Positions 1 to 34,711 of a stretch of 34,711 bases of DNA are shown here, piece by piece. Origin of the DNA: Rhizobiales bacterium PAR1. Lineage in GTDB: Bacteria; Pseudomonadota; Alphaproteobacteria; Rhizobiales; Beijerinckiaceae. A program made the translations under genes and the position numbers. Location of the stretch: assembly GCA_002256205.1 (NCBI GenBank), contig NKIW01000011.1, forward strand, positions 74,055 through 108,765, in the 5' to 3' direction. How positions within the stretch are numbered: position 1 is the stretch's first letter; each line of letters opens with the position of its first letter. The notes beneath the pieces are model-generated. The model made no database searches. It worked only from the letters and a program-made list of their open reading frames with translations, and was not told the origin of the DNA.

Positions 1-1344
1 CGATTTCAGCGCCACGACACGCCGTGTTGTCGGTTCGATCCCGAACGCGCGGAATTGCTGCAAGTCGAGCATCTGCGAGACGTTCGAGATCACGAGAATA
101 TCGATATCACCGACGCGCAACACCGCTGTCGGGCCGAAACTCCCCTTGAGGCCGCCCATCATCGGGCCATCGCCGATGTAATCGCCCTCGCTCAGACGCA
201 GGAGCGTGCCTGTTACCGTGATTGGGCCGCCACCGATCAGCGGATCGGTCTTACCGCCGAGCGCGAGGGTCACGGTCGCGCCTGGCGCGTGGCGCTGGAG
301 TTCACGCACCGCCTCGGGGTCAAGGATCGGCCCGAAACAGGCATTCTCAAGGTTCGCGGCAATCATCGCCGCAAGCAGCGCCGTCGAATCGCCATAGGCA
401 CCACCGCCGGGGTTGTCGGCATAATCCGCGATCACCAGCGGCCCGCCCTTCGCGACATAGGCCTTTGCTTCAGCGACCGCCGCCTCAACGGTCAGGAACT
501 CGGTGATGCGCTTGTGGCGCCGGTCCCACATGTCCATGGCGATCTCGCGGATGAAGGCACGGTGCCGCGCGAGATCCCCCTGACAGGTCACGAGGACCGT
601 CGGCCCGACCTCGCGGATATTGGCATTGCCGAAACCGCCATCGACACTGACGGCGAAGACATCCGGCTCCTGTTCGTAGGCACGGGCCTTCGCGATGCGC
701 TCGACCATTGGGCCGATATCCGTGCGCCCGCCGGTGACTTCTTCCAGCATCGGCGGCGCTTCCCGCAGCGTGACAGGGCGGATTTCGCCCGTCATCGCAC
801 GCTGCATAATGGAGGCGGCCTGCACACCGCAATCGCGCATATCGACATGCGGATAGGTCTTGTAGGCCACGATGATATTCGCGAGCTTTGCCATCCGCTC
901 GGTGACATTGGCATGCGGGTCCAGCGTGATGCCGATGGGGATATCGGCCCCGACAATCGCGCGGATGCGTTCGAGAAGTTCGCCCTCGCCATCTTCAGTG
1001 TGCTCCGCAACCATCGCGCCATGCAGCCCGAGGAGGATGCCGTTGACACTCCCCTTTACCTCAGAAAGGCGGGCAAGGATGATCCCGGCGATCTCCTCGT
1101 AGGCCGCTTCCGTTACCGGTCCGGAGGGGTTCGCACCGGCGCTGATCGCATGAACGACCTGCCAACCCGCCTTCCTGCCGATGTCGAGGAAGCCTGCGAG
1201 CGGGGTATTCGCCGCACCGCGCTCGGCAATGCCCTGCTCGCCGGGGTAGAAATAGCGCGCGTGAAACGCCGCGACATCTGCAAGACAGCGGCTGAACGTG
1301 TTGCTCTCGTGCTGGAATTCGGCGGTAAAGACGGTGAAGGGCAT
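1..1344 (-). CDS. M81 family metallopeptidase (MlrC-like), C-terminus off the left edge
   Basis: The minus-strand frame starting at 1344 stays open to the window edge, giving 448 residues without a stop. The N-terminus has the M81 pattern: an HES motif (H12, E13), an LHGAM motif (H108) and a DPHANVTERM motif (D142, H144) followed by YKTYPHVD, which fit metal-site and active-site positions of microcystinase C (MlrC) homologues. MlrC cleaves linear peptides, but most chromosomal relatives have unknown substrates. It is the last visible gene of the operon and begins 5 bases after the upstream ATPase stop. Its company with a peptide-type ABC importer suggests it hydrolyses the imported compound in the cytoplasm. 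No signal peptide is visible. The family is clear; the substrate is inferred. Confidence 0.88.
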   Translation of the reverse strand, partial: MPFTVFTAEFQHESNTFSRCLADVAAFHARYFYPGEQGIAERGAANTPLAGFLDIGRKAGWQVVHAISAGANPSGPVTEAAYEEIAGIILARLSEVKGSVNGILLGLHGAMVAEHTEDGEGELLERIRAIVGADIPIGITLDPHANVTERMAKLANIIVAYKTYPHVDMRDCGVQAASIMQRAMTGEIRPVTLREAPPMLEEVTGGRTDIGPMVERIAKARAYEQEPDVFAVSVDGGFGNANIREVGPTVLVTCQGDLARHRAFIREIAMDMWDRRHKRITEFLTVEAAVAEAKAYVAKGGPLVIADYADNPGGGAYGDSTALLAAMIAANLENACFGPILDPEAVRELQRHAPGATVTLALGGKTDPLIGGGPITVTGTLLRLSEGDYIGDGPMMGGLKGSFGPTAVLRVGDIDILVISNVSQMLDLQQFRAFGIEPTTRRVVALKS

Positions 1345-1349
1345 GGGCC

Positions 1350-2321
1350 TCACTCCAGTGGATGATGGCAGGCGATGGCATGGCCGGCGGTCTCGACCAA
1401 CAGCGGTCGCTCGCTCCGGCAAAGGGCGCTGGCACGTGGGCAACGCGCCGCAAAGGCGCAGCCCGGCGGCCGATCATAGGGGCTCGCGATTTCCCCTGTT
1501 ATCGGCTGCACCTCGCGCCGCCGCGTCGGGTCCGGCACGAAGGTTGAGGCCATCAGGGCCAAGGTATAAGGATGGCGCGGGCGGGCCTGCGGCTCCGGCA
1601 GAATTTCCACCACCGCGCCGAGATACATCACCACGATCCGGGTGCAGAAATAGCGCACGAGGCGGAGATCGTGGCTGATGAAAACATAGGTAAGCCCGAG
1701 CCGTGCGTGCAGCGCTTCCAGAAGCGCGATGATCTGCGCCTGAATCGAGACATCGAGCGAGGCGGTGGGCTCATCGAGCACCACGAGCGAGGGTTCCAGC
1801 GCCAGCGCCCGTGCGATCCCGACCCGCTGTTTCTGTCCGCCAGAGAGGTGATGCGGGTAGTTGCCGCCAAGCGAGGGATCAAGCCCCACCATGGTCAGGA
1901 GAGCCGCTACCCTGGCATCGGCTTCCGCCTCGGTCAGCCCGATGCCCTGAACCTCGAAGGGTTCGAGCACGGCATCGCGGATCGAAAAGCGCGGATCGAT
2001 CGACGAATAGGGATCCTGGAACACCATCTGCATCCGCCGCCGCATGGCACGCAAAGCGGGGGCGCCGAGGGTTGCAAGATCGGCATCCTCGAAGCGCACG
2101 TGACCGGCACTGGGGGCGATCAGCCCGGTGATCAGTCGTGCGAGGGTGGATTTGCCGCAACCGGATTCCCCCACGACACCGGTGATTTCGCCACGCTGAA
2201 GGGCAAGCGTAACCTGATCCACCGCCTGCATCGTGCGGCGCGGCCGGAAAAGGCCACCGCCTGCCGAATAGCTGCGGCTGACGCTGTCGAGCACAACAAG
2301 CGGAGCAGCGCGATCACCCAT
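1350..2321 (-). CDS. Peptide-type ABC transporter ATP-binding protein (OppF/DppF-like)
   Basis: This 323-residue ATPase powers import by the permeases encoded upstream. Walker A is at about 51-59 (GESGCGKST), the Q-loop at 102, the signature LSGGQ at 159-163, Walker B LVVLDEP at 179-185 and the H-loop histidine at 217. The C-terminal oligopeptide-transporter extension has the usual cysteines (288, 294, 301, 318). An earlier in-frame ATG exists at 2351, but the start at 2321 has a strong GGAGGTG Shine-Dalgarno and overlaps the upstream ATPase stop by 8 bases, so I chose it. It pairs with the OppD-like protein to form the nucleotide-binding heterodimer. Substrate is not readable from the ATPase. 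Confidence 0.93.
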   Translation of the reverse strand: MGDRAAPLVVLDSVSRSYSAGGGLFRPRRTMQAVDQVTLALQRGEITGVVGESGCGKSTLARLITGLIAPSAGHVRFEDADLATLGAPALRAMRRRMQMVFQDPYSSIDPRFSIRDAVLEPFEVQGIGLTEAEADARVAALLTMVGLDPSLGGNYPHHLSGGQKQRVGIARALALEPSLVVLDEPTASLDVSIQAQIIALLEALHARLGLTYVFISHDLRLVRYFCTRIVVMYLGAVVEILPEPQARPRHPYTLALMASTFVPDPTRRREVQPITGEIASPYDRPPGCAFAARCPRASALCRSERPLLVETAGHAIACHHPLE

Positions 2322-3276
2322 GCGCCACCTCCGTAACCCAGTCGCAGGCAACGCGTGCCGCGCCCAGACGTTGCTCTGGTGGCACGTTCACCGCACAGGC
2401 GGGCACGGCCAATGCGCAACGCGGATGATAGCGACAGCCCGAGGGGTAGGCGAAAACACCGGGAATAGTCCCCGGAATACCGACGAGGGAACCCGATGCC
2501 TGCCCCTCTTTCGCGATGCAGCCGATGAGCGCGCGCGTATAGGGATGGCGGGGCGAAGCGAAAATCTCGCCCACGGCAGCAAATTCGGCGAGCCGCCCGG
2601 CGTAGAGCACCGCAACCTTGTCGCAGGCCTGCGCAACGACACCCATGTCATGCGTGATCAGGATCAGCGCTAACCCGCGCTGGCGGACGAGATCGACCAG
2701 AATCTGGATGATCTGTGCCTGAATGGTCACATCGAGCGCCGTCGTCGGCTCATCCGCGACGATGAGGTCCGGTTCGCCCATCAGCGCCATGGCGATGACG
2801 ATGCGCTGCTTCATCCCGCCCGATAACTGGTGCGGATATTGGCCGTGGACGGTTGCTGCATCAGGGATTCGCAGCTGTTCCATGATCTCGATGCTGCGCT
2901 CCCTCGCGGCCTCAGCGCGCATCCCCATATGGAGTGTTCCGACCTGATCGATCTGCGCGCCGACGGTACGGATCGGATCAAGCGAGGTCATCGGATTTTG
3001 CGTGATCAGCGCCATGCGTTTGCCACGCAAGCGGCGATAGTCCGCCTCCGGAAGTTTGGTGAGTTCCACCCCGTCAAAGCGGATCGCCCCCGCGCTCACT
3101 TTGCCGCCGATCAATGGCAGGAGGCCCATGATCGCGAGCGCCGTCATGGATTTTCCGGAACCCGACTCACCGACAATGCCGAGAATTTCTCCCCTATCGA
3201 TATCAAGGCTGAGGCGATCAAGCGGTTCAGCCTGTCCGATAGTGACGGCGATAGTGTCGAGCGTGAGGAGCGCCAT
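2314..3276 (-). CDS. Peptide-type ABC transporter ATP-binding protein (OppD/DppD-like)
   Basis: A 320-residue ATPase with Walker A at 36-43 (GESGSGKS), Q-loop Q93, signature LSGGM at 151-155, Walker B LIVADEP at 171-177 and H-loop H209. The C-terminal part carries the family's cysteine-containing HPRCALAVPAC-type extension. It starts one base after the stop of the upstream permease and its end overlaps the next ATPase, which indicates translational coupling in one operon. It is the second half of the ATPase pair of a dipeptide/oligopeptide/nickel-class importer acting at the inner membrane. Confidence 0.93.
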   Translation of the reverse strand: MALLTLDTIAVTIGQAEPLDRLSLDIDRGEILGIVGESGSGKSMTALAIMGLLPLIGGKVSAGAIRFDGVELTKLPEADYRRLRGKRMALITQNPMTSLDPIRTVGAQIDQVGTLHMGMRAEAARERSIEIMEQLRIPDAATVHGQYPHQLSGGMKQRIVIAMALMGEPDLIVADEPTTALDVTIQAQIIQILVDLVRQRGLALILITHDMGVVAQACDKVAVLYAGRLAEFAAVGEIFASPRHPYTRALIGCIAKEGQASGSLVGIPGTIPGVFAYPSGCRYHPRCALAVPACAVNVPPEQRLGAARVACDWVTEVAHG

Positions 3277-3277
3277 G

Positions 3278-4123
3278 TCAGCCCTCCCTCAACTTGCCGC
3301 GAATATCGAGCGCATCGATCAGCGCATCTCCGAAGAGGTTGATCGAGACGACCGCAACCGCAATCACGAGACCTGGATAGAGAATGACCCAGGGCGCAAT
3401 GAAAATCTGCGCTGTGCCTGAACTCATGATCGCGCCCCAGCTCGGCAGCGGCGGCTGCGCACCAAGGCCGAAAAATCCGAGCGTCGCTTCAAGAATGATC
3501 GCATCACCGGTCGCGAGCATCCCGGCAACTAGCACCGGCGTCATCGCGTTCGGGATGAGATGCCGGAACAGGATCGCGGCGTCCGAGGCGCCAAGATTGC
3601 GCGCCGCCTCGATATAGGTCTCGCCCTTTAGCGCGATGATCTGCGCCCGCGTGAGCCGCGCGAATTGCGCGAAATACCCGACCGTGATCGCTACCGCTGT
3701 CGAGCCAAGGCCCGGCCCGATGATCGCGATCAGCACTAGCGCAATCAGGATTTCAGGGAAGGACCATGTCATGTCGGAAATCGCCATCAGGGTGCGATCC
3801 ACCCAGCCGCCGAAATAGCCGGCGAGGCCACCGATGATCACACCGATCAGGACGGAAGCCGCCATCGAACTCACCGCGACGCCAAGCGAGATCCGCGCGC
3901 CGTAGAGGATGCGCGAGAAGAGATCGCGCCCGAATTCATCCGTCCCCATCCAGTGCTTGGCATCAGGCTCCATATTGGCGGAGGGCAGGTGCATGGCGTC
4001 ATAAGGGAAGGGGGCGAGCAGCGGCGCGAAAATCGCACAGAACACGAGCGCCAGCAGCACCAACGCAGCCGGGCCACCGCGCAAGGTCCGCGCGGCTTTG
4101 AGGAGGGGCGCAAGCGCACGCAT
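3278..4123 (-). CDS. Peptide-type ABC transporter permease (OppC/DppC-like)
   Basis: A 281-residue inner-membrane protein with a first hydrophobic segment near residues 18-37 and further segments through to the C-terminus. It has the OppC features: the MGTDEFGRDLFSRILYGAR stretch after the first periplasmic segment, and the cytoplasmic coupling loop EAARNLGASDAAILFRH that contacts an ATPase. The start overlaps the upstream permease stop by one base (TGATG). Together with the OppB-like protein it forms the translocation pore. Length and motif order are normal for the family. Confidence 0.93.
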   Translation of the reverse strand: MRALAPLLKAARTLRGGPAALVLLALVFCAIFAPLLAPFPYDAMHLPSANMEPDAKHWMGTDEFGRDLFSRILYGARISLGVAVSSMAASVLIGVIIGGLAGYFGGWVDRTLMAISDMTWSFPEILIALVLIAIIGPGLGSTAVAITVGYFAQFARLTRAQIIALKGETYIEAARNLGASDAAILFRHLIPNAMTPVLVAGMLATGDAIILEATLGFFGLGAQPPLPSWGAIMSSGTAQIFIAPWVILYPGLVIAVAVVSINLFGDALIDALDIRGKLREG

Positions 4124-5049
4124 CAGCTCACCCTGTCCCGGATGCGCGGGTCCATCGCCGCCTGAACGATATCCGCCAGCAAGGTGCCAAGCATCACGGC
4201 GATGCCAAGCATCAGAAGGCAGCCCTGAACCACCGGGTAGTCCCGCTGGTTGAGCGAGGTAATCAGGAGCGAGCCCAGCCCCGGCCGGGCAAAGACGAAT
4301 TCGATCGTCACCGCACCGCCCAAAATCCAGCCGATCTTGAGGCCGAGAAGCGTCACCACCGGCAGCATGGCATGGCGCAGGATATGGCGGAGGTAGATCT
4401 CCCGCCGCGAGACGCCCTTGGCATGCAGCATCAACACAAAATCCTGCCGCGCCGCATCGAGCATCGCGACGCGGGTGACGCGCGCGACGAGCGCGATCCC
4501 GCCGAGGCCGATGGTCAGCACCGGCAGCACCATGGCCTGCCAGTTCTTCGCGCCAGAGACCGGAAACCAGCCGAGTTCGACGGCAAAAATCAGGATCATC
4601 ATCAGCCCGAGCCAGAAGCTCGGCACCGTGGAACCGGCTAAAATGATGCCCATCAGCGCGCGGTCAAAAAAGCTGTCCTTCGCCATGGCGGCAAGAGCGC
4701 CGATGGTCACGCCAATGACGGTAGAGAATACCAGCGCGGCACTGCCAAGCGCGAGGGAATAGGGCAGGTTCTGCGCGATCAACGTGGAAACCGGCTGCTT
4801 GAGGATGATCGCATCACCGAGGTCACCCTGCACCAGCTTGCCGAGCCAGATGCCATATTGCACCAGAAGCGGTTGATCGAAACCGTATTTCGCCATCAGC
4901 GCCGCCTTGCGCTCGGGCGAGGAACCGATTTGCAGGATATGGTCGATCGGATCGCCCGGCACGAGGTGGATGATCATGAAGATTACCACCGAAAGGCCGA
5001 GGAAAACCGGGATCAGCAGCAGAAGTCGCCGCGCGAAATAGCTGATCAT
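4123..5049 (-). CDS. Peptide-type ABC transporter permease (OppB/DppB-like)
   Basis: A 308-residue inner-membrane permease. The N-terminus is a hydrophobic helix (residues about 5-27) followed by the family motif PGDPIDHIL, and the coupling loop around MLHAKGVSRREIYLRH lies in the second half before more membrane helices. It begins 32 bases after the binding-protein stop and ends in a one-base overlap with the OppC-like gene. The order binding protein, B, C, D, F is the standard Opp/Dpp arrangement. Confidence 0.93.
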   Translation of the reverse strand: MISYFARRLLLLIPVFLGLSVVIFMIIHLVPGDPIDHILQIGSSPERKAALMAKYGFDQPLLVQYGIWLGKLVQGDLGDAIILKQPVSTLIAQNLPYSLALGSAALVFSTVIGVTIGALAAMAKDSFFDRALMGIILAGSTVPSFWLGLMMILIFAVELGWFPVSGAKNWQAMVLPVLTIGLGGIALVARVTRVAMLDAARQDFVLMLHAKGVSRREIYLRHILRHAMLPVVTLLGLKIGWILGGAVTIEFVFARPGLGSLLITSLNQRDYPVVQGCLLMLGIAVMLGTLLADIVQAAMDPRIRDRVS

Positions 5050-5081
5050 CCCGGTTTCCCGTTTTTCACGTCAGTTCCGGT

Positions 5082-6689
5082 TCAGTTCGTGATTTCGGAG
5101 TCGAGGATCGTCTGGCTGGTCAGACGCACGCCACGTACGGTCTCCGGCAGCTTCAGCTTCTTGGTCGAATAAGCGAAGATATTTACCGGCTCGTAGATCG
5201 GCGCGAAGGCATACTGCGAGAGAATATACTCGTGGTATTTGCGGAAATTGACGACGCGCTCATCCCAGGTGCGGGATTTCGTCATCGCGATCACATTGAG
5301 TTCCTCGGCCTTCGGATCGTTGAGCAGCGAGACGTTCGGATAGCCCGCGCGCTTGGCAGCGAAGAACCAGTCGATGATGTCCGCATTCGTCCAGGAATAG
5401 GAGCGCACCGCGAGCTGGTGATCGGTCTTCTTCTTGTACTGCGCGTTGATCGTGGAGGCGTCGAACACCGTGATATCCGCCGCCATGCCCACCGCCTTGA
5501 GCTGCGCCTGCACCACTTCAGTGATGCGCTTGAACTCGGTGCCATTAGTCGTCCAGAGCTTCACCTGAAGCTTCTTGCCGTCCTTCTCGCGAATGCCATC
5601 TGCGCCGGGCTTCCAGCCAGCTTCATCGAGGAGCTTCTTCGAGCGCTCCGCGTCATAGGAAATCGCAAATTTCGGATCAACCTTGGCTTCCGCAAGACCC
5701 GAAATCAGGAAGCCGTTCGCGGGCACGCCGACACCGCCGTAAAGCGTCTGCCAGATGTCCTTCTGGTTGACGGCATAGGCCGCCGCCGCGCGCACCTTGA
5801 TATCCGTAAAGGGCTCGGCCTGCGTATTGATCGGCATGTAGACGATTTCCGTGCCGGGGATTTGCATCACCTTCACGGTTTTCTCACTCTTCAGACGCGG
5901 CAGGAAATCCGCCGGCACGGTGTAAAGAAGGTCAACGCCACCGGTCTTGAGTTCGAGGAAGGCGGTTGAATCATCCGCAATCTCGCGCACCGTGATCTTC
6001 TTGATCTTGGCCGGTCCCTTGTTCACCGAAAGGTCCGAAGGCCATTTGTAATCGTCGTTACGCACTAGAACCGTCTGCTGGCCGACGGTGAAGCTCTCGA
6101 CCTTGTAGGGACCCGTACCGACCGACGCGGTGACACCGAACTTGTCGCCGAGGGCATCATACGCCTTGGGCGAGGGGATACCCATGAACGAGGTCGAAAG
6201 GTTGAAAAGAAGGTTCGGGTCCGGGTTCTTCATGTGGAACTTAACCGTGAGATCATCCACAACCTCGACGCGCTCGATGGCCGCCACAGTATCGGCATTC
6301 TCGGTGCCCTTGAACTTTGGCACCCACCATTCGATGACCTTGGCGTTGAAGGGTTCGCCGTCGTGGAACTTCACACCTGCCTTGAGCTTGAAGGTCCACT
6401 GCATGCCGTCCGGCGTGGTCTCCCACGAGGTTGCGAGATGCGGGTGAAAGCTCTGGTCGGCATCCTGCTGGATCAGGCGATCATAGATCAGCGAGTTGGC
6501 GCTGTTGAGTTTGGTTGCGGTGATCGGGTTATAGGTCGGAGTGCCGACCTCGCGCGCGGTGACGGCGAAGGTTGCCTCCTGCGCCAGCGCAACCGTCAGC
6601 GCGCCGAAAGCCACGCCGGCGCCAAGGATCGAGGAAACGGCGAGCCGCCTGAGGCTCAAAGGGCGGGAGAATGTCATTGAGGTGGTCAT
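5082..6689 (-). CDS. Periplasmic substrate-binding protein of the peptide-type ABC transporter (SBP family 5)
   Basis: A 535-residue secreted receptor. Residues 1 to about 36 form a Sec-type signal peptide (basic SLRRLAVSS stretch, then a hydrophobic core ending in ALA). The mature protein follows the family 5 pattern: an early YNPITATKLNSANSLIYDRL segment, then SWETTPDGMQWTFKLKAGVKFHDGEPF, and a typical C-terminal lobe. The frame is open further upstream to 6794, but the ATG at 6689 has GGAG about 8 bases ahead and puts the signal peptide at the N-terminus. It lies 28 bases downstream of the RpiR-like regulator. Such receptors bind peptides, opines or sugars; the neighbouring M81 peptidase suggests a peptide-like ligand, by inference. 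Confidence 0.92.
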   Translation of the reverse strand: MTTSMTFSRPLSLRRLAVSSILGAGVAFGALTVALAQEATFAVTAREVGTPTYNPITATKLNSANSLIYDRLIQQDADQSFHPHLATSWETTPDGMQWTFKLKAGVKFHDGEPFNAKVIEWWVPKFKGTENADTVAAIERVEVVDDLTVKFHMKNPDPNLLFNLSTSFMGIPSPKAYDALGDKFGVTASVGTGPYKVESFTVGQQTVLVRNDDYKWPSDLSVNKGPAKIKKITVREIADDSTAFLELKTGGVDLLYTVPADFLPRLKSEKTVKVMQIPGTEIVYMPINTQAEPFTDIKVRAAAAYAVNQKDIWQTLYGGVGVPANGFLISGLAEAKVDPKFAISYDAERSKKLLDEAGWKPGADGIREKDGKKLQVKLWTTNGTEFKRITEVVQAQLKAVGMAADITVFDASTINAQYKKKTDHQLAVRSYSWTNADIIDWFFAAKRAGYPNVSLLNDPKAEELNVIAMTKSRTWDERVVNFRKYHEYILSQYAFAPIYEPVNIFAYSTKKLKLPETVRGVRLTSQTILDSEITN

Positions 6690-6717
6690 GAGCGGCTCCG
6701 TCAGTTGGGGCAGGGGT

Positions 6718-7608
6718 TCAGAACAGGGGGGCACGATCCGGGCCGTTGTCGTCGCCGACATAGCCGGTAAAGAGACTGTAGAGCTGCGAGACACGGTTCA
6801 TCCGCGCCTCGACACCGGGGCCGATCTCGATGGAAATCGCGTTCATCATCAAGTTGATCAGCGAAGCCATCTGGGCCGTCGAATCCCAGAAGAGGTTAAA
6901 TTCGGTTGGTACGACGAACATTTCCGAGACCGAACTCTGACCCCAGGTGCAGAAGGCATCCGTGATCAGCGTCACCGGAATACCCGCCGCATGGGCCTCA
7001 CGCGCCAGCACAGCCGCGAGCCGCGAGTAGCGCCGCGCCTCGAAGATCACGAGAGCGCAATCCTCGGGATCGGTCGCCAGAATCTCGACGAAATTGCCGC
7101 CCGCAAGATCCACCACGCTGACGCCATCGCGCAAATACTGAAGCTGATGGCCGAACATATGCGCCATGCCGCGCTCGGTCTGGAACCCGGCGACAAAAAC
7201 ACGCCGCGCCGAAGCGAGACGCTTGACCACGCGCGGCCATTCCTCGCCCTGCGCGAGTTCATAGACTGCGACGAGGCCCGCCATTTCGAGTTTAAGCGCC
7301 GCCGCAAGCTGATCCTTGTCCGCAAGCGATTTCTGCTGAAACTCCCGCATCCGGTCGCTGATCAGCCAAGGCTTGTCGCCAATATCCTGCCCGAGCTGCT
7401 GCTTGAGATCCTTGAAGCTGGCATAGCCGAGAGCACGGCAGAAGCGCCCGACCGTGGGCTCGCTGACACCCACCTTTTCGCCAAGGCTCGCGGCGGTCTC
7501 AAACGGAATGACCGTGGTCTTCGCAAGAATATAGCTCGCCAGCGCGCGATCCGCCTTTGATCCGGCGACCAGACGCTCCTTCAGCCGTTCGCGAACGCTC
7601 GCTTGCAT
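6718..7608 (-). CDS. MurR/RpiR family transcriptional regulator
   Basis: A 296-residue regulator with the two RpiR domains. The N-terminal helix-turn-helix spans about residues 30-65 (SLGEKVGVSEPTVGRFCRALGY). The SIS domain covers about 125-265 and includes the phosphosugar-isomerase-like stretch RRVFVAGFQTERG, which in this family senses a small metabolite. It is the first gene of the operon that continues into the ABC importer and M81 peptidase, so it probably controls that operon and itself. A 19-bp inverted repeat with AGAAAG/CTTTCT arms lies 24 bases upstream of its start. Confidence 0.92.
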   Translation of the reverse strand: MQASVRERLKERLVAGSKADRALASYILAKTTVIPFETAASLGEKVGVSEPTVGRFCRALGYASFKDLKQQLGQDIGDKPWLISDRMREFQQKSLADKDQLAAALKLEMAGLVAVYELAQGEEWPRVVKRLASARRVFVAGFQTERGMAHMFGHQLQYLRDGVSVVDLAGGNFVEILATDPEDCALVIFEARRYSRLAAVLAREAHAAGIPVTLITDAFCTWGQSSVSEMFVVPTEFNLFWDSTAQMASLINLMMNAISIEIGPGVEARMNRVSQLYSLFTGYVGDDNGPDRAPLF

Positions 7609-7631
7609 GCCCCATCCCGCTTGCCTGATGG

Positions 7632-7650
7632 AGAAAGCTGTTATCTTTCT
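7632..7650. promoter_or_regulatory. Inverted repeat, candidate RpiR-type operator
   Basis: AGAAAG, a 7-base spacer, then CTTTCT: perfect 6-base arms. It lies in the 161-base divergent region between the regulator and the FAD oxidoreductase, where the DNA turns AT-rich. Placement suits control of one or both genes. A chance repeat is possible, as the arms are short. Confidence 0.35.
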
Positions 7651-7769
7651 TTCACTCTGTCAAATGTTTTTATTTTTCTTGCGAAACGCCTCATGATGCG
7701 CTCAATAATGAAGCAGTGGAGCCTCGCCTACCCGGGCGTCCCGCCATGCAGGAGCGCGAAACGCCGACC

Positions 7770-8900
7770 ATGACAGGCTATGATTTTCTGGTGATCGGCG
7801 CCGGAATCTCCGGAGCTTCGGCGGCTTTTTCGCTGGCAAAACGAGGCAAAACCCTGCTGCTCGAAGCCGAGACCCTGCCGGGCTACCACAGCACCGGCCG
7901 CTCGGCAGCGCTGTATACGCCGAATTTCGGCTCCCCCGTGGTGCGCAAGCTCAACATGGCCGGGCATGGTTTTTTCGCCACCCCGCCGGAGGGATTCTCC
8001 GAGCGCCCGCTGCTGACACCGCGCCAGTCATTGACGCTCGCAAGGCCGGGCGAAGAGGCCAAACTCGCTGCCGTGTTGGCCTGCTCGACCGCAGAGCACC
8101 CCATCCTGCCGATTTCCGCCGAGGAAGCCTATCGTCTCGCGCCGATCTTGCGCCGCGAGGTGATCGGTGCCGCCGCACTGGAACCTGGTGTGACGGATAT
8201 GGATGTCGCGGCGATCCATCAGGGATTCCTGCGCGGCTTTCGTCTGAGGGGCGGCGAATTACGCTGTGCGGCGGGCGTCTCGGCACTTCACCGTGAAGCA
8301 GCGGGTTGGCGGGTAGAAGCGGGTGGCGAGATTTTCCATGCCGGTGTGGTCGTCAATGCCGCCGGCGCTTGGGGGGATGCGATTGCGCAGCTTGCCGGTA
8401 TTGCGCCCATCGGCCTCGTCGCCAAGCGCCGCACCATTATCGGCATCGAGACCACGATGCAGGTAAGCGACATGCCGCTTATCGAATTTGCCGGTGAAGA
8501 GGGCTATCTCAAGCCCGATACGGGCCGTATCCTCGCCTCGCCGGGCGATGAAACGCCTGTTGCTCCGCAGGATATTCAGCCCGAGGAATGGGATATCGCG
8601 GTGACGGTTGATTGGCTCCAACGCCATACCGTGCTGGATATCCGCCGTGTCGCCAACAGCTGGGCAGGCCTTCGCACCTTCGTGGCGGATCATGCGCCAG
8701 TGGTCGGGTTTGACCCCGAGCATCCCGGCTTCTTCTGGCTTGTCGGGCAGGGTGGCTACGGCATCATGCACTCGCCAACTCTGGGACGGGCGACCACCAG
8801 CCTGATCGAGACAGGTGAACTTCCCGCCGATCTCTTGGCCCTTGGCCTTACCCGTGATGATCTCAGCCCAGCGCGCCTCAGGGCAATCGCGTCAGCCTGA
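7770..8900 (+). CDS. FAD-dependent oxidoreductase, DAO family
   Basis: A 376-residue flavoenzyme. It opens with the dinucleotide-binding fold, GAGISG near residues 9-14 and an acidic residue ending strand two (LLLEAE), followed by STGRSAALYTP, typical of D-amino-acid-oxidase-like enzymes. The C-terminal FAD motif GQGGYGIMHSPTLG is also present. The family oxidises amino acids, hydroxy acids or glycerol phosphates. Starts at 7716 (GTG) and 7746 (ATG) are in frame; I prefer 7770 because it puts the Rossmann motif close to the N-terminus, though no start has a strong Shine-Dalgarno. It diverges from the RpiR/Opp/M81 operon and may act on the same compound. Its end overlaps the convergent aldolase-sialidase gene by 23 bases. 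Confidence 0.86.
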   Translation: MTGYDFLVIGAGISGASAAFSLAKRGKTLLLEAETLPGYHSTGRSAALYTPNFGSPVVRKLNMAGHGFFATPPEGFSERPLLTPRQSLTLARPGEEAKLAAVLACSTAEHPILPISAEEAYRLAPILRREVIGAAALEPGVTDMDVAAIHQGFLRGFRLRGGELRCAAGVSALHREAAGWRVEAGGEIFHAGVVVNAAGAWGDAIAQLAGIAPIGLVAKRRTIIGIETTMQVSDMPLIEFAGEEGYLKPDTGRILASPGDETPVAPQDIQPEEWDIAVTVDWLQRHTVLDIRRVANSWAGLRTFVADHAPVVGFDPEHPGFFWLVGQGGYGIMHSPTLGRATTSLIETGELPADLLALGLTRDDLSPARLRAIASA

Positions 8901-10824
8901 CGTGCTTGATCGCCTGCCGGTGGTAGGTGAAGGCGATATCGAGGCTACCGCCCGCCAGTTGATGCACCGAGGGGTAGGAGAGTTCACGATTTTTCCGGTC
9001 GGTGGAATTGTTGGTCATGCAGTAGCCGTCGCCGGTTTCGATCTCAATCCGGTCCGGCCATGTTCGCCCGCCATCCGACGAGAGCGCGAGCAACAGTGGC
9101 GCACGCGGTGCACCCCAGAACGCCGTACGGGCGCGGGGCAGGGCAGCCGCAGATGGCTGAGCCGTTCCCTCCTCATCCTCTATTTCATCGTAGAGCGAAA
9201 GCCGGCGCTCGGCGGCATTTTCCGCGCTGGAATGGTTGTAGACCAGCGCCAACCGCCCGTCGGTGAGGCGCGTGCACTGAATTGAGGAGTTGTTATTCGG
9301 CAGCTCGGTAGGCTTGGGTTCAGACCACGTAAGACCGCCATCGGGCGAACGCGATTCATGGACAAAATCCGCCCAGCGGCTGCGGAACAGCGCCAGAAGC
9401 TCACCTTTTCCGGCCTCGACGATGTTCATATGCACAGAGCCGAGGCTTCCGGGCACCTCAATCGACCGCCATGTCCTGCCCTGATCGGAGGAAAGACGCA
9501 CGACGCTGATATCCTCATCCCCGACCCATTTGACGCCCGGATATGTGCGGCAAAGGAAGGTGCCGAGCAGCCAATCGCCATTCGAGAGCACTTGGATTGG
9601 CTGGCGCACAAACGTCCCGGCGTCGCCGATCATCGTCTCGGGCGCTCCCCAGGTTTTGCCGTGGTCGTGCGAGATGCGGCGACGGACAATCGCGGTGTCC
9701 TGATTGCCGGATTTCTGCGAGGTGTAGACGAGCCAGAGCGGCCCGCCGGGCACGGGAAACAGAATCGGGTTTTGCTCCGAACGCGCCGGATCATCGACGA
9801 GTTTGATCGTCTCGCTCCAGGCCGTCGCGCCAGGTTCGAGGTGCGAAAAATGGACCGAGATATCCGCCATCCCTTCCTGCGTGCCGCCGAACCAGACGCA
9901 ACCAAGCGCGCCATCTCCAAGGGCCATCAGGTTTGCGGCATGGTTCTGCGGGCAAGGCGAGGGGATGAACGCCTCAAGCTGCCCGGCATACGTGGCACGC
10001 GGACGCAGTATACCGTCCTTGCGGATATCTTCACCCATCGCGATTCCACCCTTGAGACGCTGGACGAGGCTTTTCGCCGCATTGCGGATGAACACTGCGT
10101 CGGTCGCAAAACTGATGAAATCGAGGCCATCGGTGAGGCGGCGTTTGAATTCCTCCTCGTTGCCGGAGAGATAGCCGGCAGGTTTGCCCATCGCTTTCAG
10201 ACGACGGAAACCGTCATCAATCGCGGCTTGAACGTCCGGATGCTGCGGATTGCCGATATGCCCCATTGAGGCGGCGAGATCCGAGGGGCCGATGAAGACC
10301 GCATCGACACCCTCCACCGCCGCGATCTCCTCGATCCGTGACAAGGCGCCGGCGGATTCGATCTGCACGATGACGCAAAGCTCGGCCTCGGCGGCGGCGA
10401 AATAGCCCGGTGTCAGGCCGTAATTCGCGGCACGCGAAGCGCCGGAGACACCGCGCACCCCATGCGGTGGAAAGCGGGTGTAGGAGACCGCCGCGCGCGC
10501 TTCCTCGACATTCTCGACGTAGGGAATGAGCAACGTCTGCGCGCCCTGATCGAGAATGCGCTTGATCGTCACCATGTCGTTCCACGCCGGGCGCACCAGC
10601 GCAGAGACACCCGGCGTATTGATCGCCCGCATCTGCTCAATGATATCCGGCACTTCGATGGGCGAATGCTCGGTGTCGATCAGCACCCAATCAAAGCCGC
10701 AGGCCGCGAGCATCTCGGTGAGACCGGGCGAACCGAGAGTCGCGAAAAAGCCGATCTGCTGCTCCTTGCCGAGGCGAGCTTTGAAGAGATTCTTCGGATG
10801 GGCAGGCGCGGGGTGAGTGATCAT
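8878..10824 (-). CDS. HpcH/HpaI-type aldolase fused to a four-Asp-box sialidase-like domain
   Basis: One uninterrupted 648-residue frame holds two families. Residues 1 to about 258 are an HpcH/HpaI aldolase: VLIDTEHSP with H53, R78, the metal ligands E156 (IVQIES) and D182 (IGPSDL), then GNPQHPDV. These enzymes split 2-keto-3-deoxy acids into pyruvate (or a related ketoacid) and an aldehyde. Residues about 275-648 are a BNR/sialidase-like beta-propeller with perfect Asp boxes at 385-392, 445-452, 493-500 and 582-589 and an early FIPSPCPQNHAANL segment. No signal peptide is seen, so both parts should be cytoplasmic. Each domain is about full length for a stand-alone protein. An in-frame ATG at 10038 (residue 263), behind AAGGGTGG, sits at the domain border and could give a separate sialidase polypeptide. 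The gene starts 27 bases after an IclR regulator. Glycosidase activity is inferred, since many BNR proteins are not sialidases. Confidence 0.85.
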   Translation of the reverse strand: MITHPAPAHPKNLFKARLGKEQQIGFFATLGSPGLTEMLAACGFDWVLIDTEHSPIEVPDIIEQMRAINTPGVSALVRPAWNDMVTIKRILDQGAQTLLIPYVENVEEARAAVSYTRFPPHGVRGVSGASRAANYGLTPGYFAAAEAELCVIVQIESAGALSRIEEIAAVEGVDAVFIGPSDLAASMGHIGNPQHPDVQAAIDDGFRRLKAMGKPAGYLSGNEEEFKRRLTDGLDFISFATDAVFIRNAAKSLVQRLKGGIAMGEDIRKDGILRPRATYAGQLEAFIPSPCPQNHAANLMALGDGALGCVWFGGTQEGMADISVHFSHLEPGATAWSETIKLVDDPARSEQNPILFPVPGGPLWLVYTSQKSGNQDTAIVRRRISHDHGKTWGAPETMIGDAGTFVRQPIQVLSNGDWLLGTFLCRTYPGVKWVGDEDISVVRLSSDQGRTWRSIEVPGSLGSVHMNIVEAGKGELLALFRSRWADFVHESRSPDGGLTWSEPKPTELPNNNSSIQCTRLTDGRLALVYNHSSAENAAERRLSLYDEIEDEEGTAQPSAAALPRARTAFWGAPRAPLLLALSSDGGRTWPDRIEIETGDGYCMTNNSTDRKNRELSYPSVHQLAGGSLDIAFTYHRQAIKHVRLTRLP

Positions 10825-10851
10825 CGGTGGTTTCCGTGTTGGAGAAAGAGG

Positions 10852-11673
10852 TTAGCGAGCAACGGAAATCGTGCCGAAACTCAAGGATATTGCGCGCGTG
10901 AGGTCATGAGCGACACGCAAGACTTCCGGCACGGCACGCGCGGCAAAGGCCTCCATCGGCATCCGGTCGGCATGAATAGTGAGGCTAACGCCGGCAACCG
11001 GCGAGCCATCGACATCGAGAACCGCCGCCGCAACGGTACGCAAACCAAAAGCGTTCTCGCCATCCGAAAGAGCGTAACCTCGCGCTTTCACCTCAGCGAG
11101 GCGCGCCAGAATCGCCTCCATATCCACGAGCGTCTTTTCCGAGAGGCGCACACGGTTGGAGCGCTCGAGAAGTTCGCGCTGCCGTTCGATTGGCAGGCAG
11201 GCGAGCAGCACATGGCCGAGCGCCGCGCCATAGGCGCCGGTGCGGCTTCCGGCCCGGCGGTCGAGGTTGAGCTGGGGCAATTCCACCTGCGCGCGTTCGA
11301 CATAGACGACATCCGCCCCGTCGAGCATGCCGAGCGAGGCCGCATCGGCGACCCCCGGTACAAGTTCATGGAGGAGGGGTCGCGCCAGCATCTTCAGATC
11401 AGCACGAGCAAGCGGCGTGTAGCCGAGTTCGAGGCATTTCAGCGTCAGGCGATAGCGCCGACCGCGCGGCACGGACGCGAGATAACCGAGGTGACAAAGC
11501 GTGTGCACCAGCCGGAACGCCGTACCGCGATCCAGCCCCGCGCGCGCCGCAACCTCGGAGATCGTCAATTCCGGGAGACTCGCGTCGAAGACCTTGAGGA
11601 CGGCAAAGGCCTTGACGACGGATTGCACGAGGTTTTTCGGGTTCTCTTCCGGCATTTTTCCAGAAGGCTTCAT
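10852..11673 (-). CDS. IclR family transcriptional regulator
   Basis: A 273-residue regulator. The N-terminal winged helix-turn-helix covers about residues 15-80 (ISEVAARAGLDRGTAFRLVHTL), followed by the IclR ligand-binding domain, which has the family's SLGMLDGADVVYVER and ALGHVLLA segments and ends in VAGVSLTIHADRM. The start overlaps the SDR stop (ATGA) and has GGAGG upstream. Regulators of this family usually sense an aromatic or organic acid and control adjacent catabolic genes, here probably the Bug-SDR-aldolase operon it belongs to. Confidence 0.92.
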   Translation of the reverse strand: MKPSGKMPEENPKNLVQSVVKAFAVLKVFDASLPELTISEVAARAGLDRGTAFRLVHTLCHLGYLASVPRGRRYRLTLKCLELGYTPLARADLKMLARPLLHELVPGVADAASLGMLDGADVVYVERAQVELPQLNLDRRAGSRTGAYGAALGHVLLACLPIERQRELLERSNRVRLSEKTLVDMEAILARLAEVKARGYALSDGENAFGLRTVAAAVLDVDGSPVAGVSLTIHADRMPMEAFAARAVPEVLRVAHDLTRAISLSFGTISVAR

Positions 11674-12356
11674 AGCGAGGAGCCTCCGCAGATCGTGAGC
11701 ACCTGCCCGGTAATCGCACCCGCATCCGGCGAGAGCAGGAACGCCACCGCCGCCGCGACTTCAAAAGGCTGGATGAGCCGCCCGATCGGCGGCACGCGCA
11801 CTGCGACATCGGCCCGGATCGGGTCGTGCAGCATCGGCGTATCAGTCGCGGCAGGAGCAACAACATTCGCCGTAATTCCGCGCGGTGCGAGCTCAATCGC
11901 CCAGGACCGTGCCATGGCCACCAGGGCCGCCTTGGTCGCGGCATATTGGCTGCGGCCAGCCGACCCGCTCGCTGTTCGGCTGCCGATGAGCACGATACGG
12001 CCACCAAGAGTCATTTTCGGCGCCAAAGCATCGGCAAGGTGCTCTGCCGCCGCGACGTGCAGCGCCCACATGCTGGCATGGGCCGAGGATTCCAGCGCGC
12101 CGAGCGCCCCTGTTGCCAGAAATCCGGCGGCATGGATGAAGGCATCGACACCTTCCAGCTTCGTTAGCAGCCCCTCGCGCGCAGTCTCGTCGGAAAGATC
12201 GCACACGACACCGCTGTACGCCGCATGTGCATGCGCTGTCGAGCGGCGGGCCACACCGGTGACGCGCCAGCCTTCAGCCAGCAGACGCCCGATCAGCGCC
12301 GCGCCGATGCCGGAGCTGGCCCCGGTCACGAGGGCATGGCGGGCCTTGACAGGCAT
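11670..12356 (-). CDS. SDR family oxidoreductase
   Basis: A 228-residue classical short-chain dehydrogenase. The cofactor motif TGASSGIG is at 11-18, with RR at 37-38 after strand two suggesting NADP preference. The HAAG motif is at 75-78 and the likely catalytic residues are S126, Y138 and K142 (YAATK). It probably oxidises or reduces a hydroxy/keto compound in the same pathway as the neighbouring aldolase. The ATG at 12356 shares a base with the stop of the binding-protein gene (TGATG); a GTG one codon earlier is also possible. It overlaps the IclR start at its 3' end, so the four genes form one tight operon. Confidence 0.9.
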   Translation of the reverse strand: MPVKARHALVTGASSGIGAALIGRLLAEGWRVTGVARRSTAHAHAAYSGVVCDLSDETAREGLLTKLEGVDAFIHAAGFLATGALGALESSAHASMWALHVAAAEHLADALAPKMTLGGRIVLIGSRTASGSAGRSQYAATKAALVAMARSWAIELAPRGITANVVAPAATDTPMLHDPIRADVAVRVPPIGRLIQPFEVAAAVAFLLSPDAGAITGQVLTICGGSSL

Positions 12357-13342
12357 CACGTCGGCTCGAAATTGATGCTCTTGAGGAGATTGCCCGATCG
12401 GGTCACTTCACTTTTGATGAAGGCACGGGTCTCGGCGATGCTCTCGGCAATCGGCTCGATCAACGTTCCCTTGAGCTTGGCAGAGATCACGGGATCACGC
12501 ATCGTCTCCTGAATCATGGTGTTGACCTTCTCCTGAATGACGACCGGGGTGCCTTTCGGCGCCCAGACGCCATACCACGAGTTAAAGATGAAATCCGGTA
12601 CACCGGCTTCCGAGATCGTCGGCAGATCGGGCGCGAGGACCGAGCGGGCTTTCGAGGCAATGCCCAACGCGCGGATATGGCCCGCACCCCCCGTTTGCGG
12701 CAGCAGCGCGAAGGTCGGGTCAATCAGGAGCTGAACTGTGCCGCCCATCAGATCCTGAAGCGCGGGCGTCGTGCCGCGATAGGGGATCATGTCGATGTTG
12801 AGACCCGTGCGATGCAGGAAATCGACCGTTGCGAGATGGCCGGCTGAGCCGAGCGAGGAAATCGCGAACGAGAACTCGCGCGGGTTCGCCTTGGCCGAGA
12901 CGATGAGTTCGGCGAGCGTTTTTTCCGGACGTTTGGCGGAAATCACCAGCACCAACGGTGCAACTGCGGTGCGCGCGACGACTTCGAGGTCTACCTCCGG
13001 GTTGAAGGTCGCGGCCTTGAGCACCTTCGGCATCACCGCCGTGTTGAAGGCACTCGCGAGAAAGGTGTAGCCATCGGGCTCCGCCTGAATCACGGCATTC
13101 GTGCCGACAAGCCCCGCACCGCCGACGCGGTTTTCAGCGATCGAGGTTGCACTCATGGTTTCCTGAAGGCGCTGCGCCACAAGGCGACCAAGCGCATCAT
13201 TGGCCGCACCGGGCGGCCAGGGGATAATCACCTTGATCGTCTTGCCCGCCTGCGGCCAAGGCGCCTGCGCGGTCACTTCAATGCCGGAGAAGGCAAGCCC
13301 GCCGAGCGCCGCCGCACCTTTCAGAAAATCACGCCGTTTCAT
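12356..13342 (-). CDS. Bug/TctC-type tripartite tricarboxylate transporter substrate-binding protein
   Basis: A 328-residue periplasmic receptor. The N-terminus MKRRDFLKGAAALGGLAF is a twin-arginine type signal peptide, after which the Bug pattern is clear: WPQAGKTIKVIIPWPPGAANDALGRLVAQRL, then VENRVGGAGLVGTNAV-like and MIPYRGTTPALQDLMGG segments. Bug receptors bind carboxylates such as citrate, aromatic acids or amino acids. An ATG 10 codons upstream is in frame, but the one at 13342 has GGAGG well placed and starts the signal peptide. It heads the operon with SDR, IclR and aldolase-sialidase. No TctA or TctB membrane gene is in the window, so the membrane partner must be elsewhere. Confidence 0.92.
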   Translation of the reverse strand: MKRRDFLKGAAALGGLAFSGIEVTAQAPWPQAGKTIKVIIPWPPGAANDALGRLVAQRLQETMSATSIAENRVGGAGLVGTNAVIQAEPDGYTFLASAFNTAVMPKVLKAATFNPEVDLEVVARTAVAPLVLVISAKRPEKTLAELIVSAKANPREFSFAISSLGSAGHLATVDFLHRTGLNIDMIPYRGTTPALQDLMGGTVQLLIDPTFALLPQTGGAGHIRALGIASKARSVLAPDLPTISEAGVPDFIFNSWYGVWAPKGTPVVIQEKVNTMIQETMRDPVISAKLKGTLIEPIAESIAETRAFIKSEVTRSGNLLKSINFEPT

Positions 13343-13380
13343 GGTGCCGTCCTCCCCATGTCGCTTTCTCATTTGATCGG

Positions 13381-13402
13381 ATAGCGAACATTTATTCGTT
13401 AT
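13381..13402. promoter_or_regulatory. Inverted repeat upstream of the Bug operon, candidate operator
   Basis: ATAGCGAA, a 6-base spacer, then TTCGTTAT: 8-base arms with one mismatch. It lies 39 bases upstream of the Bug receptor start, in the 142-base gap after the upstream IclR gene, where the sequence becomes AT-rich. Position and size suit binding by one of the two flanking IclR regulators; which one cannot be told. Confidence 0.45.
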
Positions 13403-13484
13403 TTCAACAAACCATGCTTGAGCCTCGCTCGCTTGTCAAGAACGAGCCGTTGGATTGCCTGATCACGAGGAGGAGCGGGCCCGC

Positions 13485-14291
13485 CTAACCGCCGCCAAGG
13501 GAACGCGCGGGATAGCGCAAGCCGAGATCGAACGGATTGATCGCCGCACCAAGCGCCGACGCTTCAGCCTGCACAATCCGGACAATGCCGGGCAAGCGTT
13601 CCGGCCCCAGACGCTCGGCAAGCGTGCCGATGCTCAGCGCCGCGACAGGAACGCCAGCGGCATCGAAGACCGGGACCCCGAGCCCGGCCATGCCTGGTAT
13701 CAGCCCGGTGTTGAGATTCACCCAGCCCTGCGCACGGGCGGTTTCGAGCGCCGCGCGCATTGTCGCTTCATCCAGAAATCCTCGATCCAGCAAGCGCGGC
13801 ACGTTGAAGCGGATCACCGCCTCGCGCTCCGCCTCGGGCAGATGCGCGAGGATGGCCAGGCTTCCTTGCCCGAGCCCGAGCGGCACCCGGCCGCCGATAT
13901 CCCCCGTGAAGGAGCGGATCGGGAAAGGGCCTTCGATCCGGTCGATGCAGACGGCATCAAAGCGGTCACGGACCAACAGGAACACGGTATCCGACAGGGT
14001 CGCGGAAATCCTGAGCAGCGCGGGGCGGGCAAGGTCACGCAACTGGCTGGTCTGGCGCGATCCTGCCGCGAGCACGAAGAAGCCCAGGCCGAGGCGATAA
14101 CGCCGGGCGACCTGTTCGACAAAGCCTTCCGCGACAAGATCCTGCAACGCCCGGTGTACCGTGGGCTGAGGCATGCCGGTGGCGGCCGCAAGTTCGGTGA
14201 TCCGCATGCCCTGTGCCTCCCCCGCACCCAACACTTTGAGGAGGTTCAGCGCACGGCGCAGGCTGGAAAGGGGTGCAGGAGGATCGTTCAT
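13485..14291 (-). CDS. IclR family transcriptional regulator
   Basis: A 268-residue IclR protein. The DNA-binding domain covers about residues 8-72 (ITELAAATGMPQPTVHRALQDL), and the effector domain includes LSDTVFLLVRDRFDAVCIDRIEG, the glycine-rich VPLGLGQGSLAIL and VAALSIGTL segments. It diverges from the importer/dehydrogenase operon beginning at 14443, and the gap contains two matching inverted repeats, one overlapping a TATAAT box for this gene. It therefore probably represses both itself and the importer operon. It could also act on the Bug operon downstream. Confidence 0.92.
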   Translation of the reverse strand: MNDPPAPLSSLRRALNLLKVLGAGEAQGMRITELAAATGMPQPTVHRALQDLVAEGFVEQVARRYRLGLGFFVLAAGSRQTSQLRDLARPALLRISATLSDTVFLLVRDRFDAVCIDRIEGPFPIRSFTGDIGGRVPLGLGQGSLAILAHLPEAEREAVIRFNVPRLLDRGFLDEATMRAALETARAQGWVNLNTGLIPGMAGLGVPVFDAAGVPVAALSIGTLAERLGPERLPGIVRIVQAEASALGAAINPFDLGLRYPARSLGGG

Positions 14292-14327
14292 GAAATCCGG
14301 AACCAGAAGAGGGGTAAGGGATCCGAT

Positions 14328-14344
14328 ATTCCGCTCTATGGAAT
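14328..14344. promoter_or_regulatory. Candidate IclR operator, site 1
   Basis: ATTCC, 7 bases, GGAAT, reading as TTCCG-N5-TGGAA, one mismatch from a perfect TTCCG-N5-CGGAA dyad. It lies between the IclR gene and the divergent importer operon, with its centre 30 bp from site 2, so both would be on the same face of the helix. Confidence 0.5.
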
Positions 14345-14356
14345 TTTTCGCAAATT

Positions 14357-14375
14357 AATTCTGAAATACGGAATT
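14357..14375. promoter_or_regulatory. Candidate IclR operator, site 2
   Basis: AATTCTG, 5 bases, CGGAATT: 7-base arms with one mismatch, matching the TTCCG-N5-CGGAA pattern of site 1. Its right end overlaps the TATAAT at 14373-14378, so binding there would block the IclR promoter. Confidence 0.55.
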
Positions 14376-14378
14376 ATA
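14373..14378 (-). promoter_or_regulatory. Possible -10 box (TATAAT) for the IclR gene
   Basis: The minus strand reads a perfect TATAAT about 80 bases upstream of the IclR start. No convincing -35 hexamer is found 16-18 bases further up, so this is a tentative call supported by the operator overlap. Confidence 0.35.
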
Positions 14379-14442
14379 CGTTGACGCTTCCCGTCTCCCG
14401 AAGGCTCCATGCCTTTCTCGTCACTCCAGAAACGGAACGGGC

Positions 14443-15483
14443 ATGGCTTTTCTCGCGCTCCGCTCTCTCAGCAAGGTCTTCGGCGACTTTGCCGCCGTGC
14501 GCGACGTCGACCTCGGGGTCGAGAAAGGCGAATTCGTCTCGCTGCTCGGCCCGTCCGGCTGTGGCAAGACGACCACGCTTCAGATGATCGCCGGGCTCGC
14601 CGAGCCTACAGCCGGCACTATTCTGCTGGATGGCCGCGACATTACGAACGAGAAGCCGAACAAGCGCGGGCTCGGTATTGTTTTCCAGAGCTACGCGCTG
14701 TTTCCGCATATGAGCGTCGCCGAGAATGTCGCCTTCGGACTCGAAATGCGCGGCGTGAACCGCGCCGAGCGCGAGGCGCGCGTGAAAGCCATGCTCCAGC
14801 TCGTGCGCCTCTCGGAAATGGCCGAGCGCTATCCGCGCCAGCTCTCCGGCGGCCAGCGTCAACGCGTTGCGATTGCCCGCGCGCTGGTGATCGCGCCGCC
14901 CGTTCTGCTGCTCGACGAGCCGCTCTCGAACCTCGACGCCAAGCTGCGCGAGGAAATGCAGTTTGAATTGAGCCGCATCCAGCGCTCGACCGGCACCACG
15001 ACCATCATGGTGACGCACGACCAATCGGAAGCTCTGTCGATTTCGGATCGCGTGGTCGTCATGGAAGCGGGGCGAATGACGCAGATCGATGCGCCGTTCC
15101 ACCTCTATGAAAACCCGGCGAATGCCTTCATCTCTTCCTTTGTCGGCAAGATGAACCGCCTCGAAGGGCAGATGCGCGGCGGCGCGGCGGTGATCGCCGG
15201 GATTACATTGCCCTGTGCTCCGGCAGGGCTTTCCGAGGGCACCGCAGCAACCTTCACGATCCGCCCCGAGAAAATCGCGCTCTGCGCGGCAGGCCAGGGC
15301 CTGATCGACGGCACCATCACCAGCCGGTTTTTTCTCGGCAACACCTGGCTGATGCAGGTCGAAACGCTGGCGGGCAGCCTCGCGGTTTCCCTGCCCAATC
15401 AAGGTGAAGAGCCCCCGCGCCCCGGCAGCCCTGTCGCGCTGGATTGGCCCGCTTCCGCCTTGCGCGTGGAGGAGGGCGGATGA
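14443..15483 (+). CDS. Polyamine/opine-type ABC transporter ATP-binding protein (PotA-like)
   Basis: A 346-residue ATPase. Walker A GPSGCGKT is at 36-43, Q-loop Q82, signature LSGGQ at 134-138, Walker B LLLDEP at 155-160 and the H-loop in MVTHDQSEAL. A C-terminal TOBE-type domain (about 235-345), with the FTIRPEKIAL segment, is typical of the spermidine/putrescine, iron and sulfate ATPases. It is the first gene of a seven-gene operon (ATPase, two permeases, [2Fe-2S] subunit, two FAD subunits, binding protein) divergent from an IclR regulator. The Shine-Dalgarno is modest (GGAACGGGC). Confidence 0.93.
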   Translation: MAFLALRSLSKVFGDFAAVRDVDLGVEKGEFVSLLGPSGCGKTTTLQMIAGLAEPTAGTILLDGRDITNEKPNKRGLGIVFQSYALFPHMSVAENVAFGLEMRGVNRAEREARVKAMLQLVRLSEMAERYPRQLSGGQRQRVAIARALVIAPPVLLLDEPLSNLDAKLREEMQFELSRIQRSTGTTTIMVTHDQSEALSISDRVVVMEAGRMTQIDAPFHLYENPANAFISSFVGKMNRLEGQMRGGAAVIAGITLPCAPAGLSEGTAATFTIRPEKIALCAAGQGLIDGTITSRFFLGNTWLMQVETLAGSLAVSLPNQGEEPPRPGSPVALDWPASALRVEEGG

Positions 15484-16328
15484 ACCGTCGCGTCACGCCC
15501 TGGCCGCTGGTGGGTCCGGCGACCTTGATGTTCTTCGGCCTCGTCGTGGTGCCACTGACCCTCACGGTGATCCTCTCGTTTCATGGCTATAACCACACCA
15601 CCGGCATCGAGAACCGCTTCACGCTGACGCACTATCAGGCGATCCTGAGTGACAGCTATTTCCTTGGGATTTTCTGGCGCACGCTGCGCATCGCGGCGCT
15701 GACGACCGTGATCTGCGCTGCCATCGGCGTCCCCGAGGCCTATGTTCTTGCGCGCATGCGCGATCCGTGGCGCTCGGTATTCTTACTGGTCATCATCGGC
15801 CCGCTACTCGTTTCCGTAGTGGTGCGCGCGTTCGGCTGGAGCATGCTGCTGGGCTCGACCGGGCTCGTCAATCAGGCCTTCATGGCGGTGGGACTGCCCA
15901 CCACGCGGCTTCTCTACACAGAAACCGCCATCGTGATCGCGCTGGTGCATGTGATGCTGCCGTTCATGGTCATCCCGGTCTGGACCTCGCTGCAAAAGCT
16001 CGACCCTGCCGTGGAAGCAGCGGCCCTGACGCTGGGCGCTTCGCCCTTCACCACGTTGCGGCGGATTGTGCTGCCACAGGTGACGATGGGCATGCTCTCC
16101 GGCAGCCTGATTGTCTTCGGGCTCTCCGCGAGCGCCTTTGCGATCCCCGGCCTTCTCGGCGGGCGGCGCCTCAAGATGGCGGCAACGCTCGTGTATGATG
16201 AGTACATGCACGAGCTGAACTGGCCGCTTGGCGCGACCATCGCCATTCTCGTGCTGGTCGCGAACCTCGTCATCATGCTCGCCTATAACCACGCGGTCGA
16301 AGCGCGCATGCGCCGGACGATGGGGTGA
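15480..16328 (+). CDS. ABC transporter permease (PotB-like)
   Basis: A 282-residue inner-membrane protein with about six hydrophobic helices, the first at about residues 9-33. The cytoplasmic coupling loop is VEAAALTLGASPFTTLRRI. The start at 15480 overlaps the ATPase stop (ATGA) and is preceded by a strong GGAGGAGGG; a longer reading from 15444 is unlikely. The first permease of the importer; its partner follows directly. Confidence 0.93.
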   Translation: MNRRVTPWPLVGPATLMFFGLVVVPLTLTVILSFHGYNHTTGIENRFTLTHYQAILSDSYFLGIFWRTLRIAALTTVICAAIGVPEAYVLARMRDPWRSVFLLVIIGPLLVSVVVRAFGWSMLLGSTGLVNQAFMAVGLPTTRLLYTETAIVIALVHVMLPFMVIPVWTSLQKLDPAVEAAALTLGASPFTTLRRIVLPQVTMGMLSGSLIVFGLSASAFAIPGLLGGRRLKMAATLVYDEYMHELNWPLGATIAILVLVANLVIMLAYNHAVEARMRRTMG

Positions 16329-16332
16329 GGCG

Positions 16333-17142
16333 ATGCTGAAAAATGGCCCTGTTTCCCTCCTCTTTCACAGCCTTGTTGTCGGCTTTGTACTGGCGCCGCT
16401 GGTGGTCATCTGCCTCGTCGCCTTCACGCCGGAAAACACGCTGTCCATGCCCAAGTTCCTGACACCCTGGAACGGGTTTTCGCTGCGCTGGTTCCGGGCG
16501 ATTTTCGAGCATCCGGATTTCACGGCCTCGTTCTGGAACTCGCTGCTGCTGGCGACGCTTTCGGCCAGTATCGCGGTGGCGCTTTCCGTTCCCGCCGCTC
16601 TCGCCATCGACCGGATGGAGTTTCCGGGGCGCGCCAGCCTCAACGCGCTGTTTCTTTCGCCGCTGATCATTCCGCATCTTGTACTGGGCGTCGCGTTCTT
16701 GCGGCTTTTCGCGCTGATCGGCGCGACGGGTAGCTTTCCTTGGCTGGTCGCGAGCCATGTCATCATCATCACGCCGTACGTGCTGCGCCTCGTTCTGGCC
16801 GCGCTTTCCGGCTTTGATCGCTCGATAGAGGCCGCCGCGCTGACGCTCGGCGCGGGGCCGGGTACCGTGTTCCGCCGCGTCACCGCGCCAATGATCCTGC
16901 CCGGCATTACTGGCGGCTGGCTGCTCGCCTTCATCAATTCCTTCGATGAACTCACGATGTCGATTTTCGTGACCTCGCCGCAAACCGTTACCCTGCCGGT
17001 CCGGATGTATATGTATGCGACCGAATCCATCGATCCGATGATGGCCGCGGTCTCGGCGCTCATGATCGCATTGACCGCCATTGCGATGCTGGTGCTCGAC
17101 CGAGCCTTCGGGCTCGACAAGATCCTCGTCGGTCAGAAGTGA
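16333..17142 (+). CDS. ABC transporter permease (PotC-like)
   Basis: A 269-residue inner-membrane permease. It has a first helix at about residues 9-30, the periplasmic FTPENTLSMPKF stretch, and the coupling loop IEAAALTLGAGPGTVFRRV before the last helices. PotC-like proteins share the sequence around FINSFDELTMSIF, which is present near 200. The start at 16333, four bases after the previous stop, has GGTGAGG upstream. It completes the membrane channel; the next three genes encode an oxidase rather than the receptor, which comes last. Confidence 0.93.
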   Translation: MLKNGPVSLLFHSLVVGFVLAPLVVICLVAFTPENTLSMPKFLTPWNGFSLRWFRAIFEHPDFTASFWNSLLLATLSASIAVALSVPAALAIDRMEFPGRASLNALFLSPLIIPHLVLGVAFLRLFALIGATGSFPWLVASHVIIITPYVLRLVLAALSGFDRSIEAAALTLGAGPGTVFRRVTAPMILPGITGGWLLAFINSFDELTMSIFVTSPQTVTLPVRMYMYATESIDPMMAAVSALMIALTAIAMLVLDRAFGLDKILVGQK

Positions 17143-17149
17143 GTCCGGA

Positions 17150-17434
17150 ATGAGCCTGTTCAAGCGCCTGATACGCATGGATCAACCACCCATCGGCTTT
17201 TTTCTTGATGGAAAGGCTGTGGAGGGTCGGGCGGGCGATACCGTCCTGACCGCCATTCTGACAAACGCCGACGCTGTGCGCGCGAGCGACGTTTCGAAGA
17301 ATCCGCGCGCCGGCTTCTGCCAGATGGGTGCCTGTCAGGATTGCTGGGTGACGCTGGAGAACGGTGAGCGTCTGCGCGCTTGCACAACGCTGCTCACCGC
17401 GGGTTTGCGGGTTGTCACCGGGAGGGCGGCATGA
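17150..17434 (+). CDS. (2Fe-2S)-binding subunit of a heterotrimeric FAD dehydrogenase (HcnA/opine-oxidase-like)
   Basis: A 94-residue ferredoxin-like protein with C57-x4-C62-x2-C65 and C78, the plant-type [2Fe-2S] ligand set seen in the small subunit of hydrogen cyanide synthase, opine oxidases and D-hydroxyproline dehydrogenases. It starts 7 bases after the PotC-like stop with a weak ribosome site (CCGGA), and its end overlaps the next FAD gene (ATGA). It probably carries electrons between the two flavoprotein subunits and the respiratory chain. Small size and lack of other domains are normal for this subunit. Confidence 0.88.
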   Translation: MSLFKRLIRMDQPPIGFFLDGKAVEGRAGDTVLTAILTNADAVRASDVSKNPRAGFCQMGACQDCWVTLENGERLRACTTLLTAGLRVVTGRAA

Positions 17435-18801
17435 AGCCTGCGCCATTGATCGTCGGGGCTGGCCCGGCAGGAATACGCGCGGCGGCGACGCTGGTGAGAG
17501 CAGGGCTGCGCCCCGTTGTGGTCGATGAAGCACCCGCGCCGGGCGGCCAGATTTACCGCCAGCCGCTCGTGCCGGATGGTCGCTCACCAGAAGCACGTTA
17601 TGGCTCAGAAGCGGGGAAGGCCCAGCGTCTTCATGCCGAATTCGCGGGGCTCCTGAACCGCATCGACTATCGACCCGAAACACTGGTCTGGAACCTTGGT
17701 CAAGGCGCGGCAGACCTGATGCATGCGGAAAAGACGACGCGGCTCGCCTATGACGGCCTCCTCCTCGCAGCGGGCGCGACAGATCGCATCCTGCCTTTTC
17801 CGGGCTGGACAACGTCAGGCGTTTTCACCCTTGGCGGCGCGCAGATCGCACTGAAGGCACAGGGTGTTTCCATTGGGGAACGTGTGGTCTTCGCAGGTTC
17901 GGGCCCGCTGCTCTATCTTGTTGCATGGCAATACCTCACGGCAGGCGTCAGGGTTGCGGGCGTGCTCGAATGCGCGCCGTTCTCGGCGAAATTCAACCTC
18001 GTCCAAGGGTTTTTCCACGAGCCGCGAACAGTCCTTCTCGGGCTTCGCTATGCCGCCGCGTTACGTATGGCTGGCGTACCGATGCGCTTCGGAGCCTCCG
18101 ATCTGGCCGTAGCAGGGGAAACCCGCGTCACCGGCATCGGTTGGCAGGAAGGCAGGCGCAAATATCACCTTGCTTGCGATGCAATCGGTTTTGCCCTTGG
18201 TCTGAAGCCAGAAACGCAACTCGCGGATCTCGCGGGTTGCGCCTTTGCCTTTTCGCCGCGCGATTGCGCTCACCTTCCCACCCGCGATGGAGCAGGGCGA
18301 AGCAGCGTTGCTGGCACTTACATTGCCGGGGATGGCGCGGGCATCATGGGTGCCGATGCGGCGGAGCGCGCCGGCGAGCGCGCAGCCCTCGCGCTGATCG
18401 AGGATCGTGCGCTGCCGTTTGATGCGGCGCGCGCGATACTCCTCGAAAAGCAGCTCGCCACAATGTCGCGCTTCCGCGATGCGATGGCCAAGGCCTTTCC
18501 GTTTCCGGAAGACTGGTCCATCGCGGATGAAACCCTGATATGTCGCTGCGAGGAGATCGCCGCCGGCGAGGCTCGCGCAGCAATCAGGCAGTTCGGTTCC
18601 ACCGAAATCAACCGGCTCAAGGCTGTCAGCCGCTTAGGCATGGGACGTTGTCAGGGCCGGGTTTGCGGCGCGGGCATCGCAGAAATCCTCGCTGAGGAGA
18701 GCGGGCAGAGCCTTGCCGCGGTGGGTCGTCTGCGCGGACAAGCGCCAGTAAAACCTGTACCTCTGACGTTGCTGGACACTTTGCCGGAGGCGGCGGAATG
18801 A
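17431..18801 (+). CDS. FAD/NAD(P)-binding dehydrogenase subunit with C-terminal [2Fe-2S] domain (HcnB/OoxA-like)
   Basis: A 456-residue flavoprotein. The N-terminal nucleotide site is VGAGPAGIRAA (GxGxxG at 9-14) with GGQIYRQP at about 38-45, typical of the larger subunit of opine oxidase and hydrogen cyanide synthase. The second nucleotide site, FAGSGPLLYLVAW, is near 150-162. The C-terminal domain has the bacterioferredoxin-associated type cysteine set C371-x-C373 and C407-x4-C412. The start at 17431 overlaps the small-subunit stop. With its neighbours it should form a membrane-associated dehydrogenase that oxidises an imported secondary amine or amino acid. The exact substrate (opine, hydroxyproline, other) is not readable. 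Confidence 0.9.
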   Translation: MKPAPLIVGAGPAGIRAAATLVRAGLRPVVVDEAPAPGGQIYRQPLVPDGRSPEARYGSEAGKAQRLHAEFAGLLNRIDYRPETLVWNLGQGAADLMHAEKTTRLAYDGLLLAAGATDRILPFPGWTTSGVFTLGGAQIALKAQGVSIGERVVFAGSGPLLYLVAWQYLTAGVRVAGVLECAPFSAKFNLVQGFFHEPRTVLLGLRYAAALRMAGVPMRFGASDLAVAGETRVTGIGWQEGRRKYHLACDAIGFALGLKPETQLADLAGCAFAFSPRDCAHLPTRDGAGRSSVAGTYIAGDGAGIMGADAAERAGERAALALIEDRALPFDAARAILLEKQLATMSRFRDAMAKAFPFPEDWSIADETLICRCEEIAAGEARAAIRQFGSTEINRLKAVSRLGMGRCQGRVCGAGIAEILAEESGQSLAAVGRLRGQAPVKPVPLTLLDTLPEAAE

Positions 18802-19988
18802 GCGCACGGTTTGATGTCGCGATCATCGGCGGTGGACTTGTCGGTACCTCGGCGGCGCTTTCGCTCGCGCGATCCGGGCGCTCCGTCGTGCTGCTGGACA
18901 AGGGCTTTTGCGGCGCACAGGCAAGCGGGGTGAATTATGGCGGGGTGCGGCGGCAGGGGCGCCCGCCGGAGCAACTGCCACTCGCCCAGCGCGCGCATGG
19001 GATCTGGCCGGAACTTGCCCGCCTGATCGGCATCGACGGCGAGTTTATCCGCTCCGGTCACCTCAAGCTTGCGCGCGATGAGGCCGATATGGCCACGCTG
19101 GAGGCTTATGCCGCGCGCGTGGCGGAGTTCGGCCTCGACCTCGAACTGATCGGTCGTAACAGTCTCGCAGAGCGGTTTGGCTGGGTGAATTCCAGTCTTT
19201 GCGGCGCGTCGTTCTGCGCTGGCGATGGCCACGCCAACCCGAGGCTCGTCGCTTCCGGCTTTGCCATCGCGGCGCGACGCACCGGCGTCGATGTGCGGGA
19301 GAAGACCGCCGTCACAGGCTTTCTGCGTCTTGCCGAAGGGTTTTCGCTTGAGACCGAAACCGGCGCGACATTCTCCGTCCGCTATCTCGTCAATGCAGCA
19401 GGCGCGTGGGCGGACACATTCGCAGCGCTCGCAGGTGAGCCGGTGCCGCTCACCCGCATCTACCCCTCGATGATCGTGACCGAGCCGGTCGCTCCGCTGA
19501 TGAGCGTCAACATCGGCATGGAAGGTGGCGGGATTTACGCGCGCCAAGCGCCGCATGGCAGCTGCATCATCGGTGGCGAACGTGGCGCCGTGCTGGAAAA
19601 TCCCGATTTCTCCCGCCCGACAGGTGAGGGTGCCCGAACGATCATGAACCGCACGGCGGAAATTTTCCCTGCGCTGAAGCACGCGCAAGCGATCCGCTTC
19701 TGGTCTGGCACGGAAGGCGCGATGCCGGATCGTAACCCAGTACTCGGTCTGAGTTCCACAATGCCAGGACTGATCCACGCCTTCGGGTTCACAGGCGCCG
19801 GGTTTCAGCTGGCGCCAGGGGTCGGCGAGGTGATTGCCGACCTCGTCCGGATGGGCGAAACGAACACGGCCATCGACGCATTTTCCATTGATCGATTTTT
19901 TGCGCCGACAACGAAAACCGCCCGCATCCCCTATGGCTCGGGTGCAGGGCTTCTACCACAGCCTGAAAAAACGGGAGTTCCATCGTGA
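18798..19988 (+). CDS. FAD-dependent oxidoreductase, DAO-fold catalytic subunit (HcnC/OoxB-like)
   Basis: A 396-residue enzyme of the DAO superfamily, with the FAD motif IIGGGLVGTSAALSLARSG at the N-terminus (GGGLVG at 11-16) and a C-terminal AFGFTGAGFQLAPGVGE stretch. The active-site neighbourhood NYGGVRRQGR near residue 45 is like that of sarcosine/opine oxidase beta subunits. It overlaps the previous stop (ATGA) and the binding-protein start follows directly (GTGA). It is the likely catalytic subunit of the three-subunit dehydrogenase, oxidising the C-N bond of an amine or opine. Confidence 0.9.
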   Translation: MSARFDVAIIGGGLVGTSAALSLARSGRSVVLLDKGFCGAQASGVNYGGVRRQGRPPEQLPLAQRAHGIWPELARLIGIDGEFIRSGHLKLARDEADMATLEAYAARVAEFGLDLELIGRNSLAERFGWVNSSLCGASFCAGDGHANPRLVASGFAIAARRTGVDVREKTAVTGFLRLAEGFSLETETGATFSVRYLVNAAGAWADTFAALAGEPVPLTRIYPSMIVTEPVAPLMSVNIGMEGGGIYARQAPHGSCIIGGERGAVLENPDFSRPTGEGARTIMNRTAEIFPALKHAQAIRFWSGTEGAMPDRNPVLGLSSTMPGLIHAFGFTGAGFQLAPGVGEVIADLVRMGETNTAIDAFSIDRFFAPTTKTARIPYGSGAGLLPQPEKTGVPS

Positions 19989-21031
19989 GAATGCTTCGCA
20001 CCGCGCTTGCGGTCACTACGGCCCTTGTCGGGCTGACCGACCTAGCCTCCGCCCAGACCAAGACGCTCTATATTGGCATGAACGGTGGCAATTTCGAAAA
20101 AACCTTCACGCAGGCCGTGTTCCCAGATTTCGAGAAGGAGAACAATGTCAAGGTCGTGGTCGTCCCCGGCGGCTCGGCCGATATTCTCGCCAAGGCGACC
20201 GCCGCCAAGGACAAGCCGCAGATGCATGTGATGTTCCTTGATGATGGCGTAATGGTCCGCGCTATCGGCGCCGGTCTATGCGAGAAAATGGCGCCTTCGT
20301 CCGCGATGGCAGATCTAACGCCCGGCACCCGCATGAAAGATGACATGGCGGTGGGCATCGACCTCGGCATGACCGGACTCGCCTACAACACCAAGATGTT
20401 CAGCGAAAAGGGCTGGCCCGCCCCGACCTCCTGGATGGACCTCGCCGATCCGAAATTCAAGGGCAAGGTGGTGTTCCAGTCGGCTTCCGCCTCGTCCTTC
20501 GGGCTTCATGCCTTCCTGATGTTCAACCGCATTCAGGGCGGCACGGAGAAGAACGTCGAGCCGGGCTTCACGAAGTTCCGCGATACCATCGGCACCAATG
20601 TGCTCGAATTCATTCCCTCTTCGGCGAAAATCTCGGAAATGGTCCAGACGGGTGATGCCGCGATCTTCCCACTGACCCCGACGGCGGTCGCGACGCTCAA
20701 GGACAAGGGCATTCCGGTGGAATACGCCCAACCGAAGGAAGGCTCCGTGGTGCTGATGGTCGCGCAATGCGTGATCGCCAAGAACTCCGAGCCGGAACTC
20801 GCGCAGAAGCTCGCGGCCTATCTCCTCTCGCCCGAAGCGCAATCGAAGGCGCTTGCGGCGGGCAATGTCGTGCCGTCCAACACCAAGGCCAAAGCGGCCA
20901 CGCCCGAAGCTGAGAAGAAGCTCGCGGCCTTCCATGGCTTCATGAAGACCGCCGTGAACCTCGACTGGGACGCGATCAACGAGAAGCGGCCGGAATGGAA
21001 CAGCCGCTGGAACAAGATGATCGAGCGGTAA
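19985..21031 (+). CDS. Extracellular solute-binding protein (PotD-like, polyamine/opine class)
   Basis: A 348-residue periplasmic receptor. Residues 1-23 are a signal peptide ending ASA before QTKTLYIG. The mature part shows the PotD-like pattern: NGGNFEKTFTQAVFPDFEKE, VVPGGSADILAK, LAYNTKMF and PTSWMDLADPKFKGKV. The GTG at 19985 shares bases with the previous stop and has GGGAG 7 bases ahead; the ATG at 19991 is the alternative. It completes the importer of this operon, and its position after the dehydrogenase genes ties uptake and oxidation together. Confidence 0.92.
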   Translation: MRMLRTALAVTTALVGLTDLASAQTKTLYIGMNGGNFEKTFTQAVFPDFEKENNVKVVVVPGGSADILAKATAAKDKPQMHVMFLDDGVMVRAIGAGLCEKMAPSSAMADLTPGTRMKDDMAVGIDLGMTGLAYNTKMFSEKGWPAPTSWMDLADPKFKGKVVFQSASASSFGLHAFLMFNRIQGGTEKNVEPGFTKFRDTIGTNVLEFIPSSAKISEMVQTGDAAIFPLTPTAVATLKDKGIPVEYAQPKEGSVVLMVAQCVIAKNSEPELAQKLAAYLLSPEAQSKALAAGNVVPSNTKAKAATPEAEKKLAAFHGFMKTAVNLDWDAINEKRPEWNSRWNKMIER

Positions 21032-21049
21032 GATCAGGAAACGATGTGG

Positions 21050-21073
21050 CGGCGGGGTTACTTCACCCCGCCG
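21050..21073. terminator. GC-rich hairpin between convergent genes
   Basis: CGGCGGGGT, a 6-base loop, ACCCCGCCG: perfect 9-base stem. It starts 18 bases after the importer operon stop and overlaps the last codons of the convergent FAD oxidase. It lacks a T-run on either strand, so it may be a weak or Rho-assisted, bidirectional stop. Confidence 0.5.
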
Positions 21074-22347
21074 TCCGTCAGGCGATACCAGGCGATGATC
21101 GCCGAGACATAGAGCTTGTGAAGCGCGTGGAACGGCAATGGCTCGATCGGCACGACCGGGAAGGGCAGGTCCGCCCGCTTGCCGCTCGCACACCAGGCAG
21201 CCATCGCCTTGCCGACCGCGCTTTGCAGTCCGACACCGCGCCCCATGCAGCCAATATCGATCAGGAAACCCGGCTCTGGCTCGTGGAAATGCGGGAAGAA
21301 ATCGCGCGTCAGCGCTACGCGGCCACACCAGCGATACTCGAACGGCGTGCCTTCAAGTTGCGGAAACATTTTGGCGACGACGCGTTCGAGATGCGCCCAA
21401 TCGGCATCGGACGTCGGCTCCCGGAACGGCCCGCGCCCGCCGAGCAGGAAGCGGTTGGTGTGATCCTTGCGGAAATAAAGCAGCAGTTGCCGGGTATCGG
21501 AGGAGACCTGTCCTCCGGGCATCAGGCTGGCGGCGAGATTGTCGCCGAGCGGCCGCGTCGCGACGATGAACGAATTTGGCGCGATGATGGTCTGGCGCAG
21601 TTTCGGCACGAGATCGCCGGTATAACCCCCCGTCGCCAGCACCACCTTGCCGGCGCGCACCACGGCCCCGCGTTCGGTTCGCACCTCGAACCCGTTGCCG
21701 GATCGGGTGATCGCGGCAACGCGGCTCTGGCCGTGGATCCGTGCGCCCGCCTTCAGCGCCGCCTTCGCAAGACCGCGCGCATAGGCAAGCGGCTGAACGC
21801 CGCCGCCGCGCGGATCCAGCCAGCCGCCGAGATATTGGTTCGAGCCGAGGGCTGCCTCAATCTCTGCTTTATTGAGAACCTTTGCAGCAACACCCTGCTG
21901 TTGCCACTCCCCGGCGCGACGCTTGACCGTGTTGATCATCTCCTGTGTATGCGCGCCTTGAATCCAGCCATTGCGGGTGAAAGGCACTTCCATGCCGTGT
22001 CTGGCGATAAGATCAAACACGAGATCCGCCGTGCCACCGACAAAACGGATCAGCGCCTCGCCCGCTTCAGGACCGAATTTTTCGCGTATCTCGACCGGAT
22101 CATACTTGATGCCGGGGATCACCTGACCGCCGTTGCGGCCTGAACCACCCCAGCCCGGCTCATGCGCCTCCAATACCACCGCGCTGATGCCCTGCTCAGC
22201 GAGATGCAGAGCGGTCGAAAGCCCGGCATAGCCACCGCCGATGATGCAGACATCGGCTTCCGCATCCGCATCAATTGGTGGGGTCGGTGCGGCAGCGGGC
22301 GCCGTGGCAGCCCAGAGCGAGGGGCTAAGCGGGAACGGGTCGGCCAT
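21058..22347 (-). CDS. FAD-dependent oxidase, PuuB/DadA-like
   Basis: A 429-residue flavoenzyme. The N-terminus has a leader of about 35 residues and then VCIIGGGYAGLSTALHLAEQG, the GxGxxG FAD site, followed by PGWGGSGRNGGQVIPG, the signature seen in gamma-glutamylputrescine oxidase (PuuB) and related amine oxidases. WCGRVALTRDFFPHFHE and CMGRGVGLQSAVGKAMA match the C-terminal FAD region. The start at 22347 has AGAGGA at good spacing; a longer frame to 22404 lacks one. It lies 75 bases after the amino-acid ABC ATPase in the same direction. It probably oxidises the imported amine or amino acid, releasing ammonia or an aldehyde. Confidence 0.88.
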   Translation of the reverse strand: MADPFPLSPSLWAATAPAAAPTPPIDADAEADVCIIGGGYAGLSTALHLAEQGISAVVLEAHEPGWGGSGRNGGQVIPGIKYDPVEIREKFGPEAGEALIRFVGGTADLVFDLIARHGMEVPFTRNGWIQGAHTQEMINTVKRRAGEWQQQGVAAKVLNKAEIEAALGSNQYLGGWLDPRGGGVQPLAYARGLAKAALKAGARIHGQSRVAAITRSGNGFEVRTERGAVVRAGKVVLATGGYTGDLVPKLRQTIIAPNSFIVATRPLGDNLAASLMPGGQVSSDTRQLLLYFRKDHTNRFLLGGRGPFREPTSDADWAHLERVVAKMFPQLEGTPFEYRWCGRVALTRDFFPHFHEPEPGFLIDIGCMGRGVGLQSAVGKAMAAWCASGKRADLPFPVVPIEPLPFHALHKLYVSAIIAWYRLTDGGVK

Positions 22348-22422
22348 GGCAACGTCCTCTTGTCTTGATGACCCTCGCAGTGGATTGCCTTGACCTCCGG
22401 TCAAAGTTCCGCGCCGCTGGCA

Positions 22423-23154
22423 TCACATCGGGTGGAGAACCCGGCGCAGGAAATCCTGCGTGCGGGCCTGTTTTGGTTGCGCCAGCATCTCGCGTGCCGG
22501 ACCTTCCTCGACGATCACACCCTGATCGATGAAGAGCGCCCGGTTCGCGACCTCGCGCGCAAAAGCGATTTCGTGGGTGACGATCACCATCGTCATGCCT
22601 TCCCCCGCGAGGCTTTTCATGACGCCGAGAACCTCGCCGACCAGCTCCGGGTCTAGCGCGGACGTGGGTTCATCGAAGAGAATGGCGCTCGGCTGCATCG
22701 CCAGCGCACGGGCAATCGCGACGCGCTGCTGCTGGCCGCCGGAAAGCTGGCCGGGATAGGCGGTTTCCTTATCCTGAAGACCGACGCGGGCGAGGAGGTC
22801 GCGACCGCGCTTGCGCGCTGCATCCACATTCTCGCGTTTGACGAAAATCGGTCCCTCGATGACGTTTTCGAGCGCGGTGCGATGCGGGAACAGGTTGAAG
22901 CGCTGGAACACCATCGAGACCTTGGTGCGGATATCGACGATGCTCCTCTTGGTCCGATCCACCGGCACACCCTCGACCAGAATCGTGCCGCTATCGTGCT
23001 TTTCGAGGCCGTTAATGCACCGGAGAACCGTTGATTTCCCCGATCCCGATGGGCCGATGATGGTGACGATCTCGCCCTTGCCGATCTGGGCCGAAAAGCC
23101 GCGGATCACGTGATTGGTGCCGAAGCTCTTGTGAATGTCCTGAAGCTCGATCAT
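22423..23154 (-). CDS. Polar amino acid ABC transporter ATP-binding protein (GlnQ/HisP-like)
   Basis: A 243-residue single-domain ATPase with Walker A GPSGSGKS at 34-41, the Q-loop [10 protein letters not shown], signature LSGGQQQR, Walker [14 protein letters not shown] and the H-loop in VTHEIAF. This is the standard length and pattern for the amino-acid uptake class. It starts 3 bases after the permease stop. Only one permease gene is present, so a homodimeric channel is expected. Confidence 0.94.
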
Positions 23155-23157
23155 CGG

Positions 23158-23817
23158 CTATTTCCGGCCCTGCGCCGCGCGCCTTTCGAGCCGGCTGACA
23201 AGATACATCAAGGGCAGGCTCATGCAGAGGTAAAGGATCGCCACGAGCGTGAAGACCGAAGTGTTCTTGAAGGTCGAGGAGGCGATGAGCTTGCCCTGAA
23301 GCGCCAGTTCCGCGACCGTGATCGTCGAGGCCTGCGAAGAATCCTTCAGCATCATGATCATCACGTTGCCGTAGGGCGGCAGCACAATCCGAACCGCCTG
23401 CGGCAGCACCACGCGACGCATCACCATCCACCAGCCCATGCCGATGGATTGCGCCGCCTCGATCTGCCCCGGCTCGATCGCTTCGATGCCGGCACGGAAA
23501 TTCTCGGCCTGATATGCGGAATAGGCGATGCCAAGACCGATGATCGAGGCCTGAAGCGCGCTGAGCGTCACGCCGAAATCCGGCATCACGAAGTAGATAT
23601 AGAAGAGCTGGACGATGATCGGAATGCCGCGAATGAAATTCACGACCACTCTAGCGGAGACATCGAGGATCTTGATCCCCGAGACCCGCATCAAGGCCCA
23701 GACGAGGCCGAGCAGAGTCGAGAGCACCAGCGAACCAATCGTTACCAGCACCGTGAGCTTCACGCCCTGAAGCAGGATGGGCAGGAACTCGATCGCGTCG
23801 TTGATAAATTTCTGCAT
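23158..23817 (-). CDS. Polar amino acid ABC transporter permease (HisM/GlnP-like)
   Basis: A 219-residue inner-membrane protein. Helices are visible from about residue 13 on (LLQGVKLTVLVTIGSLVLSTLLG), and the class motif FIRGIPIIVQLFYIYFVM and coupling loop EAAQSIGMGWWMVMRRVVLPQ are intact. Reading from 23913 would add an unlikely proline-rich leader; the ATG at 23817 matches the family's normal length. It follows the binding-protein gene after a 73-base gap containing a hairpin that may lower permease expression relative to the receptor. Confidence 0.92.
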   Translation of the reverse strand: MQKFINDAIEFLPILLQGVKLTVLVTIGSLVLSTLLGLVWALMRVSGIKILDVSARVVVNFIRGIPIIVQLFYIYFVMPDFGVTLSALQASIIGLGIAYSAYQAENFRAGIEAIEPGQIEAAQSIGMGWWMVMRRVVLPQAVRIVLPPYGNVMIMMLKDSSQASTITVAELALQGKLIASSTFKNTSVFTLVAILYLCMSLPLMYLVSRLERRAAQGRK

Positions 23818-23854
23818 CGAGCACCAGAAAAGGCAGAACAAGTGGGGAGGAACA

Positions 23855-23877
23855 GGGAGCGAGACGAGCCCGCTCCC
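23855..23877 (-). promoter_or_regulatory. Intercistronic hairpin between binding protein and permease
   Basis: GGGAGCG, a 9-base loop, CGCTCCC: perfect 7-base stem in the 73-base gap between the receptor and permease genes. Such hairpins often protect the upstream receptor mRNA from 3' decay or cause partial termination. No T-run follows. Confidence 0.4.
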
Positions 23878-23890
23878 GGCAGGAGATGCG

Positions 23891-24646
23891 TTATTCAAGG
23901 CCCCACTTGGCAAGAACCTTCTTCACCGTGCCATCCGCCTGCATGGCGGCAAGTGCGGTGTTGATCTTCTTGAGAAGCTCGGTCTCGCCCTTGCGGACGC
24001 CGATACCGATGGAGCCGGCCATCGTCGCCTTGTAGCTCTTGACGATCCGGGTCTCACTGAAATTGCCCTGCTGGAGGTTGTAGGCCACGATCGGGTAATC
24101 GGCGAAGCCGGCCTTGATGCGCCCGGCGTTCACATCGCGCAGGATATCTGGGATGGTGTCGTAGATCTTGACCTCAGGGAACACTTTCTGGAGCGGCGCG
24201 ACATAGGCCGTGCCGACCTGCGCGCCGACCGTAAAGCCCTTCATGTCATCGAATGAGGCGTAATCCTTGGTGTCGCTCTTCGGCACGATCAGGCCTTCGC
24301 CATAGGTGTAGATCGGGTCCGAAAAATCGACCTGCTCCTTGCGGGCCGGCGTGATGTACATCGCCGCCGAAATGAGATCGATCTTCGAGGCGGTCAGGCC
24401 CGCGATCAGGGTCGAGAACTGCATCGGCTCGACCTGCACCGAGAAGCCAGCGCGTTTGCCAACTTCCGTGACCATATCGACCATCACGCCCTGAATGGTG
24501 TTGGTCTTGGTATCGAGGAAGGTGAAGGGAATCCCGGTCGGCGTCGAGCCCACCTTCAGCGTCTGCTGGGCGGATGCCGTGCCTGCGGCGAGCGTAAGGC
24601 TGGCGGCGAGCGCGAGGCCAGTCAGGGCGTTACGACGTGTTACCAT
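23891..24646 (-). CDS. Amino acid ABC transporter substrate-binding protein (SBP family 3)
   Basis: A 251-residue receptor. Residues 1-26 form a signal peptide with RR near the start and ending ASA before QQTLKVGS. The family 3 hallmarks are present: TGIPFTFLDTKTNTIQGVMVDMVTEVGKRAG near 40-70, ITPARKEQVDFSDPIYTYGEGLIV and the two-lobed hinge region. The start at 24646 has a strong AAGGAGG. It diverges from the XRE-cupin gene across 79 bases that hold two small dyads. The ligand is probably a polar amino acid or a derivative oxidised by the PuuB-like enzyme. Confidence 0.93.
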   Translation of the reverse strand: MVTRRNALTGLALAASLTLAAGTASAQQTLKVGSTPTGIPFTFLDTKTNTIQGVMVDMVTEVGKRAGFSVQVEPMQFSTLIAGLTASKIDLISAAMYITPARKEQVDFSDPIYTYGEGLIVPKSDTKDYASFDDMKGFTVGAQVGTAYVAPLQKVFPEVKIYDTIPDILRDVNAGRIKAGFADYPIVAYNLQQGNFSETRIVKSYKATMAGSIGIGVRKGETELLKKINTALAAMQADGTVKKVLAKWGLE

Positions 24647-24705
24647 CAGATCCTCCTTCGTTGGTTCAAGGAGGGTAGGCCGAAAACATTGCCTTACGCA
24701 ACAAT

Positions 24706-24721
24706 TTTCATCTATATGAAA
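24706..24721. promoter_or_regulatory. Candidate XRE-cupin operator
   Basis: TTTCAT, 4 bases, ATGAAA: perfect 6-base arms, immediately upstream of the XRE-cupin start and 60 bases upstream of the receptor gene. A second small dyad (TTGC, 5 bases, GCAA) lies at 24689-24701. The placement between divergent genes suits shared control by the regulator. Confidence 0.45.
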
Positions 24722-24725
24722 TTCG

Positions 24726-25331
24726 ATGAACGAGATGACGAAAACCGCAGCGCTTGTTTCCACCGAGCAAGGCCAGCACGATCGGGCCGTCGGCCTGCGC
24801 GTGCGTGCGCTTAGGAAGGACAAGAACGTCTCCTTGCAGCAGCTTTCTTCTGCCTCGGGGCTCTCGATCGGTTATCTCAGCCAGATCGAGCGCGGCATTT
24901 CCTCCGCCTCGGTCCGTGCGCTTGCGCTGATCGCGGATGGCCTCGGCGTGGGGCTTGATGCGATCTTTCCGCGCCAGAGGGGCGCCAATCCCGCCACGGA
25001 TGCCTTTGCTTTCCGTGTCTCCGAGCGCCGAGGCCTTGGTTTCTGGCGCGACGGGATCGAAAAGGAGCTGCTGACACCGGGAGAGAGCAGCACACTCAAC
25101 CTGTTTCTCGTCCATGTCGCACCCGGCGGGACTTCGGGCGAGAGTGCCTATACCCATCACGGTGACGAGGCCGGTTTTGTGCTTGAAGGCGCGTTTGAAC
25201 TCACGGTGGATGGGGAAACCCGGACCATGGAAACTGGCGATGCCTTCCGCTTCCGGAGCAATCGCCCGCATCGCTGGCGCAATATCGGGCTAAGCCCCTG
25301 CCAGATTCTCTGGGCCTTGAGCGGCAGCTGA
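24726..25331 (+). CDS. XRE family regulator with C-terminal cupin domain
   Basis: A 201-residue regulator. The helix-turn-helix runs from about 20 to 78 (SLQQLSSASGLSIGYLSQIERG), and the cupin fold from about 125 to 198 (YTHHGDEAGFVLEGAFELTVDG, then GDAFRFRSNRPHRWRN). This two-domain design is that of PuuR and related sensors of amines, amino acids or sugars. It diverges from the amino-acid importer/oxidase operon and probably represses it. No strong Shine-Dalgarno precedes 24726; an ATG three codons later (24735) is the alternative start. It ends 6 bases short of the convergent GntR gene. Confidence 0.92.
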   Translation: MNEMTKTAALVSTEQGQHDRAVGLRVRALRKDKNVSLQQLSSASGLSIGYLSQIERGISSASVRALALIADGLGVGLDAIFPRQRGANPATDAFAFRVSERRGLGFWRDGIEKELLTPGESSTLNLFLVHVAPGGTSGESAYTHHGDEAGFVLEGAFELTVDGETRTMETGDAFRFRSNRPHRWRNIGLSPCQILWALSGS

Positions 25332-25337
25332 ATCCCA

Positions 25338-26033
25338 TCAGGCCGTGAGCGTGCGAACGGCTTCCTGCCCGGCGCGCTCGATATGCACCCTTGCGGCCTT
25401 CCGCGCGGCCTCGGCGTCGCCTGCCAGCACTGCCTGGGCAATGGCGTTGTGCCCGTCCCACGACACCTTGCGGTGATTGTAAATCGAGAGCGCCTTACCC
25501 ATCGAGCGCCGGAAATGCGGCCAGAGCGGCGCAATCGCCTCTGAAATCACGGCACTACCACAAAGCCGATAAAGGCAGAGGTGGAACTCGACATCCGCGA
25601 GGATGCAATCAAGCACCGAAGTGTCCGCACCGATTGTGCCCCCAAACTCAATCAGGTGTTTGAGCCGATCAAGGTCAGCAGGATTGGCATGGTCGGCCTT
25701 GACCGCAGCCGCCGCGCGCGCCGCCACCAACCCTTCGATCTCGGTGCGGAGGTCATAAAGGTCGCGCAGCCGGACAAGATCGACCGGCGCGACGACCAGC
25801 CCCTTGCGCCCGGTTTCGGTCGCAAGCCCCGTCGCCTTGAGGCGATGGAGCGCATGGCTGACCGGCTGGCGCGAGACCATCAGTTGCTCGGCGAGATCGC
25901 GCTGATTGAGACGCGCGCCGGGCGGCAGCTTGTCGGTCGCGATGGCATCAACCAGCCGCTCGTAGATCGTATCCGTCAGCGAGCGATGGAGATCGACCGG
26001 CATGAGCTTTTCGGTCGAAGAACCTACGATCAT
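25338..26033 (-). CDS. GntR family regulator with FCD effector domain
   Basis: A 231-residue FadR-subfamily regulator. The winged helix-turn-helix covers about residues 14-75 (LVDAIATDKLPPGARLNQRDLAEQLMVSRQPVSHALHRL), followed by the all-helical FCD domain with its metal-binding histidines (DVEFHLCLYRLCGS near 145, DGHNAIAQAV near 195, ARKAARVHIERAG at the end). The ATG at 26033 has GGAGG 7 bases ahead. It is the gene downstream of the zinc alcohol dehydrogenase, and the perfect palindrome upstream of that enzyme is a plausible operator for it. Confidence 0.92.
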   Translation of the reverse strand: MIVGSSTEKLMPVDLHRSLTDTIYERLVDAIATDKLPPGARLNQRDLAEQLMVSRQPVSHALHRLKATGLATETGRKGLVVAPVDLVRLRDLYDLRTEIEGLVAARAAAAVKADHANPADLDRLKHLIEFGGTIGADTSVLDCILADVEFHLCLYRLCGSAVISEAIAPLWPHFRRSMGKALSIYNHRKVSWDGHNAIAQAVLAGDAEAARKAARVHIERAGQEAVRTLTA

Positions 26034-26060
26034 CACTGCGCCTCCGAAACCCGACATGAA

Positions 26061-26084
26061 GACGGCGGGGTCTTGCCCGCCGTC
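26061..26084. terminator. GC-rich hairpin between alcohol dehydrogenase and GntR genes
   Basis: GACGGCGGG, a 6-base loop, CCCGCCGTC: perfect 9-base stem between the two minus-strand genes. A smaller CCCTTT/AAAGGG hairpin at 26106-26120 directly follows the dehydrogenase stop. Neither is followed by a T-run, so partial termination or mRNA protection is as likely as full termination. Confidence 0.45.
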
Positions 26085-26121
26085 ACTCGCATAAGCCGGG
26101 ACTTACCCTTTTGGAAAGGGC

Positions 26122-27279
26122 TTAATCCACGAGCTCCGGCCAAGGGATAATGGTGGATTTGACCGTCTTCATCGCCATCGCATCCGCCACCGCACGGGTC
26201 ACGCCATCCTCGGTGAAAGGGTAGAGCGTCTGCATATCGAGCCATGGGTACTTGTTGCGGGTCTTGTAGAGCATATCGACACCAAGCGGCAGATCGTTCG
26301 CGGTGAAGGCCCAGGAGCCAAGCACGTTCAAATCCTTGGTGCAGATGCGGTGCCAGTTGGTCATGATCGAGCCGGCATCTGTGAACTGACCCATTTCGAC
26401 ATAAGTCCCGCCATCGCGCAGGAATTCGATGCCTTCCGGCCCTGCCGTCGGATGGCCGGAGCAATCCACGACAAGATCGGCCCCGAACCCGCCGACGATA
26501 TCGCGCACACGTCTAATGCGCTCATCGGCGGTTTTGTAATCCTCGATATTCACGGTTGCCTCAGCACCGAACCTGCGCGCGAGTGCGAGGCGCGGCTCTT
26601 CTGGCGCACCGACGCAGATCACGCGGCCCGCGCCCATTTCCTGCGCGGCGGCGACCGCGAGAATGCCGATCGGGCCGGAACCCTGAATGACCACCGTATC
26701 GCCCCAGCTGAAACCACCAGCGTTCTTCGCCCGGTTGATCGAGCGGATCGCCGAAGTGAGTGGTTCAGAGAGAGCACCAAGGCGCAGCGACATGTCATCG
26801 GGCAGCTTGTAGATCTTGGTGCCCGGCAACATGTCGAGGTCGACATAGACATATTCGGCCCAGCCGCCCCAGAGGTGCGGCGCCTTGTCGAAGCCGAGAT
26901 AGCGCCCGTAATAGACCGGCGTGAGGCACTTGTTCGCCGTCTGCGGGTAGTGGAGACAATAATCACACGAGCCGCAGGGCATCAGCGGCGGAATCATGAT
27001 CTTGGAGCCGACTTCGAGCGGCTTGCCCATGAAATCGCACTTCAGCTCCGACCCCTTCTCGACGATCACGCCGCCGATTTCATGCCCGAGGGTGAAGGGC
27101 CACGGCAGGGGCTTGGGCCAATGGCCCTTGAGGATGTGCTGATCCGTGCCGCAGACGCCGCAAGCGCCAATCTTGATCAGCGCGGCCTTCTTCGGAACTT
27201 CCGGCCAGCGGACGGTTTCAATCTTGGGCTTGGCGCCCGGTCCGGCAAAAGTTGCAACGCGAATATCCGGCTTGGCCAT
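26122..27279 (-). CDS. Zinc-dependent alcohol dehydrogenase (MDR family)
   Basis: A 385-residue medium-chain dehydrogenase. Catalytic zinc ligands are C43 (GVCGTD) and H66-E67 (GHEIGG). The structural zinc lobe has all four cysteines (C102, C105, C108, C118). The nucleotide fold has VIQGSGPIGILAVAAA. The pattern is closer to threonine/sorbitol/aryl-alcohol-type enzymes than to ethanol dehydrogenase, but the substrate is open. An upstream in-frame start at 27369 would run through a palindrome; 27279 has GGGAGGG at good spacing and a normal N-terminus. It probably forms a unit with the GntR regulator downstream. Confidence 0.92.
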   Translation of the reverse strand: MAKPDIRVATFAGPGAKPKIETVRWPEVPKKAALIKIGACGVCGTDQHILKGHWPKPLPWPFTLGHEIGGVIVEKGSELKCDFMGKPLEVGSKIMIPPLMPCGSCDYCLHYPQTANKCLTPVYYGRYLGFDKAPHLWGGWAEYVYVDLDMLPGTKIYKLPDDMSLRLGALSEPLTSAIRSINRAKNAGGFSWGDTVVIQGSGPIGILAVAAAQEMGAGRVICVGAPEEPRLALARRFGAEATVNIEDYKTADERIRRVRDIVGGFGADLVVDCSGHPTAGPEGIEFLRDGGTYVEMGQFTDAGSIMTNWHRICTKDLNVLGSWAFTANDLPLGVDMLYKTRNKYPWLDMQTLYPFTEDGVTRAVADAMAMKTVKSTIIPWPELVD

Positions 27280-27344
27280 GTTTCCCTCCCAAGGTTCCCT
27301 CTGGAGATGACCGTGCGGTTCGGCCTTTGCTCTCCTGATCGGAA

Positions 27345-27375
27345 TGACTTTTGGAATTCGGAATTCCAAAAGTCA
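27345..27375. promoter_or_regulatory. Perfect 31-bp palindrome, candidate GntR operator
   Basis: TGACTTTTGGAATTC, a single central G, GAATTCCAAAAGTCA: both 15-base arms match perfectly. It lies 65 bases upstream of the alcohol dehydrogenase start, where the regulator's operator or promoter would be. A one-base loop and no T-run argue against a terminator. The core TTGGAAT..ATTCCAA is a plausible GntR/FCD target, which is inference. Confidence 0.6.
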
Positions 27376-27377
27376 AT

Positions 27378-27581
27378 TCACAATAGTGAAACCACCCTGC
27401 GACAGCATCGACTCGCGGAAGAGTCACCGCCGCTTGGGGTCGCCCCGCGCATCATGATCGCGACTTTGGTGATGTCGAGGTTCGCGCCGCTGACCTCTTC
27501 CGGCATGATGATATTGAGCCAGCCATATTTCCCCTCGAGATTGTCATGCTCGATGGGATTTCCTGGCCAGAAGGCCGCCTC
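27378..27581 (-). pseudogene. Coding-like remnant directly after the CurA-like gene
   Basis: After the CurA-like stop the same minus frame stays open for 67 codons. The first 46 (FWPGNPIEHDNLEGKYGW through NIIMPEEVSGANLDITKV to MMRG) look like real protein, with G/C at most third positions; the rest does not. There is no start codon at the front. It is best read as the surviving piece of a deleted gene. I do not recognise the family. Confidence 0.4.
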
Positions 27582-28613
27582 TCATCCGATGTAAATGATC
27601 TTTTTGCCATTGTTTTCGCCGGCATAGAGCGCAGCGATGGCACCAGGTGCGGTCGCAATGTCGTCCGAGACATCAAGCTCGTAGGTCACCTTGCCAGCGT
27701 TAAAGAGCCGGGCGAGTTCATCCGCAGCGGTGGCATATTGCGCCATGTAATCGAAGATGATGAAGCCGCTCCAGACGAGGCGTCGCGTCAGGATTTCACG
27801 CTCGTTGCGCGGACCGGTCGGCGGCGGGTTCCACGAACCAATCGAGGCGGTTCCGCATTGGACCACCCGCGCACCCACGGCCAAGCGCCGGAGCGCCGTA
27901 TCGAGAATCGAACCGCCGGTATTGTCGAAGAACACATTGACGCCATTGGGCGCCACCTTGGCGATCTCGGCATCAAGGTCCGCGCTCTTGTAGTTGATCG
28001 CGACATCATAGCCAAAGCGCGCCCGGCAGCGTTCAACCTTGTCGTCCGAACCGGTGAGACCAATCGTGCGGCACCCCAGACTCTTGCCGATCTGCCCGAC
28101 GAGGCTACCGACCGAGCCGGCAGCGGTCGAGACCAGAAGAGTATCGCCCGGTTTGGGGCGCCCGAGTTCGGTCAGCGCGAGGTAGGCTGTCGTACCGGCG
28201 ATCCCGATCAGCGCGAGAAAACCGGCGAGCGGGATATCCTGCGTTGCGCGGTGAATTACCTGCTTTTCGGTGGCGACGACATAATCCTGCCAGCCAAACC
28301 AGCCATAGAGGAAGTCACCGGGCTTGTAGTCCGCGTGCTGGCTCTCGACCACGACGCCGATGGTCAGCGCGCGCATCGGCCCGCCGAGCGGCACGGGGGC
28401 GGAGTAATTCGCCTCCGCCGAGGCCCAGCCGCGCTGCGCCGGGTCCACCGAGAGGTAGATGTTGCGCAGGAGGAATTCGCCAGCGCCGGGCTTCGGAACC
28501 GCCGAGGTCGCCAGCGCGAAATCACTCGCCTGCGGTACGCCCTCGGGACGCTTGGCGAGCAGGACCTGCCGGTTTTCGCTCCGAAGGGAATAGGCCGGGA
28601 TATCTCTGGGCAT
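27582..28613 (-). CDS. NADP-dependent oxidoreductase, CurA/leukotriene-B4-reductase-like
   Basis: A 343-residue zinc-free medium-chain reductase. It has the family's N-terminal LAKRPEGVPQASDFAL and SVDPAQRGW segments, the cofactor site VSTAAGSVGSLVGQIGK (AAGSVG at 164-169) and the FFDNTGGSILDTALRRL stretch. Relatives reduce conjugated C=C bonds of enones and curcumin. Its start is 9 bases after the broken CitE/BKACE gene with GGAAAG ahead. The natural substrate is unknown; the neighbouring CoA-ester genes suggest an acyl or keto compound. Confidence 0.9.
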   Translation of the reverse strand: MPRDIPAYSLRSENRQVLLAKRPEGVPQASDFALATSAVPKPGAGEFLLRNIYLSVDPAQRGWASAEANYSAPVPLGGPMRALTIGVVVESQHADYKPGDFLYGWFGWQDYVVATEKQVIHRATQDIPLAGFLALIGIAGTTAYLALTELGRPKPGDTLLVSTAAGSVGSLVGQIGKSLGCRTIGLTGSDDKVERCRARFGYDVAINYKSADLDAEIAKVAPNGVNVFFDNTGGSILDTALRRLAVGARVVQCGTASIGSWNPPPTGPRNEREILTRRLVWSGFIIFDYMAQYATAADELARLFNAGKVTYELDVSDDIATAPGAIAALYAGENNGKKIIYIG

Positions 28614-28622
28614 CGTCTTTCC

Positions 28623-29661
28623 TCAAATCGCGGTGTTGTTGGCGCCCTTGGTACCAAGCATGCGGCGGGCATCATCTGGAGTGGCGGCTTCGAGCGAGAG
28701 TTCGGAAAGGATGCGCTTGATCTTGGCAACCTGATCCGCGTTCGAAGGTGCAAGCTGGCCGCGCCCGAGATAGAGATTGTCCTCCAGCCCGACGCGGACA
28801 TTGCCACCGAGTATCGCACCCATCGTCACGAACGGGAACTGGTGCCGCCCTGCCGCAAGGATCGAAAGGTAATAATCGTTGCCGAACAGGCGATCCGCCG
28901 TCGCCTTCATGTGCATGAGGTTTTCCGGCTCCGGCCCAATACCGCCGAGAATGCCGAAAATCGACTGCACGAAGAACGGCGGCTTGATAATGCCGCGATC
29001 CGCGAAATGCGCGAGATTATAGAGATGGCCGACATCGTACATCTTCCCGTCGATGCCGATGACGCCGATGCCAGGCGCGGAGGCAAAGGCCGCAACAACT
29101 TGCTCGGCATGAGCGATATCCGCCGCGGATGGCGTAAAGACCTCATTGATCGCCGCCACCTGATTGGGATGGATCGCGATCCGCCCGGTGAAGCCTTCGC
29201 GACAGGCCTCAGCGCATAGAGGCGGGGGAGGGGCGTCTCCGGATAGGCGCTGAGCGCAAAAGGATCACGCGCTGTTTCGGTCGCTACTGGCATCAGCTTG
29301 ATCGATTTGGTGATCCCATCGCGCAGTTCCAGCGCGTGCAGGAAATGGCTGAGAGTTGCCAGCTCGGAGGGGTGGTTGACCTTCGGCACGACGATGCCAT
29401 CCGGCCCCGCGCGAACGACAGCCACGAGATCCTCGAGGCCGCCGTCACTGATCGGGTTCGGCCGCACCCAAAGTTCGGGTGAGCGCATGCCACTGGGACG
29501 AGCGGCGATATACTCCCACACCAGATCGCGCGCGAGCGCCTTGCGTGAAGGCGCCACAGAATCCTCGATATCGAGGATCAGCGCATCCGCACCCGAGGCG
29601 TCGCCCTTGGCGAGTTTGCCTTCGTTGTGCCGGGGACAAATAGGAACGAGCGAATCGTCAT
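28623..29661 (-). pseudogene. Broken CitE-like CoA-ester lyase joined to the C-terminal half of a BKACE-type enzyme
   Basis: The gene starts at 29661 (MTIRSFLFVPG, ATGA overlap with the MaoC gene) and shows a CitE/HpcH citrate-lyase-beta pattern, NEGKLAKGDASGADALILDI and ETARDPF. Three lesions follow. First, a base is missing after codon 11 (29628/29629), shifting the frame. Second, near 29210 the text jumps from PRLYAL to EACREGF with another frameshift; in CitE relatives a WGAEDL-containing stretch of roughly 80 residues lies between. Third, at about 29039-29022 the CitE end (IGIDGKM) runs into YDVGHLYNLAHFADRG and then GGNVRVGLEDNLYLGRGQ, the C-terminal half of a beta-keto-acid cleavage enzyme (DUF849/BKACE). 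The BKACE N-terminal half with its zinc histidines is gone. Neither enzyme should be active. Confidence 0.75.
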
Positions 29662-30116
29662 GCTTTGGGACGCTTGCGCTGGAGGCCGCTGCGCTTGCAA
29701 TGGGCGACCAAATCGCCGTGCTGGTTATACGCCCGGTGAAGGAAGGTCACGATGCCCTGCTCGGGCCGCGAACGGCTTTCCTTCAACTCGATCACTTCGG
29801 TTTCCACGCGCACGGTATCGCCATGAAAAAGCGGCTTGGGGAAACGCACTTCATCCCAACCGAGATTCGCGACCGCCGTACCCAAAGTCGTGTCGCCTAC
29901 CGAGATTCCGACCATAAGGCCGAGAGTAAAGGCGCTGTTGACGAGCCTTTGGCCGAATTCGGTCTGGGTTCGGCAATATTCCTCGTCTAGGTGCAGATAG
30001 GCCGGGTTATGCGTCACAGCGCTGAACCACACGTTATCCGCCTCGGTGATGGTGCGCCGGATCTCGTGCTTGAACACCTGCCCGACCTTCATCTCGTCAA
30101 AATAAACGCCAGCCAT
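29658..30116 (-). CDS. MaoC-like dehydratase/hydratase
   Basis: A 152-residue hot-dog-fold protein. The hydratase motif region is AVTHNPAYLHLDEEYC (about 33-48) followed by GQRLVNSAFTLGLMVG, as in MaoC-like enoyl-CoA and mesaconyl-CoA hydratases. Such enzymes hydrate a CoA thioester, and a CitE-type lyase next to them would then cleave the product. The start at 30116 has GGAG upstream, and the end overlaps the broken CitE gene by ATGA. Because the partner lyase is disrupted, the pathway is probably no longer complete here. The 60 bases upstream are AT-rich, with a TTGGT half-site near 30155-30159. Confidence 0.88.
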   Translation of the reverse strand: MAGVYFDEMKVGQVFKHEIRRTITEADNVWFSAVTHNPAYLHLDEEYCRTQTEFGQRLVNSAFTLGLMVGISVGDTTLGTAVANLGWDEVRFPKPLFHGDTVRVETEVIELKESRSRPEQGIVTFLHRAYNQHGDLVAHCKRSGLQRKRPKA

Positions 30117-30239
30117 GCGCGCCTTGCTCCTTCTTTATTTTATCGATTGTTTTATTGGTCTGATAATTTAGTTGATCCGCCGTGTTGAGTCCTTTATGAC
30201 GGCTGCAACAGTCTAGACATAAAGACCGCAGGGACGCAC

Positions 30240-30660
30240 CAGCTTGGACGGCCAATTGACATCTCAAAGCGCAACGGCGTTCGGCGGCGGTTCGACTCGC
30301 ACCCCACGCACGACGAGTTGCGCAACTGGTTCGAAGCCACCACCGGCGGCACAGTCTCTTCCTGGCAGCAGATATCCGGCGACAACCGCTGCTGGTCCTT
30401 CGCGGTGGATGTCGTGGGGGGGGGACGCCGGCATCCCTTCCACGCTTTATCTGCGCTATCAGCCGCCGCGTCCGCCTCCGGCAGAGCCTTATACGGTCTG
30501 GCGCGAGGCCAAATTCTACGCGGCGCTGGCGGCCGTGCTCGGCGCGCCGCCAATCTCGGTTGAAGCGGGCAAGATGGCGATCCTCGAAGCCGTCCGGGCG
30601 AGCACTCTGCCCTTCGCTGAAGCCATTCGATATTTTGTGCGCTGTGTCGCACTTGAATCC
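30240..30660 (+). pseudogene. Decayed composite: phosphotransferase-like N-terminus and Gfo/Idh-like C-terminus
   Basis: Two plus-strand frames join at a run of nine Gs (30416-30424). The first reads FDSHPTHDELRNWFEATTGG and SWQQISGDNRCWSFAVDV; past the run the other frame continues GIPSTLYLRYQPPRPPPAEP and YTVWREAKFYAAL. Together these resemble the start of aminoglycoside-phosphotransferase-fold proteins. The next segment, LGAPPISVEAGKMAILEAV, looks instead like the C-terminus of Gfo/Idh/MocA dehydrogenases. Neither part has a full domain or an ATG start. The domain calls are by resemblance only. Confidence 0.45.
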
Positions 30661-30737
30661 CAATTGGCCGCATCCGCTTCCGGCGGGCTTGCTGGCAGAA
30701 CCTTTCCTCCTCTTGAAGAAGCCTGGAACCGATAAAA

Positions 30738-30839
30738 CCTGCCTTCGATGTGAGCCCCTTCACACCGAAGGGCGATCATTTCCACACCGATGTGATGTCG
30801 GATCGCTGGTGGGAAACGACGAATTACGCATTTCAATAA
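30738..30839 (+). pseudogene. C-terminal gene remnant of unknown family
   Basis: In a third plus frame, 33 codons read KPAFDVSPFTPKGDHFH, then TDVMSDRWWETTNYAFQ and TAA. The text is protein-like and ends in a proper stop, but the frame is blocked upstream at 30716 and has no start. It looks like the tail of a lost gene. I do not recognise the family. Confidence 0.35.
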
Positions 30840-30861
30840 GACATGACCTGTCCTAGTTGAA

Positions 30862-30873
30862 TTGGTTCACCAA
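30862..30873. promoter_or_regulatory. TTGGT-TC-ACCAA dyad, candidate GntR operator
   Basis: Perfect 5-base arms with a 2-base centre, about 48 bases upstream of the GntR/FCD start. A related TGG-A-CCA lies at 30883-30889. FCD-type GntR regulators often bind TGGTnnnACCA-like sites, so autoregulation is plausible though the spacer is shorter than usual. Confidence 0.4.
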
Positions 30874-30920
30874 AAACGTATTTGGACCAGAATGCGGACC
30901 ATGGCTTTGGGAGACGAGAG

Positions 30921-31664
30921 ATGACGCTGAACCCGGATTCGCTGATTGCGCCCGTAATTGTCCCCAAGGCGTCGGATATTCTGGCCGCACGCCTTCGCGA
31001 GATCATCGTGCAGGGGCGTTTCGCGCCGGGGGATTTCCTGCCGACCGAGCGCGAACTCGTCGCTGAAACCAAGCTGAGCCGCACCTCCGTGCGGGACGCG
31101 CTCCGGGTTCTCGAAGCCGATGGGTTGATCACCACAAAAGTCGGTCGCTCCGGTGGTTCAATGGTCACGCTGCCGGGGCGCGCATCGGTCGCTCGCTCGG
31201 TCGAACTCTTTGTGCGCACCCACGGCGTGCGGCTAGAATCGCTGCTCGAATGCCGGGTCGCGGTTGAACCCACGCTAGCCGCGCTTGCCGCCAAGCGCCG
31301 GACCAAGGCGCAGCTTGAGAACATCGAGGCGATCCACGAGCGCTTCATCGTCTCGGTCGATAATGTGACGGAATACAAGCGCATCAACCTCGATTGGCAC
31401 CTCGCCATCGCTGTCGCGAGCGGCAACGAACCCCTGATGGCGCTGATGGAAGCGATTTCCGCGCCGATCCGTGACGCGATGGATTACCAGCATGTGACAA
31501 CGCCCGAACTGCGCGCACTCGCGGTGAAAGCGCATACAGCGATCCTGAAGGCGATCCAGGATCAAGATGCCGACGCCGCCTTCAAGCGTATGGACCGGCA
31601 CGTCAGTGGCTATCGGGATATCGCGGTGCAGCCGGACCAACTCGCCAAAGCGGCCCAAGAATAG
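30921..31664 (+). CDS. GntR family regulator with FCD effector domain
   Basis: A 247-residue FadR-subfamily regulator. The winged helix-turn-helix is at about 16-85 (FAPGDFLPTERELVAETKLSRTSVRDALRVLEADGLI), followed by the FCD helical bundle with its metal-site histidines (NLDWHLAIAVASGN, VKAHTAILKAI, MDRHVSGY). The ATG at 30921 is preceded by GGGAGACGAGAG; an earlier in-frame start at 30882 would overlap the candidate operator. The SDR gene it probably regulated starts 31 bases downstream but is truncated. Confidence 0.92.
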   Translation: MTLNPDSLIAPVIVPKASDILAARLREIIVQGRFAPGDFLPTERELVAETKLSRTSVRDALRVLEADGLITTKVGRSGGSMVTLPGRASVARSVELFVRTHGVRLESLLECRVAVEPTLAALAAKRRTKAQLENIEAIHERFIVSVDNVTEYKRINLDWHLAIAVASGNEPLMALMEAISAPIRDAMDYQHVTTPELRALAVKAHTAILKAIQDQDADAAFKRMDRHVSGYRDIAVQPDQLAKAAQE

Positions 31665-31695
31665 TCATCCGATCTTTCTGACCAAAGAGGGACCC

Positions 31696-31959
31696 ATGCA
31701 ACGTTTCAACGGCAAAATGGTCCTGATCACGGGCGCGGCGGGTGGCATTGGCAAGGTCACGGCCAAACGCGCCATACGCGCCATACGCGATCTTGTGGTC
31801 GAAGTTCTGCGGGAAAAGCGGGCAGGGGTCGAAGATCCGTTCTCCCTGGCGAATGTCACGCCGATCTTGCGCACGGTGCCGGGCCGGGTGTTCCCAACCC
31901 AGCCGCCCGACCGGCGTTCCGCGAAATCAAACTCAGCGCGATCAACCCCGGCACGCTGA
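31696..31959 (+). pseudogene. Truncated SDR dehydrogenase (N-terminus only)
   Basis: A strong AGAGGG and ATG open MQRFNGKMVLITGAAGGIGK, the cofactor-binding start of an SDR enzyme, but the SDR text ends after about 25 residues. The frame then passes through a 9-base tandem duplication (CCATACGCG at 31772-31780 and 31781-31789) and continues to a stop at 31959 with unrelated text; no YxxxK motif follows. It was probably the second gene of the GntR operon, cut by deletion. Bases 31960-32034 hold no gene I can support. Confidence 0.6.
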
Positions 31960-32034
31960 CCGCCTGTTGTGGAACAAACCGAAAGGGTTCTACGGCATAT
32001 TTATTTCCCGGATTGCACCTTATTGTTCGGTGAC

Positions 32035-32925
32035 ATGAAAAAATATCTCTCAAATGTCATTTTGCTCGTTCTGTCCTTCATCCTTGCCGGTGCCGGATTC
32101 TACGCGTTTTCGATCTATGGCAAACGCCATACTCCCGAAGGGATGGCAGTAAGCGGGGAGAAAGCCAGCGCGATTGAATCGGCGAATCCGACGCAACCGG
32201 ATCGCCAGACGGCGCGGGATCTCCTGATTTTGAAGCCAATTCCATTTGGGACAGGAAATGATTGGCAAAACAGGGAATTCCCGGTGGGTTCCTTCTCTGA
32301 AGCCGCCACGCCAGGGCCAGCGCTGCGGGCTGATCCCCCCGTGGGAGAGCGTGCCCCTGTGATCGAGCCGGGCGCCATTTCTTTCAATTGCTCCGCGATC
32401 CCCGCCGTCAAAACAGTAAGCCTGTTGCAAGCGTACCGGGGCGGGCTGATCGAGATCAACGAAAAGGAAGAAAACGCTGACAAGATCGTGACTGCGTCTT
32501 TGGATTGGACTGTTGCCTGTCCACAATCCGGCGGCGCAAAAGCACTTGTCGTGAGTTCAACCCTGAGACTTGCGGGATATGAGCCCATCGCATTGTCTCT
32601 TGATTATCAGGTCATCGGAAAGAGCGTTCAACTGCGTGAGGCGGGCGTTTCGTTCGGCCCATCCGCAGCAAAATCCTTTGTCTTCAACGGTCTTGAATTC
32701 CGGCAGACCGGTCTGAGATACGGTACGACCGTGCGTGCGGAAATCGACATCTCGAAGCCCGGCGCCACAAGGTTCAGATTGGCGAACGCGAACGAGCCTA
32801 TGGCAAGGGAGAGCGCACTTGTAACCCTCAACGCGCAATGGGTGGATTTCCCGATGCTGCTCGGCAACCGGAAGTTCGTTCTCGCGATTGAACTGCCGGT
32901 TCCACGGACCCTTATACCGGAATGA
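32035..32925 (+). CDS. Hypothetical membrane-anchored protein
   Basis: A 296-residue protein I do not recognise. Residues 1 to about 27 (MKKYLSNVILLVLSFILAGAG) form an uncleaved anchor or signal peptide. A low-complexity, proline/alanine-rich linker follows to about residue 100, then a globular region with beta-strand-like text and two cysteines (in FNCSAIPAV and VACPQSG) about 50 residues apart that could form a disulfide in the periplasm. The ribosome site is weak (GGTGAC). It sits alone on the plus strand between a decayed region and the M16 peptidase pair. Codon use looks less G/C-biased at third positions than its neighbours, which may indicate transfer or low expression. Confidence 0.7.
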   Translation: MKKYLSNVILLVLSFILAGAGFYAFSIYGKRHTPEGMAVSGEKASAIESANPTQPDRQTARDLLILKPIPFGTGNDWQNREFPVGSFSEAATPGPALRADPPVGERAPVIEPGAISFNCSAIPAVKTVSLLQAYRGGLIEINEKEENADKIVTASLDWTVACPQSGGAKALVVSSTLRLAGYEPIALSLDYQVIGKSVQLREAGVSFGPSAAKSFVFNGLEFRQTGLRYGTTVRAEIDISKPGATRFRLANANEPMARESALVTLNAQWVDFPMLLGNRKFVLAIELPVPRTLIPE

Positions 32926-33023
32926 AAAAGGTTGCGGTCGTGCACGGGCTGGCCATCGAAACGCTGGAGCAGGACCTGCTCGAGGTCCTCAATCATAGGC
33001 CGCAAGCCAACATTACCCGCGCG

Positions 33024-33039
33024 CATAATGAACATTATG
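33024..33039. repeat. Short perfect palindrome in a convergent gap
   Basis: CATAATG, AA, CATTATG in the 182 bases between the hypothetical protein and the M16 peptidase stop. A second dyad, GAGCAGG-A-CCTGCTC, is at 32967-32981. The gap holds no gene I can support and no clear terminator. Confidence 0.3.
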
Positions 33040-33107
33040 GAACCTATCAAGCAGGGAGTCCGGCGCAGCCGCTCCGTATCGGTGATGCTCCCGTTCCGCA
33101 CCTTCGC

Positions 33108-34463
33108 CTAGCGGCAAGCCTCTGCCTCTGAAGGCTTGGCAATTGCGCAATCGACCTTGAACATCTCCGGTGACGGCGTGACGATCACCGTGGCGAAGGC
33201 ACGCCCGGCGAGCTTCTTTCGAATATCATCATTGACCTTCTCGGCGCTGACCTGCGCGATGCGCGCATCATAGGTTTGGACATGGTCCGCCGGAAACTCC
33301 TCGAGCATGGCATTGCGCAGGAGGCGCGCGACAACCGGAGACCGCCTGAGGCTTTCGCGGGTTTCGGACAGAAGCTTGGCTTTTTCCGGTCCAAGTTCAT
33401 CGGCCGTGACGCCTTCGGCAAGGAACCGCGTCAACTCACTGCGCAAGGCGTCGAGCGCCGCGACGGCCTTGTCATGTTCAACTGCGGCGCTCACGGAAAA
33501 GAACGCGTTATCCGCGCCCAACGTCGAGACCTGCGCCGAGGCACCGTAAGCCGCGCCGAGCTTCTCCCGGATCGCCTTGAACAGGCGTTCGCGGAGAATT
33601 TTCGTCGCCAGTTGCGCCGTGACCAGTTCGGGATCACGCCCGAAACCGCTCCATCCCCCGATCATGAGAAAGGTTTGGGGAACATCGGCCTTCAGCGCCA
33701 CGCTTCTGGCAGCATCGCGAACCGAAAACTCGACTTTCCGCATCCCCGCGCCTTTGTCGGGCAAGTCCTTGAACAACTGGTCGATCTGTCCGGCGAAGCT
33801 TTCCGCACTACCAGGCCCGGCAGCCACCACCTTCAATCCGTCCCGCGTCAGGACCGCCGCGCGCCAGGCTTCGATGCCTTTAACCGTGACCTGATCAAGG
33901 AGGGCGTCATCGCCGAGACTGTTGCGCCGGACCACGCCTTCGGGGAAAAAGAGGTGGCTTCGGATATCGCCAGCCAATACCTCGGCCTTCACGCGCGCCT
34001 GCCGGATCGCGGCGCGACGGTTGCGTAGCAGATCTTCAAGACGCTCCTGCCCGAGGGCCGGATGGATCAGCATCTTGTTGTAAAGCGCGAGCGCGGCCTC
34101 GAACTTGTCCGGCGGTCCAAAGACCGAGCCAAGGGTGTTCCTGAGATTGGAGTTCAGCGCCATCTGCGCCTGCGTATCCTTGACATCCTCGACGAATTCG
34201 CCGCGCGTCATACCCGCCGGCCCCTGCATCATCAGGGTCGTCGCCCAGTTCCCAGCAAGCTGCCCCTGCGGCAGCGAGAGGGCATAACCGTCATGCCAGC
34301 CGAACTGGATCGCCTGGCTCTTCGAGTTCGGCAGGTGCACATAGCGAAAGGGAATACCGCCCGGCGTCACACGATCCTGCACCACGAGTTGCGCGGCGGC
34401 AGGCGCAAGAAATCCGACAAAGATCACGAGCACCGGCAGAAGGATGGCGCGAAACCCTCTCAT
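33108..34463 (-). CDS. M16 family peptidase-like protein lacking the zinc motif
   Basis: A 451-residue secreted protein with a signal peptide (residues 1-24, ending AAA before QLVVQD). The fold pattern is M16/pitrilysin: the C-terminal half has KAIREKLGAAYGASAQVS, the RxxxxxAY segment that contacts substrate, and two repeats of the M16 domain. The HxxEH zinc motif expected about 40-60 residues into the mature protein is absent, so this is the non-catalytic half of a two-subunit peptidase. The start overlaps the stop of the upstream M16 gene (ATGA), which should supply the active subunit. It probably acts in the periplasm. Confidence 0.85.
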   Translation of the reverse strand: MRGFRAILLPVLVIFVGFLAPAAAQLVVQDRVTPGGIPFRYVHLPNSKSQAIQFGWHDGYALSLPQGQLAGNWATTLMMQGPAGMTRGEFVEDVKDTQAQMALNSNLRNTLGSVFGPPDKFEAALALYNKMLIHPALGQERLEDLLRNRRAAIRQARVKAEVLAGDIRSHLFFPEGVVRRNSLGDDALLDQVTVKGIEAWRAAVLTRDGLKVVAAGPGSAESFAGQIDQLFKDLPDKGAGMRKVEFSVRDAARSVALKADVPQTFLMIGGWSGFGRDPELVTAQLATKILRERLFKAIREKLGAAYGASAQVSTLGADNAFFSVSAAVEHDKAVAALDALRSELTRFLAEGVTADELGPEKAKLLSETRESLRRSPVVARLLRNAMLEEFPADHVQTYDARIAQVSAEKVNDDIRKKLAGRAFATVIVTPSPEMFKVDCAIAKPSEAEACR

Positions 34464-34711
34464 GGCTTGGCTTCCTCATTCGGGTTAAGCGTTCCGGCAG
34501 CGACGGCCCCCGGACCGGCAAAGGCGGCCAGCAAGGAAAGGAGCTCACCTTTCCCGACCGCGGCAATCTTCTCCGGCAGGCGATTGAGATCCTCAGGCTG
34601 ATCACCGCGCGCCAGCCAGCCGACGAGGCGCTGAAAGACCTGCTCGGGTATCTCATCTGCGGTTTTCCGCTGGTCGAGCAAGCGCTTGCGCATACGCTCG
34701 ACATTTCGCTC
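34460..34711 (-). CDS. C-terminus of an upstream M16-family peptidase, cut by the right edge
   Basis: The frame is open from the window edge to the stop at 34460, giving 83 residues. It ends in a helical LPEKIAAVGKGELLSLLAAF and PNEEAKP, like the end of M16 peptidases. The four-base overlap with the zinc-less M16 gene shows the two are translated together. The catalytic part lies outside the window, so activity cannot be judged. Assignment rests mainly on the partner gene. Confidence 0.65.
   Translation of the reverse strand, partial: ERNVERMRKRLLDQRKTADEIPEQVFQRLVGWLARGDQPEDLNRLPEKIAAVGKGELLSLLAAFAGPGAVAAGTLNPNEEAKP

Follow-up and report, generated by a model that had tools for sequence, protein, structure and literature searches.

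As assembled, the genome of Rhizobiales bacterium PAR1 encodes, in one open frame, an HpaI-type aldolase fused to a sialidase-like β-propeller (BNR_2), two proteins that are the products of separate genes of one operon in its relatives. We tentatively favour, at slightly less than an even chance, the reading that two enzymes of this operon were joined and that the sialidase-like half and then the aldolase would handle a 2-keto-3-deoxy acid; that both halves belong to one pathway is in itself quite probable. The fused gene lies in a window (i.e. the whole stretch of DNA analysed) of 34 711 nucleotides of contig NKIW01000011.1, and its features are collected in Table 1.

The fused gene and its operon

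In the assembly sequence the fused ORF starts with ATG and has no internal stop, in agreement with an earlier note on this DNA that had read one 648-codon frame here. That note had mentioned neither the strand (minus) nor the loss of the kinase and PdxA2 genes described below, nor the branch for four-carbon acids, which is a pointer to the substrate. The protein consists of the aldolase (residues 1–259), a three-residue linker and the propeller, which begins at its own Met263. Both domains are complete, as the note had claimed: Pfam places HpcH_HpaI at residues 23–248 (E = 2.4e-44; profile positions 1–220 of 221) and BNR_2 at residues 305–630 (E = 4.9e-64; profile positions 1–277 of 277). Residues H53, R78, E156 and D182 lie in motifs that align with the solved HpaI structure 2v5j, and four perfect S-x-D-x-G-x-T-W boxes (Asp boxes) occur at S385–W392, S445–W452, S493–W500 and S582–W589. 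We take H53 and R78 to be the catalytic His and Arg, and E156 and D182 to be the metal ligands. The AlphaFold2 model of the whole fusion had a mean pLDDT of 85.9 and a pTM of 0.62, with pLDDT below 50 at residues 259–264.

Table 1. Features of the fused gene and of its operon in the window.
Feature	Coordinates	Strand	Basis
Fused gene, HpaI-type aldolase + BNR_2 sialidase-like propeller, 648 codons	8878..10824	-	Open frame, Pfam, AlphaFold2 model
Aldolase half, residues 1–259; its end ..RL(K/R)G is the end of the relatives' separate aldolases	10048..10824	-	Pfam, 2v5j/1dxe alignment, comparison with relatives
Junction, codons 259–263 (GGT GGA ATC GCG ATG)	10036..10050	-	Comparison with relatives
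BNR_2 half, own start Met263, 386 codons + stop	8878..10038	-	Pfam, alignment, model, Foldseek
IclR-family regulator, 27 bp upstream of the fused gene, same operon	10852..11673	-	ORF, Pfam, synteny
SDR oxidoreductase, 4 bp overlap with the IclR gene	11670..12359	-	ORF, Pfam, synteny
TctC/Bug solute receptor, 4 bp overlap with the SDR gene, first gene of the operon	12356..13372	-	ORF, Pfam, synteny

The aldolase half, aligned with 2v5j over residues 11–257 and with 1dxe over residues 12–256, shares the whole-length domain match and the catalytic motifs of the HpcH/HpaI class II pyruvate aldolases (PF03328), but differs from the HpaI/GarL enzymes in its fusion to a propeller. It scored 275.2 bits against TIGR02311, where the curated HpaI cut-off is 368.8, and was likewise below the GarL cut-off (TIGR03239, 406.75), so that by these cut-offs it can be given neither the HpaI nor the GarL substrate.

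The relatives' operon runs TctC–SDR–IclR–aldolase–kinase (DUF1537)–PdxA2–BNR, and synteny with separate aldolase and BNR genes was found in six same-genus genomes and in locus L033. This synteny supports the earlier assignment of the SDR and the Bug/TctC receptor to the operon, and the IclR regulator is 80–85% identical at the same position in L034–L037 and L039. The DUF1537 kinase and PdxA, which in the relatives lie between aldolase and BNR, are absent from the operon of the window, and no close copy of either was found elsewhere in the genome, which contains one PdxA distant from the operon (45–47% identical to the operon PdxA2 of two relatives) and two distant DUF1537 proteins. Each of the four relatives that share the four-gene order has three PdxA copies. 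Nor was a close Fe-alcohol dehydrogenase found in this genome (best match, 38%).

Compared with the relatives, dN/dS was 0.10–0.15 for the aldolase half and 0.16–0.18 for the BNR half, values by which both halves are, at the level of sequence, under constraint, dS being near saturation and most of the time measured possibly predating the fusion. These values lie within the relatives' range, the BNR half deviates at one of 133 otherwise invariant columns, and the end branches of the window's sequence were not flagged as long. All this argues against a fusion that is real but neutral, with the BNR protein mostly made from its own ATG at 10038 and the operon decaying now that its last steps are gone, although a fusion that arose recently would not yet show in such measures. 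The native BNR Met persists, as does GGTGGA, 6 nt before that ATG, which may be a ribosome-binding site, and the loss of the kinase and PdxA2 would suit such a decay; we regard a neutral fusion as possible but unlikely.

An altered active site in a sialidase fold

The model of the BNR half alone (pLDDT 85.9, pTM 0.88) matched mostly sialidases in Foldseek, with a TM-score to 1eur of 0.71 by query length and only 12–17% identity among the 50 matches listed. It has the Asp-box β-propeller fold of GH33 sialidases (1sli, 1eur and NanC) and keeps their Tyr, Arg2 and Arg3, but their Arg1, Asp and Glu are replaced by His33, Glu55 and His203 respectively (BNR numbering). These replacements are invariant in 38 aligned sequences, as are the S, D, G and W positions of the Asp boxes; the alignment comprised the window's sequence and 37 of the 44 BNR loci of the genome contig collection, without L043, L046, L052, L056, L065, L072 and L080 (near copies, L072 being a fragment). 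The Arg triad is incomplete, with Arg2 (R219) and Arg3 (R312) retained and H33 at the Arg1 position, a mapping that lies four columns before the printed 1sli alignment and assumes no gap; 1sli presumably carries RIPAL there. The Tyr/Glu pair is incomplete as well: Y355 aligns with a Tyr of 9eob, and H203 stands in place of the Glu when the BNR half is aligned with 9eob, 4x6k and NanC (4yw1). The FGGTQE of the BNR half overlies YGGTHD of 1sli, and E55 aligned with the Asp of this motif and of GGTHD in 4x6k, with weak alignment scores. We take this Asp to be the acid/base of GH33, the Tyr to be the nucleophile and the Glu to be its base.

With three of the six catalytic positions replaced, the BNR half is, judged by its residues, not a canonical sialidase. 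The likeness to sialidases read by the earlier note therefore holds for the fold, the Asp boxes, the Tyr and two Arg, but not for Arg1, the Asp and the Glu; of the Arg/Tyr/Glu set, whose loss together with a lack of activity would have spoken against the note's proposal, the first Arg and the Glu are gone and the Tyr and two Arg stay. No signal peptide was seen by eye on the BNR half (a difference from GH33), and it is therefore probably cytosolic. A true GH33 to serve as alignment reference was sought in the three genomes behind L091, L103 and L095; one of them gave four matches, and the best of these, L135, was rejected, being by eye not GH33-like.

Members of the BNR family often lie beside a pyruvate aldolase, an Fe-alcohol dehydrogenase, a four-carbon acid kinase and PdxA2 in other taxa. 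By strict probes, and with some flanks short, a kinase, PdxA2 or Fe-alcohol dehydrogenase was near BNR in 35 of the 44 loci (control, 2/31) and an SSS carrier or TctC in 38 (control, 8/31), the control being 31 loci with only a distant aldolase and with BNR in none. On the same count SSS carriers occurred in 30 of the BNR loci, an aldolase in 24 and YhcH in 23; within the flank, the aldolase was absent from 20, the kinase from 26 and PdxA2 from 30. PdxA2 was found in none of the enterobacterial loci among the 44, but two enterobacterial plasmid loci do carry it; one Pantoea copy is annotated as D-threonate 4-phosphate dehydrogenase. A dihydrodipicolinate-synthase (DHDPS) family protein or dapA was annotated near BNR in 11 of 14 plasmid regions; HpaI and DHDPS aldolases are unrelated, and we infer that they are functionally equivalent in BNR loci.

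SSS carriers usually transport monosaccharides, and beside them a glycosidase would be superfluous. Their frequency, the substituted catalytic residues and the probable cytosolic location would fit a propeller that is, by analogy with NanM and YhcH, a ring-opening anomerase or lactonase that supplies the aldolase with the keto acid in open form. PMC8141875 assigns YhcH to a sialic-acid anomerase family and has NanM and YhcH supplying the open form to sialate aldolase in vitro. Against this function, a second anomerase would be redundant in the 23 loci that already encode YhcH, the Tyr and two Arg are retained, and the oligopeptide/dipeptide-type ABC importers of the Rhizobium etli and Streptomyces BNR loci suit larger glycosides; we hold it to be a serious but improbable alternative.

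Junction and distribution of the fusion

Codon 260 is GGA (10047–10045), one base away from the TGA that the aligned aldolases of L034, L035, L036, L037 and L039 have at this position; the L033 aldolase ends two codons beyond it. The BNR ATG follows 9 nt past the aldolase stop position, in frame with the aldolase. Aldolase ORFs of the relatives mostly have 251–261 codons (266 in L015 and L077, 278 in L013 and L072), and the genome's own paralogue (L003) has 268. The origin of the fusion would be explained by the loss of the kinase and PdxA2 genes from between the aldolase and BNR genes, with the aldolase stop turned into a sense codon to give an in-frame fusion; the sequences give no order for the two inferred events.

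The same fusion, which the earlier note had proposed to look for elsewhere, was found only in the window's own genome, which in overlapping samples was one of 17 same-genus genomes, one of 298 family genomes (among the matches listed, with the best three to four candidates per genome scored) and, at E ≤ 1e-120, one of 397 genomes of the order (best three to four candidates per genome scored). It was seen in none of 79 loci of the genome contig collection, and none of 1000 matching plasmid records reached 80% query coverage; these two sets may lack records close to the window. The fusion is thus rejected as a general architecture. A BNR match in G248/L035 that reached residue 247 was rejected as shared aldolase sequence, the stretch ahead of that BNR start being part of an Fe-alcohol dehydrogenase ORF.

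Occurrence in a single genome, and the one-base difference from the relatives' TGA, are also what a sequencing or assembly artefact would produce, in which aldolase and BNR lie side by side as separate genes and a single miscalled base at codon 260 hides the stop between them; the loss of the kinase and PdxA2 could even then be real. An artefact is nevertheless rather unlikely, given an assembly of 25 contigs with 99.31% completeness, the downstream ATG in frame with the aldolase, and the lack of any direct repeat of at least 14 nt touching the junction, though a collapsed repeat could stay hidden.

Proposed pathway and substrate

The consecutive action of the two halves suggested by the earlier note is plausible, as both genes share the relatives' operon and in other taxa BNR lies near pyruvate aldolases of another family, but the odds for one shared pathway are reduced because the aldolase orthologues of L076–L079 (78–81%) stand without BNR, kinase or PdxA2 nearby. 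The same-genus genome G227 likewise has the aldolase and no BNR. A canonical sialidase with an aldolase for sialic acid, KDN or KDO is very improbable despite the GH33 fold, since Arg1, Asp and Glu are His, Glu and His and the operon's kinase and PdxA2 act on four-carbon acids, which are given neither by sialate (to ManNAc) nor by KDO (to D-arabinose), and sialic acid is an unlikely substrate.

In our preferred reading, the sialidase-like half would free an imported 2-keto-3-deoxy sugar acid, or open the same acid into an aldolase-ready form, and the metal-dependent HpaI half would then cleave this acid to pyruvate and an aldehyde acid. The best-fitting substrate would be 3-deoxy-D-lyxo-heptulosaric acid (DHA), yielding pyruvate and a C4 semialdehyde reducible to D-threonate; with the stereochemistry worked by hand, C5 and C6 of DHA (D-lyxo) correspond to C3 and C2, respectively, of D-threonate. 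In the relatives, the DUF1537 kinase and PdxA2 would turn the four-carbon product into dihydroxyacetone phosphate. A D-threonate pathway of DtnK and PdxA2 was reportedly described by Zhang et al. in 2016; the relatives' operons likewise carry a DUF1537 kinase and PdxA near BNR, but in company with a BNR protein and a pyruvate aldolase, and in the window's own species the operon contains neither the kinase nor the PdxA2 gene. As it has no kinase, PdxA2 or close Fe-alcohol dehydrogenase for this route, the route would be incomplete there, and the last two steps must either be carried out elsewhere (contig C21 of this genome, for instance, encodes an OtnK-like kinase and a class II aldolase that might do so) or have been lost.

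We presume DHA activity for 5mqr (BT_1020), but its profile match was weak (E = 0.023) and covered only residues 214–273 of the profile, and it was rejected as a DHA-hydrolase link. PMC7263609 describes BT_1020 as a β-L-arabinofuranosidase. DtnK of DUF1537 is a D-threonate kinase (PMC10971088), and DHA occurs in RG-II (PMC12168206) and in prasinophyte scales (PMC10762512). A literature search judged by titles and abstract starts, mostly without subscription papers, found no paper on DHA catabolism, none on such an operon, none that carried three of five of its gene names, and no activity for any member of this BNR family.

More speculatively, and with considerable doubt, the loci might represent an unnamed catabolic pathway for DHA, a C7 keto-diacid, across Pseudomonadota and some Bacillota, with a cytosolic sialidase-superfamily enzyme of the His/Glu/His-altered type as its hallmark and, in this one species, a bifunctional fusion protein handing on the labile keto acid directly, in its open form. 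If true, this would predict steps of DHA catabolism and give a function to a widespread family of plant-associated and soil bacteria that is labelled 'exo-alpha-sialidase' and is, by its active site, no ordinary sialidase; so widespread a pathway may serve to break down an uncommon acid found in the cell walls of plants and algae. The fusion itself, which hints that both halves work on one compound, would be a modest example from nature of how losing genes and changing one codon can give rise to a two-domain enzyme. The BNR loci resemble the sialate operon (NanA, YhcH, NanM and transporter) in their transporter, sialidase-like protein, YhcH and pyruvate aldolase, but here the four-carbon acid kinase and PdxA2 replace the ManNAc branch of sialate catabolism.

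The fused gene and its surroundings

The earlier note had read an aldolase and a BNR domain in one open frame, and this was borne out: the 648 codons contain no internal stop, and the Pfam domains HpcH_HpaI (residues 23–248) and BNR_2 (residues 305–630) are each near full profile length. The solved HpaI structure 2v5j aligns with the aldolase part over residues 11–257, and H53, R78, E156 and D182, which we take to be catalytic, sit in conserved motifs, as had been proposed; the four perfect Asp boxes were likewise recovered in the BNR part. The gene is the fourth and last of a same-strand run, TctC-SDR-IclR-fusion (13372 down to 8878; successively 4 bp overlap, 4 bp overlap and 27 bp gap), which is taken as an operon.

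Features of the window at and around the fused gene
Feature	Coordinates	Strand	Remarks
Fused gene, 648 codons	8878–10824	minus	ATG start; no internal stops
FAD-dependent oxidoreductase gene	7716–8900	plus	Convergent with fused gene; 23 bp overlap at its 3' end
Second IclR-family regulator	13485–14291	minus	Just upstream of operon
Peptide/nickel-type ABC transporter and RpiR/SIS regulator	1350–7608	minus	
ABC transporter receptor, SBP_bac_5	5082–6794	minus	
Permease-like ORFs of this transporter	3278–5049	minus	
ATPase-like ORFs of this transporter	1350–3276	minus	

Where the window has the oxidoreductase, the relative's locus L034 has after its BNR gene an ORF (6211–8361) that, named by eye, we presume to be malate synthase-like. 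A Rhizobium etli BNR locus contains an oligopeptide/dipeptide-type ABC transporter.

A sialidase fold with an altered active site

Modelled separately, the BNR half (pLDDT 85.9, pTM 0.88) had sialidases as its top Foldseek matches (TM-score 0.71 with 1eur), and 46 among the 50 matches listed were a sialidase, neuraminidase, NanA/H/I, trans-sialidase or pseudaminidase. Profile alignments to sialidases were weak in score (E 0.44 for 1sli), yet consistent with each other and with the fold. In BNR numbering, they place E55 on the Asp of two motifs, YGGTHD (leech 1sli) and GGTHD (4x6k), H203 on a Glu and R219 on an Arg of 9eob, 4x6k and NanC, R312 on an Arg of 1eur, 6mnj, 4fj6 and 9eob, and Y355 on a Tyr of 9eob. 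H33 lies four columns ahead of the printed start of the 1sli alignment, where we would expect the Arg of RIPAL. We take these six positions to be the catalytic residues of GH33 sialidases. All six were invariant in the 38 aligned sequences (the window and 37 other BNR loci); compared with GH33 enzymes, the family keeps the Tyr and two Arg, whereas Arg, Asp and Glu are replaced by His, Glu and His. The sialidase reading of the earlier note is thus not supported, three of the six catalytic positions being changed; since the changed residues are themselves invariant, they point to a family that consistently shares one altered site, rather than to a decayed or canonical sialidase.

A conserved gene neighbourhood

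Of more value than the fusion is the conserved neighbourhood around this family. In 44 BNR loci from the genome_contigs set, searched with probes from such neighbourhoods (tblastn, E ≤ 1e-12, flanks of up to 5 kb), we detected an SDR in 38, an SSS transporter in 30, Fe-alcohol dehydrogenase in 28, YhcH in 23, a DUF1537 kinase and a DHDPS-type aldolase in 18 each, PdxA2 in 14, TctC in 8 and an HpaI-type aldolase in 7; at L049 tblastn found none of the probed neighbours within the flank. The 31 control loci with only a distant HpaI homologue yielded no kinase, PdxA2 or SDR, two Fe-alcohol dehydrogenases, eight TctC and three FadR. By annotation, 14 plasmid BNR regions (one without gene annotation, two being distant homologues) included a DHDPS-family or dapA aldolase in 11, and PdxA or D-threonate 4-phosphate dehydrogenase, as well as Fe-alcohol dehydrogenase, in nine each. 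PdxA2 was not found within the flank of the enterobacterial contig loci; the plasmid regions from Pantoea and Klebsiella do contain it. Carriers of BNR include Methylobacterium, Azospirillum, Roseomonas, Rhizobium, Sinorhizobium, Agrobacterium, Caballeronia, Pectobacterium, Dickeya, Erwinia, Pantoea, Rahnella, Priestia and Clostridium. The aldolase can also stand apart from BNR: four loci with close orthologues (L076–L079, 78–81%) had FadR and distant SDR matches, and BNR, kinase and PdxA2 were not found alongside.

On the Caballeronia sp. SBC2 plasmid (L116:4073–6379), a gene annotated pdxA is 2307 bp (768 codons) long, and the stretch flanked by the Fe-alcohol dehydrogenase and SSS genes gives both kinase-like and PdxA2-like matches; this gene is probably a second fusion within the same pathway. 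At L072 Fe-alcohol dehydrogenase appears as two separate tblastn matches between PdxA2 and a BNR fragment, perhaps through a frameshift in that MAG. In an acidobacterial MAG (L135:537–1805) a BNR_2 protein precedes an ORF (1827–2957), by eye presumably a sugar-acid cytidylyltransferase-like protein with a cupin tail.

Origin and reality of the fusion

Among 17 genus genomes, own included, aldolase orthologues (77–84% identity) occur in eight and BNR orthologues (74–82%) in seven; G227 has the aldolase without BNR, and contig ends truncate BNR in G235. Where both occur outside the own genome (six genomes), they are separate genes on the same contig and strand, approximately 2.1–3.2 kb apart. 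The order TctC-SDR-IclR-aldolase-kinase-PdxA2-BNR was seen in L034, L036, L037 and L039, and Fe-alcohol dehydrogenase precedes BNR in L035 and L072. The intervening genes of L034, a DUF1537 sugar-acid kinase (PF07005 and PF17042) and PdxA (PF04166), are both missing from the window. No close copy of the kinase, of PdxA2 or of the Fe-alcohol dehydrogenase (best match for the latter 38%) was found elsewhere in its genome (4.2 Mb, 25 contigs, 99.31% complete). Its single PdxA (contig C15) shares 45–47% identity with those encoded in the L034 and L072 operons. PdxA occurs at least once in every one of the 17 genomes, and three times in each of the four that show the four-gene order. The two DUF1537 proteins of this genome resemble the operon kinase only distantly; judged by eye, that on C21 is presumably OtnK-like, beside a presumed class II aldolase, and that on C8 lies beside a presumed RuBisCO-like protein, so that both would belong to other acid-sugar pathways.

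Codons 257–263 of the fused gene read CTC AAG GGT GGA ATC GCG ATG. Five relatives' aldolases (L034–L037 and L039) end RL(K/R)G-TGA exactly at codon 260 (that of L033 extends two codons further), and the ATG of codon 263 is the BNR start, as in relatives; a complete aldolase and a complete BNR protein are therefore joined through Gly-Ile-Ala. Absence of both the intervening genes and the stop is the likely cause of the fusion. The main doubt is a single wrong base at codon 260, which in the assembly sequence may imitate loss of the stop and make the fusion an error. Both halves look constrained: dN/dS against relatives is 0.10–0.15 for the aldolase and 0.16–0.18 for BNR (0.03–0.28 for both genes in the printed relative–relative pairs), BNR deviates at one of 133 columns otherwise invariant in 37 other sequences, and the window's end branches were not flagged long in trees whose inner branches are mostly poorly supported. 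We hold the fusion to be real with fairly high confidence; it could serve a function, be neutral or be an error. The GGTGGA lying 6 nt ahead of the ATG could still allow BNR to be started on its own. In the AlphaFold2 model of the whole protein the domains are mostly confident, the joint (259–264) has pLDDT below 50, and pTM for the whole is 0.62; the model therefore does not predict how the two domains are fixed relative to each other.

A possible pathway and substrate

The suggestion that the two halves act in consecutive steps gains support from gene order, and they probably belong to one pathway. A sialidase-like protein, YhcH anomerase and pyruvate aldolase together indicate a cyclic 2-keto-3-deoxy acid; a four-carbon acid kinase and PdxA2 indicate that the second product is a four-carbon acid. 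3-Deoxy-D-lyxo-heptulosaric acid (DHA) meets both hints, and DHA or close kin is a tentative candidate for the substrate. HpaI's own substrate, 4-hydroxy-2-oxoheptanedioate, differs from DHA by two hydroxyls. A cut at C3–C4 of DHA would yield pyruvate and OHC-CHOH-CHOH-COOH, whose reduction would give threonate, in the D-threo form if D-lyxo C5 and C6 are traced by hand. According to PMC10971088, the DUF1537 kinase DtnK acts on D-threonate; the operon kinase is placed at the DUF1537 level only. As kinase, PdxA2 and close Fe-alcohol dehydrogenase were not found here, D-threonate, if made, would exit otherwise, or the pathway may be failing in this species. DHA is described from rhamnogalacturonan II (PMC12168206) and from prasinophyte scales and the Tetraselmis theca (PMC10762512), which would suit both the plant-associated carriers and those BNR-bearing MAGs that carry pond or lake names.
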